64,000 bases of DNA from Hydrogenophaga sp. GTDB taxonomy: Bacteria > Pseudomonadota > Gammaproteobacteria > Burkholderiales > Burkholderiaceae_C. Location of the stretch: the NCBI RefSeq assembly GCF_019264445.1, contig NZ_JAHVAB010000057.1:1-64000 (forward strand), in the 5' to 3' direction. The position numbers were made by a program, and so were the translations under genes. The notes under the pieces were generated by a model that saw nothing but the letters and a program-made list of their open reading frames with translations, was not told where the DNA came from and did not search any database. Below are positions 1-64,000 of this stretch, one piece after another; within the stretch, counting starts at the first letter, position 1, and each line of letters begins with the position of its first letter.

Positions 1-1
1 C

Positions 2-440
2 GTCGGTAGCGGCATCAGCGAACATCAAAATCTCCCAGAAACTGATGCCTATTGGAATTCAAACCGGGAGTTTTGGGTATCCGTGATCACCCCGAAACAT
101 AAGCATTCATGCGGGCGTCAGGGGTTTTGCAGGAGCGACTAAGAAAGCGGACCTCGGCGCGACGTTCATCAAGATCGGCAGCAACAACCGACGGCTGAAA
201 ATCTGGAACAAGGGGAAATCGGCCGCGCGCAACGTGTCGCTGTCGTTTCCCGATGGCAACGACTGCCTGGTTCAATCGGACATCGACTCGAAATTTCCGC
301 TAGAGACACTGGACACGCTCCAGTCGGTGGAATTGATTGCGTCCATATCACTGGGTAGCAAAAGCAAGCACTCCATCAAGCTGACGTGGAGCGACGATTT
401 CAGCGATCACAACGAGAAGGTGGTCTACCCGACGATCTGA
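2..440 (+). pseudogene. Broken hypothetical protein, C-terminal part (partial at window edge)
   Basis: Two reading frames follow one another. Frame 2 is open from the window edge to a TAA at 140-142 and includes NREFWVSVITP, which looks like the start of a membrane segment. Frame 3 is open from about 87 to a TGA at 438-440 and encodes a soluble C-terminal domain containing KKADLGATFIKIGSNNRRLK and a tail ending in NEKVVYPTI. No good start codon or ribosome site precedes the second frame. The simplest reading is one membrane-anchored hypothetical gene broken by a frameshift or small deletion near 90-140. It converges on the PIN-like gene at 466. No function is recognised. Confidence 0.4.
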
Positions 441-465
441 AAAGATGCCTGCGCAAGGCCACTGG

Positions 466-1284
466 CTAGGAATAGAGCTGGCCGTCGGGACAAAGCAGAC
501 CAAACCACCGCTGCAGTTTCTTTTCTCGCGTGGCGAACGATCCTTCCAGTGTTCCCAACAGGAGGTAGTGCGCGTCGAGAACATCGTGCTCGATTTTCTC
601 GTAGGCTTTTCCGCTCAGTGTGTCGGGAACACGTCCACCATAACGACAATATGCGTCCAGCGCGAAAAGCAACTGGACCTGCTGCCAACGAAATAGTGCC
701 CAATCCCGGGTCATGATCGTGGCAGGCGGTAGTGGAAGTTCGCCCGAAGGGACTTCCAGGCTCCCGTAGAACTTCAACATTGCATCGGTATTGGTCGCGA
801 TGACCTCCTCGGCGGCCTCCCGCAGTGACTGTCGCTCCGCGCTGGTGCCTTCCAGAAGATTTGGGATTAGGGTCGGAATCAAGCGCACCCGGTCAAGAAA
901 TCGTTCGACATCTTCACGAAGTTCCGCCGTCTGCTCCTGAAGCGCCTCAGCCGCCGAAGGCGGCAGCGCGTAGTTCGCGCCGGTCAGCGCCTCGTTGAAT
1001 TGGAAGCGGATATCCTCGTACCGCGTAGAGGGCTTGCCGCAGGCTTCGTGCGACTCTATCTCCTGTTTCAGCAGCGCCCCTACGTGATTGACCAAGATCA
1101 CCGGGTTCTCGATCTTGGGAAACTTGGCGAAGCAGCGCGAGCGTCCCGGTTCGGACGACGAGATCAACTCGTAGAAAAGTACGTCGGCCATCAGCAACTG
1201 GTGCGACTGCGCGAGTTGCAGCATGTGCGCCGCCGTCGATCCTTGCAGGTAGTTCTTGTCGAGAACAATCGTGGGCTTTGCCAT
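466..1284 (-). CDS. PIN-like domain protein, last gene of the putative defence cassette
   Basis: 272 aa, soluble. The N-terminus TIVLDKNYLQG supplies an early acidic residue (D9), followed by D34 and E39. Near the C-terminus, EHDVLDAHYLLLG (D234, D237) and FATREKKL (251-257) follow the pattern of the last strands of a PIN nuclease, but with E254 where the usual TxD aspartate sits. The middle (about 110-165) is helical. It begins 11 bp after the ATPase stop, so the two are almost certainly cotranscribed. PIN domains are metal-dependent RNases and often act as toxins or as effectors paired with ATPases; that role here is inferred. The match is by motif only and the fold assignment is moderately sure. 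No clear Shine-Dalgarno site precedes the ATG. Confidence 0.6.
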   Translation of the reverse strand: MAKPTIVLDKNYLQGSTAAHMLQLAQSHQLLMADVLFYELISSSEPGRSRCFAKFPKIENPVILVNHVGALLKQEIESHEACGKPSTRYEDIRFQFNEALTGANYALPPSAAEALQEQTAELREDVERFLDRVRLIPTLIPNLLEGTSAERQSLREAAEEVIATNTDAMLKFYGSLEVPSGELPLPPATIMTRDWALFRWQQVQLLFALDAYCRYGGRVPDTLSGKAYEKIEHDVLDAHYLLLGTLEGSFATREKKLQRWFGLLCPDGQLYS

Positions 1285-1295
1285 TGAAGTCCGGA

Positions 1296-3935
1296 TCAGC
1301 TAAAGGTCGCCGCCTGGGGCTTGGCTTTCTCCCATGCCTTGCGCGCTGTGTTGTACTCAGCCTTGATGCGGTCCATCTGTGCCAATTCGTCAACCACGAA
1401 ATCAATCGTCAACGGCACTTCGTGGAAGTCTGGCGAGTGGGAGTGAGCATCGATGTATCGGGATAACATCACCATGCGCGTGTGAACCTGTGCAGCAATG
1501 CCTTCATCAAAATACACCTGACTGAGGGTGAAGGTGATGTTCTCCCGCCAGCGGCGCACGACATTGCCGAACAGCTTTCGCTGAATGAAGTCCTCATAGG
1601 CGGTACGCAGGCTGCCACACGCCTTCTCCAGGCTGTCGCGCTGCTTGTCGCCATCCAGCGTGCGGGCGACGTCAAGGTGCTTTCGTGCGCGATCGTGTGC
1701 AGCACCTTCGTAATGTTCGTGAGGGAAGGCCAGGCTGTCGATGACACCTGGCTCTTCGGCCTCGCCACGCCACACGGTCCGGCCCGCGAAATCGACACCC
1801 TTTTCCACCGCAGCCGTCGCCAGATAGTTCGTAAACAGGATGTCGTGCGTAAAGACGATCACCTGCCGCTTGGCGGCTTCGTCCACCAGGCGTTGTGCGA
1901 TCGCCTCTTTGCGTACATGGTCCATCGAGGTCACGGGGTCATCGAACACCACGCCCAAACAGGAACCGTTGAGTTCCACTTCAGTGAGAAAGTCGGCCAA
2001 TGCCGCGGCGGTCTGTTCGCCCTCGCTCAGCACCGAAGACGGGTCGATGCCGGCCACGCTGGCGTTGGCAATCTCGATTTTGCGATCAGTCGTTCCAGCA
2101 TCGCCCGCGAAGCGGAATTGCACCGGCAGCTTGAGCTGCAGGGCGGCGCAGTTCTCCGTGAATCGCGCGATGAAGCCCTGCGCCACCAGTTCTGTGGCCA
2201 GCGCTTTCTGCTTGCTGGTCACTTCGCGTTGGGATACGGCAAAGCCGCGGATGCACGAATTGGCCTTCACCACCCATTTGAGGTCTGCCACCGCCGCAGC
2301 GATGGCATCGTACTGGCCGGAGAGCACCTGGCGATCGAGTAACAATCGCTCCTCTGCCATCAACGACCCCATCAGTACCTTGGGGTCCTTCTGTCGCAAG
2401 GCATCGTTGTCGGATTTCAGGCGCTCAACCAACTCCGTGATGCGTACCGAGACCGGGTCATGGTCCAACATGCTCAAGCCAGGGTCGAAGGCACCGGCAA
2501 CCGCCCGCGCCAATGCTCCGATGACTTCCCGATAGCCTTCGACATGACTGGAAACCGCCGCGGCCATTGCGGCATCCACCTCGGTCAAGGTCCGGCGCGC
2601 GACACTGCCCTCGTCGAAGAAGGCGAGACTGATCTTCGACAACTTCGTGCCATACCCTGCGAGCGTTGTCTTGGCCTGGCCAAGCTGCGCTTCGACACCA
2701 CTGGTTGCGAACTGATAGAAGCGGGTCAATCGTGCAATGCCGTCTTCGTCGAGAACCTGATGGCAAAGCACGCATCGGGCCGCATCCGCCTTCGGTGGAA
2801 ACGCCTCGTCAGGATAGGCTTCGGCGTTGTAAGCAATGGCCGCAGCCAGCAGGTCACGCCATGCTGCTGTGCCGATGGGCTGCACCGGCTCCTCGCCCAA
2901 CTGTGCCGCTGAGAGCGCTGACGCCTTTTCCGTCAGCGTCTGAATCTGCTTGACGGCATTGGTGATCTGTTCCGCGACTGCAGGCGATACAGCCATGTGC
3001 AAACCTGAGATCGATGCTTTCAGTGCGTCCAGATCGATGATGCGCTGCTCATTCTGGCGAATGATCTCCTTGGGATCGGTGGTCCTGAGTGTCGCGAGTT
3101 GCTGGACAACCGATTCCAGGCGCGCGCGCTCCTCGTCGCCGAAGGCGGCCAATGCCTGCAAGCCAACGAGGTCCGTCTGTGCCGTCAGGGTGATCAGCAG
3201 CGAAGCGACTTCGGACGTGCTGCCTGGAATCGCGAACTTGTCCGTAGCGTGGGAACGTAGAGCGATGTCATCGCGCAGCTTGCGCTGGAGCTTTCCGAAG
3301 ACCTCCACCATGCGGGGAAAAACATCGAACAGATAAGGCATGACTTGGAAGGCATTGCGCTCATCCAGATGGACACGCACGCAGGTCGAGTCGAACACCG
3401 CGAAGTTGTCGCGCAGTCGCTGGCAAGGCTCCTTGTAGACAAATGTCGTGTTGGAGCCGTCGTCGAAGGCAAACGTCGCGCTAGGCGTGGGTTGTTTGTG
3501 CTTGGCCAACTTCACATCGCCGAGAATCGCGGTTTGCTTGGAACGGGTGAAGCATGCGGCTTTGAGCACTCGCGCATAGCCGGACTTGCCCGCACCGTTG
3601 GGACCATAGATCACAGTGAGCTTGCGCCCGAAAGTCAGTGTTTCACCCGGCGCCAGGGCGTTGACGCCGGTCAGTGCGGTCATGGCGGTCACTACGCTTG
3701 AGTCCGTTGTGGGGCCGCCTTGGATCTGGGGCAAGGCGATGTCCCATGTGGCGCGTGGCATCTCCGTGGTGGCCAGTTGCTGGTCCATCAAGTACTCGCG
3801 GTAGACCTCATCCAAAGCCTCGTCCGGGAAATCGACGGCGCCAACGAGTTTGACCAGCAGGCACCGCTGCCAGTTGGAAAGCGTCTTGCCCCAAGCGGAC
3901 AGCGCATCGAAGACATTGAACGCCGCTTGCGACAT
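1296..3935 (-). CDS. Zinc-hook AAA_13-type ATPase, PrrC/RloC-like
   Basis: 879 aa. Walker A GPNGAGKS is at 111-118; a CVLC zinc-hook motif (C388, C391) sits in the middle of a long helical region; the ABC signature LSEGEQ is near 636-641, Walker B VVFDDP at 662-667, D-loop TSMD, and the H-loop FTHD at 695-698. This is the layout of PrrC/RloC anticodon nucleases (AAA_13), in which an ABC-type ATPase controls a C-terminal tRNA nuclease; RloC differs from PrrC by having the zinc hook. The C-terminal 150 residues include R777-x3-E781, the spacing of the PrrC Arg/Glu pair, with His at 818 and 831 as possible partners, but this catalytic assignment is tentative. Ribosome site AAGGA lies 6 bp before the ATG. 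A palindrome at 4007-4032 precedes the gene and a PIN-like gene follows 11 bp later. Confidence 0.75.
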   Translation of the reverse strand: MSQAAFNVFDALSAWGKTLSNWQRCLLVKLVGAVDFPDEALDEVYREYLMDQQLATTEMPRATWDIALPQIQGGPTTDSSVVTAMTALTGVNALAPGETLTFGRKLTVIYGPNGAGKSGYARVLKAACFTRSKQTAILGDVKLAKHKQPTPSATFAFDDGSNTTFVYKEPCQRLRDNFAVFDSTCVRVHLDERNAFQVMPYLFDVFPRMVEVFGKLQRKLRDDIALRSHATDKFAIPGSTSEVASLLITLTAQTDLVGLQALAAFGDEERARLESVVQQLATLRTTDPKEIIRQNEQRIIDLDALKASISGLHMAVSPAVAEQITNAVKQIQTLTEKASALSAAQLGEEPVQPIGTAAWRDLLAAAIAYNAEAYPDEAFPPKADAARCVLCHQVLDEDGIARLTRFYQFATSGVEAQLGQAKTTLAGYGTKLSKISLAFFDEGSVARRTLTEVDAAMAAAVSSHVEGYREVIGALARAVAGAFDPGLSMLDHDPVSVRITELVERLKSDNDALRQKDPKVLMGSLMAEERLLLDRQVLSGQYDAIAAAVADLKWVVKANSCIRGFAVSQREVTSKQKALATELVAQGFIARFTENCAALQLKLPVQFRFAGDAGTTDRKIEIANASVAGIDPSSVLSEGEQTAAALADFLTEVELNGSCLGVVFDDPVTSMDHVRKEAIAQRLVDEAAKRQVIVFTHDILFTNYLATAAVEKGVDFAGRTVWRGEAEEPGVIDSLAFPHEHYEGAAHDRARKHLDVARTLDGDKQRDSLEKACGSLRTAYEDFIQRKLFGNVVRRWRENITFTLSQVYFDEGIAAQVHTRMVMLSRYIDAHSHSPDFHEVPLTIDFVVDELAQMDRIKAEYNTARKAWEKAKPQAATFS

Positions 3936-4006
3936 GAAGATTCCTTGTTTTAAGCCATTTGAATCTCGTTCAACAGGCTGGGACGGTCTATTCAGAGGAG
4001 GCAGGT

Positions 4007-4032
4007 GATTGTCGTATCACGATACAACAATC
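4007..4032. promoter_or_regulatory. Operator-like inverted repeat upstream of the ATPase gene
   Basis: Arms GATTGTCGTATC and GATACAACAATC are separated by AC; they are complementary at 11 of 12 positions. No T-run follows on either strand, so it does not look like a terminator. It lies 72 bp upstream of the ATPase start, in the only sizeable gap of the cassette, and is best read as a binding site for a dimeric regulator controlling the ATPase/PIN pair. The regulator is unknown. Confidence 0.55.
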
Positions 4033-4054
4033 GATCAGGACGGCGTTGCGACGC

Positions 4055-4873
4055 CTACGAAAAGGACACTGCCGCTTTCTGCACGCCATCCAGTTTTCTA
4101 TGGATCAGTGAAACCAGCGTCAAGATGTCGAGCGCATCCTGCTCAGACATAGGCCAATTCGTCTTCGGGGCATGGGCCAAGGGATTGCGCACGGCGCCGA
4201 ACAGACCGATTAGCAAGTTCGCAAATCCTCTCTGCTCGCTCTTTTCGGACTCGGTGCTCAGTGGTCCCAAGACCAAGATTGGCTGCTGACCCGCGAACGC
4301 CTTGTTCACCAAGTCGGCACCATCGCCGGTCAACCCCGACAGTATGCGAATTCGCTCGGCGACACCCTTGCTCGCCTCGAAGACCGCATGAAAATAGTTC
4401 TCGTCCAACAGCTCGGCTCGGCAGTAATTCAAGACCTCCGCATGGACGACTCTGCTTTCCAGCGCCGCCTTGAGACGTCCAGCGCGTGCGCGGGCTGCAT
4501 CCAACGTCGTCGCCTTGTCGGCATATCCCACCTTGCCATCGTCGCGAACATAGAAGCCAGAGAACGCCAGCACGACATTGAGTTCATCCCGCAGCCAAGC
4601 AAATGTTCCAGGATCGCGCACGTAGTTCACCGGGTTCATTGCGCGGTTGATGAACATAATCAGATGGTTGCCTCGCTGATGCTTGTTCTGCAACTCGGCG
4701 AGCGCGTTGAACAACCGCTTCCACTTCGTCATGCCCGGCGATGGGTCGATCACTTCCATCTCTTGCAGCAGCCTCCCAATCTGTGTGCCACTCAAGCCGC
4801 GCTCGGTGTCTGCAAGCACACGGCAGGCAGCTTCAAGATGCTGAGAACTGAACAGGTCAATTTGCGCCGCCAT
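4055..4873 (-). CDS. TIGR02391-type HEPN protein (Ymh family)
   Basis: 272 aa. The C-terminal domain carries AVRNPLAHAPKTNW, with R229 and H234 forming the R-x4-H motif of HEPN ribonucleases; the surrounding sequence (LLIGLFGAVRNPLAH, then SEQDALDILTLVSLIHRKLD) is typical of the TIGR02391/Hypoth_Ymh family. The N-terminal half has a winged-helix-like segment (residues 10-60) and a domain of unknown role. HEPN proteins in defence loci are usually RNases acting in abortive infection, but the activity of this family is not known to me. It starts 17 bp after the upstream nuclease-like gene, with GAGG as a plausible ribosome site, so the two are probably cotranscribed. Confidence 0.75.
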   Translation of the reverse strand: MAAQIDLFSSQHLEAACRVLADTERGLSGTQIGRLLQEMEVIDPSPGMTKWKRLFNALAELQNKHQRGNHLIMFINRAMNPVNYVRDPGTFAWLRDELNVVLAFSGFYVRDDGKVGYADKATTLDAARARAGRLKAALESRVVHAEVLNYCRAELLDENYFHAVFEASKGVAERIRILSGLTGDGADLVNKAFAGQQPILVLGPLSTESEKSEQRGFANLLIGLFGAVRNPLAHAPKTNWPMSEQDALDILTLVSLIHRKLDGVQKAAVSFS

Positions 4874-4890
4874 TGCCGACCTCTCCGCGT

Positions 4891-5832
4891 TTAGCGGACG
4901 ACAACATCGAACGGTGCATGCACCGAGCGAAAGGTAGCGAGGATGCGGTCACGGGCGCAATCCAGTTCGTCCGCTACACGAGAACTGAGCATGTAGGTGG
5001 GGCAGTCCGCCTTGCCGCATTCACAATGCCGGATCTCGCCTTCTCGGAGGCGAGAGACGAAGATGCGGCGCAGTTCATCGACTTGACGCACAACCTGGGC
5101 CAGCACCTTGCGAACACGCTGATCTCTGATGTGATGGATCGATGGAATGCGCCGAATTTCGGTGCCTTCACGTGTTCTCCACGCTCCGGTGTTGAGTGCT
5201 CGAATGGTGTCCTCAACAGCTTGCTGGAAGGCGGGTAGCGAACTTTCCTGTTGAAAAGGTGTGCGAAAAGCAGGCCGGTCGAATACGGCAGCCATCAAAC
5301 CCAGCGCCTCGGCGTCGGATAAGCCAGGGAAGTCATCAACGAATTTTCGGATCTCAGCTTCGGCTTCGGGGAACTCGACTCCCTGGACGAAGCGGTGCAA
5401 GAGGTATTCGCCACGCAAACGCAGGTTCTCCTCGAACTCGACGCTCGACCAGATCGTCACATGCGCTACGCCAAGTGCAGCAGCGCTATCGCTGATCCGT
5501 GTTCTGCTGGCGTCAGAGACTGCACCACGACAGATGAATTTGAAAGCATCTGGCGTACCGCCAGTAGCCTCGACAGCCTTCTCCATATCGGTTCGGGCTT
5601 TCGCCAGGGTCAGCATGTCACGATTAGCGCACTGGATAATCGTCTTGCGCGAAGGTCGATCGTCAAACTCCTCGATTCCGAAGATGTCTCGTCCCTGGTC
5701 GCTACCCGATTGGCCGTGCCAGATCAGGTCGCGCCAGCCGGTACGAACGTGATAAGCAAAAGCAAGGCGCTCAAATTGAACGCCGCTGTAGTCTTCAAAG
5801 TGAATCGGATGAACGATGCTTGCCATAGGCAT
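4891..5832 (-). CDS. Restriction-endonuclease-like protein with N-terminal PD-(D/E)XK-type domain
   Basis: 313 aa. Residues 18-70 follow the Mrr-like endonuclease pattern: QFERLAFAYHV (helix with a conserved Glu), GQSGSDQGRDIFG (Gly/Asp-rich strand), then TIIQCAN where the family has the (D/E)xK strand; the usual lysine is replaced by N70 or shifted, so activity is uncertain. Residues 75-145 look like the rest of a Rossmann-like fold. The C-terminal half is helical and contains CECGKADCP, a possible metal-binding knuckle. The start is only 6 bp after the antitoxin stop, which couples this nuclease-like gene to the toxin-antitoxin pair. A DNA-cleaving role is inferred. Confidence 0.6.
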   Translation of the reverse strand: MPMASIVHPIHFEDYSGVQFERLAFAYHVRTGWRDLIWHGQSGSDQGRDIFGIEEFDDRPSRKTIIQCANRDMLTLAKARTDMEKAVEATGGTPDAFKFICRGAVSDASRTRISDSAAALGVAHVTIWSSVEFEENLRLRGEYLLHRFVQGVEFPEAEAEIRKFVDDFPGLSDAEALGLMAAVFDRPAFRTPFQQESSLPAFQQAVEDTIRALNTGAWRTREGTEIRRIPSIHHIRDQRVRKVLAQVVRQVDELRRIFVSRLREGEIRHCECGKADCPTYMLSSRVADELDCARDRILATFRSVHAPFDVVVR

Positions 5833-5838
5833 CGAACA

Positions 5839-6156
5839 TCAAGCCGCGTGCGCCGAGGGCGCAGAAGCCAGCGGCTGCACAGCCAAGCGTAGGCCCATCG
5901 TCTTGAGGATGGCGGTCAAGCTGTTCAGGGCGGGATTGCCCTTCGGCGACAACGTGCGGTAAAGCTGCGTCGGGTTAAGGTGAGCCTGTTCGGCCACCGC
6001 CTGCACGCCGCCGACTGTCTGCGCAAGCTGGCGCAGCACGGTCATCAGTTCGGCTTGGTCGCCATCGGCCAGGATGTTGTTGATGACTTCAAGTGCGAGC
6101 GCCGGATCGTTGCGGTACAGCTCGGCCATCGCCTCGTCATGGGATTTGCCTCTCAT
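5839..6156 (-). CDS. HigA-like antitoxin, addiction module antidote protein
   Basis: 105 aa from the chosen start. Residues about 60-95 form an Xre-type helix-turn-helix (GGVQAVAEQAHLNPTQLYRT...NPALNSLTAIL) typical of the COG3636 antidote family that pairs with Gp49/HigB-like toxins. The ATG at 6156 overlaps the toxin stop as ATGA and has GGAG 9 bp upstream; a longer form from 6186 would overlap the toxin by 34 bp and is less likely. It binds and neutralises the toxin and probably represses the operon. The following nuclease-like gene begins 6 bp after its stop. Confidence 0.85.
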   Translation of the reverse strand: MRGKSHDEAMAELYRNDPALALEVINNILADGDQAELMTVLRQLAQTVGGVQAVAEQAHLNPTQLYRTLSPKGNPALNSLTAILKTMGLRLAVQPLASAPSAHAA

Positions 6157-6482
6157 TCGTCGATTCTCCGTTGCCAGTCCTGCCAATAGCCCACCGCCCG
6201 GTCAATGTCCGCATCCTGGGTGCGCTTGTCGCCACCACACAGCAGCAGCACCAACCGTTGCCCCGCTAGGCCGTAATAAACCCGATAGCCAGGCCCCGCG
6301 TCGATGCGCAGCTCCCACACGCCATCTCGGCAAAACTTGTGGTCGCCGAAGTTGCCTTGCTCGATACGGGCCACGCGGCGGATGACCGCCACCTTGGCTT
6401 GTGCATCACGCAAGCGCCGCAGCCAGTCGGTGTAGAGATCCTTCTGTACGTCGGCCGAGAGGTAGTGCTCGATTCGGTACAT
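6153..6482 (-). CDS. RelE/HigB-like toxin (Gp49-type mRNA interferase)
   Basis: 109 aa. The core DHKFCRDGVWELRIDAGPGYRVYYGLAGQRLVLLLCGGDKRTQDADID is that of the phage-derived Gp49/HigB toxin family, with conserved ELRI, GYR(V)YY and GGDKxTQ(xx)DI elements. The family cleaves mRNA on the ribosome. The toxin gene comes first, as in higBA. No ribosome site precedes the ATG, and a TATAAA-like -10 (6499-6494 on the minus strand) sits only 12 bp upstream, so the transcript may be nearly leaderless. The pair heads the leftward six-gene cassette. Confidence 0.85.
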   Translation of the reverse strand: MYRIEHYLSADVQKDLYTDWLRRLRDAQAKVAVIRRVARIEQGNFGDHKFCRDGVWELRIDAGPGYRVYYGLAGQRLVLLLCGGDKRTQDADIDRAVGYWQDWQRRIDE

Positions 6483-6489
6483 TGTTATT

Positions 6490-6505
6490 TTCGTTTATAG
6501 ACGAA
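6490..6505. promoter_or_regulatory. Operator/promoter of the toxin-antitoxin operon
   Basis: Inverted repeat TTCGT-N6-ACGAA directly upstream of the toxin start, overlapping a TATAAA-like -10 on the minus strand. The placement fits autorepression by the HTH antitoxin. The motif is short, so confidence is moderate. Confidence 0.4.
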
Positions 6506-6543
6506 TGGAAGTCAAGGAGAAGGGGCGAGCCCGCGTCCACATT

Positions 6544-6562
6544 TCCGAGACACTGTCTCGGA
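6544..6562. repeat. Inverted repeat between toxin and integrase genes
   Basis: TCCGAGACA and TGTCTCGGA, perfect 9-bp arms around one base, 22 bp downstream of the integrase stop. No T-run follows, so it is a weak terminator at best; it could be a protein-binding site for recombination or regulation. Confidence 0.45.
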
Positions 6563-6583
6563 TTTCCCGGGTGGGCCTCCTTC

Positions 6584-7783
6584 TCATGCTTCGACCTCCG
6601 CCTGGCGTTGCGCACCCGTGATCGTCTTGCGCCGGGCCGCCACTAGTTCGGCCGCTTGCCGCACCGGATCGTCCTCGGTATGGACGTAGCGCATGAACAT
6701 CGCCGCGGTCTTGTGCGCTGTCAGCGCCATGCCGACCTTTAGGGGAACGCCCGAATTGGCAATGTCGGTCGCCGAGCGGTGGCGGATACCGTGAGTGCCG
6801 ACCTTCGGCACACCGGCACGGTCAAGGATGCGCCGCCACGCCTGATAGTAGGTGTGGGTGCTGAGGGGCTTGCTGTGGTCGAGGATCGCCGGGCAGACAT
6901 AGGGCGAATCGCCGTAGCGAGGAGCATTGGTCAGCCGCCGGCGGGCTTCCTCACTCAAGGGCTTGGACATATCGCCGGTCTTGCTGTCCGGCCAGACCAC
7001 CCGGCCGTTGGGTAGGTCGAGCCAATCCCACTGCAAGAGCAGGACTTCCGACATGCGTGCGGCGAACTCGAATTGCAGCCGGACTGCCAGCAGGTGGGTG
7101 GGATGCTCCAAGCCTTCGGCCTCGGCCTTCTCCAGATAGGTGAACAGCTTGGTCATCTGGTCGTCGGTGATGAGCCGGGTCGAACCCTTTTCCGGGTACT
7201 TGGGGACGTGGCGGCACGGGTTGGAGCCATCGGGCCGGTAGCCCCACAGCTCGGCCAGGTTGAACATCTTGCGGACGAGCGACAGCACCCGGTTAGCCTG
7301 GGTGGGCGACTTCTCCATGCGCTTCATCAGCGCGGTGATGTCGTGGCGTGTGACCTCGTGAACCTTCTTGCTGCCGAAGGCCGGGATGACGAAGCTGTCG
7401 ATCTGGTACTGGTAGCCGGCCTGTGTGCTGGGCTTGTTGTGCGGCTTGGAGTGGTCGTCCATGAACCGGCCGCACAGCTCCTTGACCGTCGGCGCCTTGC
7501 GGGATTCGGCCTTGTCGAGTCCGGGATCGCCCCCGCGCCGGACTTCGGCCAGCCAGTCTTGCGCAAGCAATCGCGCCTGTTCGACCGTCAGTTCGCCGAA
7601 CTGGCCGATTGCCGGCTTGCGCCGCACGCCGGAGTTCGTGCGGTACTGAACCATGAAGACCTTGCGGCCCGTTGGTGTAATCTTGCACAAGAAGCCCGGA
7701 ACGAGCGTATCCCGGAGTTCCACGTCGCAGGTTTGAGCCTGCGATGTGTCAACGACGGACTTGGTGAGTTTGACCTTCGCCAT
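6584..7783 (-). CDS. Tyrosine-family site-specific integrase (phage/island type)
   Basis: 399 aa. N-terminal arm-binding domain of DUF4102-like type (residues 1-90), SAM-like core-binding domain (about 97-185), catalytic domain after 200. Catalytic residues are visible: R243 (AARMSEV), K268 (DSKTG), H331 and R334 (HGIRH), H357 (LTAHKT) and Y366 (MRYVH). It would cut and rejoin DNA at attachment sites. CAGGAG lies 6 bp before the ATG. A tRNA-Leu 3' fragment lies 177 bp upstream of its start, fitting a tRNA-targeting island integrase with its att site beside it. Confidence 0.95.
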   Translation of the reverse strand: MAKVKLTKSVVDTSQAQTCDVELRDTLVPGFLCKITPTGRKVFMVQYRTNSGVRRKPAIGQFGELTVEQARLLAQDWLAEVRRGGDPGLDKAESRKAPTVKELCGRFMDDHSKPHNKPSTQAGYQYQIDSFVIPAFGSKKVHEVTRHDITALMKRMEKSPTQANRVLSLVRKMFNLAELWGYRPDGSNPCRHVPKYPEKGSTRLITDDQMTKLFTYLEKAEAEGLEHPTHLLAVRLQFEFAARMSEVLLLQWDWLDLPNGRVVWPDSKTGDMSKPLSEEARRRLTNAPRYGDSPYVCPAILDHSKPLSTHTYYQAWRRILDRAGVPKVGTHGIRHRSATDIANSGVPLKVGMALTAHKTAAMFMRYVHTEDDPVRQAAELVAARRKTITGAQRQAEVEA

Positions 7784-7959
7784 GAGGTGCTCCTGAAAGG
7801 CCCCGATTCCAGGGGCCGGCTAGGAGCCAGGCGGAGGGGAACCGGGGCGGTTTGCATCGCGCACCGGGATATGATCGAAGGCACTGGCCTCGGGGAAAAC
7901 CTGCTGCAGCAAGCCTCATCCAAGCCCATCCTTAGTCCGGTGCGGATGCCATGCTCAGG

Positions 7960-8019
7960 CTTAAAATCCGCCGCATCCTGAAAAGGGGCGTACCGGTTCG
8001 ACCCCGGTTCGAGGCACCA
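7960..8019 (+). other. Attachment site: 3' fragment of a tRNA-Leu(UAA) gene
   Basis: From TTAAAATCCGCC (anticodon loop with UAA and 3' stem) the sequence runs through a variable arm, a T arm (ACCGG, loop TTCGACC, CCGGT) and an acceptor 3' strand ending ACCA at 8019. The 5' half is absent: the bases before it cannot form the anticodon stem, D arm or acceptor. This is what island integration into the 3' half of a tRNA gene leaves at the distal end. The integrase side (left) is then island and the right side chromosome; the intact tRNA-Leu should lie left of this window. Confidence 0.75.
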
Positions 8020-8060
8020 CTTCTAGGATTTTTCCGGTTTCGCCGGTACAGTGAGTTTCC

Positions 8061-8684
8061 ATGACCCGATACAACGCGCCCTTCGAAATCCATGTGCACG
8101 GCGACGTTCCCCTGCGCGAGGAAGTGGCCTACAACCAGATTCAGGACGCGCTCAAACCCTTGTGGCAATACGCGGGTGCGCGTTCGCTCGCAGCGGCTGC
8201 AGAGAGCAGTTATGAGGATGAACCAGGCATTCGCTTCGATGCCGAAGCACACGTGCTGCAGATCTGCTGGACGGTTCCTGGTGACGAGGACTTCCGCCAA
8301 ATCATCGAAGAGGCCTGCATGGGCCTGAATGACATCGCTTCGGCAGGGGCACCGCTGGAGGTGTCTTTCTACGACGCGGAGTACGACGAAGAGGATGAGG
8401 CTTCGCAAGAAGAGGCCCGGGACGATTTCCTGATGTGTTTCGTGGGGCCCACCCCTGCCGCCATCATGCAGGTCCAGCGCGATCTTCTGGTGCAGGATGT
8501 GCTGCACATCATGGAGCGTCACTTCGAACAGGCTGAGCTGGGTGAGGTGGTGGGCGTGATCGACAAGCTCTTCAACCAGCGGTTTGAATCGCTGGTCAAT
8601 TCCATGCAGCTGGGCAAGCCGCCGCGTGGCTATGGTGGCCCATCCGGGCACGGTGGCCCGCGCAAGCCGCGGCATCTGCACTAG
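8061..8684 (+). CDS. Conserved hypothetical protein of Comamonadaceae type
   Basis: 207 aa, soluble, acidic (DAEYDEEDEASQEEARDD near 115-132) with a basic Gly/His/Pro-rich tail (GYGGPSGHGGPRKPRHLH). No catalytic motif is recognised. It resembles a conserved burkholderial family (possibly DUF6806; from memory, not verified). It is the first core gene right of the island junction. Its function is unknown. Confidence 0.7.
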   Translation: MTRYNAPFEIHVHGDVPLREEVAYNQIQDALKPLWQYAGARSLAAAAESSYEDEPGIRFDAEAHVLQICWTVPGDEDFRQIIEEACMGLNDIASAGAPLEVSFYDAEYDEEDEASQEEARDDFLMCFVGPTPAAIMQVQRDLLVQDVLHIMERHFEQAELGEVVGVIDKLFNQRFESLVNSMQLGKPPRGYGGPSGHGGPRKPRHLH

Positions 8685-8731
8685 TCCGTGCATCACCGCG
8701 GTGGACAGTTCTTTCCCTCGCGACACGTACT

Positions 8732-8776
8732 AGACTCCAGCCCAGCGCGAGCAGATCGCCTCGCCGTCTGGAGTCT
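8732..8776 (+). promoter_or_regulatory. Hairpin masking the ribosome site of the MFS gene
   Basis: AGACTCCAG (8732-8740) pairs with CTGGAGTCT (8768-8776), with an inner GCGAG/CTCGC stem. The right arm contains GGAG at 8770-8773, the ribosome-binding site of the ATG at 8779. Folded, it would hide that site, suggesting translational control or simply a translation-limiting hairpin. Confidence 0.45.
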
Positions 8777-8778
8777 TC

Positions 8779-10089
8779 ATGGCCTTTTTCTCGACCGATG
8801 CCCTGAACCCTGGCGTGCGCAAGCGCGAGGTGTTTGGTTGGGCGATGTTCGACTTCGCGAACTCGGGTTACACCACGGTGGTGATCACAGCCGTGTTTGC
8901 CGCCTACTTTGTAGGTGTGGTGGCGGGTGGTGCCGATTGGGCGACGTTTGCGTGGACGCTGGCATTGAGCGTGTCGCATGTCGTCGTGATGTTCACGATT
9001 CCTGCGATGGGCGCCTGGGCGGACCGCCACGCGGCCAAGAAGCGCCTGCTCATGCTGACTACGTTGGGCTGCGTGCTGGCCACGGCTGCATTGGGGCTGG
9101 TGGGGCCGGGGGCGGTGGTGCTGGGGGTGGTGCTCATCGTGGTGTCCAACGTGTTCTTTGCCTGGGGGGAGTCGCTGGTGGCGGCCTTCCTGCCCGAACT
9201 GGCAAAGCCTGAGGCGATGGGCCGCGTCAGTGGCTGGGGCTGGAGCCTGGGCTATGTCGGGGGCATGCTGGCCTTGGGACTGAGCCTCGCGTATGTGCTG
9301 TGGGCGCAAGCGCAGGGACAGAAGGCTGAGCAGTTTGTCCCTGTGACGATGCTGATCACCGCCGGTGTGTTCGCTGTGGCCGCAATGTTCACCCTCGGGT
9401 TGCTGCGCGAACGTGCCCTGCCGCCCGCAAAACTGGAAGGCGCTTCCGGTTGGCGCGAATCGTTGCGCCAATTGCGCCGCACATTTCAGGAAGCGCGGCG
9501 CTATCGGGACTTCATGTGGTTGCTCGCCTGCGTGGCCGCCTATCAAGGCGGTGTGGCGGTAGCGATCACGCTGGCCGCCATCTATGCAGAGCAGGTGATT
9601 GGCTTCGTGCAGCAGGAAACCATGGTGCTGATCTTCGTGCTGAACATTGCGGCGGCGCTGGGTGCACTGGCCTTCGGGTACTGGCAGGACCGGCTGGGGC
9701 ACAAGCTGGCACTGGGCATCACGCTCGTGGGTTGGGTGGCGACCTGCCTCATCGCGGCGATCACCACCACCAAGGGCGGCTTCTGGTATGCGGCTGCCAT
9801 TGCCGGGGTGTGCATGGGGGCGAGTCAATCTTCAGGTCGCGCCATGGCGGGCATGCTGGCACCGCCTGCGCAGCTGGCCGAGTTTTTTGGTCTGTGGACT
9901 TTTGCCACGCGCGTGGCCAGCATCATTGGGCCGCTGAGCTACGGCGCCATCACTTGGATGACCGGGGGCAACCAGCGCCTGGCCATCGGTTTCACCGCGG
10001 TGTTGTTCGTGCTGGGTCTGGCTCTGCTGATGCCGGTGAACATGCAGCGCGGGCGCGCGGCGGCGCTTGGCATTGCGCACAAGCCCTAG
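8779..10089 (+). CDS. MFS transporter, UMF1 (Atg22-like) family
   Basis: 436 aa with about 12 membrane segments. The start FGWAMFDFANSGYTTVVITAVFAAYF is the signature opening of UMF1/Atg22-like permeases, and GRVSGWGWSLGYVGGMLAL is the conserved family motif after the fourth helices. The substrate is unknown. It lies in the inner membrane. The ribosome site GGAG lies within a hairpin. The stop codon overlaps convergent murI by 4 bp. Confidence 0.9.
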   Translation: MAFFSTDALNPGVRKREVFGWAMFDFANSGYTTVVITAVFAAYFVGVVAGGADWATFAWTLALSVSHVVVMFTIPAMGAWADRHAAKKRLLMLTTLGCVLATAALGLVGPGAVVLGVVLIVVSNVFFAWGESLVAAFLPELAKPEAMGRVSGWGWSLGYVGGMLALGLSLAYVLWAQAQGQKAEQFVPVTMLITAGVFAVAAMFTLGLLRERALPPAKLEGASGWRESLRQLRRTFQEARRYRDFMWLLACVAAYQGGVAVAITLAAIYAEQVIGFVQQETMVLIFVLNIAAALGALAFGYWQDRLGHKLALGITLVGWVATCLIAAITTTKGGFWYAAAIAGVCMGASQSSGRAMAGMLAPPAQLAEFFGLWTFATRVASIIGPLSYGAITWMTGGNQRLAIGFTAVLFVLGLALLMPVNMQRGRAAALGIAHKP

Positions 10090-10913
10090 TTGACGGCTGG
10101 GCGCAGTTCGGTGGCCAGGCGTTGGGCTTCGCCCTTCAGGCCGAGCCAGCGATGGGCGGCTTGCGTCAATGCCACCGGGTCGCCCGTGGTCAGCAGCAGA
10201 GGTTCGGCGAACGAGCTGGCTTCGGGCGCTTGAACGCCCAGCACGTCGCGCGTGCGGCGGGCAACGGCCACGCCGGTGTCGACCAGCGAGACGTCGGGTC
10301 CGCACAGCTGGCTGAGCGTGTGCAGGGCAAACGGGTAGTGGGTGCAGCCCAGCACGATGGTGTCGACGGCGTTCGGGCTGCCTGCCATGTGCGTCACTTC
10401 TTTCACATAAAGCTCGCACAAGGACTGGATGGCGGGCTGGTCGTGCCGTTCGATGGCCGCGGCCAGGCCATCGCACGGCTGGCAATGGAACTGCAGCGGG
10501 CGTGGCGATGCACGCATGAGCTGGTCGCGCAAGCGGGCAAAACGCGCGCTGCCCAGCGTTCCGCGCGTCGCCAGCACGCCGATGTGCCCCGTCCGGCTCA
10601 GGGCCGCTGCTGGCTTGAGCGCAGGCTCCACGCCAACGATGGGCATGTCGGGAAATTGCAGGCGCAGTGGATCGATCGCGTGAGCGGTGGCGGTGTTGCA
10701 GGCCACCACCAGCGCGTCGATGCCATGCTGCGCGCGCAGGACCTCCGCTATGCGGTGGGTTCTCTCCGAGACGTCTTGCGCGGTGCGTTCACCGTAGGGC
10801 GCGTGGGCGCTGTCGGCGGCGTAGACGAAGCGGGCGCCTGGCAGCTCGGCGAGCAGGGCCTGCAGCACACTCAGGCCGCCGACCCCGCTGTCGAAGACGC
10901 CAATGGTTTTCAA
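10086..10913 (-). CDS. murI: Glutamate racemase
   Basis: 275 aa. Converts L- to D-glutamate for peptidoglycan. IGVFDSGVGGLSVL is the N-terminal signature; the two catalytic cysteines are in VVACNTATAH (C72) and VLGCTHYPF (C190). The start is a TTG at 10913 overlapping the fumarase TGA (TTGA); longer forms run 18 codons into fumarase with a basic, non-family extension. No ribosome site precedes it, so translation is probably coupled to termination of the fumarase gene. Confidence 0.93.
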   Translation of the reverse strand: MKTIGVFDSGVGGLSVLQALLAELPGARFVYAADSAHAPYGERTAQDVSERTHRIAEVLRAQHGIDALVVACNTATAHAIDPLRLQFPDMPIVGVEPALKPAAALSRTGHIGVLATRGTLGSARFARLRDQLMRASPRPLQFHCQPCDGLAAAIERHDQPAIQSLCELYVKEVTHMAGSPNAVDTIVLGCTHYPFALHTLSQLCGPDVSLVDTGVAVARRTRDVLGVQAPEASSFAEPLLLTTGDPVALTQAAHRWLGLKGEAQRLATELRPAVN

Positions 10914-12463
10914 GCGGCGGCGACGCTGATGCCCTTGAACTCGCCCGTGGCGATGCGCTTTTGCCACTCGGCCGGGCCGGTGATGTGCGCGCTGGTGCCG
11001 CCGGCGTCGACCGCCACGGTCACGGGCATGTCCACCACGTCGAACTCGTAGATGGCTTCCATGCCCAGGTCTTCAAAGCCGACGACCTTGGCGTGTTTGA
11101 TGGCCTTGGACACGAGGTAGGCGGCGCCGCCCACGGCCATCAGGTAAGCGCTCTTGTGCTTCTTGATGGACTCGATCGCCACCGGGCCACGCTCGGCCTT
11201 CCCGATCATGGCGATGAGGCCGGTCTGCTCCAGCATCATGTCGGTGAACCCGTCCATGCGGGTGGCGGTGGTCGGGCCGGCGGGGCCCACGGCTTCGTCG
11301 CGCACCGGGTCGACCGGACCGACGTAGTAGATGACGCGGTTGGTGAAGTCCACCGGCAGTTTCTCGCCTTTGGCCAGCATGGTCTGGATGCGCTTGTGCG
11401 CGGCGTCGCGGCCGGTGAGCATCTTGCCGTTGAGCAACAGGGTCTGGCCCGGCTTCCAGCTGGCCACCTCGGCCGGCGTGAGAGCGTTCAGGTCCACGCG
11501 CTGGCTCTTCTGGGTGTCGGGCACCCAGTTGACGTTGGGCCAGAGGTCCAGGCTGGGCGCGTCGAGGTACACGGGGCCGCTGCCGTTGAGCACGAAGTGG
11601 GCGTGGCGGGTGGCCGCGCAGTTGGGGATCATGGCCACGGGCTTGCTGGCCGCGTGCGTGGGGTACATCTTGATCTTGATGTCGAGCACGGTGGTCAGGC
11701 CGCCCAGGCCTTGTGCGCCAATGCCCAGCGCGTTGACCTTTTCATACAGCTCCAGGCGCAGCTCCTCGACCTGGTCGAGCTTCTCGCCCTTGGCGGACTT
11801 GGCCTGCAGCTCGTACATGTCGATGTCGTCCATCAGGCTTTCCTTGGCCATCAGCACCGCCTTCTCGGCGGTGCCGCCGATGCCGATGCCCAGCATGCCC
11901 GGCGGGCACCAGCCAGCGCCCATGGTCGGCACGGTTTTCAGCACCCAGTCGACCACGGAGTCGCCCGGGTTGAGCATGATCATCTTGCTTTTGTTTTCGC
12001 TGCCGCCGCCTTTGGCGGCCACGGTCACTTCCACCGTGTCGCCGGGCACGAGCTCGGTGAAGATCACGGCGGGGGTGTTGTCCTTGGTGTTCTTGCGCGC
12101 GAACTGCGGATCGGCCACCACGCTGGCGCGCAGCTGGTTGTCGGGGTGGTTGTAGCCGCGGCGCACGCCTTCGTTGATGGCGTCGTCCAGGCTGCCGGTG
12201 AAGCCTTCCAGGCGCACATTCATACCCACTTTCAGGAACACGTTCACGATGCCGGTGTCCTGGCAGATCGGGCGGTGTCCGGTGGCGCTCATCTTGCTGT
12301 TGGTCAGGATCTGCGCGATCGCGTCTTTGGCCGCCGGGCTTTGCTCGCGCTCGTAGGCGCGGGCCAGGTGGGCGATGTAGTCGGCGGGGTGGTAGTACGA
12401 GATGTATTGCAGGGCGGCGGCAATGCTCTCGACGAGGTCGTCGCGCTGGATCGTGGTCGTCAT
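10910..12463 (-). CDS. Class I (iron-sulfur) fumarate hydratase
   Basis: 517 aa. Interconverts fumarate and malate using a [4Fe-4S] cluster; the ligand cysteines are in RPICQDTGIV, GAGWCPPGML and IPNCAATRHAHF. The alpha and beta parts are joined in one chain, as in FumA/FumB. I chose the ATG at 12463 (MTTTIQRDDLV) because conserved sequence begins there; further upstream the frame is open but not family-like. A second, class II fumarase is encoded at 21435. It is cotranscribed with murI. Confidence 0.95.
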   Translation of the reverse strand: MTTTIQRDDLVESIAAALQYISYYHPADYIAHLARAYEREQSPAAKDAIAQILTNSKMSATGHRPICQDTGIVNVFLKVGMNVRLEGFTGSLDDAINEGVRRGYNHPDNQLRASVVADPQFARKNTKDNTPAVIFTELVPGDTVEVTVAAKGGGSENKSKMIMLNPGDSVVDWVLKTVPTMGAGWCPPGMLGIGIGGTAEKAVLMAKESLMDDIDMYELQAKSAKGEKLDQVEELRLELYEKVNALGIGAQGLGGLTTVLDIKIKMYPTHAASKPVAMIPNCAATRHAHFVLNGSGPVYLDAPSLDLWPNVNWVPDTQKSQRVDLNALTPAEVASWKPGQTLLLNGKMLTGRDAAHKRIQTMLAKGEKLPVDFTNRVIYYVGPVDPVRDEAVGPAGPTTATRMDGFTDMMLEQTGLIAMIGKAERGPVAIESIKKHKSAYLMAVGGAAYLVSKAIKHAKVVGFEDLGMEAIYEFDVVDMPVTVAVDAGGTSAHITGPAEWQKRIATGEFKGISVAAA

Positions 12464-12520
12464 GGGGAGGACTGTGATGGGTTGATGAAGGACGCTCGCC
12501 AGTGTATCGAAGGTCCCCAT

Positions 12521-12567
12521 GTTCAGCTTTGTGAACAGGCCCCGGACACCGGTTGCGAAAGCTGAAC
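12521..12567. repeat. Inverted repeat between fumarase and mrp operon
   Basis: GTTCAGCTTT at 12521-12530 and AAAGCTGAAC at 12558-12567, perfect 10-bp arms 27 bp apart, in the divergent promoter region. It could be a regulator site or an RNA stem in the leader of either gene. No T-run follows. Confidence 0.5.
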
Positions 12568-12678
12568 ACACGCATGTGGCCGGGTCTCGCAAGTCGTTGA
12601 TTTTAAAGGGTCGATGTGCGTGCGCCGGTTGGTACGCGGCTTGCAAACCACCTGGGTCGAAGGAGACCCGTTGCCGTG

Positions 12679-14979
12679 ATGCTTGCCACCCTTGTTTTTT
12701 CCACGCTGGCCGCTGGTGCGCTGGCGCCGGCGGTGGTGCGTCTCGGTTTTGCGCATACCCTGGCGCTGCTGCCTGCCGGCCTGTTTGTGGCTTTTCTCTC
12801 GTGGTGGCCCGATGTCACCGGCGGTCAAGTCGTGCTGCAGCAACTGGCCTGGATTCCCAGCCTGGACGTGGCGCTGTCGCTGCGGCTCGATGGCCTGTCG
12901 CTGCTGTTTGCGCTGCTCATCACCGGCATCGGCACGTTCATCTACCTGTACGCCGCCAGCTACCTCCACGGTCAGGCCGACTTGCCGCGCTTCTTCGCGT
13001 TCCTCACGCTGTTCATGGGCGCGATGCTTGGGGCAGTGCTGGCCGACGACCTCATTGCCTTGCTGGTGTTCTGGGAGTTGACCAGCCTCACGTCGTTCCT
13101 GTTGATCGGCTACGAGCCCGAGAAACCGCAGGCGCGCCGCGCCGCACAACAGGGCTTGCTGATCACGGTGGCCGGCGGCTTGTGTTTGCTGGCCGGCGCG
13201 ATTCTGCTGGGCATGGCCGCGGGCTCGATGCGCATCACCGACATCCTCGTGCAGGGTCCGGCGCTGGTGGCGCACCCCATGGCACCGGCCATCATCGTGC
13301 TGGTGGCGCTCGGCGCGTTTGCCAAGTCGGCGCAGGCGCCGCTGCACGCCTGGCTGGCGAATGCCATGGCCGCGCCCACGCCGGTGTCCGCGTTCCTGCA
13401 CTCGGCCACCATGGTGAAGCTGGGCGTGTACCTGCTGGCACGGCTGAACCCGGCGCTGGGCGAGCACGCGTGGTGGGGCAGCCTGCTGGTGCCGGTGGGC
13501 CTGCTCACGATGTTCATGGGCACGGTGCTGGCGCTGCGTGCGAGCGATCTCAAGCGCGTGCTGGCGTACTCCACGGTGGTGTCGCTGGGCACGCTGGTGG
13601 CGTTGATCGGCCTGCCGCACCCGATGGCGGCCACAGCCATGGTCACCTTCCTGCTGGCACACGCGCTGTACAAGGCCTGCCTGTTCATGGTGGCCGGCAT
13701 CGTGGACCACGCCGCCGGCACGCGCGATGCAACACGTCTGGGCGGGCTGGCGCGCGCCATGCCGCTCACCGCGCTGGTGGCGGTGCTGGCGGGTCTGTCG
13801 ATGGCCGGCTTGCCGCCCTTTGTGGGCTTCATTGGCAAGGAACTCATTTACGAGGCTGCGCTGGGCGGTGCCTGGTGGCCCGTGGGGGTGGCCTTGCTGG
13901 CCAACGCCTGCATGGTGGTGGTGGCGGGCGTGGTCGCCTTGCGTTGCTTCTTCGGGCCCGCGCAGCCGGTGCCCGGCACCCCGCACGACCCGGGTTTGGC
14001 CATGTGGATCGGCCCCTTGACGCTGGCCTTGCTCGGTTTGTTGTTTGGTCTGGTGCCGGCCTGGCCGTCGCTCTTGCTGGGCCCTGCAGCCAGCGCCGTG
14101 GCGGGCCGTGAGGTGGCCACGGCGCTCTCGCTCTGGCATGGCTTCACGCCCATGCTGGCCCTGAGCGCGCTCACCTTGGCCCTGGGTGCGCTGGCGCTGT
14201 GGGGCTGGCCGGCGTTGCGCCGCTCCATGGCGGGGTGGACATTTGTCGAGCGCTGGGGGCCCGACCTGGGTTACGACCACGCCATCGTCGGGCTGCAGAA
14301 CGTGGCCGCCTGGCAGACGCGCCGCATCCAAACGGGCAGCCTGCGCCGGTACCTGGGCACCTTCTTCGCGTTCACGGCGGCGTGTCTGCTGCTCACGCTG
14401 TGGGCGCGCGACGGGCTGGCCGTGGTGCTGCCGCGCTGGGAAGAGGTCGGCCCCGAGGTGGCTCTGCCGGTGCTGCTTGTGCTGGCCTCGGCCATGGTGC
14501 TGCGCGCGCACAGTTTCATGGCCGGCATCGTCACGGCGGGCATGGTCGGCTTTCTGGTGGCGCTCACGTTTCTGTTTCGCGGCGCGCCCGATCTGGCGTT
14601 CACCCAGTTTTCGGTGGAGGCCCTGGCCATCGTGATCCTGCTGGCCATCGTGGGGCGCATGCCTTTCCATGAGGTGGACCCGCGCCGCCCCGGCGAGCGG
14701 CGCCGCGATGCGCTGGCTGCGGTGGCGTTCGGCGTGGCGGCCACGCTGGTCTTGCTGGCCGTGGTGGCCACGCCGTTTGACGAGCGGCTGTCCGACTACT
14801 TCCGCATCACCAGCGTGCCCGAGGCCTACGGCCGCAATCTGGTCAACGTGATCATCGTGGACTTCCGTGCGCTGGACACGCTGGGCGAGATCGCCGTGCT
14901 GGCACTGGCGGCGCTGGCGGCTGCGGCGGTGATCACCAGCGTGCGCGCCCGCCGCGCCGACGACCAGGAGGCCGCATGA
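12679..14979 (+). CDS. mrpA: Mrp Na+/H+ antiporter subunit A
   Basis: 766 aa, mostly membrane helices. NuoL-like proton channel core with [15 protein letters not shown] (the conserved Glu), [36 protein letters not shown] (key Lys and His residues), and a C-terminal MrpB-like domain from about 600 ([22 protein letters not shown]). It works with the following subunits to expel Na+ in exchange for H+. AAGGAG at 12659-12664 suits the ATG at 12679 or a GTG at 12676. It is the first gene of a seven-gene operon with overlapping stops and starts. Confidence 0.93.
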
Positions 14980-15377
14980 ACCCGCTCATCTTGCGCGTGT
15001 GCGGGCGGCTGGTACTGCCCGTGGCGCTGGCGTTTTCCTTGTACCTGCTCTGGCGTGGGCACAACGAGCCCGGGGGTGGTTTCGTCGGCGGTCTCATGGC
15101 GGCGGCCGGCTTGGCGATGTATGCGCTGCCGCGGGGCCGCGCGCGGCTGCTGGCGCTGTTGCGCGTCTCTCCGGGTGGCATTGCCGCGGTGGGCCTGGTG
15201 CTGGCGGTGGCGTCGGGCCTGCCCGGTGTGCTGCTGGGGCAGCCCTTCCTCACCCACCAGTGGGCGGTGTGGGACAGCGGCTTTGTGATCGGCACGGCGC
15301 TGCTGTTTGACATCGGCGTCTACCTCGCGGTGCTGGGCTCGGTGCTGTCGCTTCTCTCTCACTACCTGGACGACTGA
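14976..15377 (+). CDS. mrpB: Mrp Na+/H+ antiporter subunit B
   Basis: 133 aa with four membrane helices. [17 protein letters not shown] and [13 protein letters not shown] are MnhB/MrpB family signatures. The start overlaps the mrpA stop (ATGA) and its own stop overlaps mrpC. It is a membrane part of the antiporter complex. Confidence 0.92.
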
Positions 15378-15724
15378 TGGAATTCTTCTTCGTGCTGGCC
15401 TTCGGCGTCATGACGTCCATCGCGGCTTATCTGCTGATGTCGCGCAACGTGCTGCGCATCGTGCTCGGCCTGCTGCTGCTGGGCAACTGCGCCAACCTGT
15501 CGATCTTCATTTCGGGGCGCCTGAGCTCGCGCGTGCCTCCGCTGGTGGCGGAGGGTGAAACCTTCATTGCCGCCAGCGCCAACCCGCTGCCGCAAGCGCT
15601 CATCCTTACCGCCATCGTGATCTCGTTCGCCCTGGTGGCGTTTGCTGTGGTGCTGTTCGAGCAAGCCCACCAGCGCCTGGGCACGCTCGACACCGATGCC
15701 ATGCGCGAGGCGGAGCCGAAATGA
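15377..15724 (+). CDS. mrpC: Mrp Na+/H+ antiporter subunit C (NuoK-like)
   Basis: 115 aa with three membrane helices, NuoK-like. GLLLLGNCANLSIF and the segment ANPLPQALILTAIVISFALVAF are the conserved MrpC motifs. It overlaps mrpB by one base and mrpD by 4 bp. Confidence 0.92.
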   Translation: MEFFFVLAFGVMTSIAAYLLMSRNVLRIVLGLLLLGNCANLSIFISGRLSSRVPPLVAEGETFIAASANPLPQALILTAIVISFALVAFAVVLFEQAHQRLGTLDTDAMREAEPK

Positions 15725-17244
15725 ACGCCCACCTCTTGCTGACCCTGCCAGTGGCCATTCCGCTGCTGACGCTGGCGGCGTGTGCGCTGTTGCGCGGCCA
15801 CCCGCTCACCCAGCGCGGCGTGAGCGTGGCCGGCAGCGTGGCCTTGCTGCTGGCGGCGCTGGCCCTGTTCCAGGCCGTGTTTGACGGCACCGTGCTGGCC
15901 ACGCACTTCGGCGCCTGGGCCGCGCCGTTCGGTATCACCTTCGTGGCCGACCTGCTCTCGGCGGCCATGGTGCTGGTGACGGCGGTGATGGCGGTGGCGG
16001 TGTCCATCTACGCGCTGGTGGACGGGGCGCGCGAACGCGAGCGCGCCTTCTTTCACCCGCTGTACCACGGCCTGCTCATGGGCGTGTGCGGTGCGTTCCT
16101 TACGGGCGATTTGTTCAACCTGTACGTCTGGTTCGAGATCATGCTGATCTCGTCGTTCGGCCTGCTGGTGGTGGGTGGCACGCGCGCGCAGCTGGACGCA
16201 GGGGTCAAGTACGTCACGCTCAACCTCGTGGCCACCACGCTGTTTCTGGTGGCGGTGGGTTTTCTGTATGGCGTCACCGGCACGCTCAACCTGGCCGACC
16301 TGGCGCGCACGCTGCCCACGGTGGAAAACCAGGGCCTGGTGACCACGCTGGCGGTGATGTTCCTGCTCGCGTTTGGCTCCAAGGCCGCGCTGTTCCCGCT
16401 GTTCTTCTGGCTGCCGGCGGCGTACCACACAGCCAGTGCCCCGGTGGTGGCGATCTTTGCCGCGCTGCTCACCAAGGTGGGCGTGTACGCGATCCTGCGC
16501 ACCTTCACCCTGCTGTTCAACGGCGACGCGGGCTTTACCGGCCCGATCATCGGCGTGGTGGCCGTGCTCACGATGGTGACCGGCGTGCTGGGCGCGGCGG
16601 CGCACTACGACATTCGGCGCATCCTGTCGTTCCACATCATCAGCCAGATCGGCTACATGCTGGTGGGCTTGGCCGTGGCCACGCCCATGGCGCTGGCCGG
16701 CTCGGTGCTGTACGTGGTGCACCACATCGTGGTCAAGGCCAACCTGTTCCTGATCGCGGGTGCCATGCGCGTGGCCGGCGGGGGCTTCGAACTCAGGGCC
16801 ATGGGCGGCCTGCACCGCAGCGCGCCGCTGCTGGCGCTGCTGTTTGCGGTGCCGGCGCTCTCGCTGGCGGGCGTGCCGCCGCTCTCGGGCTTCTGGGCCA
16901 AGTTCATGGTGGTGAAGTCCAGCCTGGACGCGGGCCACATGGTGCTGGCCGGCGTGGCGCTGGCCGTGGGCGTGCTCACGCTGTATTCGATGGTGAAGAT
17001 CTGGAACGAGGCCTTCTGGAAAGCACCCACCACGGCGCAGTCGGCCGAAGCCGCGGCCCGCTGGCGTGCCGCGCCGCGCACGAGATGGGCCATGCTGGTG
17101 CCGGTGGCGGCGCTGGCGGCCATCACGCTCACCATCGGCCTGGCCACCGAACCCTTTGTGGATTTCTCGCTGCGGGCAGCCGACCAGCTGCTCGTTCCCG
17201 ATGGCTACATGCGGGCCGTGCTCGGCCAGGAGGCGTTTCCATGA
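15721..17244 (+). CDS. mrpD: Mrp Na+/H+ antiporter subunit D (NuoN-like)
   Basis: 507 aa, about 14 membrane helices. The proton-channel family motif is visible: FNLYVWFEIMLISSFGLLVVG with the conserved Glu, and KAALFPLFFWLPAAYHTASAPVVAIFAALLTKVGVYAILR with key Lys residues. It is paralogous to mrpA and to complex I antiporter-like subunits. It overlaps mrpC and mrpE by 4 bp each. Confidence 0.93.
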   Translation: MNAHLLLTLPVAIPLLTLAACALLRGHPLTQRGVSVAGSVALLLAALALFQAVFDGTVLATHFGAWAAPFGITFVADLLSAAMVLVTAVMAVAVSIYALVDGARERERAFFHPLYHGLLMGVCGAFLTGDLFNLYVWFEIMLISSFGLLVVGGTRAQLDAGVKYVTLNLVATTLFLVAVGFLYGVTGTLNLADLARTLPTVENQGLVTTLAVMFLLAFGSKAALFPLFFWLPAAYHTASAPVVAIFAALLTKVGVYAILRTFTLLFNGDAGFTGPIIGVVAVLTMVTGVLGAAAHYDIRRILSFHIISQIGYMLVGLAVATPMALAGSVLYVVHHIVVKANLFLIAGAMRVAGGGFELRAMGGLHRSAPLLALLFAVPALSLAGVPPLSGFWAKFMVVKSSLDAGHMVLAGVALAVGVLTLYSMVKIWNEAFWKAPTTAQSAEAAARWRAAPRTRWAMLVPVAALAAITLTIGLATEPFVDFSLRAADQLLVPDGYMRAVLGQEAFP

Positions 17245-17585
17245 CGACGATGCGGTCCCTCTGGAACTGGCTGGCGCTGGCCGGCATCTTCATGCGCGAG
17301 CTGCTGCTCTCGGTGCACCAGGTGGCGCTGACCGTGCTGCACCCCGGGCGCGCGGCGCGCAGCGGCATCGTGGCCATTCCGCTGACGGTGCGCAGCGACG
17401 CAGGCATTGCGATGCTGGCCAACATGATCACGCTCACACCCGGCACCACCAGCCTGCACATCTCGGCCGACCGCACGGTGCTCTACGCCCACGTGATGAA
17501 CCTCGAAGGCGACCCGGTGGCGCAGATCGTGGATGGCTTTGAGGCCCGCGTGCGCGCCGCGCTGGGCGAAGGAGGACGGCCATGA
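17241..17585 (+). CDS. mrpE: Mrp Na+/H+ antiporter subunit E
   Basis: 114 aa. IFMRELLLSVHQVA is the family opening; GIVAIPLTVRSDAGIAMLANMITLTPGTTSLHIS is the hallmark MNHE motif. Two N-terminal membrane segments and a small soluble tail. AGGAGG at 17228-17233 precedes the ATG at 17241, which overlaps the mrpD stop. Confidence 0.92.
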   Translation: MTTMRSLWNWLALAGIFMRELLLSVHQVALTVLHPGRAARSGIVAIPLTVRSDAGIAMLANMITLTPGTTSLHISADRTVLYAHVMNLEGDPVAQIVDGFEARVRAALGEGGRP

Positions 17586-17869
17586 ACCTGCCGCACTGGG
17601 TGCTCGCGGTCACGGCCGCGCTGTTGCTGCTCTCCATGGTGCTGGCGAGCGTGCGCATCGTGCGCGGCCCGCACGCGGCCGACCGCGTCGTCGCGCTGGA
17701 CATGCTCAGCCTGCTGGGTGTGGCGGCCGCCGGGCTGGCTGCGCTGGTGGCCGACAGCACCGCGTTTGTCGACATCGCGCTGGGCGTGGCGCTGATCGGC
17801 TTTCTGGCCACGGTGGCGTTTGCCGCCTTCATTGAGCGCGGCTCGATCCGCGAGGAGGACACACCATGA
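17582..17869 (+). CDS. mrpF: Mrp Na+/H+ antiporter subunit F
   Basis: 95 aa, three membrane helices. VRGPHAADRVVALDMLS is the MnhF/MrpF signature. GGAGG lies just upstream, and start and stop overlap the neighbouring genes by 4 bp, continuing the tight coupling of the operon. Confidence 0.92.
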   Translation: MNLPHWVLAVTAALLLLSMVLASVRIVRGPHAADRVVALDMLSLLGVAAAGLAALVADSTAFVDIALGVALIGFLATVAFAAFIERGSIREEDTP

Positions 17870-18669
17870 ACGACTGGCTGGCTGCGTTGTTGCTGATCGG
17901 CGGGGCGCTGGTGTGCCTGCTCGCCTCCACCGGTGTGCTGCGCCTGCCGGACTTTTTCATGCGCATGCACGCCGCCACCAAGGCGGGGGTGGTGGGCAGC
18001 GGGCTGGTGCTGCTGGGTGTGGCGGTGGTGGACGGCACCTTGTCCACCTGGGTCAAGGTCGTGCTGGCGATTGTGTTTCTGCTGCTCACCACACCGGTGG
18101 CGGGCCACCTGCTGGGGCGGGCGGCCTACGTGGGCGGCGCGCCGCTGTGGCGTGGCAACGCGCAAGACAGCCTGCACCGTGTGCTGCCGCGCGGGCAGTT
18201 TGGCGCCGCTCCGTTTGCCGTGCGCCGCGTGGTGCTCGCGCTGACCGAAGGCCCGTGCCTCTCGCGTGCCATCGAGCAAGCGGTGGCGTTGGCGCGCCAG
18301 CACGGCGCGGAGCTGTGCGGTGTGGCCATCATCGATGCGCCTCGCCTGGCCAACGTGGGCCCGGTGCCCGTGGGTGGCCTGACCTACGCGCAGCGCATGC
18401 GCGATCGCCGTCTCGCGCAGGCACGGCAGACGGCGGCCGACGTGATCCAGCGCTTCGAGCAGGCCGCAGCCGCTTCGGGGCTGACCTGGTCGGTGCGCCT
18501 CGAAGAAGGGCGCCCGCAACGCTTGTTACAGGCGCTGGCCGGTGCCGACACGCTGGTGGCTGTGGCCCCGCAGGCCTGGTTCGATCAGGGCGTGCTGGAG
18601 CTGCGGGTGGATGTGGTGCGCCGCCTGCGCTGGCGCGGTGCGTCGCCGCTTCGCGTTCTGGGGGGCTGA
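17866..18669 (+). CDS. mrpG: Mrp antiporter subunit G with C-terminal UspA-like domain
   Basis: 267 aa; a typical MrpG is about 100-130 aa. Residues 1-95 are MrpG (LLASTGVLRLPDFFMRMHAATKAGVVGSGLVLLG, three membrane helices). After a linker, residues 118-267 resemble a universal stress protein: VRRVVLALTEGPCLSRAIEQAVALARQHGAELCGVAIID opens like a Usp fold. The Gly-rich ATP loop of UspA is not visible at the end, so nucleotide binding is doubtful. The tail would face the cytoplasm and could tune antiporter activity; that is inference. It ends the operon. Confidence 0.85.
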   Translation: MNDWLAALLLIGGALVCLLASTGVLRLPDFFMRMHAATKAGVVGSGLVLLGVAVVDGTLSTWVKVVLAIVFLLLTTPVAGHLLGRAAYVGGAPLWRGNAQDSLHRVLPRGQFGAAPFAVRRVVLALTEGPCLSRAIEQAVALARQHGAELCGVAIIDAPRLANVGPVPVGGLTYAQRMRDRRLAQARQTAADVIQRFEQAAAASGLTWSVRLEEGRPQRLLQALAGADTLVAVAPQAWFDQGVLELRVDVVRRLRWRGASPLRVLGG

Positions 18670-18709
18670 CTGGTAAGGTCGGGACCTCTGCAAACCCCGA
18701 CCTCGCTGC

Positions 18710-20122
18710 ATGCCACTGTCCCGTTCGTTGCCCGCCTGGTACCGCCGCCTGCCGCTGACCGTGCGCCTGCCGGCGGTGGTGGCGCTGATGATCTTCGCTG
18801 CCGCCATGGGCACCACACAGCTGGCGCTGCAAAGCGTGTCGCGCCAGTTCGAGGCGCAGATGGCGGGCATCGGGCAGGTGTACCTCGACGGTCTCTCGGC
18901 GGCCTTGCTGCCCGCATTGCAGTCGGGCGATGCGCAGGCCATGGTTGGCGTGCTCCAGCGTTCGCTGGCCGTGACGGAAGGTGTGGAAGACCGCTGGCTC
19001 GCCGTGCTCGATGCGCAGGGCCAAACGCTGGCCCGCGCGCAGCGCGAAGGGCAGGCCGATGCCGTCTGGCCCGAAGACGTGCTGGCCGCGCAGCGCGGCG
19101 CGCGGCTGACCGACGACGCGCAGGGGGTGTGGGTCTGGCGCACGCTGGACGGCACGCACCGCGTGCTCGCCAATCTGGACGTGACCACGTTCAGCCAGGA
19201 GCGCGAGCAGTTGCGCTGGCGCCTGGTGCTGCTGGACCTGCTGGTGAGCGTGCTGTGCGCGGCCCTGGGCTTCGGGGTGGCGCGCCAGATGCAGCGCCCC
19301 ACCGCGCTCATCACCCAGCACCTGCAGAAAGGACTTGCCTTGCCGGCCGAGCTCATTGACGCCAGCGACCCCGAGTCCGCGCGCCTGATGCGCGCGGTCA
19401 ACCGCATGGCCGATGACGCGCGTGAACGCGAAGCCATGATGGGGCTGCTCGCCGAGCAGGAGCGCGAGGCCGTGCTGGGCCGGCTGGCCGCCACGCTGGC
19501 CCACGAGGTGCGCAACCCGCTGGGCGGCATGGTCACGGCCATCCAGACCCTGCGCAAGTTCGGTGACCGCACCGACGCGCGCGAGGACGCGCTGAACTTC
19601 ATTGAACGCGGCGTGCTGGCCTTGCGCGAGGTGGTGGACGCCACGCTGACCACGCACCGCCCCCGGGGCAGCGAGCGCCGCCTCAGCCTGCAAGATCTCC
19701 ACGATGTGCAGCGCCTGGTGGCGGCCGATGCGCGCCAGCGCGGCGTGACCGTGCGCGTGGACGCACAGCCCGGCCTGCCCGACGAGCTGCCGGTGGCCGC
19801 CACCGAGGTGCGGCAGGTGCTGCTGAACCTCCTGATCAACGCCGTGCGCGCCACCCGCGCCGGAGGCCAGGTGCTGCTGAGCGTGCGGCGCGATGCGCAG
19901 GCCCTGGTGCTGGAGGTGATCGACGAAGGCGTGGGCATGGCGCCCGAGGTGGCCGAGAGCCTGGTGCGCGGTGAACCGCGCGCGGGGCAGGGCGGCCTCG
20001 GGGTGGCTGTCATCGTGCGGCTGGTGCAGCAGCTGCGCGGGCGCGTCTCGGTCGATGCACACTCCCGGGGCGGCACCCACATCACCCTCCAACTGCCCCT
20101 GGAATTGCCCCCGGACCCATGA
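18710..20122 (+). CDS. Sensor histidine kinase (NtrB-like partner of downstream regulator)
   Basis: 470 aa. One membrane helix near 22-42, a periplasmic domain (about 45-165), a second helix near 170-190, a HAMP-like linker, then a kinase core. H265 lies in LAHEVRNPLGGM (H box); the N box is VLLNLLINAVRATRAGG and the G boxes are DEGVGM and GGLGVAVI. The signal sensed is unknown. The stop overlaps the regulator start (ATGA). It follows the mrp operon after a 40-bp gap without a terminator. Confidence 0.92.
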   Translation: MPLSRSLPAWYRRLPLTVRLPAVVALMIFAAAMGTTQLALQSVSRQFEAQMAGIGQVYLDGLSAALLPALQSGDAQAMVGVLQRSLAVTEGVEDRWLAVLDAQGQTLARAQREGQADAVWPEDVLAAQRGARLTDDAQGVWVWRTLDGTHRVLANLDVTTFSQEREQLRWRLVLLDLLVSVLCAALGFGVARQMQRPTALITQHLQKGLALPAELIDASDPESARLMRAVNRMADDAREREAMMGLLAEQEREAVLGRLAATLAHEVRNPLGGMVTAIQTLRKFGDRTDAREDALNFIERGVLALREVVDATLTTHRPRGSERRLSLQDLHDVQRLVAADARQRGVTVRVDAQPGLPDELPVAATEVRQVLLNLLINAVRATRAGGQVLLSVRRDAQALVLEVIDEGVGMAPEVAESLVRGEPRAGQGGLGVAVIVRLVQQLRGRVSVDAHSRGGTHITLQLPLELPPDP

Positions 20123-21438
20123 TCGACATCCTGCTCATCGAAGACGACCGCGTGCTGGGCGGCGCGGTGGCCCAGCGCCTGCAGCTTGAAGGCTTTCAGG
20201 TGCGCTGGGTCGACACCTGCGCCGCAGCCATGGACGCCCTGCGCCAGCGCCGGCCCGGCTTCGTGCTGGCCGACATCCGCCTGCCCGACGGCTCCGGCGA
20301 AGACCTCTACCGCCGCGCGCTGCCGCACCTGGGCGACACGCCGATCCTCTTTGTGACCGCGTTCGCCGACATTGGCCAGGCCGTGCGGCTGGTGCGCGCG
20401 GGCGCCGACGACTACCTCACCAAACCCTATGACGTGGATGCGCTGGTCGAGCGCATCCGCGCGCTGGCCAGTGAGCCGGGGGCGGCGGGCGTGCCGGTGT
20501 TTGGCTTGGCGCCCGCCACCGAGGGGCTGGCGCGCGACCTGCAGCGCCTGGCCGCGCGCGACCTGCCCGTGCTGCTGCGCGGCGAGACCGGCGTGGGCAA
20601 GGAAGTGGCGGCGCGCCACATGCACGCGCAGTCCGCGCGCGCCGCGCAGCCTTTTGTGGCGGTCAACTGCGGTGCCATTGCGCGCGAGCTGATGGAGAGC
20701 CAGTTCTTCGGGCACGAGCGCGGAGCCTTCACGGGCGCTGTGTCGGCGCACGCGGGCCACTTCGAGGAAGCGGGTGAGGGCACCCTGTTCCTCGATGAAA
20801 TCGGCGAGCTCGACACCCGGTTGCAGACCGCGCTGCTGCGGGTGCTGCAGGACGGCGTGTTTCGCCGACTGGGCGCGCGCAGCGATCAGCAGTTTCGCGG
20901 CCGCATCATCGCGGCCACCAACGCCGACCTGAACGCCCGCATGGCCCAGCGCGAGTTCCGCGAAGACCTGTATTTCCGCCTGGCGGTGGTCGAGCTCACC
21001 ATTCCCCCGTTGCGCCAGCGGCCCGACGAGGTCGCGCCACTCGCACGGCGCTTCGTGCGAGAAGCCGCCGAGCGCAACGGCATGCCCGGGCTGCGCCTGG
21101 ACGACGCGGCCATGGCCGCACTGGCCGCCCACGCCTGGCCAGGCAATGTGCGCGAGCTGCGCAACCGCATCGAGCGAGCGGCCGCGCTGGTGGATGGCGA
21201 GTGCATCGGCTTGGCCGACCTCTTTCCCGAAGAGCGCCTGGACGTGCCATTGCCCGCCACGCTGGCCGACGCCCGCGAACAGGCCGAGCTCGAGCAGATC
21301 GAGCGCGCACTGGCGCTCTCGGGCGGTCGTGTGTCGGAGGCGGCGCGCCGCCTTGGCATTTCGCGCACCACGCTGTGGAAGCGACGCCGAAAACCGCTGG
21401 ACGATGACGCCAGCGCGTCAGAAGGAGCAACCCCATGA
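20119..21438 (+). CDS. Sigma-54-dependent response regulator (NtrC/DctD type)
   Basis: 439 aa. Receiver domain 1-118 with phospho-acceptor D52 ([13 protein letters not shown]) and YLTKPYD. AAA+ domain with Walker A GETGVGKE, the intact GAFTGA sigma-54 contact loop, and Walker [13 protein letters not shown]-terminal Fis-type HTH ([24 protein letters not shown]). It should activate sigma-54 promoters when phosphorylated by the upstream kinase. Its stop overlaps the fumC start, so a C4-dicarboxylate link is possible but unproven. Confidence 0.94.
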
Positions 21439-22829
21439 GCCACGACGACGTCCGCGTCGAGACCGACACCTTTGGCCCCATCGAGGTGCCCGCGCACCGC
21501 CTGTGGGGCGCACAGACGCAGCGCTCGCTGCAGAACTTCGACATCTCGGGCGAGCGCCAGCCGCGCGAGATCGTTCGCGCGCTGGCCCAGGTCAAGCGCG
21601 CGTCGGCGGTGGTGAACCACGCGCTGGGCCTGCAGGGCGCGGAGAAGACGCAGGCCATCGTGCAGGCGGCCGACGAAGTGATCGCCGGGGCGCACGACGA
21701 AGAGTTTCCGTTGGTGGTGTGGCAAACCGGCTCTGGCACGCAGACCAACATGAACGTCAACGAGGTGCTGGCCAACCGGGCCAGCGAGCTGCTGGGTGGC
21801 GAGCGCGGCGCGTCGCGCCTGGTGCACCCCAACGACGACGTGAACCGCAGCCAGTCGAGCAACGACGTGTTCCCCACGGCCATGCATGTGGCGGCGGTCG
21901 AGGCCATCACGCACCGCCTGCTGCCGGCGCTGGCGCTGCTGCGAGGCACGCTGGCGCAAAAGGCGGGCGACTTCGACGGCATCGTGAAGATTGGCCGCAC
22001 CCACTTGCAGGACGCCACGCCGCTCACGCTGGGGCAGGAGTTTTCGGGCTGGGTGGCACAGCTCGCGCATGGCGAGACCCATGTGCGCGCCGCGCTGCCG
22101 CACCTGTGCGAACTGGCGCTGGGCGGCACGGCCGTGGGCACCGGTCTGAACGCACCCGAGGGCTACGCCGTGCGGGTGGCCGCCGAGCTGGCGCGCCTGA
22201 CCGGCCAACCGTTCGTGACCGCGCCCAACAAGTTCGAGGCCATGGCCAGCGTGGACGCGCTGGTGCACGCGCACGGCGCGCTCAAGACGCTGGCCGCCAG
22301 CCTCATGAAGATCGCCAACGACGTGCGCTGGTTGGCCAGCGGCCCGCGCAGCGGCATTGGCGAGCTGAGCATTCCGGAGAACGAGCCGGGCTCGTCCATC
22401 ATGCCGGGCAAGGTGAACCCCACGCAGAGCGAAGCGGTCACCATGCTGGCCGCGCAGGTCTTCGGCAACGACGTGGCGATCAACTTTGGCGGCGCCTCCG
22501 GCAACTTCGAGCTCAATGTGTTCCGCCCGATGGTGGCGCACAACTTCCTGCAAAGCGTGCGCCTGCTGGCCGACGGCATGAGGAGCTTCAACGACCACTG
22601 CGCGGTGGGCATCGAGCCCAATCGCGAGCGCATCGCCGAACTGGTCGACCGCTCGCTGATGCTGGTGACGGCGCTCAACACGCACATCGGCTACGACAAG
22701 GCGGCGCAGATTGCGAAGAAGGCGCACAAGGACGGCAGCAGCCTGCGCGAGGCGGCGCTGGCGCTGGGCCACGTGACGGCGGAGCAGTTTGACGCCTGGG
22801 TGCGGCCCGGGCAGATGGTGGGCCGCTGA
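21435..22829 (+). CDS. fumC: Class II fumarate hydratase
   Basis: 464 aa, usual length. Interconverts fumarate and malate without iron. Signatures [47 protein letters not shown] and the superfamily signature [13 protein letters not shown] are present. AAGGAG lies upstream of the ATG, which overlaps the regulator stop. As an oxidation-stable enzyme it complements the iron-sulfur class I fumarase at 10910. A strong terminator follows. Confidence 0.96.
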
Positions 22830-22842
22830 AGGCCGCACCATG

Positions 22843-22871
22843 AAAAAGGCGGCCCGCAGGCCGCCTTTTTT
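22843..22871 (+). terminator. Rho-independent terminator after fumC
   Basis: Stem GGCGGCC/GGCCGCC with a CGCA loop, preceded by A5 and followed by T6; the A-run makes it usable on both strands, although the 3' end of the convergent gene at 22892 precedes it on the minus strand as well. Confidence 0.9.
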
Positions 22872-22891
22872 GCAGGGGATGCTGGCCGCTT

Positions 22892-23491
22892 TCAGTGGCC
22901 GTCGCCCGGCGTGCGCACCATGAGCTTGTCGGTCAGGGCAATCGCCATGGCGCTGAGCAGGAACACCACATGGATGATGGTCTGCCATTGCAGCACCTTC
23001 ACGTCGTAGTTGGCGGCGTTGATGAACGTCTTGAGCAGGTGGATCGAGCTGATGCCGATGATGGCGGTGGCCAGCTTCACCTTGAGCACTGAAGCGTTCA
23101 CGTGGCTCAGCCATTCGGGCTGGTCGGGGTGGTTTTCCAGGTGCATGCGGCTCACGAAGGTTTCGTAGCCGCCCACGATCACCATGATCAGCAGGTTGGA
23201 GATCATGACCACGTCGATCAGTGCGAGCACCACCAGCATGATCACGGTTTCGTTCAGGCCGGTGAGCTGCACGTCGCTCTTGTAGCCGATGCTGCTGACC
23301 AGCTTGTCCAGCGCGGCCTGGCTGCCAAACGCGGCTTCGATCAGGTGCACCAGCTCCACCCAGAAATGGAAGACGTAGATGGCCTGCGCGGCGATCAGGC
23401 CGATGTAGAGCGGCAACTGCAGCCAGCGGCTGGCAAAGATGAGATTGGGCAGGGCGCGGATCGGGGCTTGGGCTTTGACGGGGTCGCTCAT
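22892..23491 (-). CDS. YqhA/UPF0114 (TIGR00645) family membrane protein
   Basis: 199 aa from MSDPVKAQ; further upstream the frame is not protein-like. Three or four membrane helices; SRWLQLPLYIGLIAAQ, YETFVSRMHLE and KLATAIIGISSIHLLKTFIN are family motifs. Inner membrane, function unknown. It is divergent from acsA and shares the terminator with fumC. Confidence 0.88.
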   Translation of the reverse strand: MSDPVKAQAPIRALPNLIFASRWLQLPLYIGLIAAQAIYVFHFWVELVHLIEAAFGSQAALDKLVSSIGYKSDVQLTGLNETVIMLVVLALIDVVMISNLLIMVIVGGYETFVSRMHLENHPDQPEWLSHVNASVLKVKLATAIIGISSIHLLKTFINAANYDVKVLQWQTIIHVVFLLSAMAIALTDKLMVRTPGDGH

Positions 23492-23639
23492 GGGGATGAC
23501 ACAATGTGCCGAGCGCCCGGGATGGGCGGCCAGACGGCAGGCGGTATTGTAGGTCTGCCTCCGCCCTGTAAGAGCCTCGTAAGAGCCCTTGCGCACAGTC
23601 CCGGCCAGTCAACTGCCCCACAACATCTAGGAGACTGTC

Positions 23640-25634
<1,995 letters not shown>

Positions 25635-25668
25635 TCGCACCCGGCCTGCAAGCCGCAGGCAGGCAACA

Positions 25669-25700
25669 AAAAACCCGCTGGAGACCAGCGGGTTTTTTTA
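25669..25700 (+). terminator. Rho-independent terminator after acsA
   Basis: Stem CCCGCTGG/CCAGCGGG with a 3-base loop, flanked by A6 and T7; bidirectional, also ending the leftward cytochrome c gene at 25723. Confidence 0.92.
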
Positions 25701-25722
25701 TGGGTGAAGCCCGGCAGAGGGA

Positions 25723-26028
25723 TTACTTGGTGCTGAGCACCCAGGCGGCCAGCTTCTTGGCGTCGGCGTCATTCACCTGCGGGTTGGCGGGCATGGGGAT
25801 CGCGCCCCACACGCCGGAGCCGCCCTTCATGATCTTGGCTGCCAGGGCATCCACGGCCTTGGCGTCCCCGGCGTACTTCTTGGCCACGTCCTTGTAGGAG
25901 GGGCCCACGAGTTTCTTGTCCACAGCGTGGCAGGCCATGCAGTTCTTGCTCTTGGCAAGGGCTTCGTCGGCGAAAGCCGGAGCGGCCAGCGTGGTCATGG
26001 CAGCCATAATCAGGAGAGCTCGTTTCAT
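25723..26028 (-). CDS. Periplasmic cytochrome c, class I (c-551/c-552 type)
   Basis: 101-aa precursor. Signal peptide MKRALLIMAAMTTLAAPAFA, then a small single-heme domain with CMACH and the Met ligand in GAIPMPANP. AAGGA lies 8 bp before the ATG. It likely shuttles electrons to terminal oxidases such as the cbb3 enzyme encoded at 38715. Longer starts upstream would remove the signal peptide from the N-terminus. Confidence 0.92.
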   Translation of the reverse strand: MKRALLIMAAMTTLAAPAFADEALAKSKNCMACHAVDKKLVGPSYKDVAKKYAGDAKAVDALAAKIMKGGSGVWGAIPMPANPQVNDADAKKLAAWVLSTK

Positions 26029-26149
26029 GGGGTGTCCTTGTGGTGATTGCGAGAGAGGGTAACGGCGCAATTTTACCGAGGCACTCTCTGCAGGAAACGA
26101 ACGCTTACAGTTTCTTGCCCGCTTCACGGGGGCTTTACCGGAGTTTGTG

Positions 26150-26395
26150 ATGTATTTGCTGATCACCGGCGTCGTGCTGTTGCTGCTGAAGTACCTGGAG
26201 GTCGGTTTCGTGGCCGGCTGGTCCTGGTGGTGGGTGCTCTCGCCCTTTGCGATGGCCGTGGCGTGGTGGGCTTGGGCAGACAGCTCTGGCTACACCAAGC
26301 GCAAGGCCATGGAGAAGATGGAGCAGAAGAAGCAGGACCGCATCGACAAGCAGCGCGAGAGCCTGGGCATCAAGACCAAGGGCCGCTCGCGCTGA
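26150..26395 (+). CDS. Small Trp-rich membrane protein (TIGR04438 type)
   Basis: 81 aa. Two membrane segments rich in Trp (GWSWWWVLSPFAMAVAWWAWAD) and a highly charged tail (KRKAMEKMEQKKQDRIDKQRESLG). This matches the TIGR04438 Trp-rich family of Burkholderiales, of unknown function. The ATG follows a GTG by 3 bp; both are in frame. Confidence 0.85.
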   Translation: MYLLITGVVLLLLKYLEVGFVAGWSWWWVLSPFAMAVAWWAWADSSGYTKRKAMEKMEQKKQDRIDKQRESLGIKTKGRSR

Positions 26396-26403
26396 AGGTT
26401 CGC

Positions 26404-28110
26404 TCAATAGTTGTCGAGCACAGCGCCCTTGCTGGCGCTGGAAGCGTTGAAGGCAAACTTGGCCTGCACGCCACGCGTGTAGCGCGGTGCCGGTGCCGTC
26501 CACTGGGCGCGGCGACGGGCAATCTCTTCCTCAGGCACATGCAGCTCCAGCTGCAGCTTGTGCGCGTCGATGGTGATGGAGTCGCCTTCGTTCACGAACG
26601 CAATCGTGCCGCCGGCCGCAGCCTCAGGCGCCACGTGGCCCACCACCATGCCCCAGGTGCCGCCGCTGAAACGGCCGTCGGTGATCAGGCCGACACTTTC
26701 GCCCAATCCCGCGCCAATGAGGGCGCCGGTGGGGGCCAGCATTTCCGGCATGCCCGGGCCGCCCTTGGGGCCGAGGTAGCGCAACACCATCACATCGCCG
26801 GCGACGATCTTGCCGTCCAGAATGGCCTTGAGGGCCGACTGTTCGTCGTCAAACACACGCGCCGGGCCGGTGATCACGGGGTTCTTCAAGCCCGTGATCT
26901 TGGCGACCGCGCCCTCGGGGCTGAGGTTGCCCTTGAGAATGGCCAGGTGGCCTTCGGCGTACATGGGCTTGTCGATCGGGCGGATCACGTCCTGGTCGGC
27001 GCGCGGTGCATCGGGCACGTCCTTGAGCACTTCGGCCACGGTCTGGCCGCTGATGGTCAGGCAGTCGCCGTGCAGCAGACCGGCGTTGAGCAGCACCTTC
27101 ATGACTTGCGGAATGCCGCCGGCCTGATGCAGGTCCACCGCGAGGTACTTGCCCGACGGCTTGAGGTCGCACAGCACGGGCGTGCGCTTGCGGATGCGCT
27201 CGAAGTCGTCGATGGACCACTCCACCCCGGCCGCGTGCGCAATGGCCAGGAAGTGCAGCACCGCGTTGGTGGAGCCGCCGGTGGCCATGATCACGGCCAC
27301 GGCGTTTTCCAGCGCCTTCTTGGTGACGATGTCGCGTGGCTTGATGTCCTTCTTGATCGCCTCGATCAGCACCCGTGCCGACTCCTTGGCCGAGTTCTGT
27401 TTCTCGTCGTGCGGGTTGGCCATGGTGCTGGAGTAGGGCAGCGACAGGCCCAGCGCCTCAAACGACGAGGACATGGTGTTGGCCGTGTACATGCCACCGC
27501 ACGAGCCTGAGCCCGGGATGGCGCGCATCTCGATCTCGCGCAGGTCTTCGTCGCTCAGGTTGCCGGCGGCGTTCTGGCCCACCGCTTCGAACACGCTGAC
27601 GATGTTCAGGTCCTGGCCCTTGTAGCGGCCCGGCAGGATGGTGCCGCCGTACACATAGATGGCGGGCACGTTGGCGCGCAGCATGCCCATCATGCCGCCG
27701 GGCATGTTCTTGTCGCAGCCGCCGACCACCACCACACCGTCCATCCACTGGCCCTGCACGCAGGTTTCGATGCAGTCGGAAATCACCTCGCGGCTCACCA
27801 GCGAGTACTTCATGCCTTCCGTGCCCATGGCCATGCCGTCCGAGATGGTGGGCGTGCCGAAGATCTGCGCGTTGCCGCCTGCTTCTTCAATGCCCGCCAC
27901 CGCCGCATCGGCCAGCTTTTGCAGGCCGCTGTTGCAGGGCGTGATGGTGCTGTGGCCGTTGGCGACGCCGACCATGGGCTTCTTGAAGTCGCTTTCCTCG
28001 TAGCCCATGGCGTAGTACATGGAGCGGTTGGGCGCGCGCGACTTGCCCTGCGTGATGTTGGCGCTGCGGCTGTTGATCGGCTTGATGGAGATGGTCTTGC
28101 TGTCTGCCAT
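26404..28110 (-). CDS. ilvD: Dihydroxy-acid dehydratase
   Basis: 568 aa. Dehydrates dihydroxy acids to 2-keto acids in valine, leucine and isoleucine synthesis. Cluster cysteines are in [16 protein letters not shown] and [25 protein letters not shown] and VGHVAPEA are C-terminal signatures. I chose the start MADSKTIS (28110), with GAAGAG upstream. It is divergent from a LysR-type gene that may control it. Confidence 0.96.
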
Positions 28111-28241
28111 GGATGTCTCTTCGTGGGGGGGATGAGGGGAGGGCATGCGGGGCCAGGGCCCGGCCGGCACCCGCGCAAGTATGCGTCAGGCGGCAGGGGC
28201 TTTCCAATTGCTTTGAAGGCTTGCATTGATATGCTGCGCGT

Positions 28242-29213
28242 ATGAGTGATTCACCCAAAGCGTCGCGCATTGAATTGCGCCAGTGGCGTCAGTTTGTGAC
28301 GCTGGCCGAAGAGTTGCACTTTGGCCGTGCGGCGGCGCGGCTGCACATGACGCAGCCGCCACTCACCCAGGCCATTGCGGGGCTGGAGCAGTCGCTGGGC
28401 GTGGTGCTGTTCGAGCGCACCCGCCGCAGCGTGCAGATCACGCCCGCGGGCGCCGCGCTGCTGCCCCAGGTGCGTGAACTGCTGGCGCGGGCGCGCAGCC
28501 TGCCGGAGTTGGCACGGGCCGCCGCCGCCGGGGAGCTTGGCCGCCTGCGCCTGGCATTCGTGTCCACCGTGGGCTTTGAGCTGCTGCCGCGTTGGGTGCG
28601 CGCCTTTCGCCAGCGCTGGCCGCAGGTGGGGCTGGAGCTGATCGAAGCCACGGGTGATGTGCAGCTGGAGTTGCTCGCGCGCGGCGAGGTGGACGCGGGC
28701 ATGGTGCTGCATTCGCCGGGCTGGCAGGCGCCGGGCTTGGCGCAGGCACGCATCGGCAGCGAACCCCTGGTGATGGCGTTGCCGGAATCGCACCCCCTGG
28801 CCGTCTCGGACCGCCCGGGGCTGGGCGCCTTGTTGAACGAGCCCCTGGTGATTTTTCCGCGGCGCATCCTGCCCACGCTGCACGACGCGATCTTTTCGAT
28901 GTACCACGCTTCCGGTCGCGTGCCGCAGGTGGCGCAGGAGGCGATCCAGATGCAGACCATCGTCAACCTGGTGTCGGCGGGATTGGGCCTGGCCTGGGTG
29001 CCGCAGAGTGTGCGGCAGTTCCAGCGCCCGGGCGTGGTGTACCGCAGCGCGCGCCCGCCGGGCGGGCGCTCGGTCCCGGTGTGTGACACGAGTCTGGTGT
29101 GGCGAAGCGATGCCGTGAGCCCGGCGCTTGCCCACTTCATTGACTTTGCGCAGGCGCAGGGCGCGCAGGCCTTGGCCACGCGTGCCGCCCCTTCGAATGC
29201 TGCCGAGCGCTGA
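28242..29213 (+). CDS. LysR-family transcriptional regulator
   Basis: 323 aa. N-terminal winged HTH (LRQWRQFVTLAEELHFGRAAARLHMTQPPLTQAIAGLEQSLGVVLFER) and a periplasmic-binding-like effector domain (about 95-305). The divergent layout with ilvD, 131 bp apart, suggests control of the shared region. GCAT-TGAT-ATGC at 28224-28235 is a possible half of its site. The ligand is unknown. Confidence 0.92.
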   Translation: MSDSPKASRIELRQWRQFVTLAEELHFGRAAARLHMTQPPLTQAIAGLEQSLGVVLFERTRRSVQITPAGAALLPQVRELLARARSLPELARAAAAGELGRLRLAFVSTVGFELLPRWVRAFRQRWPQVGLELIEATGDVQLELLARGEVDAGMVLHSPGWQAPGLAQARIGSEPLVMALPESHPLAVSDRPGLGALLNEPLVIFPRRILPTLHDAIFSMYHASGRVPQVAQEAIQMQTIVNLVSAGLGLAWVPQSVRQFQRPGVVYRSARPPGGRSVPVCDTSLVWRSDAVSPALAHFIDFAQAQGAQALATRAAPSNAAER

Positions 29214-29255
29214 ACTTGCAGACGGCCCGCCGGGCCGCCCTGCGACAATGCCGCC

Positions 29256-30062
29256 ATGCTCCAACATCCCCAGATCGATCCCGTCGCCCTGCAGCTCGGC
29301 CCGCTGGCCATCCACTGGTATGGGCTCACCTATCTGCTGGCCTTTGGCCTCTTCTTGCTGCTGGCGAACGCCCGCCTGAAGTACCCGCCCTTTGCAAGCG
29401 TGACGCAGCCGCCCTGGACGCGGCGCGACGTGGAGGACATCCTCTTTCTGGGTGTGCTGGGCGTGGTGGCGGGTGGCCGGGTGGGGTATTGCCTGTTCTA
29501 CAAGCCGGCGTACTACCTGTCCAACCCACTTGAAGTGTTTGCGGTGTGGCAGGGCGGCATGAGTTTTCATGGTGGCCTGATCGGCGTGATGCTGGCGATG
29601 GTGTGGTACGCCCGCAGCCGCCAGCGGCCCTTCATGCAGGTGATGGACTTCGTGGCGCCTTGCGTGCCCACCGGGCTGGCCGCAGGCCGGCTGGGCAATT
29701 TCATCAACGGCGAGCTCTGGGGTCGTGTGGCCGATCCGTCGCTGCCGTGGGGCATGGTGTTTCGCGGTGCGGGGGACTTGCCTCGGCATCCGTCGCAGGT
29801 GTACCAGTTCCTGCTGGAGGGCCTGCTGCTCTTCGTGCTGCTGTGGTTCTACGCGCGCAAGGAACATGCGCGCGGCCAGGTGTCCGCCGTGTTCCTGTTC
29901 GGGTACGGCGTGTTCCGCTTCATCGCGGAATTCTTCCGCGAGCCCGATGCCCACCTTGGCTTGCTCTCGCTGGGCATGAGCATGGGCCAGTGGCTGTGCG
30001 TGCCCATGATCGTGGGCGGCGCCTTCATGTGGTGGTGGTTCGGCCGGCAGCCGGCCCGCTGA
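29256..30062 (+). CDS. lgt: Prolipoprotein diacylglyceryl transferase
   Basis: 268 aa, seven membrane helices. Transfers diacylglycerol to the lipobox cysteine of prolipoproteins. The signature [14 protein letters not shown], the catalytic region HPSQVYQ, and [12 protein letters not shown] at the N-terminus are present. It follows the LysR gene by 42 bp. Confidence 0.96.
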
Positions 30063-30114
30063 AAAACCTAGGGTAACTACGGCTGGCGCTTGCGCCATGC
30101 CGGCCTAGAATTAT

Positions 30115-30136
30115 CTGTAATTACAGGTGATTACAG
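30115..30136. promoter_or_regulatory. Operator of the malonate GntR regulator
   Basis: A perfect 12-bp palindrome CTGTAATTACAG (30115-30126) is followed by a further ATTACAG (30130-30136), giving overlapping inverted repeats 10 bp upstream of the gntR start. This fits a GntR-family operator with autoregulation of the operon. Confidence 0.65.
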
Positions 30137-30145
30137 AGGCGGTCC

Positions 30146-30805
30146 ATGCTCAACTCTTTGCACGACGAGGTGGCCACGAAGTTGCGGGAACGCATCTTTG
30201 CGGGGGCACTGGCGCCGGGCAGTTTTGTTGACGAGCACGCGTTGTGCGCCGAACTGGCGATCTCGCGCACGCCACTGCGCGAAGCGCTCAAGGTGCTCAC
30301 GGCTGAGGGTTTGCTCAGGCACGAGCCACGGCGCGGGTGCTTTGTGAGCGAGGTCACCGAAAGCGATCTGGACGACATCTTCCCTGTGATCGCGCTGCTC
30401 GAGGGTCGCTGCGCGTTTGAAGCCGCCAACAACGCTACCGACGCGGACCTCGCCACGCTGGAGCAACTGCACGAGCGGCTCAACCGCTGCGCCAAAGCCC
30501 GGCTCATCAACGAGTACTACGAGGCCAATTTCGCCATCCACGAGGCCATCATCACCCTGGCCAACAACCGCTGGCTGGCGCAGGTGATCGTTGACCTGCG
30601 CAAGATCGTCAAGCTCGCGCGCCTGCAGCAGCTGCACGCGCCGGGCCGGCTGGACCAGAGCCTGTCGGAGCACATGGCCGTGTTTGCGGCGCTCAAGGCG
30701 CGCGACGCCGAGGGCGCGGAAGCCGCCATGCGAACCCACCTCACGCGCCAGCGCGTGGCCTTGCGCGACCTCGCGCGCAGCCAGAAGTCCCGGCTCAAGG
30801 CATGA
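30146..30805 (+). CDS. GntR-family (FCD) regulator of malonate genes
   Basis: 219 aa. N-terminal winged HTH (SRTPLREALKVLTAEGLLRHEPRRGCFV) and an all-helical FCD ligand domain with metal-site-like residues (FAIHEAIITLANN, LSEHMAVFAAL). First gene of a malonate cluster, analogous to matR. The ligand is probably malonate or malonyl-CoA (inference from neighbours). A palindromic operator precedes it. Confidence 0.9.
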   Translation: MLNSLHDEVATKLRERIFAGALAPGSFVDEHALCAELAISRTPLREALKVLTAEGLLRHEPRRGCFVSEVTESDLDDIFPVIALLEGRCAFEAANNATDADLATLEQLHERLNRCAKARLINEYYEANFAIHEAIITLANNRWLAQVIVDLRKIVKLARLQQLHAPGRLDQSLSEHMAVFAALKARDAEGAEAAMRTHLTRQRVALRDLARSQKSRLKA

Positions 30806-30866
30806 ACGCGCTGCCTCGCCTTCGCCCCGCCACCCGCACCACCGCGCCCCACCTGGAGGTATTCCC

Positions 30867-32198
30867 GTGACTCCCCCCGACTGGCTTGCACAGGGCGTCT
30901 CGATGCTGCGCCCAGCCCCCAAGGTCTCCGCCCCGCGCACGACCCAGGAGCGGCTCAAGGCGACCTTGAGGCACGACGAGGAGGCGATGTCGCCCCGCAT
31001 GCTGCGCCAGTCGCTCAAGGAGCTGCAGGCCATCGTGGACCCGCTGGTGAGCGAGGTCGAAGGCGGACGGCGCGCGCAAGCCATGATGGACTGGTACGCC
31101 AGTGCCACGCCGCCCCACCGGCGCGACCTGTGGCTGCTCATGAGCGAGCGCTTTGTGGCCGACCCGCAGCATGTGAAGCAGGCACAGGCCCAGTTCGCTG
31201 CGGCGGTGGGCACGCCCGATGAGGCGGCCGCCGAGGTGCTGTACCGCCGCGCCACCGTGTCGCCCCGGCGCCGCCTGCTGCAGCGCTTCAGCGCCAACCC
31301 CGACGGTGTGCGCTTTCTGGTGGACATGCGTGCCGAGTTTCAGCCACAACTCAAGACCGACAAGCGCCTGCTCGCGCTCGATGTCGAGATGGAATACATG
31401 TTCTCCACCTGGTTTGACGTGGGTTTCCTCGACCTGCAGCGCATCACCTGGGATTCGCCCGCCTCGCTGGTGGAAAAGCTCATCAAGTACGAAGCGGTGC
31501 ACGACATCCGCAGCTGGTCCGACGTGAAGAACCGGCTGGACAGCGACCGGCGCTGCTACGGCTTCTTTCATCCGCGGTTGCCCGGCGAGCCGCTGATCTT
31601 TGTGGAGGTGGCGCTCATGAACGAGATCGCCGCCAGCATCACGCCGCTGCTCGACGAATCGGCCGAGCCGGCGGACCTGGACAAGGCGACCACCGCCATC
31701 TTCTATTCCATCAGCAACACGCAGACGGGCCTGAAGGGTGTGAGCTTTGGCGACTCGCTCATCAAACGCGTGGTGGAAACGCTCAAGCAGGAGTTTCCGC
31801 GCCTCAAGACCTTTGCCACCCTCTCGCCCATTCCCGGGCTGCGCGGCTGGCTCGCGAAGAACGCACCGGCCGAGCTCGTGAAGACCTGGGAGCGGGTCGA
31901 CGAACTGGCCGAAGGCGCCCCCGAGCGCCGCACCCTCATGGGATGGGCCGCACGGTACCTGGGCGAAGAGCTGCACAACGGCAAACCGCTGGACCCGGTG
32001 GCCCGCTTTCACCTGGGCAACGGTGCGCGGGTGGAGCGGCTGAACTGGGCGGCCGACCCTTCGGCCAAAGGCCTCAAGCAGTCCCACGGGCTGATGGTGA
32101 ACTACCTCTATGACCTCAAGCGCCTGGACAAGCACCGGGCCTTGCTCGCGCAGGGAAAAATCCCGATAGCCGCAGCGATCAAAGACCTATACCTTTGA
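30867..32198 (+). CDS. Malonyl-CoA decarboxylase
   Basis: 443 aa. Decarboxylates malonyl-CoA to acetyl-CoA. Family features: N-terminal helical domain (residues 30-150) and a C-terminal acetyltransferase-like domain with FHPRLPGEPLIFVEVAL, STTQTGLKGVSFG-like NTQTGLKGVSFGD, FATLSPIPG and KQSHGLMVNYLYDL. The start is GTG at 30867 with GGAGGT 6 bp upstream; the frame is open further up inside gntR but that part is not family-like. It forms a catabolic pair with the malonyl-CoA synthetase at 34002. Confidence 0.93.
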   Translation: MTPPDWLAQGVSMLRPAPKVSAPRTTQERLKATLRHDEEAMSPRMLRQSLKELQAIVDPLVSEVEGGRRAQAMMDWYASATPPHRRDLWLLMSERFVADPQHVKQAQAQFAAAVGTPDEAAAEVLYRRATVSPRRRLLQRFSANPDGVRFLVDMRAEFQPQLKTDKRLLALDVEMEYMFSTWFDVGFLDLQRITWDSPASLVEKLIKYEAVHDIRSWSDVKNRLDSDRRCYGFFHPRLPGEPLIFVEVALMNEIAASITPLLDESAEPADLDKATTAIFYSISNTQTGLKGVSFGDSLIKRVVETLKQEFPRLKTFATLSPIPGLRGWLAKNAPAELVKTWERVDELAEGAPERRTLMGWAARYLGEELHNGKPLDPVARFHLGNGARVERLNWAADPSAKGLKQSHGLMVNYLYDLKRLDKHRALLAQGKIPIAAAIKDLYL

Positions 32199-32229
32199 CG
32201 CCGCCATTTCAACCACAGGAGACAACAGC

Positions 32230-33216
32230 ATGACGGACAGCCTGAACAGAAGAGACATCTTGCGCGCGGCCATGGCCAGCGCCACCCTTTACGCCACGGC
32301 GGGTCACGCACAGTCGACCTGGCCGAGCAAGCCGGTGACGATGATCGTGCCGTTCCCTGCCGGTGGTGGCACCGACGCCTTTGCCCGCCCCATGGCCGCG
32401 CAGTTTTCCCGCCTGACGGGCAAGAGCCTGGTGATCGACAACCGCGGTGGCGCGGGTGGCACGCTGGGCGCCGGCATCGCGGCCAAGGCCGCGCCCGATG
32501 GCTACACGCTCTTCATGGGCGCGGTGCACCACGCCATTGCACCGAGCATGTACCCCAAGCTCGACTACGACCTGGAGAAAGACATGGTCCCGCTGATCCT
32601 GGTGGCCAGCGTGCCGCAGGTGGTGGTGGTCAACCCCAAGCGCGTGACGGCGGCCAACTTCAAGGAGTTCCTGGCCATGGTCAAGTCCAATCCCGGCAAG
32701 CTGAACTACGCCTCGGCGGGCGGTGGCACCTCGCACCACCTCGCGGGCGAGCTCTTCAAGCAGCAGACGAAAACCTTCATCACCCACATTCCGTACCGCG
32801 GCGCGGGCCCCGCGCTCAACGATCTCATTGCCGGCCAGGTGGACGTGATGTTCGACGGCCTGGGTTCTTCTGCTGCGCACATCAAGGGCGGTCGCATCAA
32901 GGCCCTGATGGTCTCGGGCAACAAGCGCAGCCCCGCTTTGCCCGACGTGCCCTGCGCCGCCGAAATGGGCCTGCCCGACTACAACGTGACCACCTGGTAC
33001 GGCGTGTGGGCGCCGCGTGGCACACCGGCCGATGCGCAGGCGCGCGCCATCGAGGAAATCCGAAAGGCCGTGAGCACCGACGAAGCCAAGGCCGTCTGGG
33101 CCAGTCAGGGCGCAGAGTTTGCCAACGTGAGCGGTCCGCAGTTCGACGCCTTCGTCAAGGGCGAGATCCGCAAGTGGGCCGACGTGGTCAAGGCCTCGGG
33201 CGCCACGCTCGAATGA
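32230..33216 (+). CDS. Bug/TctC-family periplasmic substrate-binding protein
   Basis: 328 aa. N-terminal Tat/Sec-like signal with NRRDILRAAM and cleavage near GHAQ. The mature protein has Bug features: WPSKPVTMIVPFPAGGGTDAFAR, IDNRGGAGGTLGA, KAAPDGYTLF and HIPYRGAGPALNDLIAGQVDVMFD. It probably binds malonate or a related acid in the periplasm; no tripartite transporter membrane genes are nearby. Confidence 0.9.
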   Translation: MTDSLNRRDILRAAMASATLYATAGHAQSTWPSKPVTMIVPFPAGGGTDAFARPMAAQFSRLTGKSLVIDNRGGAGGTLGAGIAAKAAPDGYTLFMGAVHHAIAPSMYPKLDYDLEKDMVPLILVASVPQVVVVNPKRVTAANFKEFLAMVKSNPGKLNYASAGGGTSHHLAGELFKQQTKTFITHIPYRGAGPALNDLIAGQVDVMFDGLGSSAAHIKGGRIKALMVSGNKRSPALPDVPCAAEMGLPDYNVTTWYGVWAPRGTPADAQARAIEEIRKAVSTDEAKAVWASQGAEFANVSGPQFDAFVKGEIRKWADVVKASGATLE

Positions 33217-33983
33217 GCGGTCAGGTCCGTTGCTCGGTGGCCGACGGGCTGGCGTGGGTCACGCTGGCCCATGCCGGCAAATTCAACGCCATGTCGCGCG
33301 CGATGTGGCGCCAGCTCAAGGCTGTCTTCACCGCGCTGCAAGCCGACACCGGGCTGCGCGGCGCGGTGGTGGCGGGCGAGGGCGGCCACTTCTGTGCGGG
33401 CGGCGACATTGCCGAGTACCCCGACTTCCGCTTTGACGAAGCGCAGTTGCGCGACTTCCATGAGAACGATGTGTGGGGCGGCCTGCAGGCCATGCTGGCT
33501 TGCGACCTGCCGCTGATCGCACAGATCGAGGGCAACTGCATGGGCGCCGGCGTGGAAATCGCCAGTTGCTGCGACATCCGCGTGGCCGGGCAGGGCGCAC
33601 GCTTTGGTGCGCCCATCGCCCGGCTGGGCTTTCCCATGGCCCCGCGCGAGGCGCAGCTGGTGGCCCGCGAAGCCGGCGTGGCCACCGCCCGCGAAATGCT
33701 GCTGGAGGCGGCCGTGGTCGCCGCCGATGAGATGCGCGCCCGCGGCTTCCTGAATGCCGTGCTGCCCGATGCCGAGGTGGCAGCGCACGTGCAAACCCGT
33801 GCCCAGCGCATGGCCCGCCTCGCCCCGCAGGCGGCACGCCTGAACAAGCAAACCCTGCGCGCGCTGTGCGCAGGCAATGAACCCATGGACGCTGTGGTGG
33901 CCGGTGCGTACCGCTACGCCGACAGCGCCGAACACCACGAAGGCATCGACGCCTTCCTGGCCAAGCGACAACCCGTTTTCTGA
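33213..33983 (+). CDS. Enoyl-CoA hydratase/isomerase family protein
   Basis: 256 aa. Crotonase fold: GGHFCAGGDIAEY and the oxyanion/active-site stretch IEGNCMGAGVEIASCCDIRVAG. Acts on an acyl-CoA; the exact substrate is unknown. The ATG overlaps the upstream stop (ATGA), placing it in the malonate operon, where its role is not obvious. Confidence 0.9.
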   Translation: MSGQVRCSVADGLAWVTLAHAGKFNAMSRAMWRQLKAVFTALQADTGLRGAVVAGEGGHFCAGGDIAEYPDFRFDEAQLRDFHENDVWGGLQAMLACDLPLIAQIEGNCMGAGVEIASCCDIRVAGQGARFGAPIARLGFPMAPREAQLVAREAGVATAREMLLEAAVVAADEMRARGFLNAVLPDAEVAAHVQTRAQRMARLAPQAARLNKQTLRALCAGNEPMDAVVAGAYRYADSAEHHEGIDAFLAKRQPVF

Positions 33984-34001
33984 AACCACCGTTCAAACAC
34001 C

Positions 34002-35555
34002 ATGAACAACCACAACCTGTATGCCGCGCTGCGCGCGTCGTTCCCCGCCGACCTGGACACCACCGCCGTGGAGACAGTGGGCGGCGCCCACGCGGGCCTG
34101 CGCTACACCTGGCGCGACCTGGACCGCGCCAGCGCCATGATGGCCAACCTGCTCGATTCGCTGAAGCTGCCCGCGGGCTCGCGCATCGCGGCGCAGGTGG
34201 AAAAGTCGGTGGAGGCGCTGGTGCTGTACCTCGCCACGCTGCGCGCAGGTCACGTGTTCCTGCCGCTGAACACGGCTTACCAGTCCGGCGAGATCGAGTA
34301 CTTCATTGGCAACGCCGAGCCCGCCGTGGTGGTGTGCAGCCAGGCCAACTTCGGCTGGGTGTCGAAGATCGCTTTCAAGGCCGGCACGCGCCATGTGTTC
34401 ACGCTCGACGACGACCGCACCGGCAGCCTGCTGCAGCGCGCCGCCCACCACAGCGACCAGCACACGCCTGCGGTCAGCGGCGCCGACGACCTCGGCGTGA
34501 TCATCTACACCAGCGGCACCACCGGGCGCAGCAAGGGGGCCATGCTCTCGCACGGCAACATGCTGAGCAACGCCCAGGTGCTGCGCCAGTACTGGGGCTG
34601 GCAGCAGGGCGACGTGCTGATCCATGCGCTGCCCATCTTTCACGTGCACGGCTTGTTCGTCGCCATTCACGGGGCGCTGCTCAATGGCAGCCCGATGCTG
34701 TGGCTCAACAAGTTCGAGCCGCGCGCGGTGGTGGAGCTGTTTCCGCGCGCCACCGTGTTCATGGGCGTGCCGACGCTGTATGTGCGCTTGCTGGCGGAGC
34801 CCGGCCTCACGAAGCAGCAGGTGGCGCACATGCGGCTGTTCATCTCCGGCTCCGCGCCGCTGCTTATCGAAACCTTTGACGACTGGAAAACCCGCACCGG
34901 CCACACCATCCTGGAGCGCTACGGCATGAGCGAGACGGTGATGATCACCTCCAACCCCTATGCGGCGGACGCGCGCTTTGGCGGCGCGAGTGAGCGGCGT
35001 GGTGGCACGGTGGGCTTTCCCCTGCCGGGCAACGAGCTGCGCGTGGTGGATGAACACACCCGGACCGTGCCGGTGGGCGAGATCGGCGCCATTCAGGTGC
35101 GCGGGCCCAATGTGTTCAAGGGCTACTGGCGCATGCCGGAGAAGACTGCCGAAGAATTCACGGCAGACGGATTCTTCAAGACCGGCGATGTGGGGCGCAT
35201 TGACGAGCGTGGCTACGTGAGCATCGTGGGGCGCAGCAAGGACCTGATCATCTCGGGGGGCTACAACGTGTACCCGGCCGAGATCGAGGGTTGCATCAAC
35301 GAAATGCCCGGTGTGGCCGAGAGTGCGGTGGTGGGCGTGCCGCACCCCGACTTTGGCGAAGTCGGCGTGGCGGTGGTGATTGCCAAGCCCGGCGCGGTGG
35401 TGGACCCGGACGCGGTGGTGGCGGCGCTCAAGGCGCGCCTGGCCAACTTCAAGATCCCCAAGCGCTGCTTCGTGGTGGCCGAGCTGCCGCGCAACACCAT
35501 GGGCAAGGTGCAGAAGAACCTGCTGCGCGAGCAGCACAAGGGTCTGTTCGCCTGA
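34002..35555 (+). CDS. matB: Malonyl-CoA synthetase (MatB-like)
   Basis: 517 aa. ANL-family ligase with YTSGTTGRSKGAMLSHGN, the core ERYGMSETVMITSNPY, FFKTGDVGRIDERGYVSIVGRSKDLIISGGYNVYPAEIE and the C-terminal lysine in PRNTMGKVQKN. Sequence and context (malonyl-CoA decarboxylase and GntR in the same operon) point to malonate activation. It ends the operon, convergent with usp. Confidence 0.92.
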   Translation: MNNHNLYAALRASFPADLDTTAVETVGGAHAGLRYTWRDLDRASAMMANLLDSLKLPAGSRIAAQVEKSVEALVLYLATLRAGHVFLPLNTAYQSGEIEYFIGNAEPAVVVCSQANFGWVSKIAFKAGTRHVFTLDDDRTGSLLQRAAHHSDQHTPAVSGADDLGVIIYTSGTTGRSKGAMLSHGNMLSNAQVLRQYWGWQQGDVLIHALPIFHVHGLFVAIHGALLNGSPMLWLNKFEPRAVVELFPRATVFMGVPTLYVRLLAEPGLTKQQVAHMRLFISGSAPLLIETFDDWKTRTGHTILERYGMSETVMITSNPYAADARFGGASERRGGTVGFPLPGNELRVVDEHTRTVPVGEIGAIQVRGPNVFKGYWRMPEKTAEEFTADGFFKTGDVGRIDERGYVSIVGRSKDLIISGGYNVYPAEIEGCINEMPGVAESAVVGVPHPDFGEVGVAVVIAKPGAVVDPDAVVAALKARLANFKIPKRCFVVAELPRNTMGKVQKNLLREQHKGLFA

Positions 35556-35561
35556 GGCGGG

Positions 35562-36005
35562 TCAGCGCAGCACGAGCACCGGAACGTGCGAGTGCGTCAG
35601 CACCTGCTGCGTCTCGCTGCCCATCAGCAGCCGCTTGATGCCGCGCCGCCCGTGCGAGGCCATCACGATCAGGTCGCACTTGCTGCGCTTGGCCGTGGCG
35701 ATGATCGCCTCGGCCACCAGGTCGGCCTTCACCGTCACCGGCTTGACCTTCACCTCCAGCAATTGCCCGGCTGACTTCACCGCCGTCACCGCGGTCATCG
35801 CTTCGTCGTGCCACTGCTTCTCGATGCGGGCGATCTCGGCCGCGGCCAGGGCCACGCCGCCCTCGAAGTACGTTTGCGGGTAGCGCGGAATCACCTTCAG
35901 CGCCACCACTTCTGCGCCCGTCAGGTCCGCCAGGTTCAGGGTGTGATCCACCGCCATTTGCGACAGTTTTGAGCCGTCGGTCGCTACCAGAATGCGCTTG
36001 TACAT
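35562..36005 (-). CDS. Universal stress protein, UspA family
   Basis: 147 aa, a complete single Usp domain. MYKRILVATDGSKLSQMAV opens it, and the ATP-binding loop GRRGIKRLLMGSETQQVL (G-x2-G-x9-G-S/T) is present. Cytoplasmic. The FNR-type box at 36067 is centred about 41 bp before a plausible start point 27 bp upstream of its ATG, so microaerobic induction is likely. Confidence 0.92.
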   Translation of the reverse strand: MYKRILVATDGSKLSQMAVDHTLNLADLTGAEVVALKVIPRYPQTYFEGGVALAAAEIARIEKQWHDEAMTAVTAVKSAGQLLEVKVKPVTVKADLVAEAIIATAKRSKCDLIVMASHGRRGIKRLLMGSETQQVLTHSHVPVLVLR

Positions 36006-36066
36006 GGAGTGCTCCTTGTGTGTTGATGGCAGAGGCCTCAGGTTAGTCCGATGCGCACCGCCGGGG

Positions 36067-36080
36067 TTGACCTATGTCAA
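36067..36080. promoter_or_regulatory. FNR-type box between usp and ccoI
   Basis: TTGACCTATGTCAA matches the TTGAT-N4-ATCAA consensus at 8 of 10 positions and is perfectly symmetric in its arms. It sits in the divergent gap and may serve both genes. Confidence 0.75.
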
Positions 36081-36114
36081 AGGGTTGAAACACGACGTGA
36101 ACTAGGCTTGCGCC

Positions 36115-38475
36115 ATGCCTCAAGCTGCGTCCGTTTTGCCGGCAAGCCGCGTGCCTGCTGTCCCCACCGTTGACCCTGCCACCCCGGCCAGGGCTGGCGC
36201 TGGCATGGAGTGGCTCGGCCTGCACCGCGGCCCGCTGACGGTGACCGACGACTTCGCCGTGCTGGACGACCCGGTCGAGCAGGACACCTTCACGCGCAGC
36301 GACCTGCAAGGCCTCGCTCCGGACGAGGCCGAGTCGGTGCTGGTGGTGCAGGGGATGTATTGCGCTGCCTGTGCCGACACGGTGGAAGCGGCCTTGCAGG
36401 GCCAGCGCGGTGTGCGCCGCGCACAGGTGCACGCCGCCACGCGCCGCCTCACCTTGCAATGGCAACCCTCGCAGACGCGCCTGTCAGACCTCGCCCGCAA
36501 GGTGGGCGACGTGGGTTACCGCCTGTTGCCCATGCAGCAGGCCTTGTCGGTCAGCGAGCGCCTGCGCGAGACGCGCCAGGCGCTCTGGCGCCTGTTCGTG
36601 GCGGGCTTTTGCATGATGCAGGTGATGATGTACGCGTGGCCCGCGTACGTGACCACGCCGGGCGACATTCCGCCCGACATCGAGCAGCTGCTGCGCTGGG
36701 CGAGCTGGGTGATCAGCCTGCCGGTGGTGTTCTTTGCCAGTGGCCCTTTCTTTGCCAGCGCCTGGCGCGACCTGCGGCATGGCCGCGTCGGCATGGACAC
36801 GCCGGTCTCCATCGGCATCCTGGTGACGTTTCTCGTGAGCTCGGCCGCCACCTTCGACCCCGCCGGACCCTGGGGCACCGAGGTGTGGTTCGACTCGCTC
36901 ACCATGTTCGTGTTCTTCCTGCTGGGCGGGCGCTACCTCGAACACAAGGCGCGCGACCGCACAGCGGGAGCGCTCGACAGCCTGATGAACCGCCTGCCCG
37001 AGGTCTGTGACCGGCAGAAGGCCGAGGGGGGCTACGAGTCGGTGTCGCTGCGGCGTCTGAAGGTGGGCGACACCGTGCGCGTGCAGGCTGGGCAGGCCTT
37101 TCCCGCCGACGGCGAACTGCTCGATGGGGTGGCGCAGGTGGATGAGGCGCTGCTCACAGGCGAGTCGCACCCGGTGGCCATCAAGGCCGGGCAGGGCGTG
37201 GTGGCGGGCAGCTTCAACCTGGGCGGCCCGGTGCGGGTGCGCCTGAACCGCGTGGGGCCAGACACCCGTTTTGCCCAGATCGTGCAGCTCATGGAGCGCG
37301 CCTCCACCGAGCGGCCACGCCTGGCCGTGCTCGCCGACCGCGTGGCCGCGCCGTTTCTGCTGCTGGTGTTGCTCGCCGCGGTGCTGGCCTTTGCCGGGTG
37401 GTGGCAGGTCGATCACACCCAGGCGCTGGCGGTGGCCGTGGCGGTGCTCATCGTCACCTGCCCCTGTGCGCTCTCGCTGGCCACGCCGGCGGCCATGCTG
37501 GCCTCGGCCGGGGCGCTGGCGCGGCGCGGTGTGCTGGTGCGACGGCTGCAGGCCTTCGAGGCGCTGGCCGGCATCGACGCCGTGGTGTTCGACAAGACCG
37601 GCACCCTCACGCACGACCGGCTGCAGCTGCGCCGTGTGAGCACGCGCGAGGGCGTCAGCGAAGCGCAGGCGCTCGCGCTGGCCGGTGCCCTGGCCGAGGG
37701 CTCGCTGCACCCGGTCTCGCGCGCGATCGCAGAGCAGGCTCGGAAGGCGCCTTCAGGGCTGGCCCCGCTGGCCGGCCACACCGAGCGTGCCGGGCACGGC
37801 ATGCAGGCGCTGCAGGACGATGGCGCCTGGGTGCGGCTGGGCTCTGCGGCGTTTTGTGGCGTGGAGGCCCAGCGCCTCATGCCCGACGGCGTGCCCGTGG
37901 TGTACCTCGGCGATGCACGGGGCTGGCTGGCCAGCTTCGAGCTGCAGGAAAGCCTGCGCGAAGACGCGCACGAGGCCGTGTGCGCCCTGCGCGAGCTCGG
38001 CGTGCGCACCTGGCTGCTGTCGGGCGACCACGAGGCTGCCGCGCGGCAGGTGGGGCTGGCGGTGGGGGTGGACCACGTGGTGGCCAGCGCATCGCCCGAA
38101 CAGAAGCTGGCCGAGATCGCGGCCATGCAGGCGCGTGGCCTGCAGGTGGCGATGGTGGGCGATGGCCTGAACGACGGACCGGTGCTGGCGCGCGCCAACA
38201 CCTCGTTTGCACTCGGTCACGCGGCACCGCTGGCGCAGGCGCAGTCCGACTTCATCGTGCAGGGTGGTCAGGTGATGGACGTGGTGCGCACGCTCGTGCA
38301 GGCGCGCGCCACGCTGCGCACCGTGCGGCAGAACCTGGTGTGGGCAGCGGCCTACAACCTGGTGTGCGTGCCGCTGGCGCTCATGGGTTTCATGCCGCCC
38401 TGGCTGGCCGGTCTGGGCATGGCCGCCAGCTCGCTGCTGGTGATCGGCAACGCGCTGCGCCTGGCGCGCCGCTGA
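36115..38475 (+). CDS. ccoI: Copper-transporting P-type ATPase of cbb3 assembly
   Basis: 786 aa. N-terminal metal-binding domain GMYCAACADTVEAAL (CxxC at about 83-86), eight membrane helices, TGES, CPCALSLATP (ion channel motif), DKTGTLT (phosphorylated Asp), SLHPVSRA and GDGLNDGPVLA. The CcoI/FixI type feeds copper to cbb3 oxidase. Starts at 36115 or at the in-frame ATG 36205 are both possible; the first coincides with the transcription start expected from the FNR box. ccoS follows within 10 bp. Confidence 0.93.
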   Translation: MPQAASVLPASRVPAVPTVDPATPARAGAGMEWLGLHRGPLTVTDDFAVLDDPVEQDTFTRSDLQGLAPDEAESVLVVQGMYCAACADTVEAALQGQRGVRRAQVHAATRRLTLQWQPSQTRLSDLARKVGDVGYRLLPMQQALSVSERLRETRQALWRLFVAGFCMMQVMMYAWPAYVTTPGDIPPDIEQLLRWASWVISLPVVFFASGPFFASAWRDLRHGRVGMDTPVSIGILVTFLVSSAATFDPAGPWGTEVWFDSLTMFVFFLLGGRYLEHKARDRTAGALDSLMNRLPEVCDRQKAEGGYESVSLRRLKVGDTVRVQAGQAFPADGELLDGVAQVDEALLTGESHPVAIKAGQGVVAGSFNLGGPVRVRLNRVGPDTRFAQIVQLMERASTERPRLAVLADRVAAPFLLLVLLAAVLAFAGWWQVDHTQALAVAVAVLIVTCPCALSLATPAAMLASAGALARRGVLVRRLQAFEALAGIDAVVFDKTGTLTHDRLQLRRVSTREGVSEAQALALAGALAEGSLHPVSRAIAEQARKAPSGLAPLAGHTERAGHGMQALQDDGAWVRLGSAAFCGVEAQRLMPDGVPVVYLGDARGWLASFELQESLREDAHEAVCALRELGVRTWLLSGDHEAAARQVGLAVGVDHVVASASPEQKLAEIAAMQARGLQVAMVGDGLNDGPVLARANTSFALGHAAPLAQAQSDFIVQGGQVMDVVRTLVQARATLRTVRQNLVWAAAYNLVCVPLALMGFMPPWLAGLGMAASSLLVIGNALRLARR

Positions 38476-38484
38476 AGGTTTCTC

Positions 38485-38622
38485 ATGGACATCCTCTACC
38501 TCCTCATCCCCGTTTCTGTCCTGCTCGTCTTCGGGATCATCGGCGTGTTCTGGTGGGCGTTGCAGGCCGGCCAGTTCGACAACATCGAGCGCGAAGGCGA
38601 GCGCATTCTCAAGGGCGATTGA
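38485..38622 (+). CDS. ccoS: cbb3 oxidase maturation protein CcoS
   Basis: 45 aa: one membrane helix (YLLIPVSVLLVFGIIGVFWWAL) followed by GQFDNIEREGERIL, the diagnostic CcoS motif. It is needed for cofactor insertion into cbb3 oxidase. It lies 9 bp after ccoI. Confidence 0.93.
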   Translation: MDILYLLIPVSVLLVFGIIGVFWWALQAGQFDNIEREGERILKGD

Positions 38623-38642
38623 GCGTGCAAACAAGGTCGCGC

Positions 38643-38656
38643 TTGATGTAGGTCAA
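38643..38656 (+). promoter_or_regulatory. FNR-type box upstream of ccoN
   Basis: TTGATGTAGGTCAA, one base from the perfect FNR half-sites, centred 65 bp upstream of the ccoN ATG; a transcription start 41 bp downstream would give a leader of about 24 bases. Confidence 0.8.
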
Positions 38657-38714
38657 GGCGCAAAACAGACACCCTGCGCACACTGGCATCAGTGACATTT
38701 GCGAGGAGTTCTGT

Positions 38715-40160
38715 ATGTCCGTGACCAACAAGGCCAGCCCATCGGCGGTCTACAACGACCGGGTTGTTCGGCAATTCGCCCTCATGACCGTGGTGTGGGG
38801 CGTGGTGGGGATGCTGGTGGGCGTGATCATCGCCGCCCAGCTCACCTGGCCCGCCCTCAACATGGGTGTCGAGTGGCTCTCTTATGGCCGCTTGCGGCCG
38901 CTGCACACCAACGCGGTGATCTTCGCGTTTGGCGGCTGCGGTCTGTTTGCCGCCAGCTACTACGTGGTGCAGCGCACCTGCCAGGTCCGCATCTTCTCGG
39001 ACAAGCTGGCCGAGTTCACCTTCTGGGGCTGGCAGCTCGTGATCGTGCTGGCGGCCATTTCATTGCCCCTGGGCTACACGCAGGGCAAGGAATACGCCGA
39101 GCTGGAGTGGCCCATCGACCTGCTGATTGCGGTGGTGTGGGTGGCCTATGCCATCGTGTTCTTCGGCACCATCGGCGTGCGCAAGGTGCGCCACATCTAC
39201 GTGGCCAACTGGTTCTTCGGCGCGTTCATTCTGGCGGTGGCGGTGCTGCACATCGTCAACAGCGCGGCAGTGCCGGTGGACCTGTTCAAGAGCTACTCGG
39301 CCTACGCCGGCGTGCAGGACGCCATGGTGCAGTGGTGGTACGGCCACAACGCGGTGGGCTTCTTCCTCACCGCCGGTTTCCTGGGGATGATGTATTACTT
39401 CATTCCCAAGCAGGCCGAGCGCCCGGTGTATTCGTATCGCCTGTCGATCGTGCACTTCTGGGCGCTGATCTTCACCTACATGTGGGCCGGCCCGCACCAC
39501 CTGCACTACACCGCGCTGCCGGACTGGACGCAATCGGTCGGCATGGTGTTCTCGCTGATCCTGCTGGCGCCCAGCTGGGGCGGCATGATCAACGGCATCA
39601 TGACCCTCTCGGGCGCGTGGCACAAACTGCGCGACGACCCGATCCTGCGCTTCCTCATCGTCTCGCTCTCGTTCTACGGCATGTCGACCTTTGAGGGTCC
39701 GATGATGTCGATCAAGACGGTGAACGCACTGAGCCACTACACCGACTGGACCATTGGCCACGTGCACTCGGGTGCCCTGGGCTGGGTGGGCCTGGTGACC
39801 ATGGGCTCCATGTACTACCTGATCCCGCGCCTGTATGGGCAGAAAAAGATGTACTCGGTGCCCGCCATCGAGCTGCACTTCTGGATCGCCACCATCGGCA
39901 TCGTGCTCTACATCGCTGCCATGTGGATCGCAGGGGTCATGCAGGGCTTGATGTGGCGCGCCGTCAACCCCGACGGCAGCCTGACCTACACCTTCGTCGA
40001 ATCCGTCAAGGCCACCTTCCCGTTCTATGTGATCCGCCTCGCCGGTGGCCTGCTGTACCTCGGCGGCATGCTGGTGATGCTGTGGAACACGGTGATGACC
40101 GCGCGCAGTGGCCGGGCAGAAGACGTCCGCATTCCCGCGCTCAACCCCGCTCACGCCTGA
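38715..40160 (+). CDS. ccoN: cbb3-type cytochrome c oxidase subunit I
   Basis: 481 aa, 12 membrane helices. Catalytic subunit holding low-spin heme b, heme b3 and CuB; conserved segments include [52 protein letters not shown] and [19 protein letters not shown] (His ligands). AGGAG lies 8 bp before the ATG. First gene of ccoNOQP, preceded by an FNR box. Confidence 0.97.
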
Positions 40161-40170
40161 GGACCACACC

Positions 40171-40794
40171 ATGTCCAACCACAAACCACAAGGTTTCACG
40201 CACGAGCGCATCGAGACCAACAACTTCCTCATGATCGTGCTCATCGTGCTGGTGATCGCGGTCGGCGGGCTGGTCGAAATCGTTCCGCTGTTCTTCCAGA
40301 AGTCCACCACCCAGCCGGTGGAAGGCCTCAAGCCCTACAGCGCGCTGCAGATTGCCGGGCGCGACGTGTACGTGCGCGAGGGTTGCTACAACTGCCACTC
40401 GCAGATGATCCGCCCCTTCCAGGCCGAGACGCTGCGCTACGGCCACTACTCGGTGGCGGGCGAATTCGTCTACGACCGGCCATTCCAGTGGGGCAGCAAG
40501 CGCACCGGCCCCGACCTCGCCCGCGTGGGTGGGCGCTACTCCGATGATTGGCACCGCATCCACCTGAACAACCCGCGCGATCTCGTGCCCGAGTCGAACA
40601 TGCCGGCCTATTCCTGGCTGGAGAAAAAGACCGTGGACGAAACCGGCTTGCCCAAGCGCATGCAGGTGCTGCGCACGCTGGGCGCGCCCTACACCGACGA
40701 GGAAATCGCCTCGTCTGTGGCCGATGTGAAAGGCAAGACCGACATGGACGCGCTCATTGCCTACCTGCAGGTGCTGGGCACCGCCATCAAGTAA
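40171..40794 (+). CDS. ccoO: cbb3-type cytochrome c oxidase subunit II (monoheme)
   Basis: 207 aa. One N-terminal membrane anchor, then a periplasmic c-type heme domain with [11 protein letters not shown]; distal Met in [10 protein letters not shown]. It passes electrons from CcoP to CcoN. Start MSNHKPQ at 40171, 10 bp after ccoN. Confidence 0.96.
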
Positions 40795-40813
40795 GTGCCA
40801 GGGAGAACACACC

Positions 40814-40981
40814 ATGGACATCAACGACCTTCGCAGCGCCGTCACCGTGATCAGCCTGATGACCTTCCTGGGCATCGTGGCCTGGGCCTGGTCCCGGCGC
40901 AATCAGTCGCGCTTCGATGAAGCGGCCATGCTGCCGTTTCAGGAAGACGCCACCAACGACCGCACGAAAGAACCGTCATGA
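40814..40981 (+). CDS. ccoQ: cbb3 oxidase small subunit CcoQ
   Basis: 55 aa with one membrane helix (AVTVISLMTFLGIVAWAW) and a charged tail with RFDEAAMLPF, the usual CcoQ/FixQ motif. It stabilises the complex. GGGAG lies upstream of the ATG; its stop overlaps ccoP. Confidence 0.93.
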   Translation: MDINDLRSAVTVISLMTFLGIVAWAWSRRNQSRFDEAAMLPFQEDATNDRTKEPS

Positions 40982-41898
40982 GCGACTTCACCAGCGAATT
41001 CTGGACTTGGTACGCCGCCGGGCTGACCCTCGTCAGCATCCTGGCCTGTCTGGTCCTGCTCTGGATCAGCGGCACGACCAAGGTCAAGGCCTCGGCCGAC
41101 AACACCACCGGCCATGTGTGGGACGGCGACTTGCGTGAGATGAACAACCCGCTGCCCAAGTGGTGGGTCTACCTGTTCGTCATCACCGTGTTGTTTGCGC
41201 TCGCCTATGGCGTGCTGTACCCGACCTTCGGCAAGTACCAGGGGCTGCTGGGCTGGTCTTCCCAAGGCCAGCACCAGGCCGAGGTGGCGAAGGTGGAGAA
41301 GACCATTGCCCCCATCTACGCCCAGTTCGCCAGCATGACGCCGCCGCAACTGGCGGGCAGCGCGCCGGCCATGGCCATTGGCGAGCGCCTGTTCATGAAC
41401 AACTGCGCGCAGTGCCACGGCTCGGACGCGCGCGGCGCCAAAGGCTTCCCCAACCTCACCGACAACGACTGGCTCTGGGGCGGCGACCCGGCTGTGATCA
41501 AGACCACCATCACCGAAGGCCGCATGGGCGTGATGCCGCCGATGGCCGCTGCCGTGGGCACACCCGAGGACGTGCGCAACGTCGCGCATTACGTGCTCAG
41601 CCTCTCGGGCAGCCCGCACGACTCGGTGCGCGCAGCGATCGGCCGCAACAAGTTCGGCGCCTGCGCTGCCTGCCATGGCATGGAAGGCAAGGGCAACCCC
41701 GCCATGGGCGCGCCCAACCTGAGCGACAACACCTGGCTGCATGGCTGGGGTGAAGAGGCGGTGGTGCGCGCCATCACCAAAGGCTTCACCAACCAGATGC
41801 CGGCGCAGGCCGGCAAGCTCAACGCCGACCAGATCCACGTGTTGACCGCCTACATCTGGGGCCTGTCCAACAAGGCGGAGACCGCAGCCGCCAACTGA
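40978..41898 (+). CDS. ccoP: cbb3-type cytochrome c oxidase subunit III (diheme)
   Basis: 306 aa. Two N-terminal membrane helices, DGDLREMNNPLPKWW motif between them, then two heme c domains with CAQCH and CAACH. It takes electrons from soluble cytochromes. Its start overlaps the ccoQ stop. Confidence 0.96.
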   Translation: MSDFTSEFWTWYAAGLTLVSILACLVLLWISGTTKVKASADNTTGHVWDGDLREMNNPLPKWWVYLFVITVLFALAYGVLYPTFGKYQGLLGWSSQGQHQAEVAKVEKTIAPIYAQFASMTPPQLAGSAPAMAIGERLFMNNCAQCHGSDARGAKGFPNLTDNDWLWGGDPAVIKTTITEGRMGVMPPMAAAVGTPEDVRNVAHYVLSLSGSPHDSVRAAIGRNKFGACAACHGMEGKGNPAMGAPNLSDNTWLHGWGEEAVVRAITKGFTNQMPAQAGKLNADQIHVLTAYIWGLSNKAETAAAN

Positions 41899-41921
41899 AC
41901 GGGCGCGCCGCCTGAACCACC

Positions 41922-43361
41922 GTGAACCCCACCCCTGCCTCTGCCAGAGCCCCCATTCCCATCGTGCCCGTTGCCGACGACGGGGAGATGGTGTCCCTCT
42001 ACGCCTCGCGCGAGAAGATCCAGCCGCGCTCGGTGTCGGGCGTGTTCGCCCGCTGGCGCTGGGCCATGGTGTGGCTCACGCAGCTGGTGTTCTACGGGCT
42101 GCCCTGGCTGCAGTGGAACGCGCGGCAGGCGGTGCTGTTTGACCTGGAGGCGCGGCGGTTCTACCTGTTTGGCCTGGTGCTGTATCCGCAGGACTTCATC
42201 TATCTCACGGGCCTGCTGGTCATCTCTGCGCTGTCGCTCTTTCTGTTCACGGCGGTGGCGGGGCGGCTGTGGTGCGGCTTCACCTGCCCGCAAACGGTCT
42301 ACACCGAGATCTTCATGTGGATCGAGAAGAAGGTGGAGGGCGACCGCTCGGCGCGCATGCGCCTGGACAACGCGAAGCTCTCGGCCACCAAGCTGGGCAA
42401 GAAGACGCTCAAGCACGCGCTGTGGATCGCCGTGGCGCTGTGGACCGGTTTCACGTTTGTGGGCTACTTCACGCCGATGCGCGAGCTCGGCGCGCTCACG
42501 CTGGCCGCATCGCTCGGGCCCTGGCAGCTGTTCTGGGTCGGCTTCTACGGGTTTGCCACCTACGGCAACGCCGGCTTTCTGCGCGAGCAGGTGTGCAAAT
42601 ACATGTGTCCCTACGCGCGCTTCCAGAGTGCGATGTTCGACAAGGACACCATGATCGTCACCTACGACGCGCAGCGCGGCGAGCCGCGCGGGGCGCGTTC
42701 GAAGAAAGCCGACCCCAAGGCGCTGGGTTTGGGCTCGTGTGTGGATTGCACGCTGTGCGTGCAGGTGTGTCCCACCGGCATCGACATCCGCAAGGGCCTG
42801 CAGTACGAGTGCATTGGCTGCGCCGCCTGCGTGGACGTGTGCGACGACGTGATGGACAAGGTGGGCTATCCGCGCGGGTTGATCCGCTTCTCGACCCAGA
42901 ACGGCGTGGCCCGTGGTTGGGACACGCGGCAAATGCTCAAGCGCGCCATACGCCCGCGCGTGCTGGTCTACACCGGCATCCTGCTGGCCATCACGCTGGC
43001 CGTGGGCATGAGCCTGCTGCTGCGCACCCCGTTGAAGGTGGACGTGATCCGCGACCGCGGTGCCCTGGCGCGCATGGTGGAGCAGGGGCGCATTGAAAAC
43101 GTGTTCCGCCTGCAGATCATGAATGCCACCGAGCAGCCCCAGCGCTACGCCATCAGCGTGTCGGGCCTGCCCGGCATTGCGCTGGCTTCAGGTGCCGAGG
43201 TGCAGGTGCTGTCGACCGAGGCGCGTGCCGTGGCGGTGCGGGTGCAGATCCCTCCCGACGCGGCCAGCGCGGGCTCGCACCCCATCGCCTTCGAGATCCG
43301 CGCGCTGGGCGACGACGCGATCCATGTCACTGAAAAAGCGGCGTTCCTCGTACCGCGCTGA
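41922..43361 (+). CDS. ccoG: cbb3 assembly ferredoxin-like protein CcoG
   Basis: 479 aa. Several membrane helices, then two [4Fe-4S] motifs in CVDCTLCVQVCPTG and CIGCAACVDVCD, and a C-terminal Ig-like domain. CcoG/FixG/RdxA proteins reduce copper for cbb3 assembly. The start is GTG at 41922; the frame has no better ATG before the conserved IQPRSVSG region. Confidence 0.95.
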   Translation: MNPTPASARAPIPIVPVADDGEMVSLYASREKIQPRSVSGVFARWRWAMVWLTQLVFYGLPWLQWNARQAVLFDLEARRFYLFGLVLYPQDFIYLTGLLVISALSLFLFTAVAGRLWCGFTCPQTVYTEIFMWIEKKVEGDRSARMRLDNAKLSATKLGKKTLKHALWIAVALWTGFTFVGYFTPMRELGALTLAASLGPWQLFWVGFYGFATYGNAGFLREQVCKYMCPYARFQSAMFDKDTMIVTYDAQRGEPRGARSKKADPKALGLGSCVDCTLCVQVCPTGIDIRKGLQYECIGCAACVDVCDDVMDKVGYPRGLIRFSTQNGVARGWDTRQMLKRAIRPRVLVYTGILLAITLAVGMSLLLRTPLKVDVIRDRGALARMVEQGRIENVFRLQIMNATEQPQRYAISVSGLPGIALASGAEVQVLSTEARAVAVRVQIPPDAASAGSHPIAFEIRALGDDAIHVTEKAAFLVPR

Positions 43362-43391
43362 GTCCCGATGCTGTCACTCAAGGAGATATCC

Positions 43392-43685
43392 ATGAATCCC
43401 TCATCCTCAACCGCCGCTGCCCCTGCCGTGGCCTGGTGGCGCGTGCCGCAGATGTGGCTGGTGGTCGGCGGCCCGCTGGCCGTGGTGGTGGCCAGCCTCA
43501 TCACCGCGTTCATCGCGGTGCGCCATGCCGACCCCGTGCTGGACAAGGCGGTGTTCGAGCGCGACCGCGAAGCCGCGCTGGTGCTGCAGGGTCAGGCCAA
43601 AGCCGATGCGCTCATCAAGCTGCAGCCCGCCCACCAGGCCCGCAACCACGCCGCATCGCCCGTGGTGCCCGCGGCAGATCGCTGA
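43392..43685 (+). CDS. ccoH: FixH/CcoH-like protein, short form
   Basis: 97 aa. One N-terminal membrane helix (MWLVVGGPLAVVVASLITAF), then a short periplasmic part; typical FixH is about 150 aa, so this is a reduced version. AAGGAG lies 7 bp before the ATG at 43392. Its position after ccoG supports the assignment. Confidence 0.75.
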   Translation: MNPSSSTAAAPAVAWWRVPQMWLVVGGPLAVVVASLITAFIAVRHADPVLDKAVFERDREAALVLQGQAKADALIKLQPAHQARNHAASPVVPAADR

Positions 43686-43687
43686 AC

Positions 43688-43921
43688 ATGGAAACGCGCG
43701 ACTGGGTGGGCATCGCCTGGCCGGCTTTCCTGCTGGCGGCGGTGCTGGAGATGGTGGTGTTTGCGATGGTCGACCCGAGCGACCTGCACCGCTCCGGCGG
43801 CGATCCCCTGGGCTGGTCTCGGCAGGCGGTCTACACCGTGTCGTTCTTCGTGTTCTGGGCGGTCACCGCCGCATCCAGCGCCTTGACCGTCCTGCTGGTC
43901 AGCCGCAGGTCTGAGGGTTGA
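43688..43921 (+). CDS. Small two-helix membrane protein at the end of the cco cluster
   Basis: 77 aa. Two hydrophobic segments (IAWPAFLLAAVLEMVVFAMV at 9-28 and VYTVSFFVFWAVTAASSALTVLL at 48-70) separated by a polar loop. It starts 2 bp after ccoH, so it is surely cotranscribed, and overlaps the 3' end of convergent fnr by 23 bp. No family is recognised with certainty; a role in cbb3 assembly is inferred from place only. Confidence 0.7.
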   Translation: METRDWVGIAWPAFLLAAVLEMVVFAMVDPSDLHRSGGDPLGWSRQAVYTVSFFVFWAVTAASSALTVLLVSRRSEG

Positions 43922-44618
43922 CGATCTGGCGCAGGCCGTCCGTGCTCTTGATGTGAACGTAGCGCTGCTTGACGTCGATGATGCCGTCCTCGACGAACTT
44001 GGAGAAGGTGCGGCTCACCGTCTCCAGCTTCATGCCGAGGTAGCTGCCGATCTCCTCGCGCGTCATGCGCAGCACCAGCTCGGACTGCGAGAAACCGCGC
44101 GCGTGCAGGCGCTGCACCAGGTTGAGCAGGAAGGCGGCGAGCCGCTCTTCGGCCCGCATGCTGCCCAGCAGCAGCATCACGCCATGGTCGCGCACGATTT
44201 CGCGGCTCATGATCTTGTGCACATGGTGCTGCAGCGTGTTGAACTCGCGCGAGAGCTCTTCCACCTGGTCAAACGGCATCACGCAGACCTCGGCGTCTTC
44301 CAGCGCCACGGCGTTGCACGAATGGTGGTCACTGACGATGCCATCCAGGCCGATGATCTCGCCCGTCATCTGGAAGCCGGTCACCTGGTCGCGCCCGTCG
44401 GCCGTGGTCACGCAGGTCTTGAAGAAGCCCGAGCGCACGGCGTAGAGCGAAGTGAACTTGTCGCCCACATTGAAGAGCGCCGCGCCACGCTTGATGCGTC
44501 GGCGCTTGGAAATGACCTTGTCGAGTTTCTCCATCTCGTCCGGGTTCAATCCCATGGGGAGGCAGAGTTCGCGCAGGTTGCAGCTGGAGCAGGCGACTTT
44601 GATGGTTTGGGCATCCAT
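43899..44618 (-). CDS. fnr: FNR-type oxygen-sensing transcription regulator
   Basis: 239 aa. [4Fe-4S] ligands C10, C13, C19 (ACSSCNLRELC) and C101 (SDHHSCNAV); cAMP-receptor-like sensor domain; C-terminal HTH with recognition helix LETVSRTFSKF (E..SR contact residues of FNR). It should bind the boxes at 36067, 38643 and 44681 when oxygen is low. The last of these lies 63 bp upstream of its own ATG, so it may also autoregulate. Confidence 0.95.
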   Translation of the reverse strand: MDAQTIKVACSSCNLRELCLPMGLNPDEMEKLDKVISKRRRIKRGAALFNVGDKFTSLYAVRSGFFKTCVTTADGRDQVTGFQMTGEIIGLDGIVSDHHSCNAVALEDAEVCVMPFDQVEELSREFNTLQHHVHKIMSREIVRDHGVMLLLGSMRAEERLAAFLLNLVQRLHARGFSQSELVLRMTREEIGSYLGMKLETVSRTFSKFVEDGIIDVKQRYVHIKSTDGLRQIVNPQTCG

Positions 44619-44680
44619 GGCCGGAGCATACCCCCAAGGGTGTTTCAGGGGACATCTTTTGACGGCGATCTTTCCCCTGT

Positions 44681-44694
44681 TTGATCGAGATCAA
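44681..44694. promoter_or_regulatory. Perfect FNR box between fnr and hemN
   Basis: TTGATCGAGATCAA is an exact TTGAT-N4-ATCAA match. A start point 41 bp to the right falls near 44729, 18 bp before the hemN TTG; to the left it falls 28 bp before the fnr ATG. Confidence 0.88.
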
Positions 44695-44746
44695 GGAAGG
44701 GCCGCGGCGTGTGCCCCACAGTGAAGGCCTTGATGGAGATCCGACC

Positions 44747-46126
44747 TTGAGCCACGCCATACCTGACGAACTGCTGCGGCGCTTCGACGTCCCGGGCCCC
44801 CGGTACACCTCGTACCCCACGGCCGACCGGTTTGTGGAGGCGTTCACCGAGAGCGACTACGTCCAGGCGCTGGAGCAGCGCAGGGCAGGCTCCATGGCCC
44901 TGCCGCTGTCGCTGTATGTGCATGTCCCGTTCTGCGAATCGGTCTGCTACTACTGCGCGTGCAACAAAGTGATTACCCGGCACCACTCGCGCGCAGCCGA
45001 ATACCTGCGCTACCTCACCCGCGAGGTGGAGTTGCAGGTGGCCCACGTGGGCAAGGGCCAGAGTGTGTCGCAGCTGCACCTGGGCGGCGGCACGCCCACG
45101 TTCTTGTCCGACGCCGAGCTGGAAGACCTCATGGCCATGCTGCGGCGCCACTTCACGCTGGTGCCTGGTGGCGAATACTCCGTCGAGGTGGACCCCCGCA
45201 CCGTGACCGAAGAGCGCCTCATGGCACTGGCCCGCATGGGGTTCAACCGCCTGAGCTTTGGCGTGCAGGATTTCGACCCGGCGGTGCAGAAAGCCGTGCA
45301 CCGCATCCAGCCGGCAGAGCAGGTGTTTGCGCTGGTGGCCGCAGCACGGCGCATCGGCTTCGAGTCGGTCAACGTCGACCTCATCTACGGCCTGCCGCTG
45401 CAGACGCCCGAGTCCTTCAAACGCACGCTGGCCCAGGTGAACGAGTTGCGCCCCGACCGGATTGCGCTCTACGGCTACGCACACCTGCCGTCGCGCTTCA
45501 AGCCGCAGCGCCGCATTTCGGCGGCCGAACTGCCCAGCGCCGGCGACAAGCTGACCATGCTGTCCATGTCGCTGGACGCGCTGATGGACGCCGGGTATGT
45601 CTACGTCGGCATGGACCACTTCGCCTTGCCCAACGATGCACTGGCCGTGGCCAAGCGGCAAGGCCGCCTGCACCGCAACTTCCAGGGCTACAGCACGCAG
45701 CCCGATTGCGACCTCATTGCGCTCGGTGTGTCTGCCATCGGCCGCATCGGCGCCACCTACAGCCAGAACGCCAAGACGCTGGAGGAGTACCGCGACCTGC
45801 TCGACCAGGGGCGACTGCCCATCGTGAGGGGGCTGGCGCTCACGCGCGACGACCTTCTGCGGCGGGCGGTGATCATGTCGCTGATGTGCCAGGGCGAAGT
45901 GCAGTTCGAGTCCATCGAGCTCGGCCACCTCATCGACTTCCGCAGCTACTTTGCCCGTGAGCTGGAGGTCCTCGACGGGCTGGCCGCACACGGCCTGGTG
46001 CGCCTGAGCACCAGCGGTGTTCAGGTGACCGAAGCCGGCTGGTTTCTGGTGCGCGCCATCGCGATGGTGTTTGACAAAAACCTTCAGGTGGACCGGGACC
46101 GCGCCCGGTTCTCCAAAATCATCTGA
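44747..46126 (+). CDS. hemN: Oxygen-independent coproporphyrinogen III oxidase
   Basis: 459 aa from TTG 44747. Radical SAM enzyme of heme synthesis under low oxygen; CESVCYYCAC holds the CX3CX2C cluster motif, followed by LHLGGGTPTFLS and EVDPRT. The TTG has GGAGAT 7 bp upstream, and it lies just downstream of the start point expected from the FNR box; an in-frame TTG at 44681 is inside the box itself and cannot be the real start. GTG 44711 is an alternative. Confidence 0.93.
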   Translation: MSHAIPDELLRRFDVPGPRYTSYPTADRFVEAFTESDYVQALEQRRAGSMALPLSLYVHVPFCESVCYYCACNKVITRHHSRAAEYLRYLTREVELQVAHVGKGQSVSQLHLGGGTPTFLSDAELEDLMAMLRRHFTLVPGGEYSVEVDPRTVTEERLMALARMGFNRLSFGVQDFDPAVQKAVHRIQPAEQVFALVAAARRIGFESVNVDLIYGLPLQTPESFKRTLAQVNELRPDRIALYGYAHLPSRFKPQRRISAAELPSAGDKLTMLSMSLDALMDAGYVYVGMDHFALPNDALAVAKRQGRLHRNFQGYSTQPDCDLIALGVSAIGRIGATYSQNAKTLEEYRDLLDQGRLPIVRGLALTRDDLLRRAVIMSLMCQGEVQFESIELGHLIDFRSYFARELEVLDGLAAHGLVRLSTSGVQVTEAGWFLVRAIAMVFDKNLQVDRDRARFSKII

Positions 46127-46148
46127 AGCCCCACGCCGGCACCGACAC

Positions 46149-46820
46149 ATGCAAACCTCCATGGCCGTGACGGCGCTCTTCATGGGCCTGGTGGGCGGAC
46201 CGCATTGCGTGGCCATGTGCGGTGCGGCCTGCGCGGGCATTGGGCGCGCGGCGGGTGCGCGCAGCACGCGGGCGCTGCTGGGCTTTCAGCTGAGCCGCAT
46301 GACCGGCTACGCGCTGTTGGGCGCCTTTGCCGCGGGATCGGTCCAGGGGCTGGCCTGGCTGGGCACCCACGCCGCCGTGCTGCGCCCGGTCTGGGCCATG
46401 TTTCATGTGGCGGCCCTGTTGCTCGGCGCGGTGTTGCTGTGGCAGGCCCGCCAGCCCGCCTGGATCGAATCGCTGGGTCAGAACGTGTGGCGCCGCGCCC
46501 GCCCGGCCCTGGCGGCGCTGGGCCCGCAGGCGCCCGTGGTCCTCGGGCTGGGTTGGGCGCTCATGCCTTGCGGCCTGCTGTATTCGGCCTTGCTGGTGGC
46601 GTCGCTGTCGGCCCATGCGCTGGAAGGCGCGGCCCTCATGGCCTTGTTCTCGCTGGGCACCTCCGTGTCATTGACTGCAGGCCCGTGGCTGATGCTGCGC
46701 CTGCGCGGCGCGCGCACGGGCGGCTGGGGCATTCGGCTCGCGGGCCTGGCGCTCGCGCTGACCTCTGGCTGGGCCCTCTGGATGGGCATCACCCAGCCCA
46801 GCGGCTTGTGGTGTGCCTGA
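46149..46820 (+). CDS. Sulfite exporter TauE/SafE-like membrane protein (DsbD_2/COG2836)
   Basis: 223 aa, about six membrane helices. The opening GLVGGPHCVAMCGAACAG contains the HCxxMCG motif and ALMPCGLLYSALLVAS a second Cys motif, as in COG2836 proteins often found beside cbb3 genes. A role in copper or thiol handling for oxidase assembly is inferred. Start ATG at 46149, 22 bp after hemN. Confidence 0.8.
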   Translation: MQTSMAVTALFMGLVGGPHCVAMCGAACAGIGRAAGARSTRALLGFQLSRMTGYALLGAFAAGSVQGLAWLGTHAAVLRPVWAMFHVAALLLGAVLLWQARQPAWIESLGQNVWRRARPALAALGPQAPVVLGLGWALMPCGLLYSALLVASLSAHALEGAALMALFSLGTSVSLTAGPWLMLRLRGARTGGWGIRLAGLALALTSGWALWMGITQPSGLWCA

Positions 46821-46825
46821 GCGGA

Positions 46826-47755
46826 TCAGCGAGGCCCCGCTGCGCGCCCTGGCAAGGTCGCCAGCACGAGGCCGAGCAGGGCGATGCCGAACGCCACGCC
46901 TTGCATGACCGTGAGCCGCTCGCCCATGAACAGCACGCCGATGATCGCGGCACTGATGGGCAGCATGACGGTGAACACGCCTGCCTGTGAGGCCGGCACG
47001 GTTTTCAATCCGGTCATCCACAGCCACACCGTCCACACGCTGGCGGCCAGCGCATAGAACACGAGCAACCCCCAGACGGGCAGGGCCACCGAGGAAAAGT
47101 CAAACGTCCAGGCCGCCCACAGACCCATGGGCGTGACCAGCGCGAACCCCCAGAGGTTGATGATGGCCGAGATGCGCTTGGGGCCCAGACCCTCGGTCAG
47201 TCGCTTGCCGATGACCACATAAGACGCTTCGCAAATGACAGCGGCAAACACCAGCAGGTTGCCCAGCACAGCCTTGCTGATGCCGAACGGTCCGGCCGTG
47301 TCTGAAGGAACGTCGCTGTGCGTCTTCTGCAGCGAGAAAAGCCCGATACCCACAGCCGCACAGGCGATGCCCGCCACGCTGCGCCAGCCAATGCGCTCAC
47401 GCAGGAGGAGCCAGCTCAGCACCGCGACCACGGCCGGTATCGACGACATCACCACGCCCGCCGCCACCGCTGTGGTCATGCTCACGCCAAACAGCATGCA
47501 GATCGAGAAGAGAAAGTTGCCGAGGAACGACTCGAGGAACAGCAACCCGCGAGTGCGTGGCGAGATGGCGGGTTCGTCCGCGGGCTTCTTCAGCCAGTTC
47601 CACATGGCCAGGCCACCGATGCCAAACCGCAGCCAGGCCAGCAGAAACACAGGGAACACGAGCACCAGTGGCTTCGACAGCGCCACATAGCTGCCCACCA
47701 GCGACATGCTCAATGCCAGGCTCAGGCAGGCCCACAAACGGTTCTGGGAGGTCAC
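46826..47755 (-). CDS. EamA-family DMT transporter
   Basis: 309 aa, ten membrane helices in two EamA repeats (about 5-145 and 165-300). Substrate unknown, probably a metabolite exporter. Convergent with the TauE-like gene, 5 bp apart. Confidence 0.9.
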   Translation of the reverse strand: MTSQNRLWACLSLALSMSLVGSYVALSKPLVLVFPVFLLAWLRFGIGGLAMWNWLKKPADEPAISPRTRGLLFLESFLGNFLFSICMLFGVSMTTAVAAGVVMSSIPAVVAVLSWLLLRERIGWRSVAGIACAAVGIGLFSLQKTHSDVPSDTAGPFGISKAVLGNLLVFAAVICEASYVVIGKRLTEGLGPKRISAIINLWGFALVTPMGLWAAWTFDFSSVALPVWGLLVFYALAASVWTVWLWMTGLKTVPASQAGVFTVMLPISAAIIGVLFMGERLTVMQGVAFGIALLGLVLATLPGRAAGPR

Positions 47756-48073
47756 GGTCTACTCGGGGTGTGCAGGGAAGTGGGCCGCATCATGCCTGAT
47801 GCCATCCTGCGCATTTCAGGATGAGAGAGGCATTTTTCTTGATATGAAAAACTGAAATGTTGCAACGCAAGAAATTTTCTCAATGCGAGAGATCGTATAC
47901 CGCATAGAGAAATCGATATTAAATATCGTTGATAAATATAAAGAAAATTCTTGTCTTATATAAGACACAAGAGCTTTCCAAAGTCTTCTATAAGACTTAA
48001 AGTTGTCCCCAACGGCACAGCGTTCGCACGCAAAACCCGCCGCCCCGATCCATCAACCTCACGGAGTCTTCAA
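47756..48073. promoter_or_regulatory. AT-rich aceA control region with three palindromes
   Basis: A 318-bp gap, much more AT-rich than its surroundings. It holds CGATATT-A-AATATCG (47914-47928), the perfect 16-mer TGTCTTATATAAGACA (47952-47967), and AAGTCTT-CTAT-AAGACTT (47981-47998). The last two share GTCTTNTATAAGAC and their centres are 30 bp apart, about three helical turns, as expected for two bound dimers. No gene is seen. The regulator is unknown. Confidence 0.7.
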
Positions 48074-49405
48074 ATGCCCCAATCCCTGACCGAGCAACTC
48101 AGCCGCCAACAGCAAATCGAAGCCCTGGAAAAAGACTGGGCCACCAACCCCCGCTGGAAGGGTGTCAAGCGTGGCTACTCCGCCGCAGACGTGGTGCGTT
48201 TGCGCGGCAGCATGCAGATCGAGCACACCTTGGCCAAGCGCGGTGCAGAAAAGCTGTGGGACAAGGTCAACGGCGGCGCCAAGAAGGGCTACGTGAATGC
48301 CTTTGGCGCCATTTCCGCTGGCCAGGCCATGCAGCAAGCCAAGGCCGGCCTCGAAGCCGTGTACCTGTCGGGCTGGCAGGTCGCCGCCGACGGCAACACC
48401 AGCGAAACCATGTACCCCGACCAGTCGCTCTACGCGTACGACTCGGTGCCCACCATGGTCCGCCGCATCAACAACACGTTCAAGCGCGCCGACGAAATTC
48501 AGTGGGGCCGTGGCATCGAGCCGGGCAGCCCTGAATTCATTGACTACTTCCTGCCCATCGTGGCCGATGCAGAAGCCGGCTTTGGTGGCGTGCTCAACGC
48601 CTTCGAGCTCATGAAGAACATGATCGCCGCCGGCGCCGCTGGCGTGCACTTCGAAGACCAGCTGGCCGCCGTGAAGAAATGCGGCCACATGGGCGGCAAG
48701 GTGCTCGTGCCCACGCAAGAAGCCTGCGAAAAACTGATCGCCGCACGCTTCGCCGCCGACGTGATGGGCGTTTCCACCATCGTGCTGGCCCGCACCGACG
48801 CAGAAGCCGCGAACCTCATCACCAGCGACCACGACGCCAACGACAAGCCGTTCCTGACGGGCGAGCGCACCCAGGAAGGCTTCTACCGCGTGAAGAACGG
48901 CCTGGAGCAAGCCATCAGCCGCGGCGTGGCCTACGCGCCCTACGCTGACCTGGTGTGGTGCGAGACCGGCGTGCCAGACATCGGTTTCGCCCGCGAATTC
49001 GCCCAGGCCGTGCAGGCCGCTTGCCCCGGCAAGCTGCTGTCGTACAACTGCTCGCCGTCGTTCAACTGGAAGAAAAACCTCAACGACAAGCAGATCGCGT
49101 CCTTCCAGGAAGACCTGGCTGCGCTGGGCTACCGTTACCAGTTCATCACGCTGGCGGGCATTCACATCAACTGGTTCAACACCTTCCAGTTCGCCCACGC
49201 CTACGCCCGCGGCGAAGGCATGAAGCACTACACGGAAATGGTGCAGGAACCCGAATTCGCTGCACGCGACAAGGGCTACACCTTTGTATCGCACCAGCAG
49301 GAAGTGGGCGCGGGTTACTTCGACGACGTGACCACGGTGATCCAGGGCGGTTCGTCGAGCGTGAAGGCGCTCACCGGCTCGACCGAAGAAGAGCAGTTCC
49401 ACTGA
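48074..49405 (+). CDS. aceA: Isocitrate lyase
   Basis: 443 aa. Splits isocitrate to glyoxylate and succinate in the glyoxylate shunt. The catalytic signature [17 protein letters not shown] is present, with VHFEDQLAA and [21 protein letters not shown] lies 7 bp before the ATG. No malate synthase gene is in the window. A terminator follows. Confidence 0.97.
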
Positions 49406-49433
49406 GCTGAATCCCCGCATTCAGAGGAGACAG

Positions 49434-49458
49434 GGCCACCCTTCGGGGTGGCTTTTTT
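49434..49458 (+). terminator. Rho-independent terminator after aceA
   Basis: Stem GCCACC/GGTGGC with loop CTTCGG, followed by T6. The rest of the gap up to 49721 shows no gene or clear motif. Confidence 0.88.
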
Positions 49459-49721
49459 GTGCCGGGTAGGCCCAGATGCGCGCTGAACGGCTTTGCTAAG
49501 GCGCTTGCGTTGTGAAGAATGTCTCGGCTGACAGCAGCATCAGCCTGTATTACCAAAGTATCCTTGCTCACGTGGCACACGGGGCGAAAACGCGGCGATG
49601 CATCGTGAGGGGGCTCATGCTGGTGGCCTGTGGCCACGCTGCCTGAAAACCAGAGGCTGGCCAGCGAGCGGCTTGCAGCTTCCGCGCCGTGCGATGAGCC
49701 GATGACCTTGACGGGAAAAAC

Positions 49722-50441
49722 ATGCTTCGAAATCTGGTCAGCAGAGTTCTGTTTCGTGTGCTTCGCGAGATGGAGCAACTCAATCGCCGTTACTCGCTGC
49801 ACGGTGACCATCCGTTCTTCGAGCCCAGTGACTTTGCCTGGACGCGGCAGTTGGCCTTGCACACCGAGGCCATCCAGAAGGAACTGGATGCGCTTTTGCC
49901 ACAGGTAGAGCGGCTGCCCAATTTCCAGGACATCTCGCCGGACCAGGCCATGTTGACCACCGACGCGGGCTGGAAGACATTTTTCTTCAGGGGCTACGGC
50001 GTCGAATGTGAGGGCAATCGACGAAAGTGCCCCAACACGGCGAAGGCGCTCGAACTCGTGCCCGGCATGAGCACCGCATTCTTCTCGATTCTGGCGCCGG
50101 GCAAGGTGCTGCCGCCGCACAGAGGCCCCTACAACGGCGTGCTGCGCTACCACCTTGGGTTGCGCATCCCCGCGAGCGACGATACCTGCGCCATCCGCGT
50201 CGACAACGAGCAGCGCTCGTGGGGCGAAGGTGAGTCGCTGGTGTTTGATGACACGTACCAGCATGAGGCCTGGAACCGAACCCCGCACTGGCGCATCGTG
50301 TTGTTCGTTGACTTCCTGCGTCCGTTGCCGCTCATTCCCAGGCTGCTCAACAACGCCATGATGGCCATCATTCGCGCAACACCCTTCGTGCGCGTGGCGG
50401 CTCGCAACCAGGCTCGGTGGGAGGCCAGCTTTTACGGTTGA
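49722..50441 (+). CDS. Aspartyl/asparaginyl beta-hydroxylase-like dioxygenase
   Basis: 239 aa. Fe(II)/2-oxoglutarate cupin fold: PPHRGPYNGVLRYHLGL supplies the first iron His and the 2OG-binding Arg, and DDTYQHEAWNRTPHWRIVLFVDF the second His and Arg. Similar to LpxO-type lipid A hydroxylases, but the substrate (lipid or peptide) cannot be told from sequence. A basic N-terminal segment might associate with the membrane. Confidence 0.82.
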   Translation: MLRNLVSRVLFRVLREMEQLNRRYSLHGDHPFFEPSDFAWTRQLALHTEAIQKELDALLPQVERLPNFQDISPDQAMLTTDAGWKTFFFRGYGVECEGNRRKCPNTAKALELVPGMSTAFFSILAPGKVLPPHRGPYNGVLRYHLGLRIPASDDTCAIRVDNEQRSWGEGESLVFDDTYQHEAWNRTPHWRIVLFVDFLRPLPLIPRLLNNAMMAIIRATPFVRVAARNQARWEASFYG

Positions 50442-50691
50442 TCCCGTCCACTGAATGGACGGGGCAGCAAGCGAACGAAGCCGTCTGGGGCGCGGTGCGG
50501 ACTTTTTTGTGGGAAACTCGGGGCTCTTTTGAATCTGCAAGAGCGAGAAAGGCAGTCTGGTTATGACACCGCGAACTATGGAGTGCACTCCCCTGGCCCT
50601 TTGAGGCCCGCAGTTCGCGCCTGCCCGATTTCCTTCTCTCGACCCATCCAAGCGCGGCCCATGCCGCGCTTTTTTGTTTCTGGACTCCCCC
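50442..50691 (+). promoter_or_regulatory. thrS leader with nested hairpins and a terminator
   Basis: GCGAACT (50571-50577) pairs with AGTTCGC (50612-50618), enclosing the palindrome GGAGTGCACTCC (50580-50591) and GGCC-CTTTGA-GGCC. A terminator, AGCGCGGC/GCCGCGCT with loop CCAT and T6 (50651-50676), ends only 16 bp before the thrS ATG. CGCGC at 50616-50620 could pair with GCGCG in the terminator's left arm as an antiterminator. No Thr-rich leader peptide is visible. A weaker GTCTG/CGGAC-T6 hairpin near 50492-50517 may end the upstream gene. Confidence 0.55.
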
Positions 50692-52599
50692 ATGTTGCAC
50701 ATCACGCTTCCCGACGGTTCCCAACGTGAATTCCCCGGCCCGGTCACCGTCGCTGACGTGGCCGCTTCGATCGGCACTGGCCTCGCCAAGGCCGCGCTGG
50801 CCGGCAAGATTGGCGATAAGGTGGTCGACACCAGCTTCCTCATCACGCAAGACAGTCCGCTGTCCATCGTGACCGCCAAAGATGCAGACGGCCTGGAGGT
50901 GATTCGGCACTCGACCGCCCACTTGCTGGCTTATGCCGTGAAAGAGTTGTTCCCGGATGCGCAGGTCACCATCGGGCCTGTCATCGAACACGGGTTCTTC
51001 TACGATTTCTCTTACAAGCGGCCTTTCACTCCGGACGACCTGGCTGCAATCGAAAAGCGCATGACACAGCTGGCTGCGAAGGATGAGCCTGTGGTGCGGC
51101 GGGTGCTTCCACGAGATGAGGCGGTGGCTTATTTCAAGGGGCTGGGTGAGCACTACAAGGCGGAGATCATCGCCAGCATCCCGAGTAACGAGGACGTGTC
51201 CTTGTACCGGGAGGGCGCCTTTGAGGACCTCTGCCGTGGCCCGCACGTGCCCAGCACCGGCAAGCTCAAGCACTTCAAGCTCATGAAGGTGGCTGGCGCC
51301 TACTGGCGCGGTGATCACCGCAATGAGATGTTGCAGCGCATCTACGGCACGGCTTGGGCCACCAAGGAAGAGTTGCAGCAGTACCTCACCATGCTGGAGG
51401 AGGCCGAAAAACGTGACCACCGCAAGCTGGGGCGGGAGCTGGATCTGTTCCACATCGACGAGCATTCACCCGGCACGGTGTTCTGGCACCCCAAGGGCTG
51501 GACGGTGTGGCAAGAGGTGGAGCAGTACATGCGCCGCGTCTACCGGGACAACGGATACCAGGAGGTCAAGGGTCCGCAGATCCTGGATCAGGGGTTGTGG
51601 GAAAAAACCGGCCACTGGGACAAATACCGCGAAAACATGTTCGTTACGGAGTCTGAGAAACGCGACTACGCACTCAAGCCGATGAACTGCCCAGGACACA
51701 TCCTGATCTTCAAGCAAGGCATCAAGAGCTACCGCGACCTGCCGTTGCGCTTCGGCGAATTCGGCCAGTGCCATCGCAACGAGCCCTCCGGCGGCCTGCA
51801 CGGCATCATGCGTGTGCGCGCCTTCACGCAGGATGACGGGCACATCTTCTGCACCGAGGGTCAGATCCAGTCAGAGGTGGTGGCCTTCACCACGCTGCTG
51901 CAGAAGGTCTACAAGGACTTCGGCTTCAACGACATCATCTACAAACTCTCGACACGCCCGGAGAAGCGCATCGGCACCGAAGAGAGCTGGGACCGCGCAG
52001 AGAATGCGCTGGCGGAGGGTCTGCGAGCTTCGGGCTGCGATTTCGAATACCTGCCGGGCGAGGGAGCGTTTTATGGTCCGAAGATCGAATACACCCTCAA
52101 GGATGCGCTGGGCCGCCCTTGGCAGTGCGGCACAATCCAGGTCGATCCAAACCTGCCTGAGCGTCTGGGCGCCGAATACGTGGGTGAAGATGGCTCGCGC
52201 CACACGCCCATCGTGCTGCACCGCGCGATTGTGGGCAGCCTCGAGCGCTTCATTGGCATCCTGATCGAGCAGCACGCTGGAGCCCTCCCGACTTGGCTGG
52301 CGCCGGTGCAGGTCGCTGTGCTCAACATTACCGATGCCCAGGCAGATTACTGTCGTGAAATCGCGAAATCTCTGCAGAATCAAGGGCTTAGGGTCACGAC
52401 CGATCTGCGTAACGAGAAAATAACGTATAAAATACGGGAGCACGCGTTGCAAAAGCTGCCCTTTATCGTTGTCGTGGGCGACAAAGAAAAAGAAGCTGGT
52501 GCCGTGGCTGTGCGGGCGCGAGGTAACAAAGACCTCGGTGTCATGCCGCTGGAAGCCTTTTCCAAACTTATTGCGGCAGACGTTTCATCCAAAGTTTGA
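50692..52599 (+). CDS. thrS: Threonyl-tRNA synthetase
   Basis: 635 aa, normal length. TGS domain (1-60), editing domain ([19 protein letters not shown]... and [13 protein letters not shown]), class II catalytic core ([43 protein letters not shown]) and a C-terminal anticodon domain. First gene of the thrS-infC-rpmI-rplT-pheST-ihfA block. It has no clear ribosome site; a terminator hairpin lies directly upstream. Two ATA codons in an AT-rich patch (52411-52440) are unusual for this gene. Confidence 0.97.
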
Positions 52600-52706
52600 T
52601 GTCAAACATCCCGGGTGATGCTCATGCGGCTGGGAATCCCTGCGGGTGCGCTTGAGGCTGTTTGGCCTCTGATTCGTATCACCTAGCCCACGCAAAGGAA
52701 CTCACC

Positions 52707-53318
52707 ATAGCTACCAACTTTCGCGACCGCCGCCAACGTGAAGAGCGCGCACACAGACTGAATCGGGAAATCATGGCCCCGGAGGTCCGTCTCAACGGGC
52801 CCGAGAACGAGCCGCTTGGTATCGTCAGTCTGCAAGAAGCGCTGCGAATGGCAGGGGAACTGGATGTGGATCTGGTCGAGATTGCGGCCACTGCCGTGCC
52901 TCCCGTGTGTCGCTTGATGGACTATGGCAAGTTCAAGTACCAGGAGCAGAAGAAGGCTGCGGAAGCCAAAGCCAAGCAGACGGTGATCGAGATCAAGGAA
53001 ATCAAATTCCGGCCCGGTACCGATGATGGCGACTACAACATCAAGATGCGCAACATCCGGCGTTTTCTTGACGATGGTGACAAGTGCAAGATCACGCTGC
53101 GTTTCCGCGGTCGTGAAATCACCCACCAGGATCTCGGGCTGGCCCTGCTCAACCGCATTCGCGATGAGCTGGCCGATTCGATCATCGTGGAGCAGTTTCC
53201 GAAGTTGGAGGGGCGTCAGATGATCATGATGATCGCGCCCGGGCGCAAGAAAACCGGTGGCGGTGCATCGAAGCCCGCCGAGGCAGCAGCGCCAGCGGCG
53301 GGGCAGTCGACAGCCTGA
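52707..53318 (+). CDS. infC: Translation initiation factor IF-3 (AUA start)
   Basis: 203 aa. N- and C-domain signatures: [46 protein letters not shown] and [19 protein letters not shown]. There is no ATG, GTG or TTG at the expected start; the codon is ATA at 52707 with AAAGGAA 7 bp upstream, followed directly by [18 protein letters not shown], the normal N-terminus. IF-3 rejects non-standard starts, so an AUA start gives negative autoregulation, as the AUU start does in E. coli. Confidence 0.92.
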
Positions 53319-53503
53319 GGGTTGTCGTAGACAAGAGCAGCATTGGAAGGGCAGGGTAGTCTCCTGTCCTTTCAAGGCGTTGGCTGAAGAGCCAGACGCC
53401 GAAGCGAAAGGCCGAAAGGCCTTTCATAAAAGTGGCTCGGGGCCAACAAGTCTGCGGAAGGTTCGCAGCGCCTCACGAGCACAAATGAAAAAGGAGCATG
53501 AAG
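53319..53503 (+). promoter_or_regulatory. Structured rpmI-rplT leader
   Basis: Three consecutive hairpins: AAGGGCAGG/CCTGTCCTT (about 53347-53372), GGCGTTGGCT/AGCCAGACGCC with a GAAG loop (53376-53400), and GAAAGGCC/GGCCTTTC with a GAAA tetraloop (53406-53425). None has a T-run, so they are not terminators. The position, between infC and rpmI, is where L20 autoregulatory elements occur in other bacteria; that role is inferred. Confidence 0.55.
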
Positions 53504-53707
53504 ATGCCCAAAATGAAGACCAAGAGCAGCGCGAAGAAGCGATTCCGCGTGCGTCCGGGTGGCACCGTCAAGCGCGGTCAAGCCTTCAAACGTCACATCC
53601 TGACCAAGAAGACCACCAAGAACAAGCGCCATCTGCGTGGTGCAGTGACTGTTCATGAGACCAATATGGGTCACATGGCACAGATGCTGCCCGGCCAGGG
53701 CATTTGA
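53504..53707 (+). CDS. rpmI: 50S ribosomal protein L35
   Basis: 67 aa, very basic. [14 protein letters not shown] is the family N-terminus and the [14 protein letters not shown] core is present. AAGGAG lies 8 bp before the ATG at 53504; an ATG 6 bp earlier is too close to it. Confidence 0.97.
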
Positions 53708-53731
53708 TCAACGACGAACAAGGAGTCACAC

Positions 53732-54091
53732 ATGCCTCGCGTCAAACGTGGTGTAACGGCACGCGCCCGTCACAAAAAAGTTCTCGCCCTTGCCAAAGGT
53801 TTCCGCGGTCGCCGCGGTAACGTCTTCCGCATCGCCAAACAGGCGGTGATGAAGGCCGGTCAATACGCCTACCGTGACCGCCGCACCAAGAAGCGCGTTT
53901 TCCGTCAGCTGTGGATCGCGCGTATCAACGCCGGTGCACGCGCTTGCGGCTTGACGTACAGCCAGTTCACCAATGGCCTGAAGAAGGCCCAGATCGAAAT
54001 CGACCGCAAAGTGTTGGCCGATCTGGCCGTGAACGACCCTGCTGCTTTCGGCAGCATCGTGGAGCAAGTCAAAGCCAAGCTGGCCGCTTGA
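53732..54091 (+). CDS. rplT: 50S ribosomal protein L20
   Basis: 119 aa. [51 protein letters not shown] is the L20 N-terminal extension and globular start. Needed early in 50S assembly and often the repressor of its own operon. AAGGAG precedes it; 24 bp after rpmI. Confidence 0.97.
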
Positions 54092-54104
54092 TTCACGGCA
54101 GGGG

Positions 54105-54188
54105 CACGCCGCGCTCGCGCGGCGTGTTCCGTCGCTCAAAGGGGTTGAGGCTTGAGGGATTCCCTCGCAGGCTTCAACCCCTTTTTTT
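54105..54188 (+). terminator. Terminator(s) between rplT and pheS
   Basis: A first hairpin CACGCCGCGC/GCGGCGTG lacks a T-run. The second pairs GGGGTTGA (54141-54148) with TCAACCCC (54174-54181) through a long loop and is followed by T7 (54182-54188). It ends 25 bp before the pheS ATG. No Phe-rich leader ORF like pheM is visible. Confidence 0.8.
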
Positions 54189-54213
54189 ATTTCCCAACGA
54201 TTCAAGCACACAC

Positions 54214-55266
54214 ATGAACGAGTTGGACGCATTGGTCGAGAGTGCCCGCGCGCAGTTTGCCCAGGCCGCCACGCCGGCGGATCTCGAAAACGCCAAGGCC
54301 CTGTTTTTGGGCAAGGCGGGACGCATTACGGAGCTCATGAAGAGCTTGGGCGCGCTTCCTGTGGATGAAAAGAAGGCGCGCGGCGCGGCCATCAATCAGG
54401 CCAAGCAGGCGGTTGAGGCGGCGCTGACCGACCGACGCCAGGCCCTGGCCGATGCGGAACTGCAGGCGCAACTTCGAGCAGAAGCGCTCGATGTGACGCT
54501 TTCGGGGCGCCAGCGGGGTCACGGTGGGTTGCACCCCGTGAGTCTCACGCTGGAGCGGATTGAGTCCATCTTCGGTTCCATGGGTTTTGAGGTCGCGGAT
54601 GGCCCTGAAATCGAATCTGACTGGTTCAACTTCACCGCACTCAACACGCCTGAGGATCATCCTGCGCGTTCGATGCACGACACCTTTTATGTGGAGGGCG
54701 GTAGCGACAAGGCTCCCAACCTTTTGCGTACCCATACGAGCCCCATGCAGATCCGCCACGCGGTGCAGCATGTGAAGCGTCACCGTTCGATGATCGATGC
54801 AGGCTTGCAGATGCCTGAAATCAGGGTCATTGCGCCCGGCCGGACGTACCGCGTGGACAGCGATGCAACGCACTCGCCAATGTTCCATCAGTGTGAAGGG
54901 CTCTGGGTCGGTGAGAACGTCAGCTTCAAGGACTTGAAGTACGTCTTCACCGATTTCTGCCGCACCTTCTTTGAGTCGGACGATCTCGTACTTCGCTTCC
55001 GCCCGAGCTTCTTTCCCTTTACCGAGCCCAGTGCCGAAATCGATATTCAGTTCCAGCAGGGTCCTCTGGCCGGGCGCTGGCTGGAGGTCGCAGGCTCGGG
55101 GCAGGTGCATCCAAACGTCGTTCGCAACATGGGGCTGGATCCAGAGCGCTACATCGGGTTTGCGTTCGGCATGGGCCCAGATCGGCTGACCATGCTGCGC
55201 TATGGCGTCAACGACCTGCGCCTCTTTTTCGACGGTGACGTCCGTTTTCTTGCTCAGTTCCGCTGA
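54214..55266 (+). CDS. pheS: Phenylalanyl-tRNA synthetase alpha subunit
   Basis: 350 aa. N-terminal coiled coil (residues 1-85), then the class II core with [57 protein letters not shown] and [16 protein letters not shown]. No good ribosome site precedes the ATG. It forms a 2+2 enzyme with PheT. Confidence 0.96.
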
Positions 55267-55275
55267 GGCCACGAC

Positions 55276-57711
55276 ATGCAATTTCCAGAATCCTGGCTCC
55301 GCACTTTTTGCAACCCTCCACTGACCAGTCAGCAGCTGGCCGACACGCTCACCATGGCGGGTCTGGAGGTTGAAGAGCTGCAACCTGTAGCCCCGCCTTT
55401 TACCAGTGTGGTGGTGGGCGAGATCAAGGAAGCAGTTCAGCACCCCAACGCCGATCGCCTTCGGGTGTGTCAGGTGGATGTGGGCCTGGACAGCTTGCTG
55501 AGTATTGTTTGCGGTGCGCCCAATGCGCGCGTGGGTATTAAGGTGCCCTGCGCGCTGGTGGGGGCGAAGCTTCCACCCGGCGAAGATGGCAAGCCCTTTG
55601 AGATCAAGCTCGGCAAACTGCGTGGTGTGGAAAGCCAGGGCATGTTGTGCTCCGCGCGTGAGCTCAAGTTGTCTGATGAACACAGCGGCTTGCTCGAACT
55701 GCAGGCCGATGCGCCTGTGGGTCGAAATGTGCGTGATGTCCTCGCGTTGGATGACATGCTGTTCACGCTGAAGCTAACGCCCAACCTGGCGCATTGCCTG
55801 AGTGTGTATGGCATTGCACGCGAGGTGGCCGCGCTGACGGGCGCACCTCTGGTGGAGCCTGAAGCTCCCAGCGTTCAGGTGGCCTTGCAGGAGCGTTTAC
55901 CCGTCCGGGTTGAAGCGCCAGATCTTTGCGGTCGATTCACCGGTCGCGTTGTGCGCGGTGTGAACACGCGAGCTGTTACGCCAGCATGGATGGTGGAGCG
56001 CTTGTCGCGCTGTGGCCAGCGGAGCGTGTCGGCTCTGGTCGACATCTCCAACTACGTCATGTTCGAACTGGGGCGCCCTTCGCACATCTTCGATCTGGAC
56101 AAGATTCAAGGTGGCTTGCAGGTTCGCTGGGGGCGTGAAGGTGAGTCGCTCAAGCTGCTCAATGGCAACACCGTCGCGCTGGATGCGGAGGTGGGTGTGA
56201 TCGTTGATGACGCCCGCGTTGAGTCGCTGGCCGGCATCATGGGCGGCGATGCAACCGCCGTTTCTGACGATACCCAGAATATTTACATTGAAGCCGCGTT
56301 CTGGTGGCCGAAAGCCATCGCGGGGCGCTCACGCCGTTTCAATTTCTCCACCGATGCAGGGCACCGTTTTGAGCGGGGTGTCGATCCGTCCACGACCGGT
56401 GAGCACGTGGACCGAATCACCCAGCTGGTGCTGGAGATCTGTGGTGGCCAGGCCGCAGAGCTGGACGATCACATCGTCAAGCTGCCAGAGGTCAAACCAG
56501 TGAGCTTGCGTGTCGCACGCGCCGCCAAGGTCATCGGGATGCCACTTGAGCAGTCACGGTGCGCCAGTGCACTGCGTCGGCTGGGGTTGTCGGTCGAAGA
56601 GGGCGAGGGTGTCCTCACCGTCGTGCCGCCCACTTACCGCTTCGATTTGCAGATCGAGGAGGATCTGATCGAAGAGGTGGCACGGGTGATCGGCTACGAA
56701 CAGTTGCCCGATTCGCCGCCAAACGCCCCCATCACGGCCAAGCTGCGCAAGGAGTCTTCGCGCAGCTCCTTTGCGGTGCGTCGCCTTCTGGCGCAGATGG
56801 GCTACCAAGAAACCATCAACTTCAGTTTCGTGGAGGAGCGCTGGGAGCGGGAACTCGCCGCAAACGCAGATCCGATTCGTTTGCTCAATCCCATATCGAG
56901 TCAGATGAGCGTGATGCGTTCTTCGCTGTTGGGCAGCTTGCTGGCAGCGCTCAAGTTCAACCTCGACCGGCGGGCTGATCGAGTGCGCCTGTTTGAGGTG
57001 GGGCGCGTCTTTTTCAAGGACCCGGCAGTTGTTGACAGCGACACCACTGTGGCAGGCTTTCGGCAGCCGATGCGCGTCGCAGGAATGGCTTACGGTGCCG
57101 TGGATTTGTTGCAATGGGGTGTGGCAGACCGCGCGTCAGACTTCTTTGACGTCAAAGGGGATGTGCAATCCCTTCTGGCCCCTCTGCAGCCCGAGTTTCG
57201 GGTCGGCGAACATGCCGCGATGCACCCGGGCCGCTGCGCCGGCGTCTGGGTCGAAGAGCGATGCATCGGTTATGTGGGGGAGCTCCATCCCCGCTGGCGG
57301 CAAGCCTATGACTTGCAGCAGGCACCTGTGATGTTTGAGCTTGAGCTCGACGCCGTGTTGGCGCGCACGGTTCCCGTCTACCAAGCCGTCAGCCGCCATC
57401 AAGCGGTGGAGCGTGACTTGGCGATTGTGGTCAAGGAAGCGGTGACGCATGACGCTGTTGTGCAAGCCATTCGTGCCGTTGCCAGCCCATGGTTGAAGGA
57501 TGTTGTGCTTTTTGATGTGTACCGGCCAAAGAAGCAGACGCTGCCCAGCGACGCGCCGTCCGGGGCATGGATGGCAGACGAAAAGAGCCTTGCCGTGCGG
57601 CTCGTGCTCAACCGGGACGGCGCTACACTGACCGACGAAGAGATTGACACGACTGTGAATGCCATTGTCGAGTCGGTCGCCGTGCGTGTCGCGGGCAGAT
57701 TGCGTGGCTGA
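55276..57711 (+). CDS. pheT: Phenylalanyl-tRNA synthetase beta subunit
   Basis: 811 aa. tRNA-binding EMAP-like domain (about 40-150, VVVGEIKEAVQHPNADRLRVCQVD), B3/B4 editing domain, B5, catalytic-like core, and C-terminal FDX-ACB anticodon domain (from about 715). It starts 9 bp after pheS and overlaps no gene; ihfA begins 10 bp after its stop. Confidence 0.96.
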   Translation: MQFPESWLRTFCNPPLTSQQLADTLTMAGLEVEELQPVAPPFTSVVVGEIKEAVQHPNADRLRVCQVDVGLDSLLSIVCGAPNARVGIKVPCALVGAKLPPGEDGKPFEIKLGKLRGVESQGMLCSARELKLSDEHSGLLELQADAPVGRNVRDVLALDDMLFTLKLTPNLAHCLSVYGIAREVAALTGAPLVEPEAPSVQVALQERLPVRVEAPDLCGRFTGRVVRGVNTRAVTPAWMVERLSRCGQRSVSALVDISNYVMFELGRPSHIFDLDKIQGGLQVRWGREGESLKLLNGNTVALDAEVGVIVDDARVESLAGIMGGDATAVSDDTQNIYIEAAFWWPKAIAGRSRRFNFSTDAGHRFERGVDPSTTGEHVDRITQLVLEICGGQAAELDDHIVKLPEVKPVSLRVARAAKVIGMPLEQSRCASALRRLGLSVEEGEGVLTVVPPTYRFDLQIEEDLIEEVARVIGYEQLPDSPPNAPITAKLRKESSRSSFAVRRLLAQMGYQETINFSFVEERWERELAANADPIRLLNPISSQMSVMRSSLLGSLLAALKFNLDRRADRVRLFEVGRVFFKDPAVVDSDTTVAGFRQPMRVAGMAYGAVDLLQWGVADRASDFFDVKGDVQSLLAPLQPEFRVGEHAAMHPGRCAGVWVEERCIGYVGELHPRWRQAYDLQQAPVMFELELDAVLARTVPVYQAVSRHQAVERDLAIVVKEAVTHDAVVQAIRAVASPWLKDVVLFDVYRPKKQTLPSDAPSGAWMADEKSLAVRLVLNRDGATLTDEEIDTTVNAIVESVAVRVAGRLRG

Positions 57712-57721
57712 GGCGAACAAG

Positions 57722-58063
57722 ATGGAGAACTCGCGAATGGAACTCGCTGTGGAAAGCCTTGAAACACCGGCCCTGACCAAGGCGCAACTCGCGGAGCTCT
57801 TGTTTGACCAGATCGGTCTGAACAAGCGAGAGTCCAAAGACATGATCGATGCCTTCTTCGATCTGATCACCGACAGTCTGGTGAATGGGACCGACGTGAA
57901 GATCTCGGGATTCGGTAACTTTCAGATCCGCACGAAAGCACCCAGGCCTGGTCGTAACCCGCGCACAGGCGAACCGGTTGCCATCGAGGCGCGCCGCGTG
58001 GTGACCTTCCACGCCAGTCCCAAACTCAAAGAACAGGTTCAGACGGCGGTCATCGGCGCGTAA
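57722..58063 (+). CDS. ihfA: Integration host factor alpha subunit
   Basis: 113 aa from ATG 57722 (TGAGG 8 bp upstream); ATG 57737 with GGAG 9 bp upstream would give 108 aa. The DNA-bending fold is clear: LTKAQLAELLFDQIGLNKRESKDMIDAFFDLI, and the beta-arm GFGNFQIRTKAPRPGRNPRTGE. It works with IhfB in recombination, sigma-54 transcription and replication. Confidence 0.95.
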   Translation: MENSRMELAVESLETPALTKAQLAELLFDQIGLNKRESKDMIDAFFDLITDSLVNGTDVKISGFGNFQIRTKAPRPGRNPRTGEPVAIEARRVVTFHASPKLKEQVQTAVIGA

Positions 58064-58151
58064 TGGCGCTCGGGACGACCACGTCTGGATCGTGCTTGCC
58101 TCTGCTTCGCGCCAGGGCGGGCCAGGCTTGCGTGGCCGCCCACTGGGGCGG

Positions 58152-58179
58152 TTGCAACATTTCACACAGAAATGTTCAA
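58152..58179. promoter_or_regulatory. Inverted repeat upstream of the MerR gene
   Basis: AACATTTC and GAAATGTT, perfect 8-bp arms with spacer ACACA, extended outward by TTG and CAA. It lies about 70 bp before the MerR-type start and looks like an operator, possibly for autoregulation. Confidence 0.5.
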
Positions 58180-58245
58180 TCCGCCGTGCATGCGGACGTG
58201 AGTTAGAGTAGATTTCAAGGTTCGGTCTATACCGCCTTGATTTTC

Positions 58246-58695
58246 ATGGAAAAAACGCTCCCGCCCATTCCGGCCAAACGCTATTTCACCATCGGTGAAG
58301 TGGGCGAGCTGTGCGGTGTCAAACCGCATGTGCTGCGGTACTGGGAGCAGGAGTTCACGCAGCTCCGACCGATGAAGCGGCGCGGGAATCGCCGCTACTA
58401 CCAGCACCATGAAGTGCTCATGATCCGCCGAATTCGAGAGCTCTTGTACGACCAGGGGTTCACGATCAGTGGTGCTCGCAACAAGCTCCAGGAGTTGGTG
58501 CAGGCCGAGCGGGACAAGCGGCGCACTGAGGAGGACGAGGCGATAGACGTGATCGATCTCGACGAAGTCGTCCACGGCGAGGTGGTCATTCCCTTCATTG
58601 AGGCCGACTACAGCGTGCAGGAGTCCGGCGGGCTGTTGCACGACGTGCGCCGCGAGTTGCTCGAAATTCGCGAGCTTCTTCGCCACCCGGTCTGA
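58246..58695 (+). CDS. MerR-family transcriptional regulator
   Basis: 149 aa. N-terminal MerR HTH: RYFTIGEVGELCGVKPHVLRYWEQEFTQLRPMKRRGNRRYY, then a helix (QGFTISGARNKLQELVQAERDKRR). It belongs to the group that follows ihfA in many proteobacteria; no effector cysteines are seen. Start at ATG 58246; a TTG 9 bp earlier is possible. Confidence 0.92.
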   Translation: MEKTLPPIPAKRYFTIGEVGELCGVKPHVLRYWEQEFTQLRPMKRRGNRRYYQHHEVLMIRRIRELLYDQGFTISGARNKLQELVQAERDKRRTEEDEAIDVIDLDEVVHGEVVIPFIEADYSVQESGGLLHDVRRELLEIRELLRHPV

Positions 58696-58714
58696 TTTGC
58701 GCCTGTTCGGGCGC

Positions 58715-58720
58715 TATAAT
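58715..58720 (+). promoter_or_regulatory. -10 box of the tRNA-Pro gene
   Basis: Perfect TATAAT ending 11 bp before the mature tRNA 5' end. The -35 is not clear. Confidence 0.7.
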
Positions 58721-58731
58721 CTGAGGCTTGT

Positions 58732-58808
58732 CGGCGTGTAGCGCAGCCTGGTAGCGCACTTGCATGGGGTGCAAGGGGTCGCGAGTTCGAATCCCGCCAC
58801 GCCGACCA
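58732..58808 (+). tRNA. tRNA-Pro(GGG)
   Basis: Acceptor CGGCGTG pairs with CACGCCG, then ACCA encoded at the end. The anticodon stem CTTGC/GCAAG holds loop ATGGGGT with anticodon GGG at 58766-58768; the T arm is GCGAG/CTCGC-type around TTCGAAT. It is the last core gene before the right-hand mobile region, so its 3' end is the likely integration target. Confidence 0.97.
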
Positions 58809-58817
58809 ATAAAATCA

Positions 58818-58852
58818 ACGGGTTAGCTCAGAAATGAGCTAACCCGTTTTTC
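58818..58852 (+). terminator. Terminator after tRNA-Pro
   Basis: ACGGGTTAGCTCA and TGAGCTAACCCGT, 13-bp perfect arms with a GAAA loop, followed by TTTTC. Confidence 0.92.
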
Positions 58853-59462
58853 TTTGGTTTGCTCCGGGGGTAAACCGGGGGGTAAACCGCCGTTGCGCAG
58901 GCCGTTCTAATGACGGCCTCACGAAGAACCCACGTTGTAGCAACAGGCTTTTTGCTCTCACTGAGTCTCACATGTAGACGCCTGTGGTGGTCAAGCAACG
59001 CCTGCCGGTTTTTGCACCACTGAACGAGAAAAAAGTTCGTGTCCGCGAAATGGGTTTCTGGCGACATGTTCTGGTGACGTGTCGCTGACGGGGTCACGTT
59101 TGATCTGCGCCCGGTTTGTGTGCGGAGTTTCCCTTGGGGGACTGAGCGTCCCGGCGTACCGCCGTCGGGCTCTGCGGGCTGCGCCCCGCGCCCCTGCAGG
59201 TCGCGGCCATGCGGCTCCGATCCCTTCGCCTTCGGCCGTGGGGCGGCCCCCGGCCTGCGCGCTGCGCTTGCCTGTTTCGCTCAGGCATGTGTGGTGGGGC
59301 TGGCTTGCTGATCCCTTCATCCTTGCACACCGTTCTCGCCGTCAAGGTCTGCGCGCCCTATGGACGCTGGCGGCCGTTCGGCCGTCTTCGAACCTGTGAC
59401 CGCTGCGCTGCGGCGTGCCGGTTCCGGTCTCGGGCAATCCCGCCCGATCACCGGAGTTGGTC
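58853..59462. other. 610-bp gap at the left end of the right-hand mobile region
   Basis: No convincing gene. The left part has short AT-balanced sequence with repeated GGGGGTAAACC. From about 59100 it becomes very GC-rich with many short G/C-rich inverted motifs, like the non-coding blocks upstream of radC and ssb in betaproteobacterial conjugative islands. No integrase gene is seen; reading frames on both strands lack protein-like composition. Confidence 0.5.
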
Positions 59463-59999
59463 ATGCAGCACGATCTGTTCTCTTCCCTCGATTCCCTCCT
59501 GTCGGTACCCGCCGGTTCGGGCGGTTTGCTCATCCGCGGCGTGACCGGTCAGTACCGGCTGGCCGAGGCCGACGAGGTGCTGCTGGCCGCGCAGCGCTTG
59601 CTGGCGGCCCAGGTGCGTGGCAGCGATCTGATGGACTCGCCTGCGGTGGTCAAGAACTTCCTGCGCTCGCGGCTGGGCCACCTGCCGCACGAGGTGTTTG
59701 CCGTGATGCACCTGAACTCGCAGAACCGCGTGCTGGACTATGTCGAGATGTTCCGGGGCACAGTAAATCAGACCTCGGTCTACCCGCGGGAGGTGGTGCG
59801 CGATGCGCTCCTGCGGAACAGCAGTGCGCTGGTCCTGGTGCACAACCACCCCAGTGGCGAAGCACGTCCGTCGCGGGCTGATGAGCACCTGACGCAGACG
59901 ATCAAGCAGGCCACGGCCTTGGTCGATGTGCGGGTGCTGGACCACTTCATCTTGGCGGGCGAAGTCATCTGCTCAATGGCCGAAATGGGGCTTGTATGA
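59463..59999 (+). CDS. radC: RadC-family JAB-domain protein
   Basis: 178 aa. JAMM/MPN metal motif VHNHPSGEARPSRADEHLT with an upstream Glu (FAVMHLNSQNRVLDYVEMF). The N-terminal HhH part of chromosomal RadC is shortened, as in island-borne copies. GGAG lies 7 bp before the ATG at 59463. Its role on mobile elements is unknown; despite the name, a repair function is not established. Confidence 0.9.
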   Translation: MQHDLFSSLDSLLSVPAGSGGLLIRGVTGQYRLAEADEVLLAAQRLLAAQVRGSDLMDSPAVVKNFLRSRLGHLPHEVFAVMHLNSQNRVLDYVEMFRGTVNQTSVYPREVVRDALLRNSSALVLVHNHPSGEARPSRADEHLTQTIKQATALVDVRVLDHFILAGEVICSMAEMGLV

Positions 60000-60002
60000 G
60001 CC

Positions 60003-60026
60003 AGGGGGCTTAGCCCCCTTTCTTTC
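60003..60026 (+). terminator. Terminator after radC
   Basis: GGGGGC/GCCCCC with loop TTA, followed by TTTCTTTC. A weak U-tract but a strong stem. Confidence 0.7.
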
Positions 60027-60469
60027 TTCATTGAAGTGCGCGCTGCGTGCGGACATGGAAGAGGTCTGAAGTGATCGCACCGGCTCGAACGCCGCGCCAG
60101 TCGCTGCGCTTGGTGTCACGCCGTCCGCAGAGCCGCCGCTGCTCAGTTCATCCGGTCGCCTGCGCTGCGCTGGTCGCCCGCAGAGGCTGGGGCAGCGCGT
60201 GCGCCAATGGGCCCACCGTCATCCCCCCACGGCGCCCCCATCCACAGGTGAGGGGGACTTGTGGGGGGATCTTTCAGCGGTGGGCCAGGTGACTGGCTCA
60301 CTGTTTCGTGCTGCAAGGGGAATGCCCATCCCCCACCCCTTCCCGAGGGAAGGGGCCTTGCCCACCCCCCGCCCGCCCGTGGGCGGGAGCGAGGGAGTCC
60401 GAGCGAGAGGATCAGTTTTGAGGAACTCGGATTGGGGTCCGGCTGGTTGCTCTTGCAAGGAGTTCCACC
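60027..60469. other. 443-bp GC-rich gap upstream of ssb with perfect hairpins
   Basis: No gene. Two perfect hairpins are seen: CCCCTTCCC-GA-GGGAAGGGG (60336-60355) and CCCGCCC-GT-GGGCGGG (60372-60387). The composition (long C and G runs) differs from the core chromosome. It probably holds the ssb promoter. Confidence 0.5.
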
Positions 60470-60874
60470 ATGGCCAATGTTCAAGTCATCCAGCGCCACG
60501 CGCACCTGGCCGGTGCCGTCAAGCTCGAATTCGTCAACGGGCGAGAAGGCCGGCTCGCAAAGGCGACGCTGACCGCCATCAGCAACCAGTACCGCGGCAG
60601 CGGTGAAGACCGCGAGGAGCGCGCCGTCGCCATCCAGTGGACCCTCTGGGGCAAACAGGCAGAACACGCCGCCGAATACCTGGGCAAGGGCTCCCACGTC
60701 AACGTGGTGGGCCGCCTGCACAACACCCAATACCAGGACGGTGACGGCCGCGAGGTCTACGGCATAGCGTTCACCGTCGAGGACATCGACTACCTCGACA
60801 GCAAGGCCGAGGGCGACGCCCGCCGCAGCCGCAGCGCGCAGGAATCGCAGAGGCCACAGCCGGTCACCGCCTGA
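60470..60874 (+). CDS. ssb: Single-stranded DNA-binding protein, mobile-element type
   Basis: 134 aa. OB-fold with AVAIQWTLWGKQAEHAAEYLGKGSHVNVVGRLHNTQYQDGDGREVYGIAFTVEDIDYL, the SSB core. The tail is short and lacks the acidic DDDIPF tip of chromosomal SSB. AAGGAG lies upstream. It probably protects transferred or replicating single strands of the element. Confidence 0.9.
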   Translation: MANVQVIQRHAHLAGAVKLEFVNGREGRLAKATLTAISNQYRGSGEDREERAVAIQWTLWGKQAEHAAEYLGKGSHVNVVGRLHNTQYQDGDGREVYGIAFTVEDIDYLDSKAEGDARRSRSAQESQRPQPVTA

Positions 60875-60941
60875 AGCACACCACCGGGCGTCAGCCGCCC
60901 GGTCTTCATCTCACCCCTTCAATCCGAACCAGGAGCAAACC

Positions 60942-61802
60942 ATGATCTCCACCGCCCATTCCCCCCGCCTGGCCGCCCGCTTCGGTCAGAACACCTTCGT
61001 CATCCGCAGCGAGACCCCGCTTGCCGAGGAGCAGATGCGCCGGGCCGCACCGTCCATCTTTGCCGAGGGCAAACACGGCAGCCGTTCCGAGCGCTACACC
61101 TACATCCCCACCATCGACGTGCTGCGCGGCTTGCGCCAGGAAGGCTTCGAGCCTTTCATGGTGGCCCAGAGCAAGAGCCGCATCGAAGGCAAGACCGAGT
61201 TCACCAAACACATGATTCGCATGCGCCACGCCGGGCAGGTCAACACCCGACCCGAGGCCAACGAGATCATTCTGATCAACAGCCACGACGGCGCCAGCAG
61301 TTACCAGATGCTGGCCGGCGTGTTCCGCTTTGTCTGCTGCAACGGTCTGGTGGTCGGCGATGTCTCCAACGACATTCGCATCCCGCACAAGGGAAACATC
61401 CGCGACGAGGTGATCGATGGCGCCTTCCGGGTGCTGGAGGACTTCGAGGCCGTGGACGCGTCCACCGATGGCATGAAAGCCCTGACGCTGCAGCCTGAAG
61501 AACAGCGGGCCTTTGCCACCGCTGCCCTGGCGCTGCGCTACGGCGAACGGGTGAAGGGCGAACCACCGGCCCCGGTGACCGTCGAGCAACTGATCGAAGC
61601 CCGCCGGCCTGAAGATTTCGGCACCAGCCTGTGGACCACCTTCCAGCGCGTGCAGGAGAACGCCATGAAGGGCGGTCAGCCTGGCCGAGGGGCCAAGGGC
61701 CGCCGTCTGTACACCCGCCCGGTGGCCAGCATCGACCGCAGCGTGAGCCTGAACCGGGCGCTGTGGGTGCTGGCAGAAGAGATGCGCAAGCTCAAGGCCT
61801 GA
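60942..61802 (+). CDS. DUF932 family protein of mobile elements
   Basis: 286 aa. The DUF932/DUF945 phage-plasmid family is indicated by SERYTYIPTIDVLRGLRQEGFEPFMVAQSKSR, HMIRMRHAG and FRFVCCNGLVVGD. Function unknown; often next to ssb and radC in conjugative elements. AGGAG precedes the ATG. Confidence 0.88.
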   Translation: MISTAHSPRLAARFGQNTFVIRSETPLAEEQMRRAAPSIFAEGKHGSRSERYTYIPTIDVLRGLRQEGFEPFMVAQSKSRIEGKTEFTKHMIRMRHAGQVNTRPEANEIILINSHDGASSYQMLAGVFRFVCCNGLVVGDVSNDIRIPHKGNIRDEVIDGAFRVLEDFEAVDASTDGMKALTLQPEEQRAFATAALALRYGERVKGEPPAPVTVEQLIEARRPEDFGTSLWTTFQRVQENAMKGGQPGRGAKGRRLYTRPVASIDRSVSLNRALWVLAEEMRKLKA

Positions 61803-61907
61803 TCAGGACTCGAACCACACTGCCCAAACGCTGGGCGGTGTGGTTATCCGGAAATTCCGAAACGCTCGCCGGCTGTCGCCGGCTCGCGCGAATTTGGCTG
61901 CGGCTTC

Positions 61908-62378
61908 TTACCGAAGCCACAACCAGGCGGCCATCGCCCAGCTGATGGCCGAAGAGAGCACTGCCGTCGCGGCATGCAGCAGCCACCCCTCCCAGGGGCG
62001 TGCACCCTTGCGGGCCATGGCCGCCGCCTCCTGCAGCGGCAGCGCCACCCGCTGCAGAGTCGGGCCGATTTCGTTGTGAAACACCATCCGCGCCGCTTCC
62101 GCCATGGCCCGGGTCTGTGTGTCCACAGTCCCCCGGGCCATTTCGTCGGCGCGGCGGGCGATGTGCCTGACCGCCTGCACCTTTGCGTTCTCGGTGATTT
62201 CATTCATGCGTCTTGAGTACGCCTCGACCTGCTCACCCAATTCGGTGCTGGTTCGCAGCAACTCCATGCGACTCGCGTCGAGTTGGGGTGCCATGGTCTC
62301 GATCCGATCCAGCAAGGCGCCCAGGTCGCCGATGGCCACCGCCATCAGCTCTTCGCGGGCGGTGACCAGGTCGCTCAC
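61908..62378 (-). CDS. StbC-like plasmid stability protein
   Basis: 156 aa. Largely helical (residues 1-115, coiled-coil-like heptads around MELLRTSTELGEQVEAYSRRMNEITENAKVQ) with one C-terminal membrane helix (LLHAATAVLSSAISWAMAAWLWL). Third gene of a leftward operon whose order matches stbA-stbB-stbC of R388; its ATG overlaps the stbB stop (ATGA). The name rests mainly on position. DUF932 is convergent, 105 bp away with nothing evident between. Confidence 0.6.
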   Translation of the reverse strand: MSDLVTAREELMAVAIGDLGALLDRIETMAPQLDASRMELLRTSTELGEQVEAYSRRMNEITENAKVQAVRHIARRADEMARGTVDTQTRAMAEAARMVFHNEIGPTLQRVALPLQEAAAMARKGARPWEGWLLHAATAVLSSAISWAMAAWLWLR

Positions 62379-63118
62379 TGCGCCTGCCGTGCCAGCGGCA
62401 CCACGTTGTTGGCGGTGTTCTCTCCCAGTCCGAGCGCCGCAAAGCAGGCATCCAGCTCGGGCACCACGCCAAGAGCCAGCCGCCGGGTGGCCAGTTTCTG
62501 GGCCAGGGTGAGCTTTTCTGCGGTGTCGCTGGCCTTGACGATCAAGGCCTTGTAGTCGGTCTCGTCTCGGGCCAAGGCGGTGAGGTCGGAGCCACTGCCC
62601 CGGATCCGTCCATAGACCTCGTTAGCGCTCAGATGACAGGCGGCGCTCTCTGTGGCGATGGGCTTTGCCTTGAGGAAGGCCCGCACCAGGTCAAAGTGCG
62701 CTGGGACATCAGCGGCGCTGTTCACCATGTTGAACACCAGTCGGACCTTGGACGGTGGCACCCCCAGCCGCGCCAGCTCGACCAGGGTGGCGATGGTGTC
62801 CTGCTGCTGCTTGAGAGTCGGCACGCTCGGAACCACAAAGACGTCGAAGTCTTCCTGGCTGCCTCGGTACTTCTGCATCAGGTCGAGCAACTCCTCCACG
62901 TTGCTGGCCCCGATGTCCACCACCGCGTTGTCGATGGTCTGCAGGTATTCCTGCAGCGCCCCGAACTGCCGGCCGCGCATCGCCTGACCTTCACCCTCGC
63001 CGGCATTCAGGCTCTCGACTGAAATCAGTTCCGCACCTTCGATCCGGGGCAGCAACAGGTGGCGGGCGACGGTGGTCTTGCCCACGTTGCCCGAGAAATT
63101 GATGACGGCGATTTTCAT
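62375..63118 (-). CDS. StbB/ParA-like ATPase
   Basis: 247 aa. Deviant Walker A NFSGNVGKTTVARHLL at the N-terminus, and a ParA-like strand NAVVDIGASNVEELLDLMQ. In R388, StbB drives plasmid positioning and conjugation. It overlaps stbA and stbC by 4 bp on each side. The rest (about 100-247) is Rossmann-like. Confidence 0.78.
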   Translation of the reverse strand: MKIAVINFSGNVGKTTVARHLLLPRIEGAELISVESLNAGEGEGQAMRGRQFGALQEYLQTIDNAVVDIGASNVEELLDLMQKYRGSQEDFDVFVVPSVPTLKQQQDTIATLVELARLGVPPSKVRLVFNMVNSAADVPAHFDLVRAFLKAKPIATESAACHLSANEVYGRIRGSGSDLTALARDETDYKALIVKASDTAEKLTLAQKLATRRLALGVVPELDACFAALGLGENTANNVVPLARQAQ

Positions 63119-63534
63119 GGCATGTCCTTCGCGTTGAGCCTGGCGCGGGCCAGGGGGTTGGTGATCCGGCTGCTAGCGAACGCCTCGGCGATCTCTTTTC
63201 CGCTGCGCGCATCGGTCTCGATAGCGTCTTCGAGTGCTGGCGATGACACGGTGGTCGATTCAGGCGCTGCGGTAGGGGGCATGGGTGCAGGAGCCTTGAG
63301 TTCGTTCCCAGGTCGCAGCACTGAATCCGCCGCAAGCACAACGCCATGGCTCTTGGCTGCTCTGGCCACTTCGCGCTGGACCGTGGCGTTGCTCACATGC
63401 ACACCCACCGCGGCCAAAGCCATGCGGATCGCCTCAAAGGTGTAGCCCTGGGCGCGCAGCTCTCGCATGTCTTGCGCGAAGCGCCTCGCCTTGCGTGAGC
63501 TTCTACCGGGCGGATCGGTCGGAATCAGCTTCAT
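63115..63534 (-). CDS. StbA-like DNA-binding protein
   Basis: 139 aa. N-terminal HTH with RKARRFAQDMRELRAQGYTFEAIRMALAAVGVHVSNATVQREVAR; disordered Pro/Ala middle; basic end. First gene of the leftward operon beside a putative oriT. In R388, StbA binds repeats in this very region. The assignment is by context and HTH, not by clear sequence identity. Confidence 0.65.
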   Translation of the reverse strand: MKLIPTDPPGRSSRKARRFAQDMRELRAQGYTFEAIRMALAAVGVHVSNATVQREVARAAKSHGVVLAADSVLRPGNELKAPAPMPPTAAPESTTVSSPALEDAIETDARSGKEIAEAFASSRITNPLARARLNAKDMP

Positions 63535-63849
63535 CGTGTGGTTTCTGTTCAGTGGCTGTTCTGCAGGTGTTCAGGTGTTGACCGCGAGTTGGCCGCGAAA
63601 TGGTCAGTTCGTGCGGTGTCTGTTCACTGGCTGCTCACTTCCTGCTCTGGTTGTGCAATCGCTGTGCAAGGGTGGCAGCGGTGTCGTCATCTTCAACCCG
63701 CCAACGGCCTTTTCACGCGCTGGATTCGGGGTCGAATCCAGCCGCTCAAGAGCGTCGATTCAGACCAATACTGGGTTCATGGTGAGTGCAGAGATAGGCG
63801 GCTTGCCGCCGATTTCACAAGCGCTCCGCGCCCCTCCATTCGTCGGCCC
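63535..63849. other. Putative oriT / stb regulatory region
   Basis: A 315-bp gap between divergent genes. Direct repeats TCTGTTCAGTGGCTGTTC (63544-63561) and TCTGTTCACTGGCTGCTC (63619-63636) match at 16 of 18 bases, 75 bp apart. Inverted repeats are TGGATTCG-GGGT-CGAATCCA (63721-63740) and GGCGGC-TT-GCCGCC (63797-63810). In R388-type plasmids oriT and the StbA sites lie between stbA and trwA, the same place. The nick site cannot be pinpointed. Confidence 0.55.
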
Positions 63850-64000
63850 ATGAACACCCCAACACATGACTTCGTCACGGTTGAAATGCGCGGCTTGAAG
63901 GCTGCGCTGGTGGCCCGTGCGCAGACGCAACGGGTCAGCGTGTCCGAACTGGTGCGCAGCGCTGTGGCGCGCGACCTGGGTCTTTCGGTGGCGAGTGATC
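63850..64000 (+). CDS. Ribbon-helix-helix relaxosome-type protein (partial)
   Basis: Truncated by the window end after 50 codons. The start VTVEMRGLKAALVARAQTQRVSVSELVRSAVARDLGLSV is a ribbon-helix-helix pattern (beta strand, two helices with SVSELVR). It resembles TrwA/MobC-type auxiliary proteins that bind oriT, and its position matches trwA of R388. Confidence 0.65.
   Translation, partial: MNTPTHDFVTVEMRGLKAALVARAQTQRVSVSELVRSAVARDLGLSVASD

What the first reader, a model, noticed from the sequence alone, without database searches (positions are those of the whole stretch)
466..6482. Six-gene cassette: toxin-antitoxin, nuclease-like, HEPN, zinc-hook ATPase, PIN-like
All six genes point left. 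The antitoxin stop is 6 bp from the nuclease-like start, that gene is 17 bp from the HEPN gene, and the ATPase is 11 bp from the PIN-like gene. Four different potential nuclease or RNase folds plus a sensor-type ATPase beside an island integrase is a composition I do not recognise as a named system. The seen facts are gene order, spacing and motifs; the defence role is inferred. It may be one system, or two (REase-HEPN and ATPase-PIN) under separate promoters.
Basis: partly seen in the sequence, partly recalled or inferred. Interest (0 to 1): 0.85.

Follow-up and report, generated by a model that had tools for sequence, protein, structure and literature searches.

The report
Mobile cargo: PD-Lambda-3-like plus RloC-PIN
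A mobile DNA element carries a compact cargo of probable anti-virus genes, among them a relative of a known cell-sacrificing defence and a probable tRNA-cutting enzyme of the RloC type that sits next to an undescribed second nuclease-like gene, which gives testable new combinations of mostly known parts.

Summary
The six genes, their order and spacings are as described, but they read best as three modules, not one system. (1) A HI1419/HI1420-type toxin-antitoxin pair. [quoted passage not shown] Component A is absent, and the Mrr-like protein lacks the usual catalytic lysine in 32 of 32 aligned sequences. (3) The 'sensor ATPase' has the defining motifs of the anticodon nuclease RloC: ABC ATPase, CxxC, C-terminal R-x3-E-x49-H (37 of 37 aligned sequences with letters there). 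It is followed by a protein of an uncharacterised family with a predicted PIN fold. REase and HEPN genes occur together without RloC-PIN in 4 other lineages, two of them with A in between. RloC without PIN (8 of 8 flanked loci) and PIN without RloC (7 of 7 loci) occur elsewhere; RloC-PIN was seen only in this island lineage. The genes tested are under purifying selection. Verdict: new variant of known kinds; defence activity untested.

The parts
6153..6482 (-). toxin of a type II toxin-antitoxin pair, RelE/ParE-like, HI1419 (upstrm_HI1419) type, 109 aa
   Evidence: TIGR02683 E 1.6e-36, above cut-off; PF05973 Gp49 above cut-off
5839..6186 (-). antitoxin, HI1420 type, up to 115 aa (TTG start; ATG at residue 11)
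   Evidence: PF21716 above cut-off; TIGR02684 42.2 bits, below its 53.7 cut-off
4891..5832 (-). REase-like protein, 313 aa: N-terminal PD-(D/E)XK/Mrr fold without the usual catalytic Lys, mostly helical C-terminus with invariant C270-x-C272-x4-C277
4055..4873 (-). Ymh-family HEPN protein = PD-Lambda-3_B, 272 aa, RNPLAH at 229-234
   Evidence: PADLOC PD-Lambda-3_B E 7.6e-172; PF09509 E 9.7e-45; motif
4007..4032 (.). 26-bp inverted repeat in the HEPN-ATPase gap, possible operator or hairpin; also present in L012, L013 and L018, with better matching arms by eye
1296..3935 (-). RloC-type protein, 879 aa: ABC ATPase split by a CVLC zinc-hook motif (388-391), C-terminal triad R777-E781-H831
   Evidence: motifs; PF13166; PADLOC PDC-S06 E 4.4e-120
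466..1284 (-). PIN-fold protein of an uncharacterised family, 272 aa; invariant D9, E39, D234, D237, E247
   Evidence: 192 homologues; 0 family matches in Pfam, NCBIfam, PADLOC, PHROGs at the limits used; invariant columns; model pLDDT 94.1; VIA top rows are PIN domains
142..440 (+). C-terminal remnant of a 158-aa membrane-type protein gene that converges on the PIN gene in intact copies; cut here at the contig start by a 141-bp repeat
   Evidence: intact in L008, L011, L013, L018 and L061; repeat copies
6584..7783 (-). tyrosine integrase of the island (carrier, not part of the defence modules)
   Evidence: PF00589, PF13356 above cut-offs
7958..8019 (+). 3' half of a tRNA-Leu gene (amino acid and anticodon UAA read by eye), chromosomal edge of the island
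   Evidence: L008, L011, L013 and L018 each have a different tRNA-like 3' half next to a nearly identical island edge; ARAGORN calls no complete tRNA there

Best explanation
A tRNA-Leu-integrating element carries three separately working modules. TA pair: a RelE/HigB-like toxin and its antitoxin, which probably stabilise the island (inferred). [quoted passage not shown] The Ymh HEPN protein is the RNase effector (inferred); the Mrr-fold protein, without the standard catalytic Lys, stands where the small PD-(D/E)XK protein A would be and most likely senses phage or foreign DNA and releases the HEPN RNase rather than cutting DNA itself (inferred). RloC-PIN: the ATPase with zinc hook is RloC. In studied RloC proteins DNA breaks activate a C-terminal nuclease that cuts tRNA anticodons and disables translation (published for G. 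kaustophilus and A. baylyi RloC; inferred here). The downstream PIN-fold protein is probably a second RNase, made together with RloC, that backs it up or tunes it (inferred, weakest step). Shown: genes, spacings, family and motif membership, predicted folds, purifying selection, recurrence of the island. Not shown: any activity, any interaction, any phage effect.
For: HEPN = PD-Lambda-3_B, 567.8 bits, 84-85% identical to B proteins next to PD-Lambda-3_A in two E. coli loci. PD-Lambda-3 is called an abortive-infection system (PMC13190303, passages seen). REase-HEPN pairs or REase-A-B triplets in 5 lineages: this island, L014, L017, L031, L020. RloC motifs: Walker A and CxxC in 38 of 38, R777/E781/H831 in 37 of 37 with letters, size 879 aa within the published 658-897. 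PIN fold: rows 1-38 of the 50 VIA rows are PIN, protein-only RNase P or PIN-containing chains, some identified by title and some by recall. Module independence: 8 of 8 flanked non-island RloC loci lack PIN, 7 of 7 non-island PIN loci lack RloC. The HEPN-RloC gap is 524-526 bp instead of 119 in L012, L013 and L018, and the extra DNA ends in what reads by eye like the end of a lost ORF. dN/dS 0.05-0.15 for the genes tested.
Confidence: 0.6

Rival explanations
1. One integrated six-gene defence system: the TA pair supplies promoter and control, the REase senses, RloC amplifies, and HEPN and PIN execute.
For: All six genes are co-inherited in 9 genomes (window included) in two sublineages 92-95% identical in DNA; antitoxin-REase gap 6 bp; a TA pair of another family also precedes a Ymh HEPN gene on plasmid pKAZ5 beside a 67% identical integrase.
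Against: REase and HEPN without RloC-PIN in L014, L017, L020, L031; RloC and PIN each without the other elsewhere; no relative of this TA pair in L014, L020, L021, L022 or L031 by the two queries used, which would miss other TA families; a gap of 524-526 bp between HEPN and RloC in L012, L013, L018.
Confidence: 0.13
2. REase-HEPN is a restriction-plus-suicide pair: the Mrr-fold protein is an active DNase (lysine moved, for instance to invariant K78) and HEPN is the second line of defence, as PrrC is for EcoprrI.
For: D45, D49, Q67, K78 invariant in 32 of 32; several of the best fold matches are restriction endonucleases by title; HEPN-restriction pairing is a recorded theme (PMC3710099, passages seen).
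Against: The Lys of (E/Q)xK is Ala (20) or Val (12) in 32 of 32; none of the seven island proteins scanned matches a methylase profile; component A, which has an intact-looking PD..ExK (read by eye from the sequence), is absent here.
Confidence: 0.2
3. The modules are neutral or decaying passengers of the element.
For: L017 has a frameshifted REase and a shortened HEPN ORF; the PIN of G345 lies in two pieces on two contigs, one with a stop inside; L019 is a fragment; the neighbouring 158-aa gene is cut in the window.
Against: dN/dS 0.05-0.15 in 16 of 16 gene comparisons (4 loci against the window); open frames for toxin, REase, HEPN, RloC and PIN in 9 of 9 other cassette records checked.
Confidence: 0.05

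Closest known systems
PD-Lambda-3 (Vassallo et al. 2022; PADLOC PD-Lambda-3_A and _B)
   Same: The B component (Ymh HEPN) matches its profile over nearly the whole length and is 84-85% identical to E. coli B proteins; a PD-(D/E)XK-type protein is encoded directly upstream.
   Different: Component A (159 aa) is absent; a 313-aa Mrr-fold protein without the catalytic Lys takes its place. In L020 and L031 this protein and A are both present.
RloC anticodon nuclease (Davidov and Kaufmann 2008, PMC2610378)
   Same: Split ABC ATPase, CxxC, R-x3-E-x36-52-H triad, size.
   Different: Followed at 11 bp by a PIN-fold gene; PADLOC files it as candidate PDC-S06; Ala, not the frequent Ser, precedes the triad His in the window protein.
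HARP (PIN_5 minimal RNase P) and VapC toxins
   Same: PIN core with inserted helices; acidic residues in comparable places.
   Different: No sequence match to a PIN chain of the PDB; larger (272 aa); activity unknown.
PrrC-EcoprrI and other HEPN-restriction pairings
   Same: A suicide RNase coupled to a DNA-recognising restriction-type protein (inferred here).
   Different: No type I subunits found among the cassette proteins; different HEPN family.

Membership tests
PD-Lambda-3 | Ymh HEPN component B | tested here: met
   PDLC03987 E 7.6e-172
PD-Lambda-3 | 159-aa component A next to B | tested here: not met
   tblastn with an E. coli A: no match at E <= 0.01 in the window, 8 cassette loci, L014 or L017 and none at E <= 0.001 in the window's own genome; the same query finds A in L007/L031, L021 and L022
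PD-Lambda-3 | abortive infection against lambda | not testable with these tools
   phenotype published for the E. coli system (PMC13190303, passages)
RloC | ABC ATPase motifs (Walker A, signature, Walker B) | tested here: met
   PF13166
RloC | CxxC hook inside the split ATPase, 658-897 aa | tested here: met
   C388 and C391 in 38 of 38 aligned sequences; window protein 879 aa (definition). The coiled coil itself was not computed.
RloC | C-terminal R-x3-E-x36-52-H | tested here: met
   R777, E781, H831 (x49) in 37 of 37 with letters there; 1 of 38 is truncated
RloC | anticodon nuclease activity | not testable with these tools
   -
RloC | direct sequence match to a named, tested RloC | not tested
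   no such sequence was compared; the PADLOC PrrC model matches at only 16.7 bits
HEPN RNase (Ymh, PF09509) | family profile and RX4-6H | tested here: met
   PF09509 151.7 bits, cut-off 25; RNPLAH
Mrr / PD-(D/E)XK nuclease | fold | tested here: met
Mrr / PD-(D/E)XK nuclease | catalytic D..(E/Q)xK | tested here: not met
   D49 and Q67 invariant, Lys position Ala or Val in 32 of 32
PIN-like superfamily | fold | tested here: met
PIN-like superfamily | conserved acidic residues that could form the active site | tested here: met
   D9, E39, D234, D237, E247 invariant in 38 of 38; their equivalence with HARP D7/D138/D142/D161 is inferred, not measured
HARP RNase P | sequence relationship / RNase P activity | tested here: inconclusive
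   profile search of the PDB: no PIN chain; activity not testable
HI1419/HI1420 toxin-antitoxin | both profiles at cut-off | tested here: inconclusive
   toxin TIGR02683 met; antitoxin TIGR02684 42.2 bits of 53.7, PF21716 met

The most novel reading that the evidence does not exclude
RloC-PIN is a two-component defence in which a new PIN family (HARP/VapC-like) acts with RloC on tRNA, for example by cutting a second site or by completing damage that phage tRNA repair could otherwise undo. In parallel, the Lys-less Mrr-fold protein is a DNA sensor that replaced or joined PD-Lambda-3_A as the trigger of the HEPN RNase, so that PD-Lambda-3 is one member of a modular 'trigger plus Ymh-HEPN' class.
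Probability: 0.3. Interest if true: 0.7.

Novelty: new variant of a known kind. Interest (0 to 1): 0.45.

Why it matters
It suggests that PD-Lambda-3 is modular: the HEPN effector keeps its sequence while its upstream partner changes (A; REase plus A; REase alone; on pKAZ5 neither), which makes the open question of what triggers this HEPN RNase testable by partner swaps in laboratory strains. It also puts an undescribed PIN family next to an RloC-type tRNA nuclease. Tools that require A and B together would be expected to miss the REase-HEPN form (inferred from the absence of A).

Tried and rejected
Rejected: a six-gene unit as the default reading, because sub-pairs occur without the rest. Rejected: 'sensor-type ATPase without effector', because of the C-terminal triad. 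Rejected: an active REase as the default, because the Lys is missing.

Led nowhere: sequence search of solved structures with PIN, RloC and REase (no relevant match); viral-contig scans with A2, P0244 and P0041 (0 relatives); PIN in plasmids and phages (none), also with a PIN from a viral contig (none); PIN in sampled genomes: 3 of 369 (class), 2 of 398 (phylum), 1 of 113 and 1 of 114 (relatives of two hits), 1 of 225 (order), each count including the window's own genome or the centre genome; REase alignment in the class sample: 1 of 369, the own genome. Promoter and terminator scans gave no more than chance. Rfam: one match, below its gathering score. Foldseek against viral structures with the REase model: none at E <= 0.001; the best (E 2.4e-3) is a phage protein named restriction endonuclease. 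Two metagenome protein clusters with equal contig length (4346) hinted at another RloC-PIN contig, but this is no better than chance by my rough estimate. A family absent from the VIA lists is not excluded.

Not resolved: the genomic context of the many near RloC relatives (2366 at E <= 0.001 among 8000 scored candidates, 120 listed) and of the metagenomic PIN relatives (192, 120 listed) could not be read; of near RloC relatives only the Yersinia ruckeri plasmid one (66.6%) was read. MAG contigs (L011, L012, L013, L016, L017, L019) may be misbinned, so their host names are uncertain.

Full report
WHAT IS THERE. The six minus-strand ORFs, their lengths and spacings match the finding. Profile searches place five of them: toxin TIGR02683/PF05973, antitoxin PF21716, HEPN PF09509, ATPase PF13166, and a weak, below-cut-off Mrr_cat match for the nuclease-like protein. 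PADLOC names the HEPN protein PD-Lambda-3_B (E 7.6e-172) and the ATPase the candidate PDC-S06 (E 4.4e-120). The PIN-like protein matches no family in Pfam, NCBIfam, PADLOC (E up to 0.1) or PHROGs (E up to 0.01).

THE ISLAND. The cassette lies between a tyrosine integrase (6584-7783) and, 465 bp beyond PIN, the start of contig C52. At the integrase side the edge is the 3' half of a tRNA-Leu gene (identity and anticodon UAA read by eye): L008, L011, L013 and L018 each carry their own tRNA-like 3' half joined to a nearly identical island edge. The cassette occurs with proteins 99.6-100% identical (the antitoxin shows 99.1% only because its TTG start is read as Leu) in Xenophilus E41 (two records, L008 and L010), Variovorax Root473 (L009), a Comamonadaceae MAG (L011), Variovorax CAN15 (L015) and a Hydrogenophaga MAG (L016), and at 93-97% in a Lysobacterales MAG (L012, integrase not on the contig), a Rhizobiaceae MAG (L013) and Stutzerimonas KOS6 (L018). 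G011 and G909 appear to be the L016 and L009 genomes, judged by equal contig lengths. With the window this makes 9 genomes. Toxin, REase, HEPN, RloC and PIN frames are open in 9 of 9 other cassette records. Of 12 loci found with the REase, 11 have the HEPN gene next to it and 9 have RloC and PIN; L019 is a fragment. dN/dS against the window is 0.05-0.15 in 16 of 16 comparisons (L018: toxin, REase, HEPN, RloC, PIN, integrase; L013 and L012: REase, HEPN, RloC, PIN; L014: REase, HEPN; the antitoxin was not tested).

RLOC. Davidov and Kaufmann define RloC by ABC ATPase motifs split by a coiled-coil/CxxC insert, 658-897 aa, and C-terminal R-x3-E-x36-52-H, and report that mutating R, E or H abolishes anticodon nuclease activity (PMC2610378, passages). 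The window protein has Walker A at 111, CVLC at 388, LSEGEQ at 636, Walker B near 662, and R777-E781-H831. In 38 aligned sequences (29 near ones sampled, 8 from fetched loci, and the query) the Cys pair is present in 38 and the triad in 37; the remaining one (L060) is truncated. DNA-break inducers activate RloC in A. baylyi and in heterologous hosts (PMC3874168, abstract and outline). In the 8 flanked non-island RloC loci (L053-L060; one at 66.6% identity, seven at about 27-31%) no PIN relative is found.

READING. The modules look assembled in an integrase-borne cargo slot: L017 has, beside a 59% identical integrase, other ATPase-type genes between integrase and REase (by eye), and L012, L013 and L018 have 524-526 bp instead of 119 bp between HEPN and RloC, with what reads by eye like the end of a lost ORF. 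I therefore read three modules. The TA pair stabilises. REase-HEPN is a PD-Lambda-3 variant with a Lys-less Mrr-fold trigger. RloC-PIN couples a break-sensing anticodon nuclease with a second RNase. The last pairing is supported only by the 11-bp spacing and joint purifying selection in one island lineage.

LITERATURE. PD-Lambda-3 by that name is in 2 papers of the held library, PDC-S06 in 4, the Ymh family names in 2. 'RloC' with 'PIN domain' and 'phage' is in 3; of these I saw passages of one (PMC3710099), with no RloC-PIN pair in the passages. From the listings I opened passages of PMC2610378 and PMC12322248 and the abstract of PMC3874168, and one passage of PMC11514479. I saw no description of an RloC-PIN or an REase-PD-Lambda-3_B pair in these; most subscription papers are not in the library, and supplements were not read. 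Vassallo et al. (PMC9519451): section 7, outline and passages read; its Fig. 3 gene drawings were not seen, and the name PD-Lambda-3 did not occur in its held text. One review table lists PD-Lambda-3 under PD(D/E)XK nucleases (PMC10952713, passage).

Noticed in passing
window 1-141: 141-bp repeat at the contig start, also at the start of C65 and inside C52 near 126275 (and 59 bp of it in C21); it cuts a 158-aa membrane-type gene that is intact in related islands, so an insertion sequence probably broke gene and assembly here.
   Followed up: partly
L008 13866-14153 and 13393-13869: Two genes converge on PIN: a 95-aa zinc-ribbon protein (weak, below-cut-off match to Lar restriction alleviation) and the 158-aa membrane-type protein; their role is unknown. 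The PIN gene of G351 (L029) also lies beside a membrane-type protein (197 aa).
   Followed up: partly
window 4007-4032: Inverted repeat in the HEPN-RloC gap, with better matching arms (by eye) in L012, L013 and L018: a possible operator for a separate RloC-PIN transcript.
   Followed up: partly
L033-L037: PIN-family genes in five viral contigs, directly after a tyrosine-integrase-like ORF where read: a possible stand-alone defence gene of prophages.
   Followed up: partly
L023 (plasmid pKAZ5) 6826-8109; L031 9466-10356: A 427-aa protein of unknown family follows PD-Lambda-3_B in both places (89% identical over residues 1-297), possibly a further partner of this HEPN protein.
   Followed up: no
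L020 3736-14293: E. coli 0H26 carries REase-A-B next to a Qat defence locus and a HEPN/Toprim-associated gene.
   Followed up: no
L073 3875-8483: Acidisarcina plasmid: the Mrr-fold domain starts a 1152-aa protein followed by a Swt1-type HEPN gene, a possible fused analogue of REase-HEPN.
   Followed up: no
L017 1580-4677: ATPase-type genes between a related integrase and the REase, which suggests an exchangeable cargo slot.
   Followed up: no
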